Assembly (NCBI RefSeq): GCF_019029495.1
Contig: NZ_JAERQM010000003.1
Span: 62,001-126,000, forward strand
Direction: 5' to 3'
Origin: Falsiroseomonas oleicola
GTDB lineage: Bacteria; Pseudomonadota; Alphaproteobacteria; Acetobacterales; Acetobacteraceae
DNA: 64,000 nucleotides
The notes under the pieces were generated by a model. That model was given only the letters and a program-made list of their open reading frames with translations, was not told where the DNA came from and made no database searches. The position numbers were made by a program, and so were the translations under genes. Shown here in pieces: positions 1-64,000 of this stretch; within the stretch, counting starts at the first letter, position 1, and each line of letters opens with the position of its first letter.

Positions 1-1030
1 CGACGCCCGCGCCAAAGCCGGCCGCGCCACCATCGCCACCGCTGCCGGCCATGGCGCCAGACCCGCCGAGACCGCCGCGACCGCCACCGCCGCCGAAGCC
101 ACCCTCGCCGCCCGTGCCGCCATCGCCGCCGAAGCCGTCCCGCGCGCCGCCGGTGCCGTCACCGCCGGCGCCGCCGCTGCCGCCCGCGCCGCCGCCGAAG
201 CCGAAACTGCCGGCACCACCGATGCCGCCCGCGCCGCCATCGCCGCCGAGGCCGACATAGCCGTCGGAATTGGCCAGTTCCCAGGCCACGAGCTGCGCCG
301 TCGCCTCGCCCAGCGCCGCGGTTGCCGCGACCAGCGCCGCCGCCGCCGCGGTGGCCTGCAACGGATTTGGCGGTACCTCCGCCCCCGCTGCAGAAACATC
401 GGCTGTCGCCAGCGCCACTGCGACGGTCGCCTGGGAGACATCGTAGATCAGCTTGGGATTGGTGGACCAGCCATCGCTGCCAGCGCCACCGATGCCGCCG
501 CTGCCACCGAATCCGGCGCTGGCCGCGCTGCCATTGCCGGCATTGCCACCGGCCACGCCATTGCCGTTGCCGTCGCCGAGCAGGACGATGTTGTCGACGA
601 AGACGGACCCGTTGCTGCCGGCACTGCCATTGGCGCTGGGCGACATCAGCCCGTTCAGCACGCCGCCCTGAAGCCCGCTGCCGCCCGTGCCGCCGATGGC
701 GGCATTGCCGCCCATGGTGACGTTGTTCAGCACCGCCGCAGCGCCGGAATTGACGAAGATCGCGCCGCCAAGGCCGGCACCGCCGCCCGAGCCCGTGCCG
801 CCCTGGGTGATGAAATTGGTGACGGTGGCGTTGTTGATGGTCAGCGTGCCGCTCTGCACCAGGTAGCCGCTGCCGAGGCCGCCATCGATCGTGCCGGACA
901 GGGTGCGGTTGCTGGTCAGAACCTCCCCCGCGGTGACCGGAAGGGCCATGCCGGCCAGGATAAAGACCGGAACGATGACGACGGCGCGCGGCGCGGCCGG
1001 ACGGTTCTTCCGGGGACGTTTGGACTTCAT
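1..1030 (-). CDS. Glycine-rich secreted protein, N-terminal part (runs off left edge)
   Basis: Reading the minus strand from the ATG at 1030 gives an uninterrupted frame of about 343 codons that is still open at position 1. It begins with a basic stretch (MKSKRPRKNRP), then a hydrophobic segment ending in a likely signal-peptidase site near residue 37. Next come about 70 residues of beta-helix-like sequence rich in GGxG, NN and T (for example GGAIFVNSGAAAVLNNVT). Two long Gly/Ala-rich stretches follow, separated by an Ala-rich helical segment of about 60 residues. This composition is typical of passenger regions of autotransporter-type or other surface proteins, but the C-terminus that would show a beta-barrel is outside the window. 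The function is unknown. The opposite strand reads as Pro-rich ORFs, which are artefacts. Confidence 0.75.
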   Translation of the reverse strand, partial: MKSKRPRKNRPAAPRAVVIVPVFILAGMALPVTAGEVLTSNRTLSGTIDGGLGSGYLVQSGTLTINNATVTNFITQGGTGSGGGAGLGGAIFVNSGAAAVLNNVTMGGNAAIGGTGGSGLQGGVLNGLMSPSANGSAGSNGSVFVDNIVLLGDGNGNGVAGGNAGNGSAASAGFGGSGGIGGAGSDGWSTNPKLIYDVSQATVAVALATADVSAAGAEVPPNPLQATAAAAALVAATAALGEATAQLVAWELANSDGYVGLGGDGGAGGIGGAGSFGFGGGAGGSGGAGGDGTGGARDGFGGDGGTGGEGGFGGGGGRGGLGGSGAMAGSGGDGGAAGFGAGV

Positions 1031-1122
1031 GCGGCGGAGTCTTTCCACAAGGCCGACAGGATTTTCTGCCTGCCGCACTCCTAGCCGCCGGAAATTACCA
1101 GCAAGTTAATGCGATATCGTAT

Positions 1123-2019
1123 CTAACGAAATAGCCGGTCGGGATTTTCTACCAGGACGCGAACGCGATCCTCCGCCCGCGGTGTCCAATCCATGAACAG
1201 GTCCAGCAGCGCGCCGTCATCCGGCATCACCGCCGCGTCGATCGAGGTATGCGGCCAGTCCGTGCCCCAGAGCAGGGCATTCGGATTGGCGGCCAGCAGC
1301 GCGTCGTGGAAGGGCCGGGCATCCCGGTAGTCAGGAAAATCCTTGGAAAGGCGATAGGCGCCGGAGAGCTTCACATGCGCCTTCCCCTCCCCCACCAGCC
1401 GCAGCAGCGCCTGGAAGCCGGGGTCGGCGATGCCGCGGGCGGCCGGCACCGTCAGCATATGGTCGATCACCACCGGCATCTCCGCCGAGATGGCCGCGAG
1501 GTCCTCGGCGATGGCGGGCAGGCGGCGGTGGTCGCAGAAGACCTGCACCACCCAGCCGAGGTCGCGCATCACCGCGCGGAAATGCGGCAGCGCCTCCAGC
1601 CCCACGCCCCGGACATAGCCGGGCTTCGCCTCCGCCGCATGTTCATGGAAGCGCAGGCCCCGCATGCCCAGGCGGTGCCAGCCCCGCAGGGTCGCGGCCG
1701 GGATGCGGGTGTCGGTGATGGCCACGGCGCGGAGGCGATCCGGCGCGCGTTCCAGCGCATCCAGCAGCACCGCGTTGTCGAAGCCATGCGCATTGCCCTG
1801 CACCAGGACGCCCCGCGCCAGGCCGAGCTGGTCGAGCAGCGCCAGATAGGATTCGAGCGGCGCATCGGGCGGCGTGTAGCCACGCCCCTCCGCATAGGGG
1901 AAGCGGGCCTCGGGGCCGAAGAGATGGGCGTGGGAATCCACCGCGCCGGGCGGCGGCGCGATGCGCGGACGGCGTGGCTGCGCCACAGGTCCGGCGATGC
2001 GCGGGGGCTGGGCCATCAT
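1123..2019 (-). CDS. Amidohydrolase family 2 protein (PDC-hydrolase-like)
   Basis: 298 residues, the normal length for the amidohydrolase-2 TIM-barrel family that includes 2-pyrone-4,6-dicarboxylate lactonase (LigI) and related metal-dependent hydrolases. Visible signatures are VDSHAHLFGP near residue 28 (HxH metal ligands), a VVIDHM His in mid-protein and LLWGTDWPH near residue 250 (catalytic Asp). It is last in a minus-strand run GST, histidine phosphatase, amidohydrolase, with gaps of 19 and 12 bases, so it is probably cotranscribed with them. The substrate cannot be read from sequence; a lactone or dicarboxylate is the family default. The start may be either of the two adjacent Met codons. 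Confidence 0.85.
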   Translation of the reverse strand: MMAQPPRIAGPVAQPRRPRIAPPPGAVDSHAHLFGPEARFPYAEGRGYTPPDAPLESYLALLDQLGLARGVLVQGNAHGFDNAVLLDALERAPDRLRAVAITDTRIPAATLRGWHRLGMRGLRFHEHAAEAKPGYVRGVGLEALPHFRAVMRDLGWVVQVFCDHRRLPAIAEDLAAISAEMPVVIDHMLTVPAARGIADPGFQALLRLVGEGKAHVKLSGAYRLSKDFPDYRDARPFHDALLAANPNALLWGTDWPHTSIDAAVMPDDGALLDLFMDWTPRAEDRVRVLVENPDRLFR

Positions 2020-2031
2020 CTGCCGCGCCGG

Positions 2032-2610
2032 TCAGACCTCCGCCGCCAGCTTGGCCGGGGTGATCCGCCAGGCGGATTCACCGGCCAAAGGCGGCTCCAT
2101 CCACAGCGGCAGCGCGTTGGGCGTGCGCACATTCGCCTCCAGCCCCGCTGCCTGGCGCAGCGCGCGGAACAGCGCGCCATGCGCCACCACCAGCACCGGG
2201 CCGGGCAGCGACAGGGCGGCATTCACCCCGCGCACGGCGCGGTCGCGCAGTTGGACGAAAGTCTCCGCGCCTTCCGGGGTGTAGGCGCCGTCGATCCAGT
2301 CGTCATACCAGTCGCCCATCGGCAGCCCTTCCTGGCTGCCGAAATTCACCTCCGCCAGGTCGGGGTCGAGCGACACCGGCAGGCCGATCGCCGCCGCCGC
2401 GATTTCCGCCGTGCGGCGGGCGCGCAGCAGCGGGGAGGCGACGATGCTGGCGATACCGAGCGCGGCCAGGGTGCGCGCTGCACGTTCCGCCTGGGCCAGG
2501 CCGACATGGTTCAGCGGGATGTCGGTGCGGCCCTGGGACAGGCCCTGGGCGTTCCAATCCGTCTCGCCATGGCGGAGGAACCAGAAGGGGGTGGGGTTCA
2601 GCATCGTCAT
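2032..2610 (-). CDS. Histidine phosphatase (phosphoglycerate-mutase-like) family protein
   Basis: 192 residues. The catalytic RHG motif lies at the N-terminus (FLRHGETDWN), followed by the typical GxxDxPLNxxGxxQA segment and SPLLRARRTAE, then the second His in VVAHGALFRAL. Together these define the 2H-phosphatase superfamily branch 1 (cobalamin phosphatase, PGM-like or broad-specificity phosphatases). It sits between the GST and amidohydrolase genes in one probable operon. No feature shows which phosphate ester is used, so no gene name is given. Confidence 0.88.
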   Translation of the reverse strand: MTMLNPTPFWFLRHGETDWNAQGLSQGRTDIPLNHVGLAQAERAARTLAALGIASIVASPLLRARRTAEIAAAAIGLPVSLDPDLAEVNFGSQEGLPMGDWYDDWIDGAYTPEGAETFVQLRDRAVRGVNAALSLPGPVLVVAHGALFRALRQAAGLEANVRTPNALPLWMEPPLAGESAWRITPAKLAAEV

Positions 2611-2629
2611 ATCCTTCCGCCGCGCCCCG

Positions 2630-3253
2630 TCAGCCCTTCAGGCCTTCCTGCGCCAAGGCGCGCTGCACCGCCGGGCGGGCCAGCATCGCGTCCAGATGCT
2701 TCGCCAGGTGCGACGGCAGGGTCATGCCGGAACGGCGGGTTGCCCAGTATTCCACGAAGAACAGCGCCGCATCGGCCACCGAATAGCCCGAGGCCAGCAC
2801 ATAGGTACCGCCGGCCCAGTTCTTCTCCAGCGTCTCGAAATACTTGGCGGCCAGCGCCTTGCCCTGCTCCACCACCTTGGGGTGGTCTTCCTCACGCACC
2901 GTGAAGTTCGCGGGGCGGAACTGGCGGGTGAAGCCCTGCGGATGGATGGTGCCGCAGACATAGTCCAGCATCTCCAGGCAGCGGGTCTCCGCCTCGAAAT
3001 CCGTCGGCATCAGCCCGGCCTCGGGGTTCGACTTGCCGAGCCACCAGGCGATCACCGGGAATTCCGTCAGCACCCGGCCATCGCCCCGATCCAGCGCCGG
3101 CACCTTCGACTTCGGGTTCACCGCCTGGAATTCCGGCTTGTGCTGCGCGCCATCCTTCAGCGCCACCAGCGACAGCTCATAGGGCTTGCCGATTTCCTCG
3201 AGCACGATGTGGATGCCGAGGGAGCAGGCGCCGGGCGAGTAGTAGAGCTTCAT
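2630..3253 (-). CDS. Glutathione S-transferase
   Basis: 207 residues from the ATG at 3253, chosen because MKLYYSPGACSL is the standard N-terminus of beta-class-like bacterial GSTs; the longer open frame upstream has no such match. The thioredoxin-fold half carries SPGACS (candidate catalytic Ser/Cys) and KVPAL with the cis-Pro that contacts glutathione. The all-alpha C-terminal half follows. It is the first gene of the three-gene minus-strand operon and shares a 106-bp divergent control region with the TctC receptor gene. It probably conjugates or isomerises a xenobiotic or aromatic-pathway intermediate. Confidence 0.88.
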   Translation of the reverse strand: MKLYYSPGACSLGIHIVLEEIGKPYELSLVALKDGAQHKPEFQAVNPKSKVPALDRGDGRVLTEFPVIAWWLGKSNPEAGLMPTDFEAETRCLEMLDYVCGTIHPQGFTRQFRPANFTVREEDHPKVVEQGKALAAKYFETLEKNWAGGTYVLASGYSVADAALFFVEYWATRRSGMTLPSHLAKHLDAMLARPAVQRALAQEGLKG

Positions 3254-3359
3254 GAACGTGTCTCCGCAGGTTGGCAGGACACTAGGCTGTGCCAAACGGG
3301 GCGTCACCCCCTTGGCCTGCCCCCGACAGCATGGGAAAAGACCCCATAATGTGGGAGGA

Positions 3360-4361
3360 ATGAACATGACGACGCGCCGAATCCTGCTCGCCGGCCTCAG
3401 CGCCGCCCCTGCCCTGGCGATGCCGGGGGTGCTGCGCGCCCAAGGGGGAGGCCAAGGCGCGGCCTATCCCTCCCGCACCGTCACCATCGTCGTGCCCTTT
3501 CCGCCCGGCGGCGGCACCGATGTGCTGGCCCGCATCCTGGCGCAGAATTTCCAGGAGAGCTGGCGGCAGTCGGTGATCGTCGAGAATCGCGGCGGCGGCG
3601 CCGGGCGCATCGGCCTGCAGATGGTCCAGCGCGCCCAGCCGGATGGCTTTACCCTGCTGGTCACCTCCACCGGCGGCATCATGGGGCTGGCGGGGGCCGG
3701 CGGCGACACGGCCTTCAAGGTGCGCGACCAGCTCACCCCGGTCACCATGATCGCGGCGCCGGCCTATGTCATCGCCATGCATCCCGGCGTCGGCGCGAAG
3801 AATGTGGGCGAGCTGGTGGCGCTGGCGAAGCAGCGGCCGGGCCATTTCACCTTCGGCAGCAGCGGCACCGGCGCCGCCAGCCACCTGGCGGCGGAACTGT
3901 TCTGCTCCATGGCGGGGATCGAGATGCTGCACGTGCCCTATCGCGGCACCGGCCCGGCGCTGACCGACCTGATCGCCGGCCGCATCCACCTGATGTTCGC
4001 CCCGCCGCAGACGGTCGCCGCCGCCGTCGCCGCCAACCAGGTGGTGAACCTGGCGGTGACCTCGGAACGTGCCTCCGCCCTGCTGCCGGGCGTGCCGCCC
4101 GCCAGCAGCACGGGCCTGCCGGGCTATGCCGCCGTGGGCTGGTTCGGCCTGTTCGGCCCGCGCGGGATGCCGGAGGCGGTGACGGCCAAGGTCGCCGCCG
4201 ATGCCGCCACCGCGCTCGGCCTGCAATCCACCAGGGACCGCCTGGCGACGCTGGGCGCGGAGCCGGAGCCGATGACGCCGGATGTCTTCACCGGCTACAT
4301 CGATGCGGATATCGCGAAGTGGCAGCGCGTGGTCCGTGAACGTAACATCACCCTCGAATAG
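3360..4361 (+). CDS. TctC-family tripartite tricarboxylate transporter receptor (Bug protein)
   Basis: 333 residues from the ATG at 3360, preceded by a GGGAGG ribosome site. The N-terminus has a twin-arginine-like signal (TTRRILLAGLSAAPAL ... LRAQ). The mature protein shows YPSRTVTIVVPFPPGGGTD, the canonical opening of Bug/TctC periplasmic binding proteins, then GSSGTGAASHLAAELF and HVPYRGTGPALTDLIAG, which line the ligand cleft in the family. No TctA/TctB membrane genes are adjacent, so it is an orphan receptor, as is common in Acetobacteraceae and Burkholderiales. It probably binds a carboxylate that feeds the neighbouring hydrolases. Confidence 0.92.
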   Translation: MNMTTRRILLAGLSAAPALAMPGVLRAQGGGQGAAYPSRTVTIVVPFPPGGGTDVLARILAQNFQESWRQSVIVENRGGGAGRIGLQMVQRAQPDGFTLLVTSTGGIMGLAGAGGDTAFKVRDQLTPVTMIAAPAYVIAMHPGVGAKNVGELVALAKQRPGHFTFGSSGTGAASHLAAELFCSMAGIEMLHVPYRGTGPALTDLIAGRIHLMFAPPQTVAAAVAANQVVNLAVTSERASALLPGVPPASSTGLPGYAAVGWFGLFGPRGMPEAVTAKVAADAATALGLQSTRDRLATLGAEPEPMTPDVFTGYIDADIAKWQRVVRERNITLE

Positions 4362-4364
4362 GCC

Positions 4365-4530
4365 AAGGGCCTATGGACAGTTGGGTTGCGGGCGCGTCCG
4401 GCGGTGCTTTTCCGCGCCGGGTGCGTCAGCCATGCTCGCCGATGGAAAGCCATCGGCTCCGCTGTCTTTCTCCCCGGCACGAAAAATCCCTCACCGGCCG
4501 CATCCCGGCCCCAACTGTCCATAGGCCCTT
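4365..4530. repeat. 166-bp symmetrical fold-back element with 21-bp perfect terminal inverted repeats
   Basis: Positions 4365-4385 and 4510-4530 are exact reverse complements (21 of 21; outer bases AAGGGCCTATGG and CCATAGGCCCTT). A second perfect inverted repeat of 8 bp (4438-4445 and 4450-4457, loop AAAG) sits exactly at the geometric centre, and the intervening arms match partly. The whole unit can therefore fold into one long imperfect hairpin. It starts 3 bases after the TctC stop codon and ends 3 bases before the ATG of the FAH gene. No target duplication is obvious at its ends. It may be a MITE-like insertion or a structured leader. Confidence 0.8.
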
Positions 4531-4533
4531 CTC

Positions 4534-5427
4534 ATGATCCGACTGGCGACTTTTCTTTCCCGGGGCGACCTGCGCCCGCGGCTCGGCGCGGTGGAGGGGG
4601 ATGCGCTGCGCGACCTCTCCGCCACGCATGGCCCGGACTGGGACATGCGCCGGGCCCTGGCGCTGCCGATCGCGGAGCTGAAGGCGCTGATCGGGGCGGC
4701 GACGCAGATCCTGCCGCTGTCGGCCTGCCACATCCTGCCGCCCATCCCGAATCCTGGGAAGATCTTCTGCGTCGGCAAGAACAGCAAGGTGCATCGCGCC
4801 GAGCTGACCGCGCAGGGCATGCTGAAGGAAGACCCGCAGGAGCCGACCGGCTTCGTCAAGCTGGCCGAGACCCTGGTCGGCGAAGGCGCGCGCGTGGTGC
4901 GGCCGGAGGGTATCACCACCTTCGACTACGAGCCGGAGCTCGCCTTCGTGGTGACGAAGCGCGCCTTCCACGTCTCGCGGGAGGATGCGCGGAATTACGT
5001 CGGCGGCATCACCGTGCTGAACGACCTGACGGCGCGGGAGATCCAGAAGCAGGAGGTGATCTCCGGCACCAAGTTCTGGGTGTCGAAGAACATGCCGGGC
5101 TTCACCCCGGTCGGCCCCTATGTCGTGCCGATGGCGGAGGTCGCCGATCCCTACGACCTGTGGCTGACCTGCGACGTGAATGGGGAGCGCCGGCTGCGCG
5201 TCAGCACCGATGAATACATCCACCGGATCGAGGGCATCATCGCGCATTTCACGCGCTTCATGCCCTTCGAGGTGGGCGACATCATCGCCACCGGCGCGCC
5301 GCGCGGCACCGCCATCGGCCATGCCAATGCGGCGGAGCTGTACATGAAGCCGGGCGATGTCTGCGTCGCCGGGCTTGAGGGGCTGATGCAGCTGACGACG
5401 CATATCGTGGCACCAGGCGAGGCCTGA
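4534..5427 (+). CDS. Fumarylacetoacetate hydrolase family protein
   Basis: 297 residues, the usual length for the FAH/2-hydroxyhepta-2,4-diene-1,7-dioate isomerase family. KIFCVGKNSKVH opens the catalytic domain. The metal-binding FDYEPELAFVV segment follows (Glu-x-Glu-type ligands), then the conserved YVGGITVLNDLTAR and GDIIATGAPRGT. Members hydrolyse or decarboxylate acylpyruvate-type intermediates of aromatic degradation. It is downstream of and codirectional with the TctC receptor, but the 166-bp fold-back element fills the intergenic space and no Shine-Dalgarno sequence is visible before the ATG. Translation may therefore depend on that structure. Confidence 0.9.
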   Translation: MIRLATFLSRGDLRPRLGAVEGDALRDLSATHGPDWDMRRALALPIAELKALIGAATQILPLSACHILPPIPNPGKIFCVGKNSKVHRAELTAQGMLKEDPQEPTGFVKLAETLVGEGARVVRPEGITTFDYEPELAFVVTKRAFHVSREDARNYVGGITVLNDLTAREIQKQEVISGTKFWVSKNMPGFTPVGPYVVPMAEVADPYDLWLTCDVNGERRLRVSTDEYIHRIEGIIAHFTRFMPFEVGDIIATGAPRGTAIGHANAAELYMKPGDVCVAGLEGLMQLTTHIVAPGEA

Positions 5428-5439
5428 GCAACACGCGCG

Positions 5440-5486
5440 CATCGCGAAACCCCTGATGCCAACAAGGCATCGCGGGTTTCGCGATG
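5440..5486 (+). terminator. Stem-loop after the FAH gene
   Basis: A perfect 13-bp outer stem (CATCGCGAAACCC with GGGTTTCGCGATG) encloses a second perfect 6-bp stem (GATGCC / GGCATC) with an AACAA loop. It lies 12 bases past the FAH stop and 74 bases before the next gene. There is no T-run, so it is either a T-less intrinsic terminator or an mRNA-stabilising hairpin. Confidence 0.6.
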
Positions 5487-5559
5487 TTGAGGGACCGCGC
5501 CCCTCGCCACAGGACGCCCGCTTCCCTAGGCTCCGCTGCGAAGCAGGAGGAGCCTGGGA

Positions 5560-6993
5560 ATGTCAGAACAATCGCTGATCGTGAACGGCCTGGTGGTCAC
5601 CATGGATGCCGGGCGCCGGGTGATCGAGGGCGGCTCCGTGCTGGTGGCCGATGGCCGCATCGCCGCGATCGGCGACACCGCCGCGCTGCGCGCCGCGCAT
5701 CCCGGCACGGCGGAGATCGACGCCGCCGGCAAGGCCGTGCTGCCCGGGCTGATCGACGCCCATGCCCATGCCGGCCATACGCTGGTGAAGACGCTGGGCG
5801 GCGGCGATGGCGGCCGCTGGACGGAATCGGTGGAGGCCATCTATCCGCGCGGCGCCACGCCGGAATTCTGGGGCGCCGATGGCGCGCTGGCGGCGCTGGA
5901 GCGGCTGAAGGCCGGCGTCACCACCGGCCTGTCCATCTTCGGCGCCTATGGGTCCCGCACCGACGATGCCGCGCATGCGGAGGCCCATGCCGAGGGCTAT
6001 CGCCGCATCGGCATCCGCAGCGTGCTCTGCCCCGGCGTCTCCCCCCCGCCCTACCCCAACCGCTTTTTCGAATGGCAGGGCGCGACGCATCGCGAAAGGC
6101 AGATCGGGCTGGAGGACCAGCTCGCCGTCTGCACCAGGCTGGTCGAGCGCCTGCATGATACGCAGGACAGCATGACCCGCATCATGCTCTGCGCCCCGGT
6201 GGGTTATCCCGGCCGCCACGGCGTGACGCCGGAGACCGCAAAAATCTATCCGGAAGTCGCGAAGCAGGTCCGCGCGCTGTCCCGCGCCAAGGGCGTCGGC
6301 TTCACCCAGGATGGCCACAAGGGCGGCACGGTGCGGGATGCGATGGACCAGGGCATCCTTGGCCCCGACGCGCTGCTCTCGCATTGCATCGACCTGGGCG
6401 AGGACGAGATCCGCATGGTCGCGGAGACCGGCACGAAGATCGCCCACAACCCCTCCGCCAACATGTCCATCATCGGCCGCTGCCCGGCGATCGAGCTGAT
6501 GGATGCGGGGGCCACCGTCGCCATCTGTTCGGACGGCACCGCGCCCGACCGCAGCTTCGACATGTTCCGCCACATGACCCAGGCGATGCACTACCACCGT
6601 CGCCATTTCCGCGACGCCAAGGTGCTGCCGCCCGGCAAGGCGCTGGAGATGATCACCTGCGACGCTGCCAAAGCGCTGGGGTTGGAGGCGGAGATCGGCA
6701 GCCTGGAGGTCGGCAAGCGCGCCGACATCGCCATCATCGACCTGCACAAGCCGCATCTCTGGCCCGGCGACATGCCGCTGTACCGCCTGGTCTGCTTCGC
6801 GCTGGGGTCGGATGTGGACACGGTGCTGGTCGGCGGCCGCGTGGTGATGCGGGACCGCGTGGTGCAGACGGCCAGCGAGGATGCGGTGATGGACACGGCG
6901 ACGCGGGAGATCGGCCTGGCGCTGGCCCGCACCGGCCTCCAGCACATGACGGCGACGCCGCCCGGCTTCTGGAAATCGACGCGCTACGGCTGA
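5560..6993 (+). CDS. Amidohydrolase of the ATZ/TRZ (chlorohydrolase/deaminase) family
   Basis: 477 residues with the fused beta-sandwich/TIM-barrel layout of the cytosine deaminase-like amidohydrolases. The N-terminal sandwich (IVNGLVVTMD ... GRIAAIGD) is followed by LPGLIDAHAHAGH, metal ligands His68 and His70 with His73 nearby. A later His is in LLSHCIDLGEDE, and the catalytic Asp is in ICSDGTAPDRSFD. The KALEMITCDAAKALGL and GSLEVGKRADIAIID segments are standard C-terminal markers. The ribosome site AGGAGG lies about 10 bases upstream. Family members deaminate or dechlorinate N-heterocycles; the substrate here is unknown. The gene ends against the glnA terminator. Confidence 0.9.
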   Translation: MSEQSLIVNGLVVTMDAGRRVIEGGSVLVADGRIAAIGDTAALRAAHPGTAEIDAAGKAVLPGLIDAHAHAGHTLVKTLGGGDGGRWTESVEAIYPRGATPEFWGADGALAALERLKAGVTTGLSIFGAYGSRTDDAAHAEAHAEGYRRIGIRSVLCPGVSPPPYPNRFFEWQGATHRERQIGLEDQLAVCTRLVERLHDTQDSMTRIMLCAPVGYPGRHGVTPETAKIYPEVAKQVRALSRAKGVGFTQDGHKGGTVRDAMDQGILGPDALLSHCIDLGEDEIRMVAETGTKIAHNPSANMSIIGRCPAIELMDAGATVAICSDGTAPDRSFDMFRHMTQAMHYHRRHFRDAKVLPPGKALEMITCDAAKALGLEAEIGSLEVGKRADIAIIDLHKPHLWPGDMPLYRLVCFALGSDVDTVLVGGRVVMRDRVVQTASEDAVMDTATREIGLALARTGLQHMTATPPGFWKSTRYG

Positions 6994-6995
6994 AC

Positions 6996-7030
6996 GAAAA
7001 AGGGCCGGGCCGCTCGCGCGACCCGGCCCC
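6996..7030 (-). terminator. Intrinsic terminator of glnA
   Basis: On the minus strand a GC-rich stem (GGGCCGGG pairing with CCCGGCCC, 7002-7009 and 7022-7029) is followed by five U residues (A-run at 6997-7001). It lies about 33 bases past the glnA stop and also sits just after the plus-strand amidohydrolase gene, so it may act in both directions. Confidence 0.8.
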
Positions 7031-7062
7031 TCGGGTCGGCCCCGAAGGGCCGGCCATGGGTG

Positions 7063-8502
7063 TCAGACGGAGTAGTACATCTCGAACTCGACCGGGTGCG
7101 GGGTGTGTTCGAACTTGTACACATCGGCCCACTTCAGCTCGATGTAGCTCTCGATCTGGTCCTTGCTGAACACGTCGCCGGCCAGCAGGAACTCATGGTC
7201 GGCGGCCAGCGCGCCCAGCGCCTCGCGCAGCGACCCGCAGACGGTCGGGATGCCCTTCAGCTCCTCCGACGGCAGGTCATACAGGTCCTTGTCCATGGCA
7301 TCGCCCGGATGGATCTTGTTCTTGATGCCATCGAGGCCGGCCATCAGCATGGCGGCGAAGGCGAGGTAGGGGTTCGCGCCCGGATCCGGGAAGCGAACCT
7401 CGACGCGCTTGGCCTTCGGGCTGGTCGCATAGGGGATGCGGCAGGAGGCGGAGCGGTTGCGGGCCGAATAGGCCAGCAGCACAGGGGCCTCGAAGCCCGG
7501 GATCAGGCGCTTGTAGCTGTTGGTGGTCGGGTTGGTGAAGGCGTTCAGCGCCTTGGCGTGCTTGATGATGCCGCCGATGTAGTACAGCGCCATCTCGGAC
7601 AGGTCGGCATAGCCGTTGCCCGCGAACACCGGCTTGCCGGCCTTCCAGATCGACTGGTGCACATGCATGCCGCTGCCGTTGTCGCCGTAGATCGGCTTCG
7701 GCATGAAGGTCGCGGTCTTGCCGTAGCTGTGCGCCACGTTGTGCACGCAGTACTTGTAGATCTGCATGTGGTCGGCCTGCTGCACCAGCGGGCCGAACTT
7801 GGTGCCCAGCTCGTGCTGGGACTGCGCCACCTCGTGGTGGTGCTTCTCGATCGCCAGGCCCATCTCGCCCATGGTCGACAGCATCTCGGCGCGCAGGTCG
7901 CCCTCGCTGTCCACCGGCGCCACCGGGAAGTAGCCGCCCTTGACCACGGGGCGGTGGCCCATGTTGCCCTCGGGGTAGTCCTTCAGGCTGGCGCCCGGAC
8001 CCTCGATGCTGTCGAGCTGATAGATGCCGTAGTTGCCGCCGGTGCCGAACTTCACGCTGTCGAACACGAAGAATTCGGCTTCCGGGCCGAAGAAGGCCGT
8101 GTCGCCGATGCCGGTCGACTTCAGATAGGCCTCGGCGCGCTTCGCCGTGCTGCGCGGGTCGCGCGAATACATCTGGCCCGTGGAAGGCTCCACGATATCG
8201 CAGAACAGGATCATCTGCGGCTTGGCCGCGAAGGGATCCATCACGGCGGTGGAGGCGTCCGGCATCAGGATCATGTCGGACTCGTTGATCGCCTTCCAGC
8301 CGGCGATCGAGGAGCCGTCGAACATGATGCCGTCGACGAACACGTCCTCATCGATCGTGGAGACGTGCTGCGCCGTGTGCTGCCACTTGCCCTTCGGGTC
8401 GGTGAAGCGGAAATCGACGTATTCGACGCTGTGCTCCTTGATCATTTCCATGACCTTGGAGACGGCGGCGTTGCTGCCCCCAGTTGCCGGCTTCTTCGCC
8501 AT
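7063..8502 (-). CDS. glnA: Glutamine synthetase, type I
   Basis: 479 residues from the ATG at 8502 (MAKKPATGG...), the normal length of GSI-beta enzymes; the frame upstream of this Met has no homology-like sequence. It condenses ammonia and glutamate to glutamine with ATP in the cytoplasm. Signatures are [17 protein letters not shown], the ATP-site [12 protein letters not shown] and the [10 protein letters not shown] loop. The C-terminal KDLYDLP contains the tyrosine that is adenylylated by GlnE in GSI-beta enzymes. It lies 183 bases downstream of glnB, so the pair forms the classic alphaproteobacterial glnB-glnA operon. Control is probably through the sigma-54 promoter ahead of glnB plus post-translational adenylylation. 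Confidence 0.97.
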
Positions 8503-8685
8503 CGTGTGCGGTCCTGTCTTTGTTCGTCCCGGTCCCATTGCCGCGCGACGGGGACCGGCCCCCGCCACGCGCCCGAACTCACCCGTCGCCCCGCGAGGGG
8601 GCGCCCCGGTCATCCGGCCAGCCTTCCCCGGCGCATGCCGGTCCAGCCCGTCTTCGCCCGCCTGGCCCCGGCCAGGCGGAAAGCA

Positions 8686-9252
<567 letters not shown>

Positions 9253-9380
9253 TCAATTCATGGTCAAACAGCCTATTTATTAGGCGGCCGTCCTTGGCCT
9301 GTTGCGCCTTTCCGCGCCGCCCCCCATCATCCTTCCCCCGTCGCAAGACCCCGGCCAGGCCCGCGCCCGAGAGAGCTTCC

Positions 9381-10574
9381 GTGAAACCCCAGAACGACCT
9401 GCTGTCCGCCACCGGCACCACCATCTTCACGGTGATGTCGGCGCTCGCCACGGAACATGGCGCGATCAATCTCGGCCAGGGTTTCCCCGACTATGACGGG
9501 CCGGAGGATGTCATCGAGGCCGCGGCCGCCGCGCTGAAGGATGGCCGCAACCAGTACCCGCCGATGTCCGGCCACCCCGAGCTGCGCAACGCGGTGGCCG
9601 CCCACAACCGCCGCTTCTATGGGCTGGAGGTGGATGCCAATGCGGAGGTCATCGTCACCTCCGGCGCGACGGAGGCGATCACCGCCTGCCTGATGGCGGT
9701 GCTGAACCCCGGCGACGAATGCGTGCTGATCGAGCCGCTGTATGACACCTACCTGCCGGTGGTGAAGTTGCTGGGTGCGATCCCGAAGCTGGTGCGCCTG
9801 ACCCCGCCGAAATGGGAACTGCCCCGCGCCGAACTGGCCGCCGCCTTCGGCCCGAAGACCAAGGCCATCCTGCTGAACACGCCGATGAACCCCACCGGCA
9901 AGGTCTTCACCAACGCCGAGCTGGCCTTCATCGCCGACCTGATCGAGCGCCATGACTGCTACGCGATCTGCGACGAGGTCTATGAGCACCTGACCTTCGA
10001 CGGCTGGAAGCATGTGCCGCTGATGACCCTGCCGGGCATGCGGGAACGCTGCATGCGCATCGGATCGGCGGGCAAGACCTTCAGCCTGACCGGCTGGAAG
10101 ATCGGCTACGTCACCTGCGACCGGTCGCTCGCGCCCAATGTCACCAAGGCGCATCAGAACCTGACCTTCACTACCCCGCCCAACCTCCAGCGCGGCATCG
10201 CCGTCGGCCTGGCCAAGGACGACGCCTATTTCGCGGGCGTCTCCGCCAGCCTGCAATCGAAGCGCGACCGCATGGCGGCGGGCCTGGCGCGGCTCGGCTT
10301 CGGCGTGCTGCCGACCCAGGGCAGCTACTTCATCACCACCGATTTCCGCCCGCTGGGCTTCAACGGCGACGACGTGGCCTTCTGCCGCGCCCTGACGGTG
10401 GAGGCGAAGGTCACCGCCATTCCCGTCACCGCCTTTTACGCAAGCGCCGATGCGCCGAACCACTACGCCCGCTTCGCCTTCTGCAAGGGCGAGGCCGTGA
10501 TCGACCAGGCCCTGGCCCGCCTGGAGGCCTGGATCGCCGCCCGCGGCGCGAACCGCCAGGCCGCGACGGGCTGA
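9381..10574 (+). CDS. PLP-dependent aminotransferase, class I/II
   Basis: 397 residues from a GTG at 9381, with GAGAG upstream; the longer frame back to 9042 reads through the glnB control region and is not plausible. Fold-type I markers include NLGQGFPDYDGP, NTPMNPTGKVF (Asn contacting PLP), CDEVYEHLTFDG (Asp to pyridine N) and SAGKTFSLTGWKIGY with the Schiff-base lysine at 232. The sequence resembles the kynurenine/methionine/N-succinyl-DAP aminotransferase group. Cytidine deaminase begins 1 base after its stop, so the two are cotranscribed. The substrate is not determinable here. Confidence 0.9.
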   Translation: MKPQNDLLSATGTTIFTVMSALATEHGAINLGQGFPDYDGPEDVIEAAAAALKDGRNQYPPMSGHPELRNAVAAHNRRFYGLEVDANAEVIVTSGATEAITACLMAVLNPGDECVLIEPLYDTYLPVVKLLGAIPKLVRLTPPKWELPRAELAAAFGPKTKAILLNTPMNPTGKVFTNAELAFIADLIERHDCYAICDEVYEHLTFDGWKHVPLMTLPGMRERCMRIGSAGKTFSLTGWKIGYVTCDRSLAPNVTKAHQNLTFTTPPNLQRGIAVGLAKDDAYFAGVSASLQSKRDRMAAGLARLGFGVLPTQGSYFITTDFRPLGFNGDDVAFCRALTVEAKVTAIPVTAFYASADAPNHYARFAFCKGEAVIDQALARLEAWIAARGANRQAATG

Positions 10575-10575
10575 G

Positions 10576-10980
10576 ATGGATGCGCCGGCCCTGATGGCGG
10601 CGGCGGAGGCGGCGCGGGCCATGGCGCACGCCCCCTATTCCCGCTTCACCGTCGGCGCCGCCCTGCTCTGCGCCGATGGCAGCATCCAGCCCGGCTGCAA
10701 TGTGGAAAATGCCAGCTACGGCGCCACCCTCTGCGCCGAGCGTGTGGCGCTGGGCGCCGCCGTGGCGCGCGGTCAGCGCCGCTTCACCGCCATCGCGGTG
10801 GCCGGCCCGGCCGGCATCGCGCTCAGCCCCTGCGGCCTCTGCCGGCAGGTCCTGTCCGAATTCGCGCCGGATGGCCACCTGCTGGTGCTGATGCGCGCGG
10901 CGGATGGCAGCCCCCGCCAGGCCACCCTCGCCGCTCTGTTGCCCGATGCCTTTGGCCCCGACCAGCTTCACCCCGGTTGA
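10576..10980 (+). CDS. cdd: Cytidine deaminase
   Basis: 134 residues, the length of homotetrameric cytidine deaminases. Zinc is ligated by Cys53 in the TLCAER motif (CAE with catalytic Glu55) and by Cys86 and Cys89 in SPCGLCRQV. YSRFTVGAAL and NVENASYG form the nucleoside pocket. It deaminates cytidine and deoxycytidine to uridines in pyrimidine salvage. It is translationally close to the aminotransferase (1-base gap) and followed by a tRNA. Confidence 0.95.
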   Translation: MDAPALMAAAEAARAMAHAPYSRFTVGAALLCADGSIQPGCNVENASYGATLCAERVALGAAVARGQRRFTAIAVAGPAGIALSPCGLCRQVLSEFAPDGHLLVLMRAADGSPRQATLAALLPDAFGPDQLHPG

Positions 10981-11040
10981 CGCGACCGCCCCCCGCGCCT
11001 TATCACCCGCGCCCGGGGTCAATCCCGGCCTTTGGCGTGT

Positions 11041-11117
11041 GGCGGTCGTAGCTCAGTTGGTAGAGCGCCAGGTTGTGGTCTTGGATGTCGCGGGTTCGAG
11101 CCCCGTCGATCGCCCAT
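11041..11117 (+). tRNA. tRNA-His (GTG)
   Basis: A complete cloverleaf can be drawn. The acceptor GCGGTCG pairs with CGATCGC, followed by D-arm GCTCAGTTGGTAGAGC, anticodon arm CCAGG-TTGTGGT-CTTGG with anticodon GTG, and T-arm GCGGG-TTCGAGC-CCCGT. A G precedes the acceptor and can pair with the discriminator C, so the G-1:C73 identity element is gene-encoded. Some alphaproteobacteria have lost this pair. CCA is not fully encoded. Confidence 0.95.
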
Positions 11118-11145
11118 TCGCCCACACGTCCAGGAAACAAACCCC

Positions 11146-11931
11146 ATGCAGATTCGCCTCGATGGCCGCACCGCCCTGATAACCGGGGGGTCGAAGGGCC
11201 TCGGCCTCGCCATTGCCGAGAGTTATGTCGAGTCCGGCGCCGCCGTGGCGCTCGTCGCCCGTGGCGAGGAAGCCCTGGCCAGCGCCAAGGCCCGCATCCT
11301 GGGCAAGTTCCAGGGCGCCCGGGTCGCCGCCATCTCCGCCGATGTCGGCACCGCGGAGGGCTGCGCCCAGGCCGCCCGCCAGGCCGCGGCCGAACTCGGC
11401 CCCGTCGACATCCTGGTGAACAATGCCGGCACCAGCCAGCGCGGCCCCTTCATGGAGGTGGATGACGCGCTGTGGCAGGCCGACCTCGACCTGAAGCTCT
11501 TCGCCGCCATCCGCCTGACCCGCGCCGTCTGGCCGGGCATGCAGGAGCGCCGCTGGGGCCGCATCATCAATGTGCTGAACATCGGCGCCAAGGCCCCGGC
11601 CGCCGGCGGCGCCCCCACCGCCGTCTCCCGCGCCGCGGGCATGGCGCTGACCAAGATCCTGGCCGGGGAGGGTGCGCCCCACAACATCCTGGTGAACGGC
11701 ATGCTGGTCGGCATCATCGAGAGCGACCAATGGGTGCGCCGCCACGCCGCCGATCCGCGCGGCATTTCCTGGGAGGACTGGAAGGCCGAGCAGGGGAAGG
11801 CGGTGCCGATGGGCCGGATCGGCAAGGCCGAGGAATTCGCCGCCATGGCCACCTTCCTGGCCTCCGAACAGGGCGGCTATGTCACCGGCACCGCCATCAA
11901 CGTCGATGGCGGGCGCAGCCCGGTGGTCTGA
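11146..11931 (+). CDS. SDR-family protein with degenerate catalytic motif
   Basis: 261 residues from the ATG at 11146, just after tRNA-His. The Rossmann part is intact: TGGSKGLG at 14-21, an Asp at 66 in the ADV motif, and VNNAG at 91-95. The C-terminal half also looks normal (GYVTGTAINVDGG). However, the usual YxxxK is replaced by T158-A-V-S-R162 and the preceding catalytic Ser region reads NVLNIGAK. All three members of the classical catalytic triad therefore appear to be missing or substituted. It may bind NAD(P) without classical dehydrogenase activity or use a different chemistry. No gene name can be supported. Confidence 0.85.
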   Translation: MQIRLDGRTALITGGSKGLGLAIAESYVESGAAVALVARGEEALASAKARILGKFQGARVAAISADVGTAEGCAQAARQAAAELGPVDILVNNAGTSQRGPFMEVDDALWQADLDLKLFAAIRLTRAVWPGMQERRWGRIINVLNIGAKAPAAGGAPTAVSRAAGMALTKILAGEGAPHNILVNGMLVGIIESDQWVRRHAADPRGISWEDWKAEQGKAVPMGRIGKAEEFAAMATFLASEQGGYVTGTAINVDGGRSPVV

Positions 11932-11942
11932 GGCACCCTGCC

Positions 11943-12623
11943 GTGGCGATCCTGGCGATCCTGGGCGGCGCGCTGCTGCTGGCACTGGTCTTCGGCCCGA
12001 CCCTCTGGGTGCGCCACGAGTTGCACCGCGCCGGCACGGAGCGCGGTGACCTGCCGGGGACGGGGGCGGAGCTGGCGCGCCACCTGCTGGACGAGGCCGG
12101 CTTGCAGGCCGTGCGGGTGGAGCCAACAACGCTGGGCGACCATTACGACCCGGCCGCCCGCGCCGTGCGGCTGCTGCCGCAGCACCATGATGGCCGCTCC
12201 ATCGCCGCCGTGGCGGTCGCGGCGCATGAGGTGGGCCATGCGGTGCAGGATGCCTGGGGGGAGCCCGCCTTCCGGCGTCGCCAGGCGCTGGTCCGCCTGC
12301 TGCTGCCGCTGCAACGCGCGGCGCAGGTGGTGATGATCGCGGCGCCGCTGATCTTCCTGGCAAGCCGGTCGCCGCCGCTGCTGGCGCTGAACATTGGCCT
12401 GGCGATGATCCTGCTGGGCGGGCGGGTCGCGGTGCATGCGGTGACCCTGCCGGTGGAATTCGACGCCAGCTTCGGCAAGGCGCTGCCCGTGCTGCAACGT
12501 GGCGGCTACCTGGCCCCGGCCGACCTGCCCCAGGCCCGCCGCGTGCTGCGCGCCGCCGCGCTGACCTATGTGGCGGCGGCGCTGCTCACCCTGGTGGACA
12601 TCGCCCGCTGGTTCCGGCGCTGA
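11943..12623 (+). CDS. YugP-like zinc metallopeptidase (membrane)
   Basis: 226 residues from a GTG at 11943, 11 bases after the SDR stop, with GAGG upstream. An N-terminal membrane anchor is followed by the HEVGH zinc-binding motif at 95-99. Two further hydrophobic segments (about 105-140) and a C-terminal one before RWFRR follow. The order TM, HExxH, paired TMs, VEFDAS and C-terminal TM fits the neutral zinc metallopeptidase family PF04298 (Bacillus YugP). Targets are unknown. The start codon is uncertain, but the frame upstream belongs to a shadow of the SDR gene. Confidence 0.8.
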   Translation: MAILAILGGALLLALVFGPTLWVRHELHRAGTERGDLPGTGAELARHLLDEAGLQAVRVEPTTLGDHYDPAARAVRLLPQHHDGRSIAAVAVAAHEVGHAVQDAWGEPAFRRRQALVRLLLPLQRAAQVVMIAAPLIFLASRSPPLLALNIGLAMILLGGRVAVHAVTLPVEFDASFGKALPVLQRGGYLAPADLPQARRVLRAAALTYVAAALLTLVDIARWFRR

Positions 12624-12686
12624 GGGGTGGGAAGCACGGCAGGCCCGTGCTAGCCCGCCTGGCCTGATCTGCTGGAGGGCGCCGCC

Positions 12687-13496
12687 ATGGCACGAGAACT
12701 GACCGTCGGAATCGCTGGCCTCGGCGCCATCGGCCTGCATCTGGCCCGCGCGCTGGATCAGGGGGTGGAGGGCCTGCGCCTGATCGCCGTCTCCGCCAGG
12801 GACCAGGCCAAGGCTGCCGCCAATATCGCGGACTTCTGCAGCAAGCCGGCTTTGGTGGGCCTGGCCGACCTCGCCCAGGCCGATATCGTGGTGGAAGCCG
12901 CCCCCGCGGCGGTGTTCGAACAGGTGGCGGTGGCCGCCATCGAGGCCGGAAAAATCTTCGTCCCCAGCAGCGTCGGTGCCCTGCTGCCGCGCATGCATCT
13001 GGTGGAGCGGGCGCGGGCCACCGGCGCGCGCATCATCGTCCCCACCGGCGCGCTGCTCGGCCTGGATGCGGTGCGGGCGGCGGCGGAAGGGGATGTCGCC
13101 TCCGTCACCATCGAGACGCGCAAGCCGCCGCGCGGCCTGGTCGGCGCGCCCTATCTCGACCAGCACAAGATCGACGTGACCACCATCACCACGCCCACCC
13201 TGATTTTCGAGGGCAATGCCTTCGACGCGGCCCAGGGCTTCCCTGCCAATGTGAACGTCGCCGCCGCCCTGGCGCTGGCCGGCATCGGGCCGGAACGCAC
13301 CACGGTGAAGATCTGGGCGGACACGACGGTGACCCGCAACACCCACACCATCCGGGTGGAAGCGGCCAGCGCCCGCCTGACCATGACCATCGAGAACGTG
13401 CCGAGCGAGGAGAACCCCCGCACCGGCAAGATCACCCCGCTGTCGATCCTGGCCTGCCTGCGCGGCCTGACCAGCACGCTGAAGGTGGGAAGCTGA
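12687..13496 (+). CDS. nadX: Aspartate dehydrogenase
   Basis: 269 residues. The N-terminal NAD(P) fold has GIAGLGAIG at 8-16. The C-terminal half has the hallmarks of L-aspartate dehydrogenase: VGALLPR, GALLGLDAVRAAAEG, RKPPRGLVGAPYL, the NVNVAAALALAGIGPERT segment and the TRNTH motif with a family-conserved His. The enzyme converts aspartate to iminoaspartate, usable for NAD synthesis or for amino acid catabolism. No nadA or nadC is adjacent, so the pathway role is not fixed. It is preceded by GGAGGG and ends 1 base before a convergent gene. Confidence 0.85.
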   Translation: MARELTVGIAGLGAIGLHLARALDQGVEGLRLIAVSARDQAKAAANIADFCSKPALVGLADLAQADIVVEAAPAAVFEQVAVAAIEAGKIFVPSSVGALLPRMHLVERARATGARIIVPTGALLGLDAVRAAAEGDVASVTIETRKPPRGLVGAPYLDQHKIDVTTITTPTLIFEGNAFDAAQGFPANVNVAAALALAGIGPERTTVKIWADTTVTRNTHTIRVEAASARLTMTIENVPSEENPRTGKITPLSILACLRGLTSTLKVGS

Positions 13497-13497
13497 T

Positions 13498-14118
13498 CTA
13501 CCGCTCCGCGGTTTCGGCGGCGAACATCTCCGCCGCCGCCGCCGCGAAGCCGGCCAGCGGGATCGGCACGCCCAGCGTTTCCCGCCGCGCCGCCACCACG
13601 AAGGTCAGGCGCAGCGTGGTGCCCTGCCGCAGCGTGGCCAGCATGGCATCCGTCACCACCAGCGCGGCATAGATCCCGGCCTCGTCGGTGGTCTGGAAGG
13701 CCAGGCGCTCGGCCGGCGCGCCATCCACCTCCCAGGACAGGCCGGCGGGCAGCCAGGTGCCGTGGGGAATCTGGAAGATCAGGGTGAGGGAGCGGCTTTC
13801 GCGCTGCCGGGTCAGCAACACCTGGGCCAGCGGCCGGTTCTCCGGCCGCAGCAGCACCGTGGTGGTCACCCGGCAGGCGCGGGGCGCGCCCGCCGCCGCC
13901 GCGTCACAGCGCATGTCCCAATGGCGTGTCGGCGTCTCCGCCGCAGGCAGGGGCTCGACGACCGGTGCCGCAGGCTCGGCCTGGGCCAGATCCTGGGCAA
14001 CCGGGGGGGCAACAACGGGGGCAGGCGGCGGCGGCAGGGGCAGCGGCGCCGGGCGCTGCGCCAGGGCGGGCCCGGCCAGCAGCAGAAGGCCGAGCGGGGC
14101 CAGAAGGCGCCGGATCAG
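13498..14118 (-). CDS. IalB-like (invasion-associated locus B family) secreted protein, probable CTG start
   Basis: The first ATG in frame (13914) lies inside the conserved domain (HWDMRCD), so the true start must be upstream. The frame continues through a Pro/Ala/Val-rich linker into a clear signal peptide (LIRRLLAPLGLLLLAGPALAQ region). The only plausible initiator is a CTG at 14118, which overlaps the stop of the upstream ankyrin gene as CTGA, suggesting translational coupling. That gives 206 residues. The mature domain has RxWxxxCD..C, IPHGTWLPAGLSWEVDG and PLAGFAAA, matching IalB, although the family's distal Cys pair is missing. It is periplasmic; the function in a non-pathogen is unknown. 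Confidence 0.6.
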   Translation of the reverse strand: MIRRLLAPLGLLLLAGPALAQRPAPLPLPPPPAPVVAPPVAQDLAQAEPAAPVVEPLPAAETPTRHWDMRCDAAAAGAPRACRVTTTVLLRPENRPLAQVLLTRQRESRSLTLIFQIPHGTWLPAGLSWEVDGAPAERLAFQTTDEAGIYAALVVTDAMLATLRQGTTLRLTFVVAARRETLGVPIPLAGFAAAAAEMFAAETAER

Positions 14119-14783
14119 GGCCGTGCGCTGCGGCGGCTGGGGGTCGCAGGCGGCGTCGCCCCCGCGGGTCGGCCGGCATCGAAGCCGAGGAAGCCGACTT
14201 CCGGCAGCGGCGCCCCGCCATTGCCGGACCAGGGCACCGCGCCCACCGGTTCCGCCGCCACGGCCGGGGGCGCGTTCAGCGGGGCGCGGCGTTGCGCCGG
14301 CGGGGCGGCCATGGCCGCGACCCGGGCTGCGGCCGCCGCGGCGGCGCCGGACGCCGTGGTGCCGGGCGGCGGCGGTGCCGAACCTCGGCTGCGGTCACGG
14401 GCGGAGAGCAGGTAGAAGGCGATCTCGTTGCGGCCCTGATCCACCGCCGCATCCAGTGGCGAAAGGCCGAGCGCATTGCGCGCCTCGATATTGGCGCCGC
14501 GCGCCACCGCATCCCGCGCCGCGGCCAGGTCGCCACGGCCGATGGCATCGAACAGCGCCGCATTGGGCGCCAACGCCGCCGTGCCCGGGGCGGCCGGGAT
14601 CGGTGCCGGGGTGCTGCGCGCCGCGAGGCCCGGGAGGGCCGGCGCCAGGGCGCTGGGCGCGCGCTGGGTCTCCGCCGGCCGGATGATGCCCTGCGCCGAC
14701 GCCGCGGGGGCGAGGATCAAGGGGGCCATGAGGGGGGCCAGGAGGGCGGCGGCCGGCAGGGGCAGTCCAGGGAAATGGCGCAT
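14115..14783 (-). CDS. Secreted ankyrin-repeat protein
   Basis: 222 residues from the ATG at 14783. A signal peptide (MRHFPGLPLPAAALLAPL ... ASAQ) and a Pro/Ala-rich linker precede two ankyrin-type repeats. These read LFDAIGRGDLAAARDAVARGANIEAR and LGLSPLDAAVDQGRNEIAFYLL, at about residues 85-140. A low-complexity Ala/Pro tail follows. Exported ankyrin proteins mediate protein contacts; the partner is unknown. It overlaps the IalB-like gene by 4 bases, so the two are probably cotranslated. Confidence 0.75.
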   Translation of the reverse strand: MRHFPGLPLPAAALLAPLMAPLILAPAASAQGIIRPAETQRAPSALAPALPGLAARSTPAPIPAAPGTAALAPNAALFDAIGRGDLAAARDAVARGANIEARNALGLSPLDAAVDQGRNEIAFYLLSARDRSRGSAPPPPGTTASGAAAAAAARVAAMAAPPAQRRAPLNAPPAVAAEPVGAVPWSGNGGAPLPEVGFLGFDAGRPAGATPPATPSRRSARP

Positions 14784-14851
14784 GATCGGGAAATACAGCA
14801 AGAGCGGCCTGTCAAGGAAGGGCAAGGCGCGCGCCTCACCCGCTTTTGGGG

Positions 14852-15211
14852 TCAGAAGCAGCCCTCGCCGCGATAGCTGAAGCTCTCCACCCGTCCTTCC
14901 CGCAGCGCGAAGGTCAGGTCGCAGGTCGCCATGGCGATGCCGGGCGGTGGCGGCCAGTAGCCGAAGCGCGGCCCCCAGGGGCCGTAGACGGGGGCGTAGT
15001 AGCCGGGCGGTGGCGCGACCGCGACGCCACGGCGCCGCTCGAACTGCAGGAAGCGCCGGCCGTCGGCCTCATGCACCCGCAGCGGCACGCCGAGTTCACC
15101 GACCAGCTCCCCCTCGCTGCGCCCCACGAAGGTGGACAGGCGCTGGTCCAGGCCGGGACCCTGGGCACAGCCGGCGAGCAGCAGGAACAGGGCGGGAATC
15201 ACGGGTCTCAT
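14852..15211 (-). CDS. Small predicted lipoprotein
   Basis: 119 residues from the ATG at 15211. MRPVIPALFLLLAGC is a good lipoprotein signal, with the lipid-bearing Cys at 15. The mature part contains GxxEGELVGELGVPLRVHEADGRRFLQFER, resembling the SmpA/OmlA-like pattern in which a short beta domain follows a helix, and then a Pro/Tyr/Gly-rich segment with two late cysteines. It is probably periplasmic and membrane anchored. The function is unknown. A longer start at 15247 is possible but less likely. Confidence 0.7.
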   Translation of the reverse strand: MRPVIPALFLLLAGCAQGPGLDQRLSTFVGRSEGELVGELGVPLRVHEADGRRFLQFERRRGVAVAPPPGYYAPVYGPWGPRFGYWPPPPGIAMATCDLTFALREGRVESFSYRGEGCF

Positions 15212-15269
15212 GCGGCGGAGGTGGTGCGCCGCCGCCGGCCCGTCCATGCGGATCAGCGGATCTTGAGCG

Positions 15270-17423
15270 TCAGCGCCCCTCCCGCCGCCATGCCAGCAGG
15301 GCCAAGCCGAGCACCATGGGCAAGGCGAGCCAGGGCGGCAGCAGCGGCAGGGCGGTGATGCCCGTGACGCTGTGGTCGCCATTCCGGCGCAGCCCGATCC
15401 AGCCCGTGCCCTGCGCATCCCGCCCCGGCGCCACCCGGCGCAGCTCCGGCACAAGGGGCGTCTCCCCATTGCCGAGCCAGCGCACCGCGCCTCCCGTGGC
15501 CGCGGCGAGCGGCGTCAGCGGCGCCGCATCGGCGCGCAGGTCGGCGACCTCCATGGGGTTGGGCGCGTCGGCGGCGGCGAAGGCGGTGCGGCGGCCATCG
15601 CTGGCCTGCCACACTCCGGCCTGGTTCGCCGGCATCTCCACCACCGCCCGCCCCGCACCGCGCGCGACGGGCATGTGGCGGGAGGTCGCACCATCCGGCG
15701 TCGTCACCGCAATCTCCGGCAGCGCGCCGGGTTCCAGGGACCGGCGGGTGACGGTCATGCTGCCATGTTCGATCCGGGCGGTGAGGTCCTCCTCCTCCAG
15801 CTCCGGCTCCTTCATCGTCCAATGGGCGATGCGGCGCAGCAGTTCCTGCTGCGGGCCGCCACCCTCATGGCCGCGCGACCACAGCCAGATATGGTCCGAC
15901 AGCATCAGGGCCACCCGCCCCTCCCCCACCCGGTCCAGCACCATCAGCGGCGAATTGCCCGGCCCCTGCATCACCGTGCTGCCGGCCCGCGCATCGGCGC
16001 GCAGCGCGCGATACCAGCGGCCCCACGTGGCCTCGGCCAGGTTGGCGCCGTCGGGGCCGAAACTGTTCGCGCCCGGCAGGTTTTCGGTGACGGGATGCCG
16101 CGCGCCCAGCTCCGTCACGAAGGGCCGGAAAGGCTGTTCCAGCAGCGCCGCCTGGGCCGCGCCGGGGCCTGTAGGCGGCCGCGCCGGCAGGATCTGGCCG
16201 AGCGGCGTGGAAGCCAGGCTGGTCGGCCCCGCGAATTCCGGCCCCACCGACAGCAGCAATGCCCCGCCACCGCGCACGTAGTCGGCAATGTTCCTGAGAT
16301 AGACCGGCGGCAGCAGCCCCCGATTGCCAAAACGGTCGAAGACGATCAGGTCGAATTCGCGCAGCTTCACCTGGAACAATTCGCGCACCGGGAAGGCGAT
16401 CAGCGCCAGCTCGTGCAGCGGGGTCAGGTCGTCCTTTTCGGGTGGGCGGAGAATGGTGAAGTGGACCAGATCGACATTCGGATCGGCCTTCAGCAGCCGT
16501 CGCCAGGTGCGCTGCCCGGCATGCGGTTCGCCGGAGACCAGCAGCACCCGCAGCCGGTCGCGCACGCCATTGATGGTCACCACGCTGCGGTTGTTGAGGT
16601 CGGAGACCTCGCCGGGGCGGGTTTCGGCGGTCAGTTCCACCACGGTCTGGCCACCGCGCTCGATCGGCACGGCGATGCGGTGCTCGCGGCCCACCGGCAC
16701 GGATTCGACACGCGGTGGCTGTCCGTCGCGGCGGATGGTCAGGCGGGCAGCCGCGCCCTCATTCGGACGGGCGCCCAGATCCTCCACCACCACGCGCAAT
16801 TCGACGGGGCGGCCGACGATGCCGAAGCCTGGCGCCTCGATCACCCGGATGCGCCGGTCCACCTCCCCGGCCTGGCCGGGCAGCAGCAGGTGGAAGGGGG
16901 CATCGAGCGCGGGCGCCGGGGGCACGTCATGCACCTGGCCATCGGTCAGGGCCATCACCCCGGCGAGGCGGGCGCGGGGGATGTCGGCCAAAGCGCGTTC
17001 CATGGCGGTGAACAGCCGCGTGCCCTGGTTGCCGCCCTCCGGCACCTCCACCGTGCGCAGTTCCAGCTCCGGCAGGCGGCGGGCGCGGGCCTCGATCTCG
17101 TCGCGGGCGGCGGTGATCTGCGCCGGGCGGGCGTTCAGCCCGGCGCTGTCGCTGCGATCCACCACCAGCAGGGCGATGTCCGGCCGGGTCTGGCGGGTTT
17201 CCTCCACCAGCCGCGGATTGGCGAGTGCCAGCAGCAGCGCGGCGAAGGCCAGCGCCCGCAGCCAGGCGCCCCGCGCCGGCTGCCAGCGCCGCGCGCCCTG
17301 CGCATCGCGCGTCAGCCGCAGCAGCGCCGGGACAAGGGCCAGGGCCGCCAGCACGGCAAGGCCGGCCAGCAGCCAGAGGGGAATGACCGGGGCGAAGTCG
17401 ATGCCGGCGAGGGCCTGGTTCAT
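15270..17423 (-). CDS. Membrane protein with VWA/glutamine-amidotransferase-like region (MoxR operon)
   Basis: 717 residues. Two N-terminal membrane segments (about 15-35 and 52-72) precede a periplasmic region beginning DIALLVVDRSDSAG, a degenerate von Willebrand A-like metal site. A class I glutamine-amidotransferase-like fold lies around residues 290-480 (KLREFDLIVFDRFGNRG, GGALLLSVGPEF). A final membrane segment lies at the C-terminus (LPPWLALPMVLGLALLAW). It starts 3 bases after the DUF4159 gene and is the last gene of the MoxR-DUF58-DUF4159 cluster. Such clusters are linked to envelope quality control or aerotolerance (Bat-like), but no biochemical role is established for this member. 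Confidence 0.8.
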   Translation of the reverse strand: MNQALAGIDFAPVIPLWLLAGLAVLAALALVPALLRLTRDAQGARRWQPARGAWLRALAFAALLLALANPRLVEETRQTRPDIALLVVDRSDSAGLNARPAQITAARDEIEARARRLPELELRTVEVPEGGNQGTRLFTAMERALADIPRARLAGVMALTDGQVHDVPPAPALDAPFHLLLPGQAGEVDRRIRVIEAPGFGIVGRPVELRVVVEDLGARPNEGAAARLTIRRDGQPPRVESVPVGREHRIAVPIERGGQTVVELTAETRPGEVSDLNNRSVVTINGVRDRLRVLLVSGEPHAGQRTWRRLLKADPNVDLVHFTILRPPEKDDLTPLHELALIAFPVRELFQVKLREFDLIVFDRFGNRGLLPPVYLRNIADYVRGGGALLLSVGPEFAGPTSLASTPLGQILPARPPTGPGAAQAALLEQPFRPFVTELGARHPVTENLPGANSFGPDGANLAEATWGRWYRALRADARAGSTVMQGPGNSPLMVLDRVGEGRVALMLSDHIWLWSRGHEGGGPQQELLRRIAHWTMKEPELEEEDLTARIEHGSMTVTRRSLEPGALPEIAVTTPDGATSRHMPVARGAGRAVVEMPANQAGVWQASDGRRTAFAAADAPNPMEVADLRADAAPLTPLAAATGGAVRWLGNGETPLVPELRRVAPGRDAQGTGWIGLRRNGDHSVTGITALPLLPPWLALPMVLGLALLAWRREGR

Positions 17424-17426
17424 GCG

Positions 17427-20153
17427 CTAGTTTCCCAGCCGCTCGAGAATGGCCGGCACATGCACCTGGTCGCCCTTGTAGTTGCCGGTCAGCGCGTACA
17501 TCACGAGGTTGGTGCCGAAGCGATAGGCCAGGGTGCGCTGCCGCGCCCCGCCGGGGATCGCCGCATAGGGGTTGTTGCCCCGCGCATCGATCGCCCAGGC
17601 CGCCGCCCAGTCATGCCCACCGATGATGACGGGGCTGACGCTGTCATTCGCCCGGTCCTGATCCCGCGCCACCCAGACGGTGCCACCCGTGAATCGGCCA
17701 GGAAGGTCCTGCAACAGGTAGAAGGCGCGTTTCAGCACATGGTCCTCCGGCACCGGGGCCAGTGGCGGCACCGTCAGATCCCGCGTCAGCCGCCGCAGCG
17801 CCTCGCGCGAGCCGGGCGAAAAGCCCTCGCCCGAGCCCTCGTCCCGCGTGTCGAACAGGATGATGCCGCCCTGGCGCATGAAGCCGTTGATCGCCGCCGC
17901 CGCTGCCGCATCCGGCTGTGCGGAATGGCCGGTCACCGGCCAGTAGAGCAGCGGAAAGAAGGACAGGTCGTCGCGCCCCGGCACCACCGCCGCCGGCTCC
18001 GCCAGCGCCGCCGCCGTGCGCCGGTTGACGAAATCGGACAGGCCGACGAGGCCGGCGCGGCTCACCTCATCCACCTGCGGATCATCGGTGACGACATAGG
18101 CCAGCCGCGTCGCCAGCGCCTGGCTGCCCTCCTGCGCCCAGGCCGGCATGGCCAGCAGCCCGGCCAGCAGCACTGTTCCAAGCGCCGCGCGCGGCCGCCC
18201 CAGCACGCCGCGCAAGCCAAGCGAGACCAGCAGGTCGGCCACCAGCAGCAGCATCGCCGCCGCCAGCAGCCACGGCCCCAGGTCGCGTTCCGCCGGCACC
18301 CCGCCGATCGCGCGGGTGGCAGTGCCGGCGGGCGGCGCGGCGCCGAGACGCGGCGGGGCGATGCCGGCGCCGAGGTTCAGCGCCCGGCGATGCGCCGCCT
18401 CGCCCCCCGTGCCGCTGCCGTACCAGCCCGGCGGATGGCGCGGCGACGGCACCTCCCGCTCCACCCGGCTGGCGGAGACGGGCTGCGCGCCGGGCGGCGG
18501 CGGGCCGAGCTGGCCAAAGCCGTCCAGCGTCTCCATCGGCGCCAGGGGTGCCTCCCCTTCCGCCCCGGCGACGCCGGCCGAGAGCGCGACGATCCGCCGC
18601 AGCATGTCCACGAACAGGCCCGACAGCGGCAGGGTCGACCATTCGGCATTGGCGGTGACGTGGAACATCACGATCCGCCCGGCGCCGCGATTCTCCCAGG
18701 TCACCAGCGGCGTCCCATCCGCCAGCCGCGCCCAGGTGCGGCCCGAAAGCTGGGCAGAGGGCTGGGCGAGAACCTGGCGTTCCACCGTCACTTCCGGCGG
18801 CGGCAGCAGGCCCTGGAAGGGCGAACCCTCCGGGAAGGGCGCCAGCGTCTGCGGTCTTTCCCAGGACAGGGCGCCGCCCAATTGGCGTTCCCCGGCGCGC
18901 AGCGGCACCGGCAGCAGCCCATCCGGATTCTCGGCCAGACGCGGCCCGGCGAAGCGCAGCAGCGTGCCGCCGGCCTCGATCCAGGCGGTCAGCTCCTGCC
19001 GCTCCGCCCCCGCCTCCACCGGCCGGTCGGCCAGCACCAGCACGGACAGCCGCCGCGCCAGCAACTCGGAGACGGAGCCGCGCCGCAGCTCGGCATGGGG
19101 CGACAAGGCGCGGTCCAGATAGAACAGCTCCCCGATCAGCGGCACATCGGCCGCCGCCGCGCCGGCACCCGCGATCAGCCCGACCGGGCGGCGGCGAAAG
19201 CGCTCATCCAGCAGCACGCTGGCATTGGCGCCGACGACGCCATCCAGGTCCAGCCGCACCACCTGGTTGCGGATTTCGAGCGGCAGGGGCAGCGCCACCT
19301 CCGCCTGCGTCGCCCCGGCCGGCATGGCGACCACGGCGCGGGCCAGGGTTCGGCCATCGCCGGTGCGGGCCAGAACCGGGACTTCGGTCGCCACCGGCAA
19401 TGGCGTGCTGTGCAGGGCGACGACCAGCTGGTCAGCCTCGGCCCGCGGCGGCGGCAGCAGGCGGGTGGGGCGGCCCTCGCTGCGGGCCAGCGTCAGGGCG
19501 CCGCCCTCGGCCAGGGCCGTGGCGAGCGGGGTGAAGGCATCACCCTCCGCCGCATGTTCCACCCCATCCGCCACATACAGCGCGCCAAAGCCGCCCGGAT
19601 TCTGGGCGCGCCATTGGCGCAGCGCGGCCAGCGCGCCCGGCCGATCCGGCGCCCAGGGTTTCGGGCGCAGTGCGACCAACCGGCCGCGCAGCTCCTCGGC
19701 CGGCATCAGCCCGGTGATGCGGGGCGCGTCGGGCACCGGCGGGGGGGCGGTCAGCAGCAGGGCGGTGCGGCGGCCTGTACGGGCCGCGCCATCCAGCTCC
19801 GCCTCCGCCGCCGCCATGCGGTCCGGCCAGTCGGCGGCCGAGGCCCAGCCGTCATCCACCACGATCAGCAGCGGCCCCTGCCCGCCGCCGCCGGCGCCAG
19901 GCCCCCAGATCGGCCGCGCCAGCCCCAGGATCATCAGCGCTGCCGCCGCCAGCCGCAGCGCCAGCAGCCACCAGGGGGTGCGGGCGGGTGTTTCCTCCGG
20001 CGCCGGCATGTCGCGCAGCAGGCGCAGCGCGGGGAAATCCTGGCGCTTCGGGGCCGGCGGGGTGACGCGCAGCAGCCACCACAGCACCGGCAGCGCCGGC
20101 AAGGCGAGCAGCAGCCAGGGGGCGGCGAAGCTCAGCGATCCGAGGCTCAGCAT
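17427..20153 (-). CDS. BatA-N/DUF4159 domain membrane protein
   Basis: 908 residues. The N-terminus (FAAPWLLLALPALPVLWWLLRVTPPAP, then a second membrane segment with RLAAAALMILGLARPIWG) is a BatA_N domain. A large periplasmic region follows, with a VWA-like IVVDDGWAS. After two further membrane helices near residue 620-670 comes the DUF4159 domain (RLAYVVTDDPQVDEVSRAGLVGL ... FFPLLYWPVTGHS ... YALTGNYKGDQVHVPAILERLGN). This architecture is normal for the alphaproteobacterial MoxR cluster. It lies downstream of DUF58, separated by a 250-bp repeat-rich gap, and 3 bases upstream of the next membrane protein. Confidence 0.88.
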   Translation of the reverse strand: MLSLGSLSFAAPWLLLALPALPVLWWLLRVTPPAPKRQDFPALRLLRDMPAPEETPARTPWWLLALRLAAAALMILGLARPIWGPGAGGGGQGPLLIVVDDGWASAADWPDRMAAAEAELDGAARTGRRTALLLTAPPPVPDAPRITGLMPAEELRGRLVALRPKPWAPDRPGALAALRQWRAQNPGGFGALYVADGVEHAAEGDAFTPLATALAEGGALTLARSEGRPTRLLPPPRAEADQLVVALHSTPLPVATEVPVLARTGDGRTLARAVVAMPAGATQAEVALPLPLEIRNQVVRLDLDGVVGANASVLLDERFRRRPVGLIAGAGAAAADVPLIGELFYLDRALSPHAELRRGSVSELLARRLSVLVLADRPVEAGAERQELTAWIEAGGTLLRFAGPRLAENPDGLLPVPLRAGERQLGGALSWERPQTLAPFPEGSPFQGLLPPPEVTVERQVLAQPSAQLSGRTWARLADGTPLVTWENRGAGRIVMFHVTANAEWSTLPLSGLFVDMLRRIVALSAGVAGAEGEAPLAPMETLDGFGQLGPPPPGAQPVSASRVEREVPSPRHPPGWYGSGTGGEAAHRRALNLGAGIAPPRLGAAPPAGTATRAIGGVPAERDLGPWLLAAAMLLLVADLLVSLGLRGVLGRPRAALGTVLLAGLLAMPAWAQEGSQALATRLAYVVTDDPQVDEVSRAGLVGLSDFVNRRTAAALAEPAAVVPGRDDLSFFPLLYWPVTGHSAQPDAAAAAAINGFMRQGGIILFDTRDEGSGEGFSPGSREALRRLTRDLTVPPLAPVPEDHVLKRAFYLLQDLPGRFTGGTVWVARDQDRANDSVSPVIIGGHDWAAAWAIDARGNNPYAAIPGGARQRTLAYRFGTNLVMYALTGNYKGDQVHVPAILERLGN

Positions 20154-20216
20154 GTCATCCGCCTCCTGTCATACCAACGGCCCTTCCGCGTGACCGCTCC
20201 AGGCCCCCTCATACGG

Positions 20217-20334
20217 GCGTGCCGAAGGCACGCCTGCGGCGTGACGCGGAAACCTCCGGTTTCCTTGGCTTCGTCGCGCCGAAGGCGCGCCTTCGGGGCG
20301 ACGCATTTGCGGCGGCGGCCATTCGGCCGCTCGG
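20217..20334. repeat. Palindromic (REP-like) repeat cluster between DUF58 and DUF4159 genes
   Basis: Four short hairpins lie in tandem: GCGTGCC-GAA-GGCACGC (20217-20233), GGAAACC-TCC-GGTTTCC (20248-20264), CGCGCC-GAA-GGCGCG (20275-20289), and a GCGGCC / GGCCGC pair near 20314-20330. The first and third belong to a duplicated unit of about 31 bp (20217-20247 and 20274-20304), so they form a degenerate direct repeat of a palindrome. This resembles REP/BIME elements and could tune mRNA stability inside the operon. Confidence 0.65.
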
Positions 20335-20403
20335 GCCGATCAAGAGACCGGCCCGCCTGAGTCACACGGCATCCGGGCGCAGCAAATCCCATGCCGGTCC
20401 GCC

Positions 20404-21256
20404 TCATCCCGGCGCCAACCTCTGATGCAGCGCCAGCAGCGCCACCTCCGGCGGCTGGTCGGTGCGATGGGTCGCGAAAGTCCAGCCGGCGGTGGCGGCC
20501 AGGGCGGCGAGGCCTTCCCTGTGCCGGGTCACACGTTCGGCATAGGCCCCCCGCACCGCCTCCACCCGCGGCACCAGCGCGCCGGCATCGCCCGGCTGCA
20601 CCGATTCGAAGCGCACCCGCCCGGCATAGGGCAGCGTCTCCTCCGCCGGATCGACCACCTGCAGCAGATGGCCGCGCACCCCCTGGCCGGCAAGCCGGGC
20701 GATGGCGCGGCGTGTGTCCTCCAGCGGGTCCCAGAAATCGCCGAACAGCACGGCGCGCGCATGCCGCGCCAGGCGCGGATCTTCCGGCCGCGTCCCGATG
20801 GAGGCGAGCCCATCGGCGATCTGCGGCAGGGCGCTGCGCCCGGCATAGGGGCGCGGCAGGCCGAACAGCCGCACCCTTTCGCCACCACGCAGCAGCAGCG
20901 CGGACAGGGCCAGCAGCAGCAGTTCGGCCCGGCTGGCCTTGGTCGGCAGGTCGCGGCTGCTGCGCCAGCCCATGCCGGCATCGGCGGCCCGCCACAGCGC
21001 CACGGTCTGCGCCGATTCCCATTCGGTCTCGCGGATGAACAGCCGGTCGGACTTGCCCGACTGCCGCCAGTCGATCCGGCTGACCTGATCGCCCGCGACA
21101 TAGGGCCGGAACTGCCAGAAGGCCTCGCCGGGGCCGGAACGCCGCCGCCCATGCACGCCCGGCATCACCGTGGCGGCGACACGTTCCGCCTGCACCAGCA
21201 GCGGCGGCAGCCGCGCCCCGAGCTGTTCCGCCCAGGGGATCGTCAGGCGGGCGGGG

Positions 21257-21264
<8 letters not shown>
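20404..21264 (-). CDS. DUF58 domain-containing protein
   Basis: 286 residues. The family core reads GEAFWQFRPYVAGDQVSRIDWRQSGKSDRLFIRETEWE (about residues 46-84), a RxYxxGDxxRxIDWxxSA-like motif that defines DUF58. A VWA-like fold follows (ALWRAADAGMGW ... RAVLFGDFWDP). It has no membrane segment, so it is cytosolic, as in other MoxR clusters. Its start overlaps the moxR stop by 8 bases. DUF58 proteins are thought to act with the MoxR ATPase on membrane VWA partners. Confidence 0.92.
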
Positions 21265-22261
<997 letters not shown>

Positions 22262-22460
22262 GCGGGTCAGGCTCCCTATATGCGTCACATCCGATATGGG
22301 GAGAGTATCCACTCCGCCCATGCCGGATGCCACCTTCGCGTGCATCAATCGTCATCGAGATGCCATGCGGCGCGAAGGGGGCGGAGAGGGGAACCGGGAG
22401 GTGGCCAGGGTCGTGGGGACCCCGGCGGCGCTTCCCGGACAGTGTGTGTGGAAGAGCGGC

Positions 22461-23099
22461 ATGAGCCAGGCACAATCCGACGGAACAGGGCAGAGCGGGC
22501 TTCCGGGCGCCTGCCCCAAGCCTCCCGCGCGCCTGCCGAAGGGTGGCAGGCCGGGCCGGATGCCGGCACTGCGCACCGAATGCGGCGACTTCTCCATGCG
22601 CATCGCCCGCGACGGAAGCTGGCACTACAAGGGCAGCCCGATCGGCCGGAAGGAGCTGGTCTGCCTGTTCGCCTCCGTCCTGAAGCGGGAAGCCGATGGC
22701 AGTTTCTGGCTGGAGACCCCGGTCGAACGCGGCCGGATCGAGGTGGAGGACGCACCCTTCGTCGCGGTGGAGATGTGGTGGCGAAGCTGCGCCGATCCCT
22801 TCCTTCCCACCGATGCTCCCGCCGCCGAGCCGCGCCAGTGTCTGACCTTCCGCACCAATCTCGATGAGATGGTGACCGCCGACGCCGACCACCCCATCCG
22901 CGTCGCCATCGACCCCCGCACCCGCGAGCCCCGCCCCTATATCACCGTGCGTCCGGGCCTGGAGGCGCGCATCAACCGCGCCGTCTTCTACGAGCTGGTG
23001 GCGCTGGCGGAGCCGGAACGGATCGAAGGGCGCGACGTGCTCGGCGTCTGGTCGCAGGGCGTTTTCTTCCCGATCGACGACGCGCCGAACCTGGCCTGA
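22461..23099 (+). CDS. DUF1285 domain-containing protein
   Basis: 212 residues from the ATG at 22461. After a 35-residue variable Pro-rich N-terminus comes CGDFSMRIARDGSWHYKGSPIGRKELVCLFASVLKRE, the DUF1285 signature. LETPVERGRIEVEDAPFVAVEM and a second beta domain (VRPGLEARINRAVFYELV) follow. The family is small, beta-rich and cytosolic. In alphaproteobacteria it often lies beside the MoxR cluster and a Nudix gene, as here. Its function is unknown. A longer frame upstream overlaps moxR and is rejected. Confidence 0.87.
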   Translation: MSQAQSDGTGQSGLPGACPKPPARLPKGGRPGRMPALRTECGDFSMRIARDGSWHYKGSPIGRKELVCLFASVLKREADGSFWLETPVERGRIEVEDAPFVAVEMWWRSCADPFLPTDAPAAEPRQCLTFRTNLDEMVTADADHPIRVAIDPRTREPRPYITVRPGLEARINRAVFYELVALAEPERIEGRDVLGVWSQGVFFPIDDAPNLA

Positions 23100-23110
23100 A
23101 ACGGCCTGCC

Positions 23111-23722
23111 ATGACGCTGTTGCTGCCGAGCCGACAGGAGATCGCGGCCCGCCTGTCCGATGCCGAAGCGCTGTCCCGAATCGGCGCCACCGCCTTCGAC
23201 GATGAGGAGAACTGGGGCGCCCGCCCGGGCGGCCCGGTACCGGCCGCCGTGCTGGTGCCCATCATCTGGCATGCCGAAGGGCCGGGGGTGCTGCTGACGC
23301 TGCGCTCGGCCAGACTCAGTGCCCATGCAGGCCAGGTCGCCTTTCCCGGCGGCCGGATGGAACAGGGCGAGACCGCGGAACAGGCGGCCCTGCGCGAAGC
23401 GGCGGAGGAGGTGGGGCTGGACCCACGCCTGCCGGTGATCGCCGCCACCCTGCCCGACCACATGACCGGCACCGGCTACCGGGTGACGCCGGTGGTCGCC
23501 TTCCTCGATCCGCCGGTGCCGCTGACGCCGGACCCTTCGGAAGTGCAGGCGGTGTTCGAACTGCCGCTGGCCCTGCTGTTCGACCCCGCCGCACCCAGCC
23601 GCCGCAGCACCGAATGGCGCGGCCGGATGCGGGACTACTGGGTCTGGCCGCATGCGGACCACCTGATCTGGGGTGCCACGGCCACCATCCTGATGAACCT
23701 GTCGCGGGTGCTGCGCGGCTGA
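23111..23722 (+). CDS. CoA pyrophosphatase-type Nudix hydrolase
   Basis: 203 residues. The Nudix box is perfect: G81-x5-E87-x7-R95-E96-x2-E99-E100-x-G102-L103. The upstream LTLRSARLSAHAGQVAFPGG matches the LLTxRSxxLxxHxGQVxFPGG motif (UPF0035) that marks CoA diphosphatases of the YeaB/NudL group. It probably cleaves CoA or acyl-CoA to 4'-phosphopantetheine and 3',5'-ADP. It starts 11 bases after the DUF1285 stop, so it is cotranscribed. Confidence 0.92.
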   Translation: MTLLLPSRQEIAARLSDAEALSRIGATAFDDEENWGARPGGPVPAAVLVPIIWHAEGPGVLLTLRSARLSAHAGQVAFPGGRMEQGETAEQAALREAAEEVGLDPRLPVIAATLPDHMTGTGYRVTPVVAFLDPPVPLTPDPSEVQAVFELPLALLFDPAAPSRRSTEWRGRMRDYWVWPHADHLIWGATATILMNLSRVLRG

Positions 23723-23833
23723 GCGACCGGCACGCCGGCGGGCGGCCGCCATCCCGACCCGCATGGCCGAGACAACGACAAGGCCAGCCCACGCCAGTAT
23801 GGCGTGCCGGTCCCGCTGTGGGTCCTGCGCGGG

Positions 23834-26215
<2,382 letters not shown>

Positions 26216-26219
<4 letters not shown>

Positions 26220-29200
26220 TCGACGGTCCTTGCCCCCGGGGAACCGGGAAATGGCGGCTTCACCGCCTCGAAAACCCGTAACGCCGCAGCGGCGCCCGGG
26301 ATCCATACCTCGTGCTCCTGCAACACGAAGCCGGCCGACTCGACGATCCCGGGCAGATCGAGGCCATAATCCGTGAAGACCAGCGCGCCCTCATCCCGCA
26401 CCGGGTCGCCGTGATAGGTGGCCGGCAGCAGATGCTCGACGCCGTTGGGTCCCAGCCGCGCGCGGGTCACGCTGTGCCGCAGGTCACGGTCCTGCGGCAC
26501 GGTGAAGATATGGGCGCCGCCGGGCCGCAGCACGCGGAAGGTCTCGGCGAAGCCCCGCCGCGGATCCGGCACATGCTCCATCACATCCTGGCTCAGCACC
26601 ACGTCGAAGCTTTCCGGGTCATAGGTCAGCCGCGTCACATCCTCGCAGCGCACGCCCTGCGGGCCGGGTTCGCCCAGCGGCACATCGTCGAAGTACTCGG
26701 AACTGGAATAGCCGTGCCAGCCGCGCATCACCTCGGCGATGCCGCCGACGAAGCCCAGCTCATGCACCCGCAGTTCCGGCGCCCTGCGCAGAAGCTCCAC
26801 CAGCGTCTGCTCGGCGGATTGGCCGAAGCGCTGAAGCAACACCTGCGCCACCGCCTGGCTGCGGCCCAGGGCGTAGCAGGAATGGCAGCGGATCGACTCG
26901 CGCAGCCCCGCCTCCTCGACCGGCGTCAGGCGCGCGGACCCACAGACGGGGCAGCGCCGCGTGTCGAAGACGGCGGCGGCCGCCCGCCGACCCGCGCTGC
27001 GGGAGAAACGGCGGCGCACCAGCGCGGCGCCGGCTTCCGACAGCGCGGCACAGCGTTCCGGATCGCGGAACAGGGCGAGCGCCGCGGCGGCGAGGCCGGT
27101 GGACGTCTGTTCCACCAGCGCGTCGCGCCCGGCCTCCAGGTCGATCCCCTCCGCGCCGACGGCGGTGGTCACCACCGGCACGCCGTTCTGCAGCGCCTGC
27201 ACGACCTTGCCCTTCACCCCGGCGCCGTAGCGCAGCGCGGCGAGGTTCAGCCGCGCCGCTGCCAGATAGGGCTCCACCAGCGGCACCTGGCCGGTGACCA
27301 ACACGCGGGGACCGGCCAGCGACAGCACCTCCGGCGGCGGGGCGTAGCCGACCAGCACCAGTCGCGCCTCCGGCTCCTCCTGCCAGATCTGCGGCATGAT
27401 CTCATTGGCCAGCAGCAGGGCGGCATCGACATTCGGGGTATGGGGAAAGCCACCGACGAAGACGACGTCGCGGAGCCCGGCGAAATGCGCAGGGTCATGC
27501 GCGCGGATCTCGCCATCCTCGAAGAAATAGGGCGGGATCGCCACGACCTCGCGGCCCGGCACCAGGGCGCGGATGATCGCGGCCTCCGCCTCGCTCGGGG
27601 TGGTCACGCGATCGACCTCGCGGAAGATCGCGGTCTCGATCGCCTCCATGCGGTCCGCCTCGGCGTGCAGCACAGCGTCGTCGCGCAGCTCCGCCTCGCG
27701 CCGCATGCGCTGGTGGTGCAGGTCGTGGGTGTAGTAGGCGAGCATCGCCGTGCCATGCGCCCGCACCGGACCGATCAGCCGCTGCGCCACTTCGGGCCGC
27801 GCCAGCCAGACGGCGTCCAGGTGCCGGCCATGCGCGGCCAGCCAATCCTCCGCCGTCTGCGGCGCGCGGACCAGTTCGATCCCGCGCGTCTCCAGCGCCT
27901 CGGCGGCCGGCCCCTCGGCCAGGCCGTCCATCGGCGCGAAGACCACGCGCCAGCCGGCGGTGGCCATCAGCTCCAGATAGCGGAATATCGTCACGTCGCC
28001 GGCATGGCGATCCGGCCGCGGCACGGAATTGTCCGCCACCAGCAGCAGCGGGCCTTCGCCGGCCGCGTGGCGCAGTTCGAATTCGTCGCCGCGATCCCAG
28101 GGGTGCTTGCGCAGCACCTCCGCGAAGCGCGCGGTGAACTTGGCATGGTTGGCGGCCGAGAGCCGGTCCCGCGCCTCCGCGCCGTAGGAGGCGCTGCCGA
28201 GATGCACGACGCGGCAGCGCGGCTCATAGATCACGGAAAGACCCATCGCGCGGGCGCGGAATGCCAGGTCGAATTCCTCGTAGAAGGCCGGCGCGTAATG
28301 GGCGTCGAAGCCTTCCAGCGCGTCGAACACCGCGCGCGACAGCAGGAAGCAGGCGCCGGTGACGCAGTCGACGGGCCGTCGATAGGTATAGGCGCCATCC
28401 TCCGCGCTGGCATCGCGGCCGATCGGATGGCCCCAGCCATTGCCCAGGATGCGCCAGCCGGCATCCTGGATGGTGCCATCGCGGTTCAGCAGCATGCCGC
28501 CGACCAGGCCGGCGCGCGGCACCGTCTCCGCCACCTCCACCAGCGCCGCCAGCCAGCCGGACTGCACCAGCGTGTCGCTGTTCAGGAAACACAGGTGCCG
28601 CCCGCGCGCCAGCGCCGCGCCGCGATTGCAACTGTGCAGGAAGCCGAGGTTTTCGGTATTGGCCAGGCGCAGCAGGCCGGGGCTTTCCGGAATCTCGGGC
28701 AGCACGGGATTGGCCGGGTCGTCATCGACCACCACCACCTCGAAGCTCGGCCCAGCCTCCCGCGTCGCGACCAGGGATTGCAGGCAGGCGCGCAGATCGT
28801 CGAGGCCGCGATAGGCGGGGATGATGATCGACACGGCCGGCGCGTCGACCGCCGGGAAGACGATGGGCAGGTCGCCATGCATCCCGAGGAAGGCCGCGCG
28901 CAGGTCGCGGCGCGGCGGCGCGGGCGGCGGCGTCAGCGACATGCTGGGTGTGACGATTTGCGCGGGCGCCGACCGCACTTCCGCCCAGGGCGCCGCCGGC
29001 GGGGCCTCGACCAAGGTGGCGGGCGCGGTGACCGGCACGGGTTCCGGCGCCGTCAGGCGCAGCCGCGCCTGATTCTGGCGCCATTGCTGGTAGCGATGGC
29101 CGATCTGCAGCGTGGCGGTCCACCAGGCCACCTTCACGCCGCGGCTCATCCATCTGGCGGCTGTCGGGTGGCGCCGGCCGAACCAGCGCAGCGGGCCAAG

Positions 29201-30394
29201 GGCGCGCCAGCCGGTGCTGGTATGGATCCCGTGCAGCAGCGACAGCAGATGCGCCTCATGCGCCTCCGCCCGCTCGCGCGCCTGCTGCACCGCATGCAGC
29301 CGGGCATGGGCTTCCGCCTGGTGACGGGCGAGTTCGCTGCGGGCGCCGTCGCGTTGCTGGCGGATCGCCGCCTCCAGCGCCGCGGCGCCACCCCGGCGGG
29401 CTTCATCCCGTTCCAGCAGCGTGCGGCGTTGCTGGGCCTCCGCCGCCTCACGCTGCCGGCGCTCTGCGGCCAGCGCCGCCGTCAGCGCCTGGATCTCGGC
29501 GGCACCTTGCTGGGCCTGCGCCTGGGCGCTGCGCGCCTCCGGCCGCAGCACCTCCAGCGCCTCCCGCAACTGGGCGGCCTCGGCGCGCGCCGCGTCGCGC
29601 TCGGCGATCATGGTTTCCAGCAGCGCCTGAAGCCGGGGCAGTTGGCTTGTCGCCTCCATCACGTCATGCACGCGGCGGCGGTCGAGATAGGCGGAGGAGG
29701 CCAGGGCCGGCAGCGCGCCGTCGCTGGCGATTCCCAGCAGGTAATGCGGCCGTGCCAGGCCGCCGGTGGCCTCGATCACCTCGTCCGAGCGCCGCTCATA
29801 GCTGCGCCAGGACGCGCTGTCGTCCGCGGCGACGACCGAGCCCAGCACCGGGCGCTGGCGCAGCACCTGGCGGGCCGCGAAATGGCGCGCCAGCAGGGCG
29901 CCGAACTCGGCCTCCGTCAATTCCAGCACATGATAGGGGTTGGGATCGCTGCCGGCAGCGGAATAGACCGCACGCTCCGGCGTGCTGACCAGGAACACCC
30001 CGCCGGGCCGCAGCACCCGACGCACCTCGGCCAGGAAGCGGGCCTGGTCGGGCAGATGCTCCAAGGTCTCGAAGGACACCACGAGGTCGATGCTGGCGTC
30101 CTGCAGGGGCAGCGCCTGGGCGTCACCGCACAGGAAGCGCAGGCGGTCACTGCCATATTGCGCCTGGGCGTGATCGACCGAGGCCGCATCGATCTCGACA
30201 CCGACGACGCTGCGCGCCAGCCCGGCCAGGATCGCCGCGCCATACCCCTCGCCAGAGGCCACATCCAGAACATCCAGCCCGTCGCAAAGATCGCGCGCGA
30301 TACAATACCGATGCAGGTGCTCGAATTCGATCTGGCCTTGAACGGAACTCGTCATGCGTTCCCCGGTAAAGGGAAGTGACTTCCGCGGTTGCAT
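26216..30394 (-). CDS. Giant methyltransferase / coiled-coil / GT2 / GT4 / methyltransferase protein
   Basis: 1392 residues from the ATG at 30394 (MQPRKSLPFTGERM); an upstream Met at 30454 is possible. Domains in order: a class I SAM methyltransferase (about 10-230; VLDVASGEGYGAAIL, LEHLPDQARFLAEVRRVLRPGG); a long Ala/Arg/Glu/Gln coiled coil (about 250-390); a GT2 domain (about 520-770; VSIIIPAYRGLDDL, FLNSDTLVQSGWL); a GT4 domain (about 790-1130; VFVGGFPHTPNVDAA and a C-terminal EGIDL site); a CxxC...CxxC zinc-ribbon-like patch (CPVCGSARL, CHSCYALG); and a second methyltransferase (about 1170-1392; SQDVMEHVPDPRRGFAETFRVLRPGG). It probably builds and caps a polysaccharide, as WbdD-like enzymes cap O-antigen by methylation. 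It is coupled to the GT4 gene downstream. Confidence 0.88.
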
Positions 30395-30607
30395 CAGACG
30401 AAAGTTTCCGTCATTCCGCGTATGCACTTCACTTTTCCGAGATTCACTCAACACTGATGACCTCTTTATCGTCCCGACGAGCGACTTGTTCGACTGATAG
30501 GTTCTTCATGAGCGAACCGCCAGAGGTCTTTGCCGCCGGGTCCGCTTGGCCTAAGGCAGGCCACGCGCCCCCGGACAGTCGGAGGCGGCTTGGTTGTGGA
30601 TGGTGCG

Positions 30608-32080
30608 ATGGATAGCCGGGGCCCGGATGCCTCCCCTTCGATGCTCGTGGATCTGCGCAACTGCTATGAGGGATTCGCCGGTATCCCTCAGGAATTGCGG
30701 CTGCTTTTCGCGCATTTCACGGAGATGCCGTTCCGTGCCCTGGCGGGCCTGGCTTCCGGCATCCATCACCGCGCGCCACGCGAGAAGGCGCCGCGCTCTG
30801 CCTACGAAAACGTGATGCAGCAGACGCGGATGATCATCGCCCAGGACAGCCGCCGGCACCCGCTGCCCCTGCTGATGCGCCTGCTGCCGGGGCGGCTGCG
30901 GGACCGGGTGCTGTATCCCTTCTCCGCCCTGGTCACCGCGCACCGGCCGGAGATGCTGGACCGGCCGATCGATCGCGAGATGTTCGAGGACTACCTCTGG
31001 ACCAAGCTGTTCGACAAAACCCTGCCGCCCGACCGCCGCGGCATCATCGGCAAGGCGCAGTTCTTCGCCACAGAGCTGGGGCATGAGAATGCGCGGCATC
31101 TGGCGATGCTGCCAAAACCCTTCGCGAAGAAGCTGGACAGCAAGGGCTGGGACCTGTTTTTCGCCGCCAGCGTCTCGCCCTACCAGGTTCCGGCCAGCAC
31201 CCAGATGGTCGTGCGCTATTACGATGCGCTGCCGCTGACCAGCCCGCACACCATCGGCGATCCCTGGCCGCATGCCACCTCCCACGGCCGGATGATGGCC
31301 CGCAACATCGCCGCCGGCGCCACCTTCGTCTGTGATTCGGAGCCGGTGCGGGAGGATGTGCTGAAACTGTTCCCGGAAGCCGAGCCGCGCATCCTCACCA
31401 TCCCTGCGCTGCTCTCCTCCGACTTCCGGCCGGAGCCGATCTCCTGGCCGATGGTGCAGGAGATCCTGGCGCGGCGTGCGAGCCCCAAGACCGGCGCCAC
31501 AGCCCCGCCGGCGGAAGGCACGCGGCTGGTGATGGCGGTCTCCACGCTGGAGCCGCGCAAGAACTACATGAAGCTGTTCGAGGCCTTCGAGATGGCGCAG
31601 CAGATGAGCCAGGTGCCGATGCGGCTGGTCGTCGTCGCCAATCCCGGCTGGCGCTCGGAGGCGGAGATGGCGGCGCTGAAGGCGCTGGTGAAGCGTGGCG
31701 CGGCGCATCACCTCTCGGCCGTGCCGTTGCCGGAGCTGCGCCGGCTGTATTCCGCGGCGCATTGCGTGGTCAGCCCGAGCCGGGCGGAGGGCTTCGATTA
31801 TTCGGGCGTCGAATCCATGGCCTGCGGCACGCCCGTCATCGCCTCCGACATCCCGGTGCATCGCTGGGTCTATGGCGCGGGTGCGGAATATTTCGACCCC
31901 TACAGCGCGGAAGCCATGGCCGAGCTGATCGCGCAATTTTCCGAATTGCCGGCGCGCGAGGGCTTTCTCGCGCAGCTCGGCGATACCGGCCTGCGCCAGG
32001 CGCGGCTCTACAGCCCGGCAACGCTGATGCCGCGCTGGGAAGAACTGTTGATGCGTCTGGGGCGCGCGAAGCGGCGCTAG
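30608..32080 (+). CDS. Glycosyltransferase family 4 (GT1-type)
   Basis: 490 residues from the ATG at 30608; the frame is open back to 30530, but MDSRGPDASPSMLVDLRNCYEGFAGIPQE fits the family N-terminus best. The acceptor half contains VRYYDALPLTSPHT. The donor half has VMAVSTLEPRKNYMKLFEAFE, the standard beta-alpha opening, then SPSRAEGFDYSGVESMACGTPVIASDIPVHRW with the EGF-x-ES motif. It is divergent from the giant glycan protein with 213 bases between them. The role is transfer of an activated hexose to a surface polysaccharide; donor and acceptor are unknown. Confidence 0.87.
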   Translation: MDSRGPDASPSMLVDLRNCYEGFAGIPQELRLLFAHFTEMPFRALAGLASGIHHRAPREKAPRSAYENVMQQTRMIIAQDSRRHPLPLLMRLLPGRLRDRVLYPFSALVTAHRPEMLDRPIDREMFEDYLWTKLFDKTLPPDRRGIIGKAQFFATELGHENARHLAMLPKPFAKKLDSKGWDLFFAASVSPYQVPASTQMVVRYYDALPLTSPHTIGDPWPHATSHGRMMARNIAAGATFVCDSEPVREDVLKLFPEAEPRILTIPALLSSDFRPEPISWPMVQEILARRASPKTGATAPPAEGTRLVMAVSTLEPRKNYMKLFEAFEMAQQMSQVPMRLVVVANPGWRSEAEMAALKALVKRGAAHHLSAVPLPELRRLYSAAHCVVSPSRAEGFDYSGVESMACGTPVIASDIPVHRWVYGAGAEYFDPYSAEAMAELIAQFSELPAREGFLAQLGDTGLRQARLYSPATLMPRWEELLMRLGRAKRR

Positions 32081-32291
32081 CAGGCTGCGGAAATTCGCTT
32101 CGGGATTGGCGGCCTTGCTGACCTTTTGGCGGCGTGGCCTGTGATGAGGTCCGGGGAGGGCTGACGTCGATCCGCCCCACGCATCCCTCCGCCCCTTCCA
32201 TCCGCCTCATCACCGAATCAGATCGATGCGGCTCTCGGCGTGATTCCAGACTGTCTCTCGCGAGGAGGGGGAGTGCCGTTCTCGAACGACG

Positions 32292-33002
32292 TCACAGCGC
32301 ATCGCCAAACCGATACCCCACGCCCGGCTCCGTGCGGATGAGCGACGCGGCATCCCCCAGCTTCTGGCGCAGCTGCGCGACGTAGACGCGCAGATATTGC
32401 GTGTCCTCCAGATGGGCCGCGCCCCAGACGGTGGCCAGCAGGTGGCGCTGGGTCACGACGCGGCCATCCCCCGCCCGTGCCAGTGCCGCCAGCAACGCCC
32501 ATTCGCGCGGCGTCAGGCGCAACGGGTCATGCCCATCGAGGCGCGCGGTGCGGCGCGCCAGATCGACCTCCAGCGGCCCGAAGCGCCGCACGGTCTCCTG
32601 CTTCGTCCCGGGTGGCGCCACGCGCCGCAGCGCGGCCCGGATGCGGGCCAGCAGCTCGGCCAGGGCAAAGGGCTTTTCCACATAGTCATCGGCGCCGGCA
32701 TCCAGCGCCTGCACCTTCTCCGCCTCACGCGCGCGGGCGGAGACGATGATGACCGGCACGGCGCTGAAGGCGCGCAGCCGGACCAATGCCTCCTGTCCAT
32801 CCATGTCGGGCAGGCCGAGATCCAGCAGGATGAGGTCCGGCGCCTGGGTCGCGGCCAGGCGCAGCGCCTCGGCCGCCGTGTCGGCGCGCAGCACCGCGAG
32901 GCCGGCGGCCTCCAGCGCCGGCTTGAGGAAGCGATGGATCTGCGGCTCGTCATCCACGACGAGAATGCGCCCAGTATCCCGTCCAGTATCCCGCCCGGTC
33001 AT
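32292..33002 (-). CDS. kdpE: KDP operon response regulator
   Basis: 236 residues of OmpR/PhoB type. The receiver domain has VVDDEP, the phospho-acceptor Asp61 in LILLDLGLPDMDG, and Lys in YVEKPF. The C-terminal winged helix has LTPREWALLAALARAGDGRVVTQRHLL and LRVYVAQLRQKLGD. The extreme N-terminus carries a short internal repeat (TGRDTGRDTGR), the product of a 12-bp direct repeat at about 32970-32993. It overlaps kdpD by 4 bases (ATGA). It activates kdpFABC when KdpD signals K+ limitation. Confidence 0.95.
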   Translation of the reverse strand: MTGRDTGRDTGRILVVDDEPQIHRFLKPALEAAGLAVLRADTAAEALRLAATQAPDLILLDLGLPDMDGQEALVRLRAFSAVPVIIVSARAREAEKVQALDAGADDYVEKPFALAELLARIRAALRRVAPPGTKQETVRRFGPLEVDLARRTARLDGHDPLRLTPREWALLAALARAGDGRVVTQRHLLATVWGAAHLEDTQYLRVYVAQLRQKLGDAASLIRTEPGVGYRFGDAL

Positions 33003-35656
33003 GCCGGAAAACGCAGCGTGATGCGCGTGCCGCCGCCCGCGGGGTGAATGGGGCTTTCCGCCGCCATCCGCCCGCCCATGGCCTGCGCCAGGCCGCGGCA
33101 GATGGCGAGGCCCAGCCCGGTCCCGGCGGCCACGCGATCGGTGCGCGTCACCCGGAAGAAGGGGTCGAAGACGCGGTGCAGGTCCTCGGTGGCAATGCCC
33201 ATCCCATCATCCTCCACCGCAATGGCGACCTCGTGCCCGTCCCGCCGCGCCGCGACGCGCACCGGCCCTTCCGAGAACTTCAGCGCGTTGTCCAGGACAT
33301 TGCCCAGGATCTGGTCCAGCAGCGCCGGGTCCAGCCGGGGCTCGGGGAGGCGTTCCGCCACCAGGACGCCGATCTCGCGCCCCGTCGCGCGCCGCGCCCG
33401 CCCCACGGCCACCTCCAGCGCCTCCGCGATGTCCACCGCCTCGCGCCGCGGCGTCACCTGGCCATGCTCGATCCGCACCATGTCGAGGATGTTCGACAGG
33501 TAGCGCGACAGCCGCACCGCTTCCTCCTCTGCCGCCAGCAGAAGGTCGGCGCGGGTCTCCGCGGGCAGCGCGTCACCCGAGGCCCGCAGCGTGCCGAGTG
33601 CGCCGCGGATGGAGGTCAAGGGCGTGCGGAGATCATGGCCGAGGGAGGTCAGCAGCGCCGTGCGCAGTTGCTCGGTCTCGGCGCGGGCGGCGCCGCGGGC
33701 CTCGCGTTCCATCAGCTGCGCGCGTTCGATGGCGACCGCCGCCTGGTCCAGCAGGGCCGTCAGGGCCTTGTCCGTCTCGCCTGCCAGGGGCTCCGCCCGG
33801 TCACCAAGCTTCACGCCCACCAGGCCCACCACGCCACGCGCGGTGCGCATGGGGCGGAACTGCCAGGGGGCCGTGGGCAGGGTGTCCGTGTCGCGGCCCG
33901 CGGGGCGCCCCTGCGCCAGCGCCCAGCGCGCGGCGGCCATCGCCGTCTCGTCCAGTTCCATCGTCACCGGCATGGCGGCCCGCACCACGGGCTCCGGCGC
34001 GGCGCCCGGCAGCAATGGCTCCAGCGGCATCACCACCGCGCTGGGCGCGCCGGCCACCCGCGTGGCTTCCTCCGCCACGGCGGGCAGCAGGTCCGGCAGA
34101 CCGCCCGGCCCGCCCAGGCGACGGCTGAACTCCACCAGCCGGCGCAGCGCCAGCATGCGCGCCCGCGCCGTGCGCACCGAGCGCCCCAGCCGACCCGTCG
34201 TGCCGGCCAGCAGAAGCGCCACCGCAGCGAAGGCGCCGAGGCCCACGAGGTCCGCACCGTCGATGAGCTCCAGCGTGTAGCGTGGCTCCAGGAAGAAGAA
34301 ATTCCAGGCGAGGAAGCCCAGCAAGGCCCCCGCCGCCGCGTGCCACGGCCCCAGCAGCGCCGCCAGCGCCACGACCACGGCGAGAAACACCATGCCCAGC
34401 GTGCGCTCGGGCAACAGCCCCTCCGCGGCATGCCCCAGCGTGACCACCAGGGCGATGGCGCACGGAACCGCCAGCCATCCCAGCCAGGGCGGCAGCGCGC
34501 CCGGGGCGGCGGGCACCGCGCGCCCTTTGCCGGCCGGCCCTGGCACGATGTGCAGCGTGAAGTCGGTGGCGCGCCGCGCGAGCGTTGCCGAAAGCGTCCG
34601 CCCCAGCCAGCGCCGCCAGAAACCCGGCTGCCCCCGCCCGATGACGATGTGCGAGGCGTTGCGCGCCCGCGCCTGGGCCAGGATGGTGGCGGGCAGGTCG
34701 GTCGCCACCACGGTCTCCACCTCGGCGCCCAGCTCCTCGGCCAGGCGCAGCATCGGCGCGGGGTCGGTCGCATCCACCATGCCCGGCCGTTCCACATGCA
34801 GCACCACCAGCGGCGCGCGCAGCGCATCGGCGATGCGGCGGCCCTGGCGCACCACCGTCTCGGCCGAGGCATCGGCGCCGACCAGGGCCAGCACGCGGTC
34901 CCCGGCCGGCCATGGCCCGGCGATGGCATTGGCGCGCATGTAGCCGGTGACGTCGGCATCCACGCGCTCGGCGGTGCGGCGCAGCGCCATCTCGCGCAGG
35001 GCGGCCAGGTTGCCCTCCCGGAAGAAGCCGCGCATGGCGCGCGCCGCCTGGTCGGGCTGGTAGATCTTGCCCTGGCGCATGCGCTCCAGCAGTTCGGCGG
35101 GCGGGATGTCGATGAGCTCCACCGCGTCGGCGCCGGCCAGCACGGCGTCGGGCACCGTCTCCGCCACGCGGACGCCGGCGATGCGCGCCACGGCGTCCGA
35201 CAGGCTTTCCAGGTGCTGGACGTTCATCGTGGTCCAGACCTCGATGCCGGCGTCGCGCAGCTCCTCCACATCCTGCCAGCGCTTGGGGTGGCGGCTGCCG
35301 GGGGCGTTGCTGTGGGCGAGTTCGTCCAGCAGCAGGATCTGCGGGCGGCGGGCCAGCGCGGCGTCGAGGTCGAACTCCGCCAGCACCTGGCCGCGATGGT
35401 CCAGCCGGGCGCGGGGCAGGATGGGCAGGTCGCCGATCTGGGCGATGGTCTCGGCGCGACCATGGGTCTCGATGATGCCGGCCAGCACATCGGCACCGCC
35501 GGCCTGGCGGCGGCGGGCCTCGGCCAGCATTTCGTGCGTCTTGCCCACGCCGGGTGCGGCGCCGAGGAACACCTTGAGGCGCCCGCGCCCCTCCCGCGCG
35601 GCCAGGGCCAGCAGCGCGTCGGGGTCCGGGCGGTCCGGGTCGCGGGGGTTGCTCAT
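32999..35656 (-). CDS. kdpD: KDP sensor histidine kinase
   Basis: 885 residues, full length. The N-terminal KdpD domain has Walker A GAAPGVGKT (32-40) and DELAHSNAPGSRHPKRWQDV. A USP-like domain (about 245-370; LALVGADASAETVVRQ) is followed by a four-helix DUF4118 membrane region (about 400-500), a GAF-like segment, HisKA with His in TSLGHDLRTPLTSIRG and a HATPase (NVLDNALKF, EDDGMGI, AGTGLGLAICRGL). It phosphorylates KdpE in response to low K+ or envelope stress. It is 20 bases downstream of kdpC in the same run, the standard kdpFABCDE order. Confidence 0.97.
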   Translation of the reverse strand: MSNPRDPDRPDPDALLALAAREGRGRLKVFLGAAPGVGKTHEMLAEARRRQAGGADVLAGIIETHGRAETIAQIGDLPILPRARLDHRGQVLAEFDLDAALARRPQILLLDELAHSNAPGSRHPKRWQDVEELRDAGIEVWTTMNVQHLESLSDAVARIAGVRVAETVPDAVLAGADAVELIDIPPAELLERMRQGKIYQPDQAARAMRGFFREGNLAALREMALRRTAERVDADVTGYMRANAIAGPWPAGDRVLALVGADASAETVVRQGRRIADALRAPLVVLHVERPGMVDATDPAPMLRLAEELGAEVETVVATDLPATILAQARARNASHIVIGRGQPGFWRRWLGRTLSATLARRATDFTLHIVPGPAGKGRAVPAAPGALPPWLGWLAVPCAIALVVTLGHAAEGLLPERTLGMVFLAVVVALAALLGPWHAAAGALLGFLAWNFFFLEPRYTLELIDGADLVGLGAFAAVALLLAGTTGRLGRSVRTARARMLALRRLVEFSRRLGGPGGLPDLLPAVAEEATRVAGAPSAVVMPLEPLLPGAAPEPVVRAAMPVTMELDETAMAAARWALAQGRPAGRDTDTLPTAPWQFRPMRTARGVVGLVGVKLGDRAEPLAGETDKALTALLDQAAVAIERAQLMEREARGAARAETEQLRTALLTSLGHDLRTPLTSIRGALGTLRASGDALPAETRADLLLAAEEEAVRLSRYLSNILDMVRIEHGQVTPRREAVDIAEALEVAVGRARRATGREIGVLVAERLPEPRLDPALLDQILGNVLDNALKFSEGPVRVAARRDGHEVAIAVEDDGMGIATEDLHRVFDPFFRVTRTDRVAAGTGLGLAICRGLAQAMGGRMAAESPIHPAGGGTRITLRFPA

Positions 35657-35676
35657 GAAGCCGTTCTAGCGGGCCG

Positions 35677-36204
35677 TCACGGCGCACCCAAGGCGAGGTT
35701 CAGGCGCAGCACGTTCACGCGCGGTTCACCCAGGAAGCCCAGCAGGCGACCTTCCGTGTGGCGGTCCACCAGCGCCTCCACCTGCGCACGCGGCAGGCCG
35801 CGCGCCTCGGCGACCCATGCGGCCTGCCGCGCGGCGTTCGCCGGGCTGACATGCGGGTCGAGGCCGGAGCCCGAGGCCGTGGCGGCATCCGCCGGCACAT
35901 CGCGTTGCCCCTCCGCCCGCGCACGCACCGCCTCCAGCAGCGCGGCGCTGGTGGGGCCGAGGTTGCTGGGTGCGGCGCCCGTGTCGCTGCCGGAGGCGCG
36001 TGGCTGGAACCATGCGGGCCCTTCCATGCGCCGGGCGATGAGGTCGGAGCCGACCACGCGCCCCTCCTGGACGATCAGGCTGCCATTGGCCGCCTGCGGA
36101 AACAGCGCCTGCGCGACGCCGGTGAAGCCCAAGGGCACGATCAGCCCGAGCAGCAGGGTGAAGCCGCCCAGCATCACCAGGGCGGGACGAAGCAGGTTCC
36201 ACAT
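35677..36204 (-). CDS. kdpC: Potassium-transporting ATPase subunit C
   Basis: 175 residues. A single N-terminal membrane helix (LRPALVMLGGFTLLLGLIVPLGFTGVAQALFP) is followed by a periplasmic domain with GSLI, GSDLIARR, WFQPRASGSDTGAAPSNLGPTS and the C-terminal DPHVSPANAARQ and VNVLRLNLAL. KdpC helps couple the KdpA channel to the KdpB ATPase. It starts 3 bases after the kdpB stop and is followed by kdpD. Confidence 0.96.
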   Translation of the reverse strand: MWNLLRPALVMLGGFTLLLGLIVPLGFTGVAQALFPQAANGSLIVQEGRVVGSDLIARRMEGPAWFQPRASGSDTGAAPSNLGPTSAALLEAVRARAEGQRDVPADAATASGSGLDPHVSPANAARQAAWVAEARGLPRAQVEALVDRHTEGRLLGFLGEPRVNVLRLNLALGAP

Positions 36205-36207
36205 GGT

Positions 36208-38241
<2,034 letters not shown>

Positions 38242-38251
38242 GTCAGGTGCC

Positions 38252-39937
38252 TCAGAAGGTCTGGCCGGCCATCAGCGCGAAATGCTCCGCGATGGGTCCG
38301 AGGAAGAGCGCGGGCAGGAATTGCAGCCCGCCCAGGATCAGGATCACGCCGCAGAGCAGCCCGACGAAGAGCGGCCCATGCGTCGGAAAGCTGCCGGCGG
38401 AAGCGGGCGCGCGCGGCTTGCCCGCCAGGCTGCCCGCGATGGCCAGCACCGGCACGATGATGGCGTAGCGGCCGAGCAGCATGGCGATGCCGAGCGTGGT
38501 GTTCATGTAGGGCGTGTCCGCCCCGAAACCCGCGAAGGCCGAGCCGTTGTTCCCCGCGGCCGAGGAATAGGCGTAGAGGATCTCGGACAGCCCATGCGGC
38601 CCGGCATCCTGCACGCTGGCGAGTGCCACAGGCAGCATCGCGGCCACCGCGCTGAAGCCCAGCACACAGACCGGCACCACGAGCACCGCCAGCATGGCGA
38701 GCTTCACCTCGCGTGCCTGGATCTTCTTGCCGAGATATTCGGGCGTGCGCCCCACCATCAGCCCGGCGATGAACACCGCCAGCAGCACGAAGACCAGCAT
38801 GCCATACAGCCCCGAGCCGACGCCGCCGGGCAGCACCTCGCCCAGCTGGATCAGGAACATCGGCACCAGCCCGCCGAGCGGCGTGAAGCTGTCATGCATG
38901 GCGTTCACGCTGCCATTGGAGGCGCCGGTGGTGGCGACCGCCCAGAGCGCGGACAGCGCGATGCCGTGCCGCACCTCCTTGCCCTCCATGTTGCCATCGG
39001 CAGGGTCGAGGCCGGCCAGGATGTGCAGCGGGTTGCCCGCCGCCTCGGCGGCATAGGTGATGGCCGTGCCGGCGACGACGAAGAGCATCATCACCGCGAA
39101 CAGCGCCCAGCCCTGCCGCATGTCGCCCACCATGCGGCCGAAGGTCAGCGTCAGCGCGAAGGGAATGGCGAGGATGGCCCAGAGCTGCAGCAGGTTGGTG
39201 ATGGCCGTTGGATTCTCGAAGGGATGCGCCGCGTTCACGCCGAAGAAGCCGCCGCCATTGGTGCCGAGCTGCTTGATGGCGATCTGGAAGGCGGCGGGGC
39301 CGAGGGGCAGCACCGCGCCGCCGTCGAGGGTGGCGCCGGCCGAGAGCGTCTGCGGCACGCCCTGCGCCACCAGCAGCAGGCCCAGCAGCAAGGCCAGCGG
39401 CAGCAGCAGGTAGAGCGTGATGCGTACCAGGTCCGCCCAGAAGTTCCCCAGCGCCTGCACGCCGCCCGCCGCCAGCGCGCGCGTGAGCGCGAGCGCGAGC
39501 GCGATGCCCGTCGCGGCCGAGAGAAAGTTCTGCACCGCCAGCCCGGCCATCTGCGACAGGTGGGACATGGACGTCTCGCCGCTATAGGCCTGCCAGTTGG
39601 TGTTGGTGACGAAGCTGATGGCGGTGTTGAAGGCGAGCCAGGGCGAGAGGCCGGGCAGGCCCGCCGGATTCAGCGGCAGCCAGGCCTGGGCGCGCAGCAG
39701 CGCATAGAGCAGCAGGAACCCCGCCGCGTTCAGCGCCAGCATGGCCAGCACGTAGCGCTGCCAGCCCATGCCCTGCGCCGGGTCCACGCCGGCCGCGCGG
39801 TACAGCCCGGCCTCGACAGGCCGCAGGAAGCCAAGGCGCCCATCGGCCACAGCCGCCGTGTAGCGGCCCAGCGGCACGGCGGTGGTGACGACGAGGGCGA
39901 GGACGAAGGCGATCTGCGCCCAGCCGATGAGGGTCAT
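38252..39937 (-). CDS. kdpA: Potassium-transporting ATPase subunit A
   Basis: 561 residues from the ATG at 39937 ([15 protein letters not shown]), sharing a base with the kdpF stop (TGATG). There are ten predicted membrane helices and four degenerate SKT-type selectivity loops, for example [31 protein letters not shown] and [19 protein letters not shown]. KdpA is the ion-selective subunit of the Kdp complex. An upstream open extension of ten codons overlaps kdpF and is not used. Confidence 0.97.
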
Positions 39938-40023
39938 CACAGATCCTCCGGACGCAGCAGCGCCCACAGGAGATAGCCAAGCAGGCCCGCCGCGACGGCG
40001 CTGCCGAGGATGAGGTCCAGCAT
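39937..40023 (-). CDS. kdpF: Potassium-transporting ATPase small subunit F
   Basis: 28-residue peptide, too short for routine ORF lists: one membrane helix ([20 protein letters not shown]) followed by the typical C-terminal RPEDL. Its TGA overlaps the kdpA ATG by one base (TGATG), which indicates translational coupling. KdpF stabilises the KdpABC complex in the membrane. Position, size and the LLRPE ending match kdpF. Confidence 0.9.
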
Positions 40024-40030
40024 GGCGGCG

Positions 40031-40114
40031 TCAGACCCTGGCGCAGGCGGCGACGTGGAGTGCCATCAGCGCAAAGGCGCCGAGGCCGAGGGTCAGGAGA
40101 AGAATGTCCAGCAT
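40031..40114 (-). CDS. 27-residue membrane peptide upstream of kdpF
   Basis: ATG at 40114, preceded by a strong GAGGAGC ribosome site. The product reads MLDILLLTLGLGAFALMALH then VAACARV: one hydrophobic helix with a Cys-containing, basic end. It ends 7 bases before kdpF and has the same start pattern (MLD) as KdpF, but it lacks the LLRPE ending. It looks like a second small membrane subunit or regulator of the Kdp system. Similar tiny ORFs are sometimes present at this position in alphaproteobacteria (general recollection, not checked). Confidence 0.6.
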   Translation of the reverse strand: MLDILLLTLGLGAFALMALHVAACARV

Positions 40115-40240
40115 GGGTGCTCCTCGCCGGGCAATGAGGGCCCGACTCGGAGGGATAGTGGTTGCAGGGCGCGTAAGGGCGCGATTGGGAAGCGAGGCGC
40201 TGGCCGTAAGGGGGACGTAAAGGCCGCCGCGGCCTCCGGT

Positions 40241-40906
40241 TCAGGTCACCGCGGCGAACGCCTCGACCTGCCTCGTCGTGCCGGAGATCACCAGCAGGTC
40301 GCCTGCCTCCAGCACGGTCTCGGGCGTTGCGTGCACGAACTCGCGTCCGGGCCGCTTCACGCCAACGACGGTGACGCCGTAGCGCTTGCGCAGGGCGCAT
40401 TCGGCCAGCGTCCTGCCTGCCTCGGTCACCGGTACGCGCGTCTTGCCGATCGCTACCCCGTCATCGAGTTCCATGAAGTCGATCATCTTGCTCGCAACGA
40501 GATGAGCCACGCGCCGGCCCATTTCCGCCTCGGGATAAATGACATGATGCGCACCAGTGCGCTCCAGGATACGGCCGTGCTTCGGGCCGAGCGCTTTGGC
40601 CCAGATATCCGCAATGCCGAGCTCGGTCAGAGCAAGCACCGTGAGAACGCTGGCCTCGATGTCGGTCCCGATCCCAACCACAGCGCGCGGGAAGTCCTGC
40701 ACCCCGAGTCGGCGCAGCGTCTCGCTGTCCGTGGTATCCGCCTGCACGACATGGGTCAGCCGTTGGGCCCAGGATTGTACGATCTCGGCGCTCTCATCGA
40801 TGCCGAGCACCTCGTGGCCGAGTTCGGCCAGGGACTGGGCGACAGCGCCGCCGAAGCGCCCGAGCCCGATAACCACGACGGCGTCGTCGGATGGTTGCCT
40901 AGCCAA
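40241..40906 (-). CDS. ktrA: TrkA/KtrA-type potassium channel regulatory subunit
   Basis: 221 residues: one RCK_N domain (VVVIGLGRFGGAVAQSLAELGHEVLGID, nucleotide-binding GxGxxG; VQADTTDSETLRRLG) and one RCK_C domain (RVPVTEAGRTLAECALRKRYGVTVVGVKRPG). A single RCK unit is the size of KtrA; TrkA proper has two. It gates the membrane partner encoded immediately upstream, with which it overlaps by 8 bases. It is soluble and peripheral to the inner membrane. It lies next to the kdp genes in a potassium block. Confidence 0.88.
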   Translation of the reverse strand: MARQPSDDAVVVIGLGRFGGAVAQSLAELGHEVLGIDESAEIVQSWAQRLTHVVQADTTDSETLRRLGVQDFPRAVVGIGTDIEASVLTVLALTELGIADIWAKALGPKHGRILERTGAHHVIYPEAEMGRRVAHLVASKMIDFMELDDGVAIGKTRVPVTEAGRTLAECALRKRYGVTVVGVKRPGREFVHATPETVLEAGDLLVISGTTRQVEAFAAVT

Positions 40907-42311
40907 CGATGGGGCGCTCCTCTGGATAGCGGAAGGGGGATTGCCGGCCGCGCAGGGCGAGCGCGGTGGCGACCGTGATGGTGCCGACGCGGCCGACGAA
41001 CATCAGCACGATGATGACGAGTTGTCCGACCGGCGGCAGCTGTGCCGTGATCCCGGTGGAGAGGCCGACGGTCGCGAAGGCCGAGACGACCTCGAAGATC
41101 ACGTCGCGCAGATGGAAATCGGTCAGGCTGAGCAGCAGCAGGGTCGCCAGCCCGATGAGGCCCACGGCGAGCAGCACCACGCTCAGTGCCTGGCGTTGGA
41201 CCTCCGGCGGGACGCGTCGGCCGAAGGCGGTGGTGTCCGCCTCCCCACGCGCAACTGACCAGACAACCAGGCCCAGCAGGATGAAGGTGGTCACCTTGAT
41301 GCCACCCGCGGTGCCGGCGCTGCCGCCGCCAATCAGCATCAACGCGTAGCTCACCGCGAGCGTCTCGTCGCGCATCTGCCCTACATCGAGGGCGTTGAAG
41401 CCCGCGGTCCGCAGCATGACCGAGTGGAACATTGCGTTCGTCGCGCTGTCGAACACCGGAAGGCCAGCAAGGGTCGCAGGGTTGGTCCATTCGTAGAGAA
41501 GCACGACGAGGAAGCCAGTCGGAAGCAGGATCGCCGTGCCGAGCAGTGTGAGCTTGGTGTGCAAGGTCCAGCGGGACGGCCGGCGGGGGTCACGCTTCAG
41601 GTCGAACAGGACGGGGAAGCCGATGCCACCGATGATGACCGCGGCGGCGATCAGCCCGAGGATGACTGGATCGCGCGCAAAGCCGACAAGGCTGTCCGAG
41701 AAGGTCGAGAAGCCCGCATTGTTGAACGCCGAGACGGCGTGGAAGAGCCCGTGCCAGGCGGCATCCGTCCAGGGCATGTCGAGTGCGAGGCGCAACCGGA
41801 TCGCGAGGCCCAGGGCAACGGCGGATTCGACCGTGATCGTCGTGAGAAGGACCAGCCTGAGCACGGCCCCGATGTCGCCCAGCGCGAGGCTGCGTGTTTC
41901 CGCCTGCGCCACCAATCGCGTGCCGAGGCTCAGCCGCCGCGCGACGACCATCCCGAGCAGTGTGGCGCCACTCATGATTCCGAAGCCGCCCACCTGAAAC
42001 AGCACCAGGATCACCGTTCGGCCGAACCCCGACCAGTGGGCCGCGGTGTCCACGACGACGAGGCCGGTGACGCAAACGGCCGAGGTGGCCGTGAAAAGCG
42101 CAGCGAGAAATCCGGTCGTGTCCCCGGAGGCGCTGGCCTGAGGCAGCATGAGCAACCCCGTGCCCAGCAGGATAGTCAGCAGGAAGGCTATCGGGACAAG
42201 GCGCGCGGGATGCCCGAGGAGGCGGGTCAATGGACGTCTCGTCTCTGGTGGGGATCGCTGAGAGCCATGGCGGAGAATTGTGTTCGATACGGATACCACG
42301 CATGTGCACAA
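40899..42311 (-). CDS. ktrB: TrkH/KtrB-type potassium transporter
   Basis: Up to 470 residues with four repeated M1-P-M2 units. Selectivity-filter glycines are visible in TSAVCVTGLVVVDTA, SAFNNAGFSTFSDS, LRTAGFNALDVGQM and SAFATVGLSTGITA. The membrane gate loop has GGGSAGTAGGIKV. The length and partner gene fit KtrB (Na+-dependent K+ uptake) rather than the longer TrkH. The true start is uncertain; the first 30-40 residues of the frame are poorly conserved-looking and a TTG at 42230 is an alternative. It overlaps ktrA and is probably cotranscribed with it. Confidence 0.87.
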   Translation of the reverse strand: MCTCVVSVSNTILRHGSQRSPPETRRPLTRLLGHPARLVPIAFLLTILLGTGLLMLPQASASGDTTGFLAALFTATSAVCVTGLVVVDTAAHWSGFGRTVILVLFQVGGFGIMSGATLLGMVVARRLSLGTRLVAQAETRSLALGDIGAVLRLVLLTTITVESAVALGLAIRLRLALDMPWTDAAWHGLFHAVSAFNNAGFSTFSDSLVGFARDPVILGLIAAAVIIGGIGFPVLFDLKRDPRRPSRWTLHTKLTLLGTAILLPTGFLVVLLYEWTNPATLAGLPVFDSATNAMFHSVMLRTAGFNALDVGQMRDETLAVSYALMLIGGGSAGTAGGIKVTTFILLGLVVWSVARGEADTTAFGRRVPPEVQRQALSVVLLAVGLIGLATLLLLSLTDFHLRDVIFEVVSAFATVGLSTGITAQLPPVGQLVIIVLMFVGRVGTITVATALALRGRQSPFRYPEERPIVG

Positions 42312-42605
42312 GGCAGGCGCCTGGATTCAGGCCTTCAGGACCGAATCCGATGCCGTCATACCGAAGGCGATAGGCGGACGGAAGGGTCGTGCCCTGGGTG
42401 GTGCTGGTGCGACCTGGCTGCGCGGGCAGCGAGGCAGGCTGCGGGTGGTTCGCCCCGGTGCGGCCATGGGCGCAATGCTCTTGCGCTCGCCAGGCAGCAG
42501 CAGGCCCGCGCGGCAGCGGCGAAGCGGGCCGACGCGGTCGGCATGGCCGGGAGCCGCGCCAGGCGCCCCGGCACAGGCGGCGAACCGCGATTCACTGCCG
42601 TCGTA

Positions 42606-44522
42606 CTAACCGCCCGCGCACCAGGACCGCGCCATACGCGGCGCCGGGGCGAGGACGATGTCGTCGTCCGTCGCCAATAGGTTCGGATTGAGGAAGGGGT
42701 CGTGCCGCATCGCCGCCGGCCAGCGCTGCATCACCCAGCCCTGCTCGCGCTGGAAGCGCGCGATGCGCTCGGCGGATCCGGCATCGGCGCGGGTCGCGGA
42801 TTCCAGGTGCAGCAGTTCCGCATGCGGCGTGTACAGCACGCGGTAGCCATGGGCGCGGGCGCGGATGCAGATCTCGATGTCGGACCATTCGAGGGTCAGG
42901 TGCTCCGCCTCGAAACCGCCCAGGGCGTCGAACGCCGCGCGCGACATGGCCATGCAGGCGCCGGTGACAGCGCCGACATCGCGGACCACGGCCAGTTGGC
43001 TGAGATAGCCAGGGTCGGTGCCGGCGGCGAAGCGCTGGATATGCGTCGCGCGGCCCTCCGGCCCCAGCGCCACGCCACCATGCTGCAAGCGGCCATCGGG
43101 GTAGAGCAGCCGGGCGCCGACGACGCCGATGCCGGGCCGCCTGGCCTGCCCGGCCAGTTCGCCGAGCCAGCCGGGCTGCGTCACCAGCGTGTCGTTGTTG
43201 AGGAACAGCAACACCTCGCCCTTGGACTCGGTCACCGCCTGGTTGTTGGTGGCAGACCAGTTGAAGGGGCCGGGGCGGTGCAGGAGGCGGATGCGCGGCT
43301 CGGCCTCCAGCCGTCGCAGCAGGGCCAGCGCGTCATCCTCCGTGCTGCCGGTATCGACCAGCAGGATTTCCAGGGCCTGATGATCGGTGCGGTGCAGGAT
43401 GCCCTCGATGCAGGGGCCGAGCAGGTCGGCGCGATCGCGCGTCGGGATGATGATGGAGACCAGCGGCGCCGGGCCGGTGAACGCAGCGGGCACGGTGCGC
43501 GTTTCCAGCGGTGCCGGCGCGGCGCGGTGCAGCAGCACGGCGGGGATGTGGCGCACCGCTTCGGGCCGGCCGAGCGCCACCTGGCGGATCATCTCCAGCG
43601 GCGTGCCGGTTGCGGTCATGCGCGACCGGCGCAGGAAGGCCGGGCGGCCCACGGAATCCATCACCCGCAGCGGCTCCGGGCTCCAGCCCGGCTTGAAGCG
43701 CGGCGCGGCGCGCAGGCCGCCGGCGCCGATACTGTCCTCATCGGCGAAGACCATGTCGAGATCGGGTTCCTGTCGCAGGGCCAGCGCGAGTTCCGCCAGT
43801 GCCTCCGGCGCCAGGGCGTCGCCGGGGTCCAGCACGGTCAGGAACGCGCCCGTCGCCGCCGCGATCGCCTGGTCCAGCGTCGTGCCCACCGGCTGCACGG
43901 CCTCTAGCCCCGCGCGCCGCAGTGCGTCCTGCAGGGCCGCGTCGCGCCCCGGCGGCACGGCGAGGCAGAGCTGCCAGTCCGCATGGATCTGCGCATGCAA
44001 GGCGCGAATGCTGTGCAGCGCCGGCAGCACCGGTCCGTCGCCCAGCGTCAGGCAGACGGAAACGCGCGGCCCCTGCCCGAGCCGCGCGCGGATCGCCTGC
44101 TCGTCCTGCCCGGACAGCGTGCCATAGGCCTCGATCCAGAGGCGATAGGCGGCGGCATCGTCCAGCTTCGCGCCTTGCGGAAAAAGCTGGGCGAAGAGCG
44201 GCCGTGCCTGCGCCGCCACGGCCTGCCGGGCGCGCCGCACCAGCGCTTCGGCGGGGCTGACGCCGGCCGCGGCGGCCTGCCGTGCCAGCTCGTCGCGCAG
44301 ACCCTGCGGCGCATGCTGGCGGAATTCCGTCGACTCCAGGATGCCGGCGGCCGCCTGGTCCCACCCCATGCCCCGCCGCAGCGCCGCCACCAGCCCCGCC
44401 AGGCCCACCGCATCGGGCGCGCGATCCAGGCCCGCGCGATACAGCGCGAGGATCAAGGGGGCCAGGCGCTGTGCCTCCTCCATCGAGGCGAAGGGCGCGG
44501 GGCCGGGATCGGAGGGGCGCAT
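42606..44522 (-). CDS. DUF4214-GT2 glycosyltransferase fusion
   Basis: 638 residues. The N-terminal 75 residues (LILALYRAGLDRAPDAVGLAGLV ... AAGILESTEF) form a DUF4214-type repeat, found in S-layer and glycan-associated proteins. A second helical linker follows. Residues about 150-270 resemble a partial GT-A fold (VSVCLTLGDGPVLPAL, DLDMVFADEDSIG). A full GT2 domain comes next (VSIIIPTRDRADLLGPCIEG, LFLNNDTLVTQPGWL, GGFEAEHLTLEWSDIEICIR with the ED acidic motif). It is probably a cytoplasmic polysaccharide glycosyltransferase. It is isolated from the 24-32 kb glycan block by the potassium genes. Confidence 0.85.
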   Translation of the reverse strand: MRPSDPGPAPFASMEEAQRLAPLILALYRAGLDRAPDAVGLAGLVAALRRGMGWDQAAAGILESTEFRQHAPQGLRDELARQAAAAGVSPAEALVRRARQAVAAQARPLFAQLFPQGAKLDDAAAYRLWIEAYGTLSGQDEQAIRARLGQGPRVSVCLTLGDGPVLPALHSIRALHAQIHADWQLCLAVPPGRDAALQDALRRAGLEAVQPVGTTLDQAIAAATGAFLTVLDPGDALAPEALAELALALRQEPDLDMVFADEDSIGAGGLRAAPRFKPGWSPEPLRVMDSVGRPAFLRRSRMTATGTPLEMIRQVALGRPEAVRHIPAVLLHRAAPAPLETRTVPAAFTGPAPLVSIIIPTRDRADLLGPCIEGILHRTDHQALEILLVDTGSTEDDALALLRRLEAEPRIRLLHRPGPFNWSATNNQAVTESKGEVLLFLNNDTLVTQPGWLGELAGQARRPGIGVVGARLLYPDGRLQHGGVALGPEGRATHIQRFAAGTDPGYLSQLAVVRDVGAVTGACMAMSRAAFDALGGFEAEHLTLEWSDIEICIRARAHGYRVLYTPHAELLHLESATRADAGSAERIARFQREQGWVMQRWPAAMRHDPFLNPNLLATDDDIVLAPAPRMARSWCAGG

Positions 44523-44774
44523 GGGGGACGAAACACCTTGCAGTCACGTCGCGTGACCTAGCGGGCAGCGCCCTTCCCCGGCAAGCATCGTCCGGGAGTT
44601 ACGCAATCACGCCGCGCCGGTAGACGTGATCCACTCGTGATAACAGAGGGCATTTCCCACTCACTTCAACGCGAGTTGTCGATGGTTTGCCAGAATGATC
44701 GGCGACTTCGCACAGGATAGTGATGCGCCCGCCCGGCAGAGCACCAACGGCTCTGCTAGCTTGCGCGGCGCAAC

Positions 44775-45791
44775 ATGTCAGCCGAGGTGAAGCCGTTGAA
44801 CGTCGACGCGGAGGATCTGGTCGAGTTCGGCCGCAAGGTCACTATGCACCTCAATGGCCGCGAGGTGGTCGCCCAAGCCGATCGCGCCAGCGGCTACGTG
44901 TATTTCGAGGCGCCGCCGCCAGATGAGCTGGAAGCCTACTATCTCAACACCTACCAGCAGAGCTCCACGATCTATTACACGGTGGAGACCGACTACGAGC
45001 CGGGCAAGAACCGCTACCATGCGGACCGCATCCTGGCCGCCGCGCAGCATTTCGCGGGCCGAATGCCGCGCAACAGCGTCGAGCTGGGTTGCGCCTATGG
45101 GGGGCTGGTCCAGGAAATGTCGCGGCGCGGCATCGCCGCCTGTGGCTTCGACATCAATGCCAATGCGGTGGCGGAAGGCCGGACCGTCAAGGGCAACATG
45201 ACCCTGGAAGCCGGCGACAACATCACCGCCCTCAACAGCCTGAAGACACCGGTCGACCTGATCTACACGCTCCATGTGCTGGAGCATGATCCGAAGCTGG
45301 TGCAGGCCCTTCGCCTGGCACGACAGGCGCTGGCGCCGGAGGGGCTGGTCTTCGTGAGCGTGCCCAACGCGATGTATGCCGGGTCGGTGTTGCGCGGCTT
45401 CACGGCCAATCCCTGGGTGAACTACCCGCAGCATCTGCACATGCTGTCGCCCGGTGTCATTCCCGCGCTGTGCGAGGCGACAGGCTTCGTGCCCCTGGCC
45501 TGGAACACCAACCTGTTGTTCGAGACCGACAGCCAGTTGAGCGGGCTTCTCAGCGCGGAGGGCTCGAGCACGGGGCTGCCCGAGCGTCTCGCCATGCTGA
45601 TGGTGCAATCCGGTTTCGGCATGGAGTTGAACATGTTGCTGGCGCCGGCGCGCTCGGTTCTGGCCACGCGCCACGCGGCCGAGGTGAGCCTGCAGATGGC
45701 GTCGCTGGAAGTGCAGCGACGACGGGAGGTGGCGATCCGCGCCCATATGAAGGCCCCTGTGCAGGAAGGCGCCCGCGGCGAGGGCTCGTGA
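44775..45791 (+). CDS. Class I SAM-dependent methyltransferase
   Basis: 338 residues. The SAM site is NSVELGCAYGGLVQEMSRRGIAACGFDINANAV (about 98-130), with motif IV-like VDLIYTLHVLEHDPKLVQALRLARQALAPEGLVFVSVPN. It belongs to the Methyltransf_11/23 type seen on sugar or small-molecule substrates in glycan clusters. The C-terminal 110 residues are helical and family-unassigned. It lies divergently from the DUF4214-GT2 gene, with 252 bases between them holding a small palindrome (GTCACG-TCG-CGTGAC, 44543-44557). Confidence 0.83.
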   Translation: MSAEVKPLNVDAEDLVEFGRKVTMHLNGREVVAQADRASGYVYFEAPPPDELEAYYLNTYQQSSTIYYTVETDYEPGKNRYHADRILAAAQHFAGRMPRNSVELGCAYGGLVQEMSRRGIAACGFDINANAVAEGRTVKGNMTLEAGDNITALNSLKTPVDLIYTLHVLEHDPKLVQALRLARQALAPEGLVFVSVPNAMYAGSVLRGFTANPWVNYPQHLHMLSPGVIPALCEATGFVPLAWNTNLLFETDSQLSGLLSAEGSSTGLPERLAMLMVQSGFGMELNMLLAPARSVLATRHAAEVSLQMASLEVQRRREVAIRAHMKAPVQEGARGEGS

Positions 45792-45855
45792 CCCGACCAG
45801 GACCGGCGCCACGCCAAAGCCGCGCGGAGAGCATGGGGAGAACAACGCCACGACC

Positions 45856-46296
45856 ATGACGGAGACGACGCAGATCCTCTGCCCGCATTGCGATGCGATC
45901 AATCGCGTGCCGAAGGCGCGGCTGGGGGAGGCGCCACGTTGCGGCGCCTGCAAATCGCCCCTCTTCACGGGCAAGCCGGTGGCGCTGTCGGAGGATCGCT
46001 TCCGCCGGCATCTGCGCCTCAGCGGCATCCCGCTGCTGGTCGATTTCTGGGCGTCCTGGTGCGGCCCCTGCCGCGCCATGGCGCCGGCCTTCGAGGCGGC
46101 AGCGGCGGCCCTGGAGCCGCGGATACGCCTGGTCAAGGTCTCGACCGAGGAGGCGCCGGGCCTGGCGGGCGAATTGGCAATCCGCAGCATTCCGACCCTC
46201 GCCCTGTTCGCGGACGGGCAGGAGGTCTCGCGCCAGGCCGGCGCCATGTCGGCAGGGCGCATCATCGCCTGGGCCGGGGCCACAGCGCCCCGATGA
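45856..46296 (+). CDS. trxC: Thioredoxin 2
   Basis: 146 residues. The N-terminal zinc finger has C9-x2-C12 and C29-x2-C32 (LCPHCD, RCGACK). The thioredoxin fold follows with FWASWCGPCRAMAP (redox Cys69 and Cys72) and the cis-Pro loop RSIPTLALF. This zinc-finger plus WCGPC layout is diagnostic for TrxC. It is a cytosolic disulfide reductase, usually stress-induced. It stands upstream of a modC remnant and an arsenite module, so it could supply reducing power, though no operon link is certain. Confidence 0.95.
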   Translation: MTETTQILCPHCDAINRVPKARLGEAPRCGACKSPLFTGKPVALSEDRFRRHLRLSGIPLLVDFWASWCGPCRAMAPAFEAAAAALEPRIRLVKVSTEEAPGLAGELAIRSIPTLALFADGQEVSRQAGAMSAGRIIAWAGATAPR

Positions 46297-46304
46297 CAGG
46301 GATT

Positions 46305-46735
46305 TCACCGACAGCCGGCGGACATGATGTGGATCGCCTCTCGCAGCAGAGAGACGGTGCAGTCCTCCCCGGCCGCCAGGCCGTTGCGCAGCGCCGCGTG
46401 CAACGGCATCGAGAAGCCAAGCGTGCCGCCCGCGGCATCGCCGACATCGAGCGTGACGCGCGCCTCCTCCCCCCATCGGCAGCAGGTCCACCACGCGCGC
46501 CGGGACGGGGTTTTCGCGTTCACCGGCGGAGGTTCGGCCCCGGCGATGCAGCACGATGCCGGAACCCGCGACCGCGATGCATCACCACCATGCGGTCGGC
46601 CAGCGCCAGTGCCTCCTCCAGGTCGTGCGTCACCAGCAGGATCGGGATGGCGAGGCTACGCCGCAACACGGCCAATTCGGTCTGCAGGCGCCGGCGCAGT
46701 CGATGCGCCCCTGCTCGACCTGTCGAGCTCATGTG
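46305..46735 (-). pseudogene. modC: modC remnant: 5'-truncated, frameshifted molybdate ABC ATPase
   Basis: Three minus-strand pieces in different frames join into one ModC C-terminal half. The first is LRRRLQTELAVLRRSL ... PILLVTHDLEEALALADRMVVM (D-loop end to switch His, about 46530-46690). The second is GSGIVLHRRG ... VPARVVDLLPMG, and the third EEARVTLDVGDAAGGTLGFSMPLHAALRNGLAAGE (TOBE-like) ending at the 46305 stop. A frameshift near 46555 and another in a run of six G (about 46470) break the frame. Walker A, the Q-loop and the signature motif are absent. No modA or modB is next to it, so the operon was lost here. Confidence 0.75.
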
Positions 46736-46830
46736 CAGGGATCCCTTTCAAAGGCATCGTCTGGCGGAACCTGGCCGCGGGTCGCCGAGGACACCCCTTG
46801 CAATCCTGACCGGCACCTTTCACATCGGCA

Positions 46831-46846
46831 TTCGACGATATACGAA
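46831..46846. promoter_or_regulatory. Candidate ArsR operator
   Basis: TTCGACGATATACGAA has TTCG/CGAA half-sites around an AT-rich centre, a pattern like ArsR-family operators. It lies about 40 bases upstream of the arsR-like start in an otherwise GC-rich region. Confidence 0.45.
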
Positions 46847-46884
46847 AGTGACCGGCCCTGCTCGACCGCGCCAACAAGACAGCC

Positions 46885-47235
46885 GTGCCCGCCGCCGAAG
46901 CCGATGCGATCGCCGCGGTGGCCAAGGCGCTGGCGCACCCGGCGCGGGTGAGGATCATCGCCTTCCTGCTATCCCGGCCGGGATGCATCGGCGGTGACAT
47001 CGTGGACGAGGTCGGCCTCGCCCAGTCCACCGTCTCCGAACATCTGCGCATCCTGAAGGCCTCGGGTCTGGTGGTCGGCACGATCGAACATCCCCGCATC
47101 TGCTACTCGCTCGACCCGTCCGTGCTGGTCCCGCTGCGGGGCCTCATCGGCGCTATCGCGTCACGCGCCGTCGGGGAGGAGGCGGCGTGTTGCTACACGC
47201 CCCAGGGCTGCATCCCAAAGAAGACCAACAGATGA
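46885..47235 (+). CDS. arsR: ArsR/SmtB-family transcriptional regulator
   Basis: 116 residues from a GTG at 46885. The winged helix has ALAHPARVRIIAFLL and the recognition helix LAQSTVSEHLRILKASGLV. Cysteines at 34, 73, 102, 103 and 109 (AACCYTPQGC) provide plausible arsenite or metal ligands. The C-terminal CC...C arrangement is not the classical ELCVCDL site of E. coli ArsR but resembles alternative C-terminal As(III) sites. The next plus-strand gene is an ACR3 arsenite exporter, which supports an arsenic role; repression would be relieved by As(III). Confidence 0.82.
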   Translation: MPAAEADAIAAVAKALAHPARVRIIAFLLSRPGCIGGDIVDEVGLAQSTVSEHLRILKASGLVVGTIEHPRICYSLDPSVLVPLRGLIGAIASRAVGEEAACCYTPQGCIPKKTNR

Positions 47236-47404
47236 CAGCACACGCCATCTGTGGCCCGCCCATGGGCTGGGCGACTGGCATCTGCGGCGCCGATCTGCAC
47301 CGAAAGCGGCCGGGTTCGTGGCGAATGGCGCGATCAGCGCTTTGATGCGGGAACACGACGGCGAGGATCATCGAAATGCCGCTGCTGAAATCCGACAAGA
47401 GTAG

Positions 47405-48493
47405 GTGAAGAACAAGATGTCCGCATTCGAACGCTATCTCTCGATCTGGGTCGCGCTGGCCATCCTGGCCGGCGTGGCGCTGGGCCAGCTCGTGCCGGGT
47501 CTCGTCGCGTTTCTGGCCAGCCTGCAATACGGCTCGGTCAACCTCGTCGTCGCTGTCCTGATCTGGTTCATGGTCTATCCCATGATGGTGGCGGTGGACT
47601 TTCGCGCACTGGCCCGTGTGCATGAACGTCCCAAGGGGATGATCATCACGCTTGTCGTGAACTGGCTGATCAAGCCCTTCACCATGGCCGCGCTCGGCCT
47701 GCTGTTCTTCGAGTGGATCTTCGCGCCCTTCATCGAACCGGGCACCGCCGGGCAGTACATCGCCGGCATGATCCTGCTGGGCACGGCGCCCTGTACGGCC
47801 ATGGTCTTCGTCTGGTCCCAGATGACGAAGGGCGATCCGAACTATACGCTGGCGCAGGTGTCGCTCAACGATGCGGTGATGGTGTTCGCCTACGCACCCA
47901 TCGTTGCGCTTCTGCTGGGCGTGACCGACATCGTCGTGCCGTGGGAGACGCTGGTGCTGTCGGTGGTGCTCTACGTCGTCATCCCGCTGGCGGCGGGTGT
48001 GCTGACGCGGGCGCGGATGACGCGGGGCGCCGCGAACCCTGGCCAGGCCGAGGCGGCGGTTGCCGCCTTCACAGCCAGGATCAAGCCTTTCTCCGTCGTG
48101 GGGCTGCTGGCGACGGTGGTGCTGCTGTTCGGCTTCCAGGGCGAGGTGCTCGTCAGCCAACCCCTGGTGATCGCGATGATCGCCATACCGCTGCTGATCC
48201 AGTCCTACGGCATGTTCGCCGTGGCCTATTGGGCCGCCAAGGCGTGGCGCGTTCCGCACAAGGTGGCGGCACCCTGCGCCATGATCGGCACTTCGAACTT
48301 CTTCGAACTGGCAGTGGCGGTGGCCATCGGGCTGTTTGGCCTGAATTCGATCGCGGCCCTCGTCACCGTGGTGGGTGTGCTGGTGGAAGTGCCGGTGATG
48401 CTGTCGCTCGTCTGGTTCGCCAATCGCACGACCCATTGGTTTCCGGCCGAGGAATCCACCACCGGCGTGGTCCGGACAGGGCAGCAGAGCTGA
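47405..48493 (+). CDS. arsB: ACR3-family arsenite efflux transporter
   Basis: 362 residues from the GTG at 47405; an ATG at 47417 is also possible. There are ten hydrophobic segments, with [15 protein letters not shown] containing the Cys that is essential in ACR3 proteins, [12 protein letters not shown], and the conserved [21 protein letters not shown]3 exports As(III) in exchange for protons across the inner membrane. The 169-base gap to arsR contains no recognisable gene and no arsC is present, so arsenate reduction must come from elsewhere. Naming varies (arsB/acr3). Confidence 0.92.
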
Positions 48494-48671
48494 TCTGTCG
48501 CAACGCCCTCACCGCGCTCGACCATGTGAATACCGAAACGCCGATGGCGACCGCCTGAAAGACCTGCGGGACGAGGTCCGCCATCCAGCGCCTTCGTGCC
48601 GGGCAGGCGTTGACGATGGTGGGCGAAGGCCTGCGGCCCGGTGCAGCGGGGTTTCCACGAGGCATCGGAAG

Positions 48672-50489
48672 CTACCCTGCTCCGGGAGTCACAATGCCAG
48701 CCGAGAGCGGTTGTGCCAGCCTGTGGCACGCCGGCGCCACGGATGCGCCGTTGGCTGCGATAGCAGCCGCGCCCGTCTCCGAAGCCAGAAGCCGCACCGC
48801 CTCGAACTGCGAGAGAAACACGTGGCCCTTGAAATGCTCGAAGAAGTCCGAGCGCTTCAGCGCATCCATCACCGGTCCCTTCACCTCCGACAAATGGAAG
48901 CCGACACCGGCCGCGTGCAGGCGATCCGCGATAGCCTCCAGACTTTCGAGCGCACTGGCGTCGATCAGGTTCACCGCCGGGCACATGAGGATGACATGTC
49001 GCAACGCGGGACGCGCGGCCGCCTCTGCGTAGATGCGGTCCTCGAGAGCGCGCGCATTCGCGAAGTACAGGCTTTCATCCACGCGCAGGGACAGGATCCT
49101 CGGATCGGTGACCACCGCGTGCCGGTCCACATTGCGGAAATGCTCGGTGCCGGGCACCTGCCCGACGATCGCCATGTGCGGCGTGCTGGTGCGCCACAGG
49201 AACAACAGCAGCGACAATGCCACGCCCGCCACGATCCCGGCCTCCACACCGACAAGAAGGACCAGAAGGATGGTCACGGCCATCGCCGCGAAGTCCGCCT
49301 TTGAATAGGTGAAGGTACGCCGTATCGCCTTCAGGTCCACCAGCGACAGCACAGCGACGATGATGGTGGCCGCCAGCACCGCCTGCGGCAGCAAGCGGAA
49401 CAGCGGAGTCAGGAACAGCGTGGCTGCCAGGATGCCGATGGCGGTGATCGCACCCGCCAGGGGCGTTTCGGCGCCGGCATCGAAGTTCACCACCGAGCGT
49501 GCGAAGCCGCCCGTCACCGGATAACCGCCCGAAAGCGCCGCGGCGATGTTCGAGGTGCCGAGGCCCACAAGCTCCTGGTTCGCCTCGATGCGCTGGCGCC
49601 GCTTCGCGGCCAGTGTCTGCGCGACAGAGACGGATTCCACGAATCCCACCAGGCTGATCAGCAGCGCAGCGGGCAGCAACTGCACCCACAACTCGCCATC
49701 GAATACAGGCCACGCGAAGGGCGGCAGGCCGGCGGGGATCTCGCCCACGATCTTCACACCCTGCCGGTCCAGGCCAAAGGCTGCGACCAGGAGAATGGAG
49801 ACCAGGATGGCGGCGAGCGGCCCCGCCTTGGCCAGCAGATCGGCCAGCCGCGGCCTGAGGCCAAATGCAACCAGGCGCGGCTTCAACCGCTTGCGCACCC
49901 AGAACAGAAAGCCGACCGATGACACCCCGATCAGCAGCGTGAAGATGTTGGTTGCCGTGATCCGGCCGAGAATCCCCTCGATGATGCGCGGCAGCGTGTC
50001 GCCCTCCGCATGGATGCCCAGGATATGCTTGAGCTGGCTGGCCGCGATCAGGATGCCCGACGCCGTGATGAAGCCCGAGATCACCGGATGGCTGAGGAAG
50101 TTCGCGAGGAACCCCAGCCGCAGCATCGCCATCACCACCAGGATCAGCCCCGACAGAAAGGCCAGCGTGACCGCCGCGGCGAGATAGGCGGCCGTGCCCT
50201 GCGCCGCGATCGGTGCCAGGGCCGCCGCTGTCATCAACGACACCACGGCCACCGGACCCACGGCAAGCGTGCGACTGGTTCCAAACACGGCATAGGCGAT
50301 CAGCGGCAGAATGGAGGCATAGAGCCCGACCACCGGCGGCAGGCCGGCCAGCATGGCGTAGGCGAGGCTCTGCGGCACCAGCATGATGGTCACGATGACT
50401 GCGGCGAACAGATCGTTCACCGCTTCGCCGCGCGTGTAGCGCGGTGCCCAGTCCAGGATGGGGAACAGGCGTTTCAGGCGCGTGCTCAT
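48672..50489 (-). CDS. SulP-family anion transporter with STAS domain
   Basis: 605 residues from the ATG at 50489. The SulP signature region is near the N-terminus (VPQSLAYAMLAGLPPVVGLYASILPLIAYAVFGTSRTLAVGP). About a dozen membrane helices follow, including NIAAALSGGYPVTGGFARSVVN. A C-terminal STAS domain (about 465-580; HVILMCPAVNLIDASALESL) ends the protein. It starts 1 base after the SQR fusion stop. In this context it probably moves sulfate or sulfite produced by sulfide oxidation; family members also carry bicarbonate, so the substrate is inferred from context. Confidence 0.92.
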   Translation of the reverse strand: MSTRLKRLFPILDWAPRYTRGEAVNDLFAAVIVTIMLVPQSLAYAMLAGLPPVVGLYASILPLIAYAVFGTSRTLAVGPVAVVSLMTAAALAPIAAQGTAAYLAAAVTLAFLSGLILVVMAMLRLGFLANFLSHPVISGFITASGILIAASQLKHILGIHAEGDTLPRIIEGILGRITATNIFTLLIGVSSVGFLFWVRKRLKPRLVAFGLRPRLADLLAKAGPLAAILVSILLVAAFGLDRQGVKIVGEIPAGLPPFAWPVFDGELWVQLLPAALLISLVGFVESVSVAQTLAAKRRQRIEANQELVGLGTSNIAAALSGGYPVTGGFARSVVNFDAGAETPLAGAITAIGILAATLFLTPLFRLLPQAVLAATIIVAVLSLVDLKAIRRTFTYSKADFAAMAVTILLVLLVGVEAGIVAGVALSLLLFLWRTSTPHMAIVGQVPGTEHFRNVDRHAVVTDPRILSLRVDESLYFANARALEDRIYAEAAARPALRHVILMCPAVNLIDASALESLEAIADRLHAAGVGFHLSEVKGPVMDALKRSDFFEHFKGHVFLSQFEAVRLLASETGAAAIAANGASVAPACHRLAQPLSAGIVTPGAG

Positions 50490-50490
50490 C

Positions 50491-52164
50491 TCACGCCGCC
50501 ATCTGCGGCTTGGCCATCCACTCACGGCCGCGCAACATGGCCTGCCAGTAGATCGGCGGCAGCATCCGCTCCTTGAGCAGCCAGGCGAGATGGCTGGGCT
50601 GGGTGCCATCGATCAGCCAGGCCGGAAAGCTCGGCAGCAGCTTGCCGCCATAGCCGAATTCGGCAAGCACGATTTTGCCGCGCTCGACGGTAAGCGGGCA
50701 GGAACCGTAGCCATCATAGTGCGCATCGGCCTCGGCGGTGGCGCCCAGATCCTTCAGCAGGTTATGCGCCACCACCGGCGCCTGCTTGCGCGCGGCCGCC
50801 GCCGTCTTGGCGTTGGGCGCATTGCAGGCATCGCCGAGGCCATAGACGCCAGGCAGCGTCTTGTGGCGCAGCGTCGCCTGGTCGACATCGACCCATCCGG
50901 CGGCATCCGCCAGCGGCGAGACACGGATGAAGTCCGGCGCCTTCTGCGGCGGCACGGCGTGCAGCAGGTCGAACTCGGTCTCGACAATGGTCTTCGAGCC
51001 ATCGGCCTCGGTGCGGCTGAACCAGGCGCGCCGCGCCGGCCCATCGACCCGCGTCAGCGTGTGCTGGAAATGCAGCTGCGCCTTGTAGCGCTCGATATAG
51101 CGCATCAGCGCGGGAACATAGGCCGCCACGCCGAACAGCACCGCGCCGGCATTGTAGAAGTCGATCGAGATGTCCTTGAGCCGGCCGCTGCGCAGCCAGT
51201 GATCCCCCGAAAGATACAGCGCCTTCTGCGGCGCGCCGGCGCATTTGATCGGCATCGGCGGCTGGGTGAAGATCGCGCGACCGGACTTCAAGCCCTGCAC
51301 GCATTCCCAGGTATAGGGCGCGAGGTCGTAGCGGTAGTTGGAGGTCACGCCATTGCGGCCGAGTGTCTCGGACAGACCCTCGATGCCGTCCCAGTTCAGC
51401 TTGAGCCCGGGCGCCACGACCAGCGCCGTGTACTTCACGACGCGGCAGCCATCGAGGATGACAGCGCGCTTCTCCGGCTCGAACGCCGCCACCGCGGCCT
51501 TGATCCAGCGCACGCCGGGCGGGATCAGTGAGGCCATGGTCTTGGCGGTCGTCGCAGGGTCGAAGATGCCGCCGCCGACCATGGTCCAGCCCGGCTGGTA
51601 GTAGTGGATTTCGGCCGGGTCGATGATGGCGATGTCGAGGCCGGGCTGGCGGGACTTCAGGCTGGAGGCAAGCGACACGCCCGCCGCACCGCCGCCGACG
51701 ATCACCACGGTATGCGTGGCGTCAGCCACGTCGGTGGGCGTGCGCCCGCCATTGGCGATCCGGCGTGCGACGGCACCCATGTCATAGCCTGCCGCCTTGG
51801 TGGCGCTGAGGATTTCCGGCAGTGGTCGTCCCTGGGCGGCCTCCGCCAGCGACCACAGCGTGGCGGACCGGGTGCCGGTTCGGCAATAAGCGAAGACCGG
51901 CTTGGGCAGACTGGCGAACAGCGCGCCGAAAGCCGCAGCGTCGCTGTCCTTCACCTGGCCGGAGATCACCGGCTGATAGGCCGCCTGCAGGCCGGCGGCC
52001 GCGGCCGCCGCCTCTATCTCCGCAAAGCCCGGCTGGTCGGCGCCCTCGCCATCCGGCCGGTTGCAGATGATGGATCGGAACCCGGCCGCTGCGATGCCTG
52101 CCAGGGCCTCCGGCAGGATCTGTTCCGATACCGAGAGGCTCGGGTTGATTCGCTTCGGCTGCAT
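50491..52164 (-). CDS. DUF442 (TIGR01244)-sulfide:quinone oxidoreductase fusion
   Basis: 557 residues from the ATG at 52164, with GGGAGAAG upstream. Residues 1-135 are a phosphatase-like DUF442 domain (ILPEALAGIAAAGFRSIICNRPDGE; Cys94 in FAYCRTGTRSATLW). From about 152 an FAD/NAD(P) flavoprotein begins (VVIVGGGAAGVSLASSL). It has MPIKCAGAPQKALYL with a redox-candidate Cys and YGLGDACNAPNAKTAAAARKQAPVV, the SQR type II layout. The flavoprotein should pass electrons from sulfide to quinone, making persulfide; the DUF442 Cys could take the persulfide. It is fifth in the operon behind the BigR-type regulator. The fusion is known in other proteobacteria. Confidence 0.88.
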   Translation of the reverse strand: MQPKRINPSLSVSEQILPEALAGIAAAGFRSIICNRPDGEGADQPGFAEIEAAAAAAGLQAAYQPVISGQVKDSDAAAFGALFASLPKPVFAYCRTGTRSATLWSLAEAAQGRPLPEILSATKAAGYDMGAVARRIANGGRTPTDVADATHTVVIVGGGAAGVSLASSLKSRQPGLDIAIIDPAEIHYYQPGWTMVGGGIFDPATTAKTMASLIPPGVRWIKAAVAAFEPEKRAVILDGCRVVKYTALVVAPGLKLNWDGIEGLSETLGRNGVTSNYRYDLAPYTWECVQGLKSGRAIFTQPPMPIKCAGAPQKALYLSGDHWLRSGRLKDISIDFYNAGAVLFGVAAYVPALMRYIERYKAQLHFQHTLTRVDGPARRAWFSRTEADGSKTIVETEFDLLHAVPPQKAPDFIRVSPLADAAGWVDVDQATLRHKTLPGVYGLGDACNAPNAKTAAAARKQAPVVAHNLLKDLGATAEADAHYDGYGSCPLTVERGKIVLAEFGYGGKLLPSFPAWLIDGTQPSHLAWLLKERMLPPIYWQAMLRGREWMAKPQMAA

Positions 52165-52207
52165 GGCTGCTTCTCCCGGAGTTTTTTGGCCGCGGCGGCG
52201 GCAGGTC

Positions 52208-53101
52208 TTACAGGGCGTTGACGGGCAGTTTGAGAAAGACGCGGCCGCTCTCATCCGGCGGCGGCAGGGCACCAGCGCGCATGTTCACCTGCAGCGAGGG
52301 CAGGATCAGCCGCGGCATGCCGAGCGTGGCGTCACGCGCCTCCCGCATCGCGACGAACGCATCCTCGGTGACGCCTTCCTTCACATGGATGTTGTGGGCA
52401 CGTTCCTCGGCGACGGTGGTCTCCCATTGGATGTCGCGCCCGTTCGGCCCGTAGTCGTGGCACATGAACAACCGTGTCTCGGGCGGCAGTGACAGCACGC
52501 GATGGATCGAGCGGAACAGCGTGCGCGCGTCACCACCGGGGAAGTCAGCGCGGGCGGAGCCGCCATCGGGCATGAACAGCGTATCGCCGACGAAAGCGGC
52601 ATCGCCGATCACATGGGTCATGCAGGCCGGCGTGTGGCCCGGCGTGTGCAGCGCGAAGGCGGTCATGCCGCCGATGGCGTAGGTATCGCCATCCTTGAAC
52701 AGGCGGTCGAACTGGCTGCCGTCGCGCCGGAATTCGGTGCCCTCGTTGAAGACTTTCCCGAAGACGTCCTGCACCACGGTGATCCGCTCGCCGATGCCGA
52801 TCCTGCCACCGAGCTGTCCCTGGATATAGGGCGCGGCGGAGAGATGGTCGGCATGCACATGCGTCTCGATCAGCCATTCGAGCTTCAGGCCATGCGCCCT
52901 GATGTGGGCGATGATCGCATCGGCCGAGCCATGCGTGATGCGGCCCGCCGCGTAGTCGATGTCCATGACGGAATCGACCACGGCGCAGGCGGCCGAGGTG
53001 GGGTCCTTCACGACGTAGCTGATGGTGTTGGTCGGCGCATCGAAGAAGGCCGTGACGTCCGGCTTCACCGACAGGTCGACGCGATGCGGGATGGCGTTCA
53101 T
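52208..53101 (-). CDS. Persulfide dioxygenase / Blh-type MBL-fold hydrolase
   Basis: 297 residues from the ATG at 53101. The metallo-beta-lactamase HxHxDH reads H81-V-H83-A-D85-H86. HTPGHTPACMTH, VGDTLFMPDGGSARADFPGGDA and LFMCHDYGPNGRDIQWETTV follow. The GSxRxDFPGGDA and HDY pattern is characteristic of ETHE1/Blh persulfide dioxygenases, which bind one iron and oxidise glutathione persulfide to sulfite. In BigR operons this gene is called blh. It stands between yedE and the SQR fusion. Confidence 0.92.
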   Translation of the reverse strand: MNAIPHRVDLSVKPDVTAFFDAPTNTISYVVKDPTSAACAVVDSVMDIDYAAGRITHGSADAIIAHIRAHGLKLEWLIETHVHADHLSAAPYIQGQLGGRIGIGERITVVQDVFGKVFNEGTEFRRDGSQFDRLFKDGDTYAIGGMTAFALHTPGHTPACMTHVIGDAAFVGDTLFMPDGGSARADFPGGDARTLFRSIHRVLSLPPETRLFMCHDYGPNGRDIQWETTVAEERAHNIHVKEGVTEDAFVAMREARDATLGMPRLILPSLQVNMRAGALPPPDESGRVFLKLPVNAL

Positions 53102-53129
53102 GATGCTTTCCTCTCGGGTTTCTTGTTCG

Positions 53130-53585
53130 TCAGATGCGCGGCGTGACGGGAAAGAGCCTGGCAGGGCGGCTGGCGAGCCAGCGGGCACCCGCCATTCCGA
53201 CAAGCATCGCCAGGACAAAGCCCAGTGCCGCGTTGCCGCCGGTGGTCAGTGCCGTGAAGGCCGGGCCTGGGCAGAAGCCCGCAAGGCCCCAGCCCACGCC
53301 GAAGATGGCGGGGCCCGCGACGATGCGTGCATCGATCCCGGTCGCCGTGGGCAGGTGGAATTTGCCGCCGAAAATCGGCTGGGATCGCCGCAGCACCAGC
53401 TTGAAGCCGATGAAGGTGACGGCGATGGCACCCGTCAGGACGAAAGCGAGGCTGGGGTCCCAACCGCCGGTCGGAATCGCGGCCAGGTCGAGAAAGTTCA
53501 GCACCTTCGCCGGGTCGGACATGCCGGCGATGACCAGGCCGAGGCCGAAGACCAGGCCAATGGCGAATTGCACCAGGATGGACAT
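53130..53585 (-). CDS. YedE-type sulfur transport membrane protein (DUF6691)
   Basis: 151 residues from the ATG at 53585. Four membrane helices carry the YeeE/YedE signature GLGLVIAGMSDPAKVLNFLDL, GWDPSLAFVLTGA, and GVGWGLAGFCPGPAFTAL with a conserved Cys. This is the C-terminal half-like partner of a split thiosulfate/sulfur importer; the other half is encoded immediately upstream. It is in the inner membrane. The pair probably brings thiol-bound or inorganic sulfur into the cell, or exports it, during sulfide detoxification. Confidence 0.9.
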   Translation of the reverse strand: MSILVQFAIGLVFGLGLVIAGMSDPAKVLNFLDLAAIPTGGWDPSLAFVLTGAIAVTFIGFKLVLRRSQPIFGGKFHLPTATGIDARIVAGPAIFGVGWGLAGFCPGPAFTALTTGGNAALGFVLAMLVGMAGARWLASRPARLFPVTPRI

Positions 53586-53593
53586 GGCTGGCC

Positions 53594-54022
53594 TCACAGC
53601 AGGTGTCGGGTGAGGAAGACGGTCAGCATGGCGGTCGCCATGAAGGTGAGCGTCGCGACCAGCGAGCGCAGCGACAGCCGCGACAGCCCGCAGACCCCAT
53701 GGCCGGAGGTGCAACCATTGCCCCAGACCGAGCCAAAGCCGACCAGCAGGCCCGCCACGACGAGCAGCCCAGGCCCGGCCTCGATGGTCTGCACCGGCGC
53801 GGCCCCGGTCGCCAACATCACCACCAGCGGCGCCACCACGATGCCGAGAATGAAGGCGAACCGCCCGACGAGTTCACCATCGGCGTAGGGCGGCAGCAGT
53901 CGCACCGCGATGCCGCTGACGCCGGCGATACGACCCTGGGCGGCCATCAGCATGACGGCCGACACACCAATGAGGGCGCCGCCGAGCAGCGAGGCCAGCG
54001 GGGTGAAGTCGGTGGCGGTCAC
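53594..54022 (-). CDS. YeeE-type sulfur transport membrane protein
   Basis: 142 residues from a GTG at 54022, which lies 1 base after the DUF2892 stop; no ATG is suitably placed. It has four membrane helices with LGGALIGVSAVMLMAAQGRIAGVSGI and VGFGSVWGNGCTSGHGVCGLSRLSLRSL. The Cys-rich NGCTSGHGVCG motif is characteristic of YeeE/YedE family proteins and is thought to relay sulfur. It is paired with the downstream yedE-like gene. Confidence 0.9.
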   Translation of the reverse strand: MTATDFTPLASLLGGALIGVSAVMLMAAQGRIAGVSGIAVRLLPPYADGELVGRFAFILGIVVAPLVVMLATGAAPVQTIEAGPGLLVVAGLLVGFGSVWGNGCTSGHGVCGLSRLSLRSLVATLTFMATAMLTVFLTRHLL

Positions 54023-54023
54023 G

Positions 54024-54242
54024 TCAGGCCTTGCCGATCGCGCAGGTGCGGATGCCGAACAGCATGTAGGCCGGGCAGATGCGGAAGACCGCGGTGCCGA
54101 ACAGCACGGCACCGACCGCGGCGACGGCAAAGCGCCACTGGCCGAGCGGGGCGAAAAGCTCCGGCAGCAGGAAGGGGGCCGCCAGCAGCGCCGCGCCCAG
54201 CACGAAGCGGGCGGCGCGATCGAGTGAACCGATATTGACCAT
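54024..54242 (-). CDS. DUF2892 small membrane protein
   Basis: 72 residues from the ATG at 54242, chosen because CCGGAG lies about 9 bases upstream; a GTG at 54272 would add ten residues. Two membrane helices are present (RFVLGAALLAAPFLLP, AVAAVGAVLFGTAVFRICPAYMLFGIRTC). The NIGSLDRAARFVLG start and CPAYxxxGIxTC ending are standard for DUF2892. The family often accompanies rhodanese and BigR operons. It is the first gene of the minus-strand sulfide operon; its role is unknown. Confidence 0.9.
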   Translation of the reverse strand: MVNIGSLDRAARFVLGAALLAAPFLLPELFAPLGQWRFAVAAVGAVLFGTAVFRICPAYMLFGIRTCAIGKA

Positions 54243-54270
54243 GACGAGACGCTCCGGTGGATTGGTATTC

Positions 54271-54303
54271 ACTTCATATCTGCGAATATTCTAATATGTC
54301 AAG
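54271..54303. promoter_or_regulatory. AT-rich divergent operator (probable BigR/SqrR site)
   Basis: This is one of the most AT-rich stretches of the window. It has nested symmetry: the palindrome GAATATTC (54284-54291) lies inside CATAT / ATATG half-sites (54275-54279 and 54294-54298). It separates the divergent DUF2892 and bigR-like genes, where BigR operators occur in related bacteria. Confidence 0.6.
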
Positions 54304-54645
54304 ATGAAAATGGATATTCCAGGTGATGCTTTCGGACCCATGGAGCCCAAGGCGGAGGACGCGGCACGCCTGCTCGCGGCCCTGGCGAATGCCAAGCGGC
54401 TGATGGCGCTTTGTCATCTTGTCGAGGGTGAGAAGTCGGTGGGCGACCTCGCGGAACGTGTCGGCCTGGCGCCGTCCGCCCTGTCGCAGCACCTCGCCCG
54501 GATGCGTGACATGCGGCTGGTCGAAAACAGGCGGGAGGGCCAGACGATCTACTACCGCCTGGCCAGCGCCGAGGTCGCCGCGATCCTGGAGACGCTCTAC
54601 CGCCTCTATTGCGCGCCGGCCGGCAGCAACGCCGAGGCGGCCTGA
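54304..54645 (+). CDS. bigR: BigR/SqrR-type persulfide-sensing ArsR-family repressor
   Basis: 113 residues from the ATG at 54304 (a second ATG at 54310 is possible). The winged helix has ALANAKRLMALCHLVEGEKSVGDLAERVGLAPSALSQHL. Cys37 and Cys103 are the only cysteines and stand 66 residues apart, the same spacing as the C41/C107 pair that forms the sensory bridge in SqrR. It represses the divergent DUF2892-yeeE-yedE-blh-SQR operon until persulfides accumulate. Its 3' end overlaps the convergent Rrf2 gene by 40 bases. Confidence 0.92.
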   Translation: MKMDIPGDAFGPMEPKAEDAARLLAALANAKRLMALCHLVEGEKSVGDLAERVGLAPSALSQHLARMRDMRLVENRREGQTIYYRLASAEVAAILETLYRLYCAPAGSNAEAA

Positions 54646-55079
54646 CCCCGACCCTCCAGGCGATCGAGCAAGGCACTCTTGTTCAGCGCGATGTCGGCGA
54701 CGGTCATGTCGTCCAGAACCGAGAGAAATGCACGCATTGCGCGGTGTAGGCCGCGTGAGAGGTGGCATACGCCGAGCAGCGGACAGGTGTTGGTCTCGGC
54801 GTTGAAGCACTCCACCAGTTCGAGCGGCGCCTCCGTCCAGCGGATGATCTCACCCACCGTGATCTGATCGGCCGGCCGCGCCAGGCGCATGCCGCCACGC
54901 CGGCCGCGGATGGTTTCGATATAGCCACGCCGCGCCAATTCGCCGGCGACCTTCACGAGATGCGCCTTGGAGATGCGATGCGCCCGGGCGACGTCATCGA
55001 CCGTGACGATCTCCGGCGCACGGAGCGCCACGAGTTGCAGGGTGCGCAGGGTGAAGTTGGAATACTGGGTCAGACGCAA
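54606..55079 (-). CDS. NsrR-like Rrf2-family regulator
   Basis: 157 residues. The N-terminal winged helix (MRLTQYSNFTLRTLQLVALR, VARAHRISKAHLVKVAGELARRGYIETIRGRRGGMRLA) is followed by C91, C99 and C105 (ECFNAETNTCPLLGVCHL), which can hold an Fe-S cluster. The sequence pattern is nearest NsrR, a nitric-oxide sensor, rather than IscR. It is divergent from cydA with 99 bases between, suggesting it controls the bd-type oxidase. Its 3' end overlaps bigR on the other strand. Confidence 0.87.
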   Translation of the reverse strand: MRLTQYSNFTLRTLQLVALRAPEIVTVDDVARAHRISKAHLVKVAGELARRGYIETIRGRRGGMRLARPADQITVGEIIRWTEAPLELVECFNAETNTCPLLGVCHLSRGLHRAMRAFLSVLDDMTVADIALNKSALLDRLEGRGQAASALLPAGAQ

Positions 55080-55178
55080 GGGCGATCCTCTGTCATCGAA
55101 AACCTCTAGACAGCATATTGCTTTTCGAACGATCCGACAATATCCTGCACCCGCGATGACAGTTTAAGCGGGGTTGCC

Positions 55179-56591
55179 ATGGAGTCTCTCGACGCACTGA
55201 CGCTGGCGCGCATCCAGTTCGCCTTCACCGTCAGCGCCCACATCATCTTCCCCGCCTTCTCCATCGGGCTGGCGAGCTTCCTCGCCGTGCTGAACGGCCT
55301 CTACCTCAGCACCGGTCGCGCCGTGTTCCTCGACCTGTTCAACTACTGGAAGAAGATCTTCGCCGTCGCCTTCAGCATGGGCGTCGTCTCCGGCATCGTC
55401 ATGAGCTACCAGTTCGGCACGAATTGGAGCGTCTTCTCCGACAAGGTCGGCCCGGTCATCGGCCCGTTGATGGGCTACGAGGTGCTCTCGGCCTTCTTCC
55501 TCGAGGCGGGCTTCCTCGGCGTGATGCTGTTCGGGCGCGAGCGCGTCGGGCCGAGACTGCATTTCCTGGCGACGCTGATGGTCGCGCTCGGCACCTTCAT
55601 GTCGGCCTTCTGGATACTGGCGGTGAACAGCTGGATGCAGACGCCGGCGGGCTACGGCATGAACGATGTCGGCCAGTTCATCGTGACCGACTGGTGGTCG
55701 GTGATTTTCAATCCATCCTTCCCGTATCGCCTCGTGCACATGGTGCTGGCTGCCTACCTCACCACCGCCTTCGTGGTGGGTGCGGTCGGCGCGCTGCACC
55801 TGCTGCGCAACCGCGCGCAGCCGGCGGCGCGCATCATGTTCTCCATGGCGATGTGGATGGCGGCCATCGTGGCCCCCATCCAGATCATGGCCGGCGACTT
55901 CCACGGCCTGAACACGCTCGAATACCAGCCCGCCAAGCTCGCCGCGATGGAGGGCCATTTCGAGACCCATGCCGGCGCGCCGCTGATCCTGTTCGGCATC
56001 CCCAACGCCGCCGAGGGCCGCATCGACTACCGCGTGCAGATCCCGAATCTCGGCGCCTTCATCCTGACGCATGACTGGAATGGGGTGGTCCGGGGCCTGA
56101 ACGAGTTCCCGCCCGATCAGCGCCCGCCCGTCGGCATCGTGTTCTGGAGTTTCCGGATCATGGTCGGCATCGGCTTCCTGATGCTGGGCATCGGTATCTG
56201 GAGCCTGTGGCTGCGCTATCGGCGCGCCCTCTATGACGCGCCTTGGCTGCATCGCGCGGCCATCGTGATGGGCCCCTCCGGCTTCGCCGCCGTGCTGGCC
56301 GGTTGGATCACCACGGAGGTCGGCCGCCAGCCCTGGACGGTGCAGGGGCTGCTGACCACCGCGCAATCGGCCTCGCCGATCGATGCGGCGGCCGTCGGTG
56401 CCTCATTGATCGCCTTTGTCGTCGTCTACTTCGCGCTGTTCGGCGCCGGCACCTTCTACATCCTGCGGCTGATGAACCAGCCCGCACATGGCCATGAACC
56501 TGGCCTGCCGGCGGAGCAGCCGATCCGCGCCGGCGGCATCATGCCGGGGCCGGTGATGGCGGCGAAGAACGCCCTGCCGGTCGCGGAATAG
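55179..56591 (+). CDS. cydA: Cyanide-insensitive (bd-type) quinol oxidase subunit I
   Basis: 470 residues. There are nine membrane helices with the family start LTLARIQFAFTVSAHIIFPAFSIG (heme-ligand His21), GVVSGIVMSYQFGTNWSVFSDKVG, EAGFLGVMLFGRERVGPRLHFLATLMVALGTFMSAFWI and GWITTEVGRQPWTVQGLL. The Q-loop is short, so it is of the CIO group (cioA). With subunit II it oxidises quinol and reduces oxygen without proton pumping. Such oxidases tolerate cyanide, sulfide and NO. It lies divergently from the NsrR-like gene and 9 bases before subunit II. Confidence 0.96.
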   Translation: MESLDALTLARIQFAFTVSAHIIFPAFSIGLASFLAVLNGLYLSTGRAVFLDLFNYWKKIFAVAFSMGVVSGIVMSYQFGTNWSVFSDKVGPVIGPLMGYEVLSAFFLEAGFLGVMLFGRERVGPRLHFLATLMVALGTFMSAFWILAVNSWMQTPAGYGMNDVGQFIVTDWWSVIFNPSFPYRLVHMVLAAYLTTAFVVGAVGALHLLRNRAQPAARIMFSMAMWMAAIVAPIQIMAGDFHGLNTLEYQPAKLAAMEGHFETHAGAPLILFGIPNAAEGRIDYRVQIPNLGAFILTHDWNGVVRGLNEFPPDQRPPVGIVFWSFRIMVGIGFLMLGIGIWSLWLRYRRALYDAPWLHRAAIVMGPSGFAAVLAGWITTEVGRQPWTVQGLLTTAQSASPIDAAAVGASLIAFVVVYFALFGAGTFYILRLMNQPAHGHEPGLPAEQPIRAGGIMPGPVMAAKNALPVAE

Positions 56592-56600
56592 GAGGCTTCC

Positions 56601-57605
56601 ATGACACTCGATCTTCCCCTGATCTGGGCCGGCCTGATTGCCTTCGCGGTCCTCGCCTATGTCGTGCTCGACGGCTTCGACCTCGGCGTCGGCATCCTGT
56701 TCCCGCTGATCCGCGGCGAGCCGCATCGTGACGAGGCGATGAATTCGGTGGCGCCCGTTTGGGACGGGAACGAGACCTGGCTGGTACTCGGCGGTGGCGG
56801 GCTGCTGGCGGTGTTCCCGCTGGCCTACGCGATCATCATGTCGGCGCTGTATGTGCCGATCATCGTCATGCTGCTGGCGCTGGTGTTCCGCGGCGTCGCC
56901 TTCGAGTTCCGCTGGAAGACGCAGCGCGGCAAGTTCCTGTGGGACTGGTCCTTCGCCGCGGGCTCGACCCTCGCGGCCTTCGCCCAGGGCGTCGCGCTTG
57001 GCGCGCTGGTGCAGGGCATCCCCGTCGCCAACCGCGCCTATGCGGGCGGCTGGTGGGACTGGCTGACGCCGTTCAGTATCCTCACCGGCTTCGCGCTGGT
57101 CATCGGCTATGCCTTGCTCGGCGCCACCTGGCTGATCTGGAAGACCGAAGGCCATGTGCAGCGCCGCGCCTATGACATCGCCTTCTGGGTCGCACCGGCG
57201 ACGCTGCTGCTGATCGGTGTGGTCAGTCTCTGGACCCCCTTTCTCAGCGGCCCCTACATGGCGCGCTGGTTCGCCTGGCCGCAGGTGCTGCTGGTGGCCG
57301 TGGTGCCGCTCGCCGTGCTCGGCGCCGGCTTTCTGCTGATCCGTGGCCTGACGGAGCGGCGCGAGATTGCGCCCTTCCTCGCCTCGCTGCTGCTGTTCGT
57401 GCTGTGTTTCATCGGGCTCGGCATCAGCTTCTTCCCGCATCTCGTGCCGAATTCGGTGACCATCTGGGAAGCGGCGGCACCCGACAACAGCCTGTCCTTC
57501 CTGCTGGTTGGCGGCGTGGTGCTGATCCCCATCATCCTCGCCTACACCGCTTATGCCTATTGGGTGTTCCGCGGAAAGGTGAACGCTGCCGGGGGCTATC
57601 ACTGA
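56601..57605 (+). CDS. cydB: Cyanide-insensitive (bd-type) quinol oxidase subunit II
   Basis: 334 residues with eight to nine membrane helices. Family landmarks are LPLIWAGLIAFAVLAYVVLDGFDLGVGILFPLIR, NSVAPVWDGNETWLVLGGGGLLAVFPLAYA, FRGVAFEFRWKT and HLVPNSVTIWEAAAPDNSL. It is the partner of CydA; the stop overlaps the next start (TGATG), so the small subunit is coupled. AGGAGG precedes the ATG. Confidence 0.96.
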   Translation: MTLDLPLIWAGLIAFAVLAYVVLDGFDLGVGILFPLIRGEPHRDEAMNSVAPVWDGNETWLVLGGGGLLAVFPLAYAIIMSALYVPIIVMLLALVFRGVAFEFRWKTQRGKFLWDWSFAAGSTLAAFAQGVALGALVQGIPVANRAYAGGWWDWLTPFSILTGFALVIGYALLGATWLIWKTEGHVQRRAYDIAFWVAPATLLLIGVVSLWTPFLSGPYMARWFAWPQVLLVAVVPLAVLGAGFLLIRGLTERREIAPFLASLLLFVLCFIGLGISFFPHLVPNSVTIWEAAAPDNSLSFLLVGGVVLIPIILAYTAYAYWVFRGKVNAAGGYH

Positions 57606-57727
57606 TGGGCATCCCGCGACCAACCCGCTCGCTTGGCGTTCGCCTCGCCTGGTTTGGCGCCCTTTGGGTGGGGAGCGTGATCGGCCTCGGTATCATCGGC
57701 CTTGCCATAAAATTCGCGCTGCGATGA
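57605..57727 (+). CDS. DUF2474 small oxidase subunit
   Basis: 40 residues, starting in the cydB stop (TGATG). One membrane helix (AWFGALWVGSVIGLGIIGLAIKFALR) follows a basic start. DUF2474 peptides occupy this place behind CIO-type cydAB and are comparable to CydX. It probably stabilises the oxidase complex. Confidence 0.85.
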   Translation: MGIPRPTRSLGVRLAWFGALWVGSVIGLGIIGLAIKFALR

Positions 57728-57770
57728 ACACGCGGCCGCCCCGTTCCCGCACAAGAAAAGGACCGTCCGC

Positions 57771-58220
57771 ATGACCCGCGCCACCCTCCGCCGCGCTGCC
57801 CTCGCGCTGCTCGCCACCAGCTCGGTCGCCATCACGCCGGCCCTCGCGCAGGAGCCGCAGCGCGTGCTCGCCCTCGTCACCACGGCCGAGCCGCAAGTGC
57901 AGGGCATGGCCTTCGTGCTGCTCAACGCCATGCGCATGCAGGGCGCCACCGTCGAGGTCATGCTCTGCGGTCGGGCCGCCGATCTGGCGCGGCGCGAGCC
58001 GCCCGGCCCGGCCGCCACGCCGATGCGCCCGATGAACGCGACGCCCGCCCAGATGCTCGCCGGCATGGTTCGTGCCGGCGTGCGCACCGAGGTCTGCGCG
58101 CTGTACCTGCCCAATGCCGACATCGGGCCCGAGGCGCTGATCGAAGGCGTGCGCCCCGCCCAGCCGCCCGAGATGGCGCGCCGCCTGATCGACCGCGCCA
58201 CCACCGTGCTGCCGTTCTGA
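57771..58220 (+). CDS. Secreted DsrE-family protein
   Basis: 149 residues. A signal peptide (MTRATLRRAALALLATSSV ... ALAQ) is followed by a DsrE/DsrF fold: RVLALVTTAEPQVQGMAFVLLNAMRMQGATVEVMLCGRAADLA, then QMLAGMVRAGVRTEVCALYLPNADIGPEALIEGV. Two cysteines are positioned like the sulfur-carrying Cys of the family (MLCG, EVCALY). It is probably periplasmic and may carry sulfane sulfur. It follows the oxidase genes by 43 bases and may belong to the same transcript, tying oxidase and sulfur metabolism together. Confidence 0.85.
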   Translation: MTRATLRRAALALLATSSVAITPALAQEPQRVLALVTTAEPQVQGMAFVLLNAMRMQGATVEVMLCGRAADLARREPPGPAATPMRPMNATPAQMLAGMVRAGVRTEVCALYLPNADIGPEALIEGVRPAQPPEMARRLIDRATTVLPF

Positions 58221-58662
58221 TCCGAACCGCCGCATGCTTCTGGCCGCCGCAGGCCAGGTCGACAACTTCGCCGGCCCCGGTCAATGCGATCATCACCACC
58301 ATCGCCAGCCGAACCATCGCGCGGGACGCTTGCTGTCGGCATCTTCTGGCTCCGGGCCGTTCAGCTTCGCGGTTTCGGCGAGGGGGTCGATGATGGCGGC
58401 GCTGCCCGCCATGACCGCCACATCGGCGAAACCATCACCATCAGCTCAAGACCGGGGTCGGCTGAGACTTACGCATCGCCTCATGCCTGCCAGCACCAGT
58501 CGCACCAGACTGGTCCGCGACGCCATGCTGTGCTGACGCATCGAGCGCGACGAGCAGGAGATGAAGCGCTCGCCAACTCGCCCGCAGCCTGCCTCGATGC
58601 CCATGCTGCCAACGCCTCAACGGCGCCAACTCACGACACAGTGGTAAACTTCACGGAGATGA
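58221..58662. other. Gap without recognisable genes, left flank of the integrative element
   Basis: No ORF here has a plausible start, ribosome site or family motif. Short frames up to 247 residues on the minus strand run through the dsrE gene and are shadows. It ends at the tRNA-Gly remnant and is presumably chromosomal sequence that once followed the tRNA gene. Confidence 0.6.
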
Positions 58663-58708
58663 TGGAGCGGGCGGGGGGAATCGAACCCCCGACATTCAGC
58701 TTGGGAAA
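58663..58708 (-). other. attachment-site remnant: 3' end of tRNA-Gly(CCC)
   Basis: Read on the minus strand, the 46 bases run from the anticodon loop TTCCCAA and 3' stem GCTGA, through the variable loop and T-arm GGGGG-TTCGATT-CCCCC, to the acceptor 3' strand CGCCCGC, discriminator T and an encoded CCA. The expected 5' half (acceptor, D-arm, 5' anticodon stem TCAGC) is absent; GCCCT stands there instead. Homology beginning in the anticodon loop is typical of attachment sites of P4-type integrases, and one such gene lies 205 bases away. Confidence 0.85.
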
Positions 58709-58912
58709 GGGCCGCCGGGCGGCCTAAAGTGCGGGGTGCGGTGACGGCCTGAAGGTGAAAGCAAGGATTTTCAGCCTCTTGCAATCTCCCGCAATCTCAC
58801 CGCGTATCTGGCCGTCTCGCCGGATTTGTGCCCCCGGTGTGCCCCCCGGCGAATCCAGGGGCATTTTCGGGGGCACAGCCGATAAGAATTGTCCCCGCCG
58901 GAGCCCGCCCGC

Positions 58913-60238
58913 GTGAAAGCCAAGCTGACCGTCCCCTACATCGATGCGCTGCGCCCGCCGGAAACGGGCCGGGTGGAGATCAGGGACACCATCGCGCCGG
59001 GCCTGGTGCTGCGCATCACCTCCGGCGGGGTGATGACATGGAGCCTCCGCGCCCGCACGGCAGATGGGCGGCAGACGCGCCCTCGGCTGGGCACCTATCC
59101 CGCCCTGTCGCTGGCCGATGCCAGGAAGGCCGCCACGGCCATGCTGACGGCGGTCCAGAAGGGCGGCGATCCGGTGGCGGAGAAGCGGGCCGCGCGGGCT
59201 GCCAGGGTGCAGGCGGTGGCCGCCAAGGGCGCCACGGTCGCCGCCAGGCTGGCGGAGTGGCAGGCGGCGCGCCTCGCCGATCCCGCCGCGCCATGGTCCA
59301 CCAAATATGCGGCCGAGATCGCGCGGACCTGCAACCAGGCCATCATCCCCAAGCTGGGCGCCCTGCAACTGGACACCACGACCCGGGAGCAATGGACCAA
59401 GGTCATCACCGCCTGGCGCCAGCTGGTGACGAAGCCGAAGGCGGTTCCGCCCGGCACCAAGCGCCGTCCTGCCGGCGCCCCGGCGCGAGACGGCTCCGGC
59501 GCCGCCGCCTTCCTGTACCGCACCGTCTCCGCCTTCCTGAACTTCGCCGAGGCCCATGGCTGGATCCCGGCGCCGCTGCTGCCTCGGAAGGGCGCTTCGG
59601 TCATCGCCCCGCCGCCAGCGGCGCGCGCCCGGGTGCTGACGGAAGCCGAGCTGGTGGCGGTTTGGAAGGCCGCGGACCGGGAGCCGCCGAAGCTGCGCGC
59701 CTTCATCCGTCTGGCGATCCTGACCGGCGCGCGGGAGGGGGAGGTGGCGGAAATCTCGGCAGGGGAGGTGGATCGGGCGGCCGGCCTCTGGGCGATTCCG
59801 GGCGTGCGGACGAAGAACGGCCTCGGCTACACCCTGCCGCTGTCACCCCTGGCCCTGGCTGAGCTGGGCGCCGTCTGGCCGGCGGAGGAACCCGCCGCCG
59901 CCGATCGGCTGTTGGGCCGCACTGCCTTGCGCGGTTTCCAGGGATTTGGGCGGTTGAAAATCCGGGTGGACGCGGCCAGCAAGGTGACCGGCTGGCGCTG
60001 GCATGACATCCGCCGGACGGTTCGTACCGGCATGACGCGCCTGGGCGTGCCACGGGACCATGCCGAGGCTGCCATCAACCACGTCTCTGGCCGCACCATG
60101 CTGGAACGGACCTATGACCGCCACGACTACGCGCCGGAGGTCCTGGCGGCGCTGGCGCGCTGGCAGGGGCATGTGGCGGGGCTGGTCGGTGCCGGCGCGG
60201 AGGTGGTGCCGCTTCGCAGGCCGACACGCAACGCGTAG
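58913..60238 (+). CDS. int: P4-type tyrosine integrase (DUF4102 N-terminus)
   Basis: 441 residues from a GTG at 58913 with CGGAGC upstream; a TTG at 58889 would add eight. The N-terminal arm-binding domain has TVPYIDALRPPETGRVEIRD and GLVLRITSGGVMTWSLRAR, RLGTYPALSLADARKAA (DUF4102 type). Catalytic residues are Arg274 (TGAREGEV), His364-x2-Arg367 (WHDIRRT), His390 (INHVSGRTM) and Tyr401 (LERTYDRH). It integrates and excises the element at tRNA-Gly. It lacks signs of decay, so it may still be active. Confidence 0.93.
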   Translation: MKAKLTVPYIDALRPPETGRVEIRDTIAPGLVLRITSGGVMTWSLRARTADGRQTRPRLGTYPALSLADARKAATAMLTAVQKGGDPVAEKRAARAARVQAVAAKGATVAARLAEWQAARLADPAAPWSTKYAAEIARTCNQAIIPKLGALQLDTTTREQWTKVITAWRQLVTKPKAVPPGTKRRPAGAPARDGSGAAAFLYRTVSAFLNFAEAHGWIPAPLLPRKGASVIAPPPAARARVLTEAELVAVWKAADREPPKLRAFIRLAILTGAREGEVAEISAGEVDRAAGLWAIPGVRTKNGLGYTLPLSPLALAELGAVWPAEEPAAADRLLGRTALRGFQGFGRLKIRVDAASKVTGWRWHDIRRTVRTGMTRLGVPRDHAEAAINHVSGRTMLERTYDRHDYAPEVLAALARWQGHVAGLVGAGAEVVPLRRPTRNA

Positions 60239-60605
60239 GCAATGCCGGCGTCCGCGGCGCGGACACCGGGAAAGCCATCCTCCCTGAGATCGGCATCCCC
60301 CGCCAGCGCGCCAGCCAAGGGCCGGGCTCAACCCGGAGTGCGGGTTCAAGCCGCGCCAGCCCCGCGCAGCGAGCCGGCGGGGCCGCAGGCCTTCGAAGTC
60401 TGCGGTGCGCAGGTGCAGCGCGGCGGTGGGGCCTCCCATGAACCCCACATTGCGCTCCCGCCCAAAGGCGGTGCTACGGCCGGGAGAGTTTCACCGTGTC
60501 ACGTCGCGCTGCGGTGGCATTATTAGGCGGCGTGGGCCTCACCGCCACCTCCGAATGCCGGTGGCGCGGGCTGATGATCTCGACGCTGGTTTGTCCTGGT
60601 AGAAG
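60239..60605. other. Non-coding or unrecognised gap inside the element
   Basis: No frame has convincing start signals or family motifs on either strand. A minus-strand frame of about 200 residues covers it but runs back through the integrase and looks like a shadow. Nothing else was recognised. Confidence 0.5.
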
Positions 60606-60950
60606 CTATTCCGGACGGGTGTCTGCCATCGTGACATTGCGCCCGCCTGCCGCCAGGGCCTGACCCAGGGCATCTATGGCGGTGGCAGTTGGCAGGCCCT
60701 TCACCTCAACGGAAGTGCCGTCTGCCAACCGGATCTGCACGAAGCGCGAAGCGCGGGCCTTGATCCACTCGACGATGATCTTGGTGACGAACGGCGCCAG
60801 CGCGACCGTGATGGCGACTGTTTCGGCCGAGGCATAGACCGCGCCGGGCCGGGGCAGCGGGCGTTCGAAGGGAATTTCCGCCTTCGCGAGCATGGCGAGG
60901 AAATCGTCACGTCCGTGACGAAACACGGTGATGTGGCTGAGCTCGCTCAT
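60606..60950 (-). CDS. Small single-helix membrane-associated protein, partner of XRE regulator
   Basis: 114 residues. A short polar N-terminus (SELSHITVFRHGRDDFLAMLAK) precedes a hydrophobic stretch (TVAITVALAPFVTKIIVEWIK, about 43-63). A small beta-like tail then reads RFVQIRLADGTSVEVKGL. The helix, the WIKAR turn and the xxIRLADGxxVEV strand pair resemble the effector-associated constant components seen in conflict systems, but this is a weak similarity by eye. Its start overlaps the XRE gene stop by 4 bases (ATGA), so the two are translated together. No function can be assigned. Confidence 0.65.
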   Translation of the reverse strand: MSELSHITVFRHGRDDFLAMLAKAEIPFERPLPRPGAVYASAETVAITVALAPFVTKIIVEWIKARASRFVQIRLADGTSVEVKGLPTATAIDALGQALAAGGRNVTMADTRPE

Positions 60951-61225
60951 GATGCGCCGGCCTTGCGCAGCCGAACGCCTGGCCCGCCCCCATTCTCCGC
61001 GATGAACTCCACGCCGGCCGCTTCGAGGGCGGCGCGGATGGCCGCGAGGGTTCGAGGTTGCAGAACCTCGCCCTTTTCCAGGCGCACCACGGTGTCTGCT
61101 GATACGCCTGCCGCAGCGGCCAACTCCCTCACCCCGAGGCCAACTGCGGCCCGCGCCATCTTCGACTGGACTGCTGCCAACTGAACCACGTTCGGAAAGC
61201 CTTGCGTCGTGCTGATACGACGCAT
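60947..61225 (-). CDS. XRE-family helix-turn-helix protein
   Basis: 92 residues from the ATG at 61225; internal starts such as the Met at 61159 are possible. The HTH spans about 22-80: KMARAAVGLGVRELAAAAGVSADTVVRLEKGE, followed by LQPRTLAAIRAALEAAGVEFI and a basic end. This is the common stand-alone XRE form in mobile elements, similar in layout to antitoxins and immunity repressors. It precedes the 114-residue membrane-associated protein with a 4-base overlap. An inverted repeat covers its start codon and may be its own operator. Confidence 0.83.
   Translation of the reverse strand: MRRISTTQGFPNVVQLAAVQSKMARAAVGLGVRELAAAAGVSADTVVRLEKGEVLQPRTLAAIRAALEAAGVEFIAENGGGPGVRLRKAGAS
61203..61224. 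promoter_or_regulatory. Inverted repeat over the XRE gene start
   Basis: TGCGTCGT-GCTGAT-ACGACGCA: perfect 8-bp arms around a 6-bp spacer, ending on the start codon of the XRE gene. A second inverted repeat (GTTCTGA / TCAGAAC, arms 13 apart) lies close by in the divergent spacer at about 61236-61262. Either could bind the XRE protein. Confidence 0.5.
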
Positions 61226-61335
61226 ATCCTAACCGGGTTCTGATACCTGAACAACGTCAGAACGGCCGGACGGGGAAGGTGGAAGCTCCCCGCGCCCGGC
61301 CTGACCACTCCACGAGCCCCACGGAGGCCCGAAAG

Positions 61336-61794
61336 ATGGCTGCTGTCCTCACTACACCCACGCCTTCCCGGCGTGGAGTGCTTGCCTGCACCTCTGCTGC
61401 TGGCCTCGCCGCAATGGCGGCCTCCGGCCTGGGTGACATCGCCCCGGAAGCGGATGCGGTGCTGGTGGACCTGGCGCAGCGGTGGCGCGCCGCCTGGCCG
61501 GAAGTGGATCGCATCTGCGATGATCTCGAAGCCGCCGAGCTGCGGGGCGATGTGGCAGGCCAGGCGGCGTGCCACCGGCGCAGCGGCGCTGTCTTCGCGA
61601 CGCTGGCGACAATCGAAGAGGCGATTGCGGCGGCGCCGGCCCATGGCGCCGAGGGCCTCGCGGTCAAGGCTGCGCTGCTGGCCCGCGTGTTCCTCGGCCC
61701 GCATGAGCCGCTGCCCCGCAACCGGAATTTGGCGCGATCCCTCGCCGCGGATGCGCTGCGCCTGGCACCCTTCGCCGCTGAGGTGGAGGCATGA
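61336..61794 (+). CDS. Unknown protein with RRGVLA start, paralogue 1 of 3
   Basis: 152 residues from the ATG at 61336, with GGAGG 8 bases or so upstream. The N-terminus PTPSRRGVLACTSAAGLAAMA is twin-arginine-like with a short hydrophobic stretch. The rest is helical and acidic (VDLAQRWRAAWPEVDRIC, ELRGDVAGQAACHRRSG). It includes IEEAIAAAPAHGAEGLAVKAALLA, a motif shared in part with the next two proteins (PA, then G, then K). It overlaps the next gene by 4 bases. No family was recognised. Confidence 0.72.
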   Translation: MAAVLTTPTPSRRGVLACTSAAGLAAMAASGLGDIAPEADAVLVDLAQRWRAAWPEVDRICDDLEAAELRGDVAGQAACHRRSGAVFATLATIEEAIAAAPAHGAEGLAVKAALLARVFLGPHEPLPRNRNLARSLAADALRLAPFAAEVEA

Positions 61795-62312
61795 AGCCCT
61801 CATCATCCCGGCGTGGAATCCTCGCCTGCGCGCTGGCGGCGCGCCTCGCCGAACTGGCGGCCGCTGGCCCGACTGACCAAGCCGCCAGCCTGGCGCCGCA
61901 AGCTGGCGGCCTGGTCGCCGCGAGCGGCAGCGGGATCGCCAACGATCCCTGTTTCCTGGCGGGCCTTCGGTTCGGCCAGGCCTCTGCCGCCTATCGGGCG
62001 GCCAGCCTGACCGTCTGGTCTGGTTCGAGCGCGGACCCGCTCTATCGCGAGTGGACCTCCGCCGCTGCGCAAATCCTGGCCGCGCCGGCCCATAGCCTTG
62101 GCGGTGTCCTGGCCAAGCTCATCATGGCGTTGGACCAGATCGGCATCGCCCGGGAGGACGCGGAAGCCCTCGAGCCCTGCGAGGTGGCGGAGCATGCCTT
62201 GCTGGAATGCATCCGCGCCCTTTCGGAGATCACGGGAATCAGCCTGGACGCGATGGGGGCGGACTTCGTCAGCGCCAAGCTCCGCGCCCCGGCGGCGGAG
62301 GCGCGGGCATGA
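61791..62312 (+). CDS. Unknown protein with RRGILA start, paralogue 2 of 3
   Basis: 173 residues. It begins SSSRRGILACALAARLAELAAAG; the arginine and glutamate in the stretch make it a poor export signal. A Gly/Ser-rich linker follows, then a helical domain with AAQILAAPAHSLGGVLAKLIMALDQI, the shared motif, and EVAEHALLECIRALSEITG. It overlaps its neighbours on both sides by 4 bases (ATGA), so all are translationally coupled. The function is unknown. Confidence 0.72.
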   Translation: MKPSSSRRGILACALAARLAELAAAGPTDQAASLAPQAGGLVAASGSGIANDPCFLAGLRFGQASAAYRAASLTVWSGSSADPLYREWTSAAAQILAAPAHSLGGVLAKLIMALDQIGIAREDAEALEPCEVAEHALLECIRALSEITGISLDAMGADFVSAKLRAPAAEARA

Positions 62313-63091
62313 CGAACGCAACCACCCGCCGCGGCGTCCTGGCCTTTGCGCCGGCCGCGCTGTTGCTGTCCGTCGCGCAGCCTGCGGAGGCGCCGCCTCT
62401 GCCTCCGGCGACGCCCGTGGATGCCCTGCCGGAAGCCGATCGCCGGCTGCTGGCGCTGCGTGAATCCGCCAGGGCGGGAAGTGCGGCCTATTACGAAGCC
62501 ATGCGGGCCGGCTGGGCGGCCGATGAGGCCGGCGACCGCGCTGCCCGCGCCGAAGCGGACGGCGCCCAGGAAGACGCCTGGGCGGCCTATGTGACCGCGC
62601 TGGAGGAAATGGCGGAGATTCCAGCGGCAGGCTTCGCCGGCGTGCTGGCGAAGCTGTCTGCCACGGATGCCTACACGGATATCCACTGCGCCGCGAACGC
62701 CGAGGAATTTGCCACCCTCGCCAGCGCCGCGGCCGATGCCGCGCGCATCCTGGCGGAGCTCGGCCTGGCCGCCGCCGCGCCGGCGCCTGTGCCGTCCCGC
62801 GATTGCGCGCTGCTGACCTGGTGCGAGCAATGGCACGAAGCCGCCATCGAGCGCGAAGAGCGTTTCGACCTGGCGCCGGAGACGATGACCGCATCGGAGC
62901 TTCGGGCGGAAGCGGCGCTGCGGCACCGCATGGCCGATCGGATGAGTCTCATCATCGGCACCCCGGCCCTGACCCGGGAAGGGCGGGTGGCGAAGGCGGA
63001 GATCCTTGAAGGCTATCTGGACGACCGGCGGGACATGGTCGCCCGGCTGGCGGCATCCCTGGTTCAGGATGTGACGCGGGGTGCCGCATGA
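62309..63091 (+). CDS. Unknown protein with RRGVLA start, paralogue 3 of 3
   Basis: 260 residues from the ATG at 62309; the frame is open upstream, but the Met in the ATGA overlap fits the operon. TTRRGVLAFAPAALLLSVAQPAEA is a credible Tat signal with an AEA cleavage site. The mature part is helical: ADRRLLALRESARAGSAAYYEAM, then the shared EEMAEIPAAGFAGVLAKLSA, then a longer C-terminal domain (EQWHEAAIEREERFD, RVAKAEILEGYLDDRRDMVARLAASL). It is the longest of the three. The function is unknown. Confidence 0.73.
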   Translation: MTNATTRRGVLAFAPAALLLSVAQPAEAPPLPPATPVDALPEADRRLLALRESARAGSAAYYEAMRAGWAADEAGDRAARAEADGAQEDAWAAYVTALEEMAEIPAAGFAGVLAKLSATDAYTDIHCAANAEEFATLASAAADAARILAELGLAAAAPAPVPSRDCALLTWCEQWHEAAIEREERFDLAPETMTASELRAEAALRHRMADRMSLIIGTPALTREGRVAKAEILEGYLDDRRDMVARLAASLVQDVTRGAA

Positions 63092-63312
63092 CAGCCCGCG
63101 CCATCTGCGCCATGCGGCGCGCGCAGCGCCGGGCTGTCCGCGGCATCACCTATGGCGAGGTGCAGATGCTGGCCCTTGTCGTCACGGTGCTGGGCGAGGA
63201 TGCCGCGCGCGCCCTGGTCGCCGCGATGCCCGTGGCCGATGGGCCGGATGCGGTGGCCTGGGCGGTCGCCGAGGCCGCCCGCACGGCGGCGCCGGCCAGG
63301 GCGGCGGCGTGA
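63088..63312 (+). CDS. Small unknown protein at the end of the RRG operon
   Basis: 74 residues, beginning in the previous stop (ATGA overlap). A basic start (MTARAICAMRRAQRRAVRG) is followed by ITYGEVQMLALVVTVLGEDAARALVAAMPVADGPDAVAWAVAEA, an Ala-rich helical region. There is no signal peptide. The chain of 4-base overlaps supports it as a real gene. The function is unknown. Confidence 0.62.
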   Translation: MTARAICAMRRAQRRAVRGITYGEVQMLALVVTVLGEDAARALVAAMPVADGPDAVAWAVAEAARTAAPARAAA

Positions 63313-63450
63313 TGACGCGGGCATTGTTGCGGCGGCCCGCGCGGGCCGCCATGCTCGAAATCGGCGGGGCTAGGCTGGCCCCCGACAAGTCCGGACCCTC
63401 CGCGCCGGATTGCCCCGCCGACTACAGGCGCGGGGCGTGCGGAGGCGCGG

Positions 63451-64000
63451 ATGCAGCATCGGGAATCGGTGCCCGACGATCATGTGCCTGGATCGGGCAT
63501 GCTGCGGATAGAAGCCGGCGCGTCCCTGCCCTTCGATCTGTTCGCGGCTGCGGATGTCGAGTTGCTGTGTGGTGCGGCCCGCCGGTCGCCAGTGCCGGGA
63601 CTCAGACACCAACAAGAAGCCCTCCGCCTCAGCGATACGGCGATCGCGTTCGTCATGGAGCGGCGTCGCCGCGACATGACGGACAGGGAGAAGGTCGAGC
63701 TTATGAGCCGGATGGCGAAGCTCGCCGAGGAGCTGCACGGCTTCATGCGTCGTTCGGATATCGCGGATCTGTGGGACCCGGACATTGGCCACCTTCCGGC
63801 GATTCAGCTTGCGATGGACGCGCCCCACGATGCGGAGTTTTGGAGGCGGAAAGACGCCGCGAAGGAAGCGCGGTATCTGATCGGCGGCGATTCGGACCCT
63901 CAGCGCTTTCTTTGGATATTGCAGGTTGCCGCCACCGAACAGGCTCGGCGGTCAACCTTCCCCTCGCGCCGCGGCCCCGAGCGGCAGACGGCCCGGCATG
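63451..64000 (+). CDS. Unknown protein, N-terminal part (runs off right edge)
   Basis: The ATG at 63451 follows GGAGGCGCGG, a good ribosome site, and the frame stays open for 183 codons to the window end. It contains a basic amphipathic segment (AIAFVMERRRRDMTDREKVELMSRMAKLAEELHGFMRR) and acidic stretches such as DAEFWRRKDAAKEARYLIGGDSDPQRFLWILQ. No family is recognised. It lies 138 bases after the overlapping gene set, on the same strand, inside the integrative element. Confidence 0.62.
   Translation, partial: MQHRESVPDDHVPGSGMLRIEAGASLPFDLFAAADVELLCGAARRSPVPGLRHQQEALRLSDTAIAFVMERRRRDMTDREKVELMSRMAKLAEELHGFMRRSDIADLWDPDIGHLPAIQLAMDAPHDAEFWRRKDAAKEARYLIGGDSDPQRFLWILQVAATEQARRSTFPSRRGPERQTARH

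Follow-up and report, generated by a model that had tools for sequence, protein, structure and literature searches.

Three consecutive genes (A, B and C) in the window, a stretch of 64,000 nucleotides (contig C23:62001-126000 of a 5.6-Mb genome), belong to a real protein family that is undescribed in the libraries searched and is common in the taxonomic family to which the window belongs. They represent a recurrent gene set of satellite- or prophage-like elements of Alphaproteobacteria. Judging from the N-termini, it is very probable that proteins of this type are exported from a mobile element. The task that fits best, since the proteins appear exported, diversified and element-borne, would be the exclusion of competing phages in the periplasm by the A-C set; we give this reading a probability of about 0.35.

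The four genes and their element

A to C are followed by a fourth gene, D, and lie in an element with an integrase and end repeats, one of which is in a tRNA gene. It is an integrative element, as the sequence-only reading had supposed. The features within the window are as follows.

58662-58707, no strand: left attachment repeat, 46 bp, copying the 3′ part of tRNA-Gly(CCC) at C23:136741-136786, beyond the window
58889-60238, plus strand: tyrosine integrase (Pfam Arm-DNA-bind_3, 1e-16, and Phage_integrase, 3e-9; phrog_1, 1e-35)
60606-60950, minus strand: EACC1-like small protein (PF19953, E = 7e-4, below the gathering score); overlaps the regulator gene
60947-61225, minus strand: XRE-type regulator, divergent from A-D (HTH_31, 5e-7; HTH_3, 7e-5); similar to the XRE of locus L017
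61336-61794, plus strand: gene A, 152 aa; one family unit, Tat-like N-terminus
61791-62312, plus strand: gene B, 173 aa; the most diverged unit; ATGA overlap with A
62309-63091, plus strand: gene C, 260 aa; signal and two family units (about 62432-62758 and 62795-63076)
63088-63312, plus strand: gene D, 74 aa; no family found; ATGA coupling to C

The 46-bp direct repeat is exact (L009 2663-2708 and 18742-18787, with the tRNA-Gly at L009 18743-18817), and the element measures 16.1 kb, from 58662 to the end of tRNA-Gly(CCC) at C23:136786. Other genes of the element encode a primase (DUF7146/Toprim; phrog_510) and a protein that matches phrog_4523, 'major head and protease protein', over its protease part (7e-25). 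Another product is small-terminase-like (phrog_57, 1e-10) and more weakly resembles excisionase models (0.001). No role is claimed for the element's 965-aa protein, because it had no match in Pfam or PHROGs. PICI-type satellites combine an integrase, a regulator, a primase and a small-terminase-like gene in about 15 kb. With its regulator, primase and small-terminase-like gene in about 15 kb, the window element can be classed by gene content as phage-satellite-like, of the PICI type. The likeness in gene content to PICIs and capsid-forming satellites covers integrase, regulator, primase and small-terminase-like gene; unlike the capsid-forming satellites, the element gave no portal, separate capsid or large terminase in the ten ORFs scanned. 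It is also possible that the element is a degraded prophage.

Two further observations were made by eye. Cytochrome bd oxidase genes lie just outside the element (55179-57605, plus strand). In L017 the gene after XRE encodes another small protein, which is hydrophobic and differs from the EACC1-like protein of the window (60606-60950, minus strand).

The four genes had been described as joined by ATGA overlaps, and each junction (61791, 62309 and 63088) is indeed ATGA. The three arginine-pair starts and the common PA-x4-G-x3-K motif were likewise confirmed in A, B and C. The N-termini read SRRGVLA, SRRGILA and TRRGVLA, respectively, giving the pattern [ST]RRG(V/I)LA, and the motif reads PAHGAEGLAVK in A (61636-61668), PAHSLGGVLAK in B and PAAGFAGVLAK in C. 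C carries a further unit (PALTREGRVAK) that had been missed; it lies in the C-terminal half, with helices at residues 163-256. It is backed by a blastp match to a relative (about 1e-5), by two HMM domains found with a profile free of window rows, and by the predicted model, in which the four-helix layout recurs. As C holds two copies, the window has four family units.

Gene D matched nothing in Pfam, PHROGs or NCBIfam, and phmmer over the reading frames of the family loci recovered only D itself. By sequence it is not a member of the family, and it may be unrelated to A-C.

The family and its distribution

The sequence-only reading had seen a diverged gene family without known function; the family was borne out, and no convincing match turned up in the libraries searched. 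A profile of 64 members without the window rows found A (6e-20), C (7e-21) and B (3e-4). A profile of the mature part, also without window sequences, found A (2e-12), both units of C (5e-12) and, weakly, B (3e-4). With the signal removed, the profile scored 45.6 bits for A, 21.2 and 33.6 bits for C, and 19.1 bits for B (residues 81-118 only), against a best score of 8.4 bits among 600 shuffles. B had the lowest profile scores and is therefore the weakest member.

No convincing match was found for A-D in Pfam, NCBIfam or PHROGs, the best being that of C to phrog_16141 (0.0096), nor for the A-C family among PDB sequences. Across 68 members, no family in Pfam, NCBIfam or PHROGs was common to the members; stray matches occurred in 1 of 68, the single stray in the Pfam scan being Dicers_N. 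Searches of the literature for Tat together with prophages, satellites or exclusion gave no paper on the family, as far as titles and the opening parts of abstracts tell.

Among 150 genomes of the taxonomic family, A matched four, that of the window included. Among the three non-self genomes, G059 alone looked like a true relative; its locus has a divergent XRE gene and an operon of four small proteins with arginine-pair starts. The A matches in G105 and G068, and a C match in G041, were by eye unrelated or shadow frames and were not used. The likeness exceeds chance, as A matched a gene in another genus at 1.3e-5 in this search. When the G059 member served as query, 15 of 397 genomes matched, its own included, and gene A of the window was among the matches at 1e-5.

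Profile searches widened the family. A 22-member profile that contained the window rows matched 17 genomes (15 of 277 genera) in a sample of 385 from the class, and 101 of 299 genomes (49 of 102 genera) of the same taxonomic family, 9 of the 101 having supplied rows to the query alignment (A2). A 68-member profile matched 29 of 299 genomes sampled across the phylum, of which 27 belong to the class and two do not; several of these matches were partial and weak, including both outside the class. Counted among the 29 are also rows confined to the first ~60 profile positions, where the Tat signal lies (for example in G748, G1012, G935, G1006, G1032 and G893); these are weak grounds for membership. 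Some 10-13 candidates were scored per genome in these searches (15/397, 17/385, 101/299 and 29/299), and the tallies are lower bounds in that respect. They count the window's own genome, and the profiles contain the signal part, so that a few weak matches may be due to the signal alone. Members also occur in Roseococcus sp. SYP-B2431, Acidisphaera sp. L21, Roseomonas nepalensis and an uncultured Rhodospirillales bin, a range that makes Acetobacteraceae the most likely origin of the window. Searches by tblastn with A and one relative found no match in GenBank phages or in plasmids; when viral contigs were scanned with A, A5 and two single proteins, L169 was the one relative to appear.

A second member was seen on another contig of the window's genome (G000:C6:34213-34602; L108 9766-10197). 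It is without a Tat-like start, and its locus has a primase-like gene.

Coding conservation, whose absence between relatives had been named as one observation that would speak against the earlier reading, was seen in all seven pairs of relatives compared. pN was 0.19-0.41 and pS 0.57-0.74, with pN below pS throughout; the ratios are rough, because pS was at least 0.70 in six of the seven pairs. The pairs are relatives and not the window copies, for which no close relative was found.

The consensus mature part of the family starts PDAxLLxL and ends SLxxDL, and mature parts cut by rule have a pI below 6 in 66 of 73 cases. AlphaFold predicts a helical core for A, with blocks in 41-120 at pLDDT 91-98 and lower confidence at the N-terminus. 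The helices span 41-69 (with a break at 53), 73-99, 105-120 and 128-143, the motif running into the third, and mature A models as a four-helix domain. The model of C shows one layout twice, with helices within 42-150 and 163-256 (mean pLDDT 80.7, pTM 0.61). Foldseek gave no clear match, with best E-values of about 1 in the PDB and 0.1 in BFVD; a second look gave Z up to 9.8, for coiled-coil bundles of STAT. We rejected STAT coiled coils, ESCRT-III and 14-3-3 as relatives, since helical bundles commonly produce such resemblances.

Paralogue sets and the elements around them

For comparison of loci, 73 family genes, fragments included, were gathered from 42 family loci (the best matches, one per genome, plus L009 and L017), with genes called by a simple codon-position script. 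Seventeen of 47 clusters hold two to four family genes, one of the 17 being a pair of remnants. Of 26 gene junctions, 19 overlap (15 by 4 nt and four by 1 nt), two of them in the window. Copies from the same locus share a mean identity of 20.3% (40 pairs), compared with 21.1% for copies from different loci (2238 pairs), and the nearest row was the own-locus sibling in only two of 45 units having a sibling (L115 and L126). In the tree, the L115 pair were the sole same-locus sisters. With few columns behind the tree and 37 of its 65 forks open, only this pair and the array pairs named next were used. Order is common to arrays in two groups: genes 10127 and 10564 of L090 correspond to genes 1 and 2 of L095, while genes 2 and 3 of L089 correspond to genes 2 and 3 of L110, with L102 6258 joining the first of these. 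By these comparisons the sets do not come from recent duplications; the paralogues are kept as sets and probably act together.

Family fragments were seen at L090 4742-5137; an intact array of four genes lies about 4.5 kb downstream of them, which suggests that an older array was lost.

The surroundings of the family were compared with 36 control stretches, placed by us in some of the same genomes. Integrase markers occurred in 22 of 42 family loci and in none of the 36 controls; the corresponding figures were 15/42 and 0/36 for the 'rep' marker, 16/42 and 2/36 for primase, and 19/42 and 1/36 for XRE. Any mobile-element marker, with XRE and AlpA uncounted, was found in 30/42 family loci against 2/36 controls. 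Marker labels ('tape', 'rep' and so on) were assigned by eye, and the XRE count comes from one seed. The seeds were taken from the family loci themselves; own-locus seeds were left out, but a bias towards such elements remains. A divergent XRE gene lies at most 1.1 kb upstream of the family genes in 17 of the 42 loci, and by eye also in the main array of L090 and in L017, the locus that supplied the XRE seed.

The suggested check of whether homologues always lie near integrases showed that they often do but not always: 12 of the 42 loci showed no mobile-element marker. The suggestion of an undescribed cargo system held in part: the family is undescribed in the libraries searched, but rather than a one-off it is a recurrent gene set, placed behind a divergent XRE gene in 17/42 loci.

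Some relatives lie among packaging genes. The viral contig L169 (IMGVR_UViG_2645728001_000002; 15.6 kb, of which 13.9 kb was covered) has a family member between an integrase on one side and a primase, portal, capsid-protease, head-tail adaptor and small terminase on the other; none of the ten proteins scanned matched a tail family. It looks like a capsid-forming satellite, with which it shares the portal, capsid-protease, head-tail adaptor and small terminase. L097 and L101 are also like such satellites. L097 has a portal, protease and capsid (four proteins scanned); L101 has a large terminase (one protein scanned), and a portal and capsid by similarity to L097.

Small proteins near family genes were also noted by eye. 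One, with 'PGNA' towards its C-terminal part, follows the family gene in three loci (L097 9600-9824, L105 9575-9805 and L021 2180-2386); its N-terminal half is hydrophobic, and it is possibly a partner of the family gene. Small acidic proteins with 'RIEALI' or similar, then an acidic tail, were seen at L017 7509-7814, L117 9409-9750 and L168 4248-4628.

Export and possible role

A twin-arginine [ST]RR with hydrophobic residues behind it is present in A, B and C. Under a fixed rule, a Tat-like start was found in 51 of 73 family genes; the remaining genes of these loci gave 23 of 480, and control regions gave 54 of 568. The family start codons had been picked by script to keep the arginine pair in frame, which favours the family count. 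Among the 51 Tat-like starts, S or T precedes the arginine pair in 35, and in 34 the residue at +4, counted from the first R, is L. AxA occurs in 47 of the 51, a count without control in proteins that are rich in alanine. The general Tat-signal model of NCBIfam, TIGR01409, matched 2 of 68 members (best 0.0012). The N-terminus of the profile weakly matched tyrosinase co-factor/MelC chains in the PDB (E = 0.008 to 0.4); MelC is a Tat substrate. The host genome encodes TatC (2e-73). Given Tat-type N-termini, the host Tat system would export the folded, acidic four-helix domains of A-C.

The sequence-only reading had found a convincing Tat site in the third gene alone. Cleavage sites are by eye clear in C and poor in A and B; the arginine-pair start, however, is a Tat-like trait of the family as a whole. 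The poor sites would also suit a reading in which the window copies are in decay while the set is functional elsewhere, as would their branches, the longest in the tree (B 2.16, A 1.76, C1 1.66), and the good alignment of B only around the motif. We consider this very improbable; the four frames are open, the ATGA overlaps are kept, and the models of A and C show the full helix layout.

A cytoplasmic location was also weighed. The arginine-pair and hydrophobic start could be a membrane anchor or dispensable, with the helical domains acting in the cytoplasm, for example in replication control or head assembly. Such roles would agree with the 22 of 73 members that lack a Tat-like start by the same rule, the second copy in the window's genome (L108) among them, and with the primase-like or capsid-like genes of some of the same loci. 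Most starts are nevertheless Tat-typical, with S/T before the arginine pair and L at +4, and the conserved mature domain begins behind the arginine-pair part, where model confidence is low. A cytoplasmic role seems decidedly unlikely, and export is preferred.

Accessory exported proteins of phage-like elements are known; the searched libraries do not describe this family of them. PMC3952083 describes Ltp of the Streptococcus thermophilus phage TP-J34 as an exported prophage superinfection-exclusion lipoprotein. Its repeat domain, in which negative charges are important, interacts with the incoming phage's tape measure protein, and its gene lies in the lysogeny module and adjoins the integrase. 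To that extent, Ltp and the present family are alike in prophage-like origin, in their (here probable) export, in a repeat domain, in negative charges and in a gene position by the integrase, whereas Ltp is lipid-anchored and from a Gram-positive host. Compared through a Pfam scan of 68 members, the family showed no relation to the Ltp lipoprotein family. The same paper names Glo, of the Vibrio cholerae phage K139, as a soluble periplasmic exclusion protein (PMC3952083). The likeness of Glo is in the role proposed here, compared by description only, and nothing links the families. One PICI is reported to contribute to superinfection immunity (PMC11773190).

A-C are the first genes of the element's rightward operon, and the XRE gene reads the opposite way. 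Once exported, the paralogues would work jointly beyond the inner membrane, either in the periplasm or on that membrane's outer side, and would block entry of competing phage DNA in the manner of soluble or tethered superinfection-exclusion proteins. Several paralogues could cover different phages or form a hetero-complex. The broader proposal, that ordered sets of old paralogues of a large four-helix family in early operons of alphaproteobacterial satellites and prophages form a Tat-exported periplasmic module of inter-phage conflict, with several specificities or as a hetero-complex, is tentative and on the unlikely side.

Known anti-phage defence proteins were considered as relatives and rejected. 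PADLOC-DB models matched at most 2 of the 68 members each (Cmr5, two members, best 1.9e-4; HEase, a homing endonuclease, one member, 1.7e-4; four further models at 0.017 or weaker), and matches in one or two members per model were read as chance.

The position of the genes bears on the role in another way. If the XRE protein represses the A-D promoter, the proteins would be absent in a lysogen, which counts against exclusion. Since an early-operon position is partly at odds with exclusion in the resting state, control of lysis timing or of a helper phage becomes the first rival: the set would work at the envelope once the element is induced, delaying or promoting lysis, or protecting the cell as the element exploits a helper phage. 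Divergence from an XRE gene in 17/42 loci, Tat-like export signals and the presence of some members in elements with capsid and packaging genes all agree with this. No lysis-type Pfam family was found among 68 members, however, and none of 30 element proteins, from a chosen part of the loci, matched a PHROGs lysis family. We regard a role in induction or lysis as unlikely.

A lysogenic-conversion trait that helps the host, for example in envelope stress or biofilm, and has no part in phage competition would likewise account for Tat-like signals and for an accessory distribution (101/299 genomes of the taxonomic family). In 17/42 loci, though, the family genes start right behind the divergent regulator, which is a core and not an end position, and such a trait is improbable. 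Exclusion in the periplasm remains our preferred reading.

About one third of the sampled genomes in the taxonomic family, and some other Alphaproteobacteria, match a family that no searched library names; whatever its task, many 'hypothetical' genes can be delimited with the profile. If exclusion is true, Tat export of proteins from phage elements would be directly testable, and sets that exclude phages would form a periplasmic layer of mobile-element conflict that annotation has missed.
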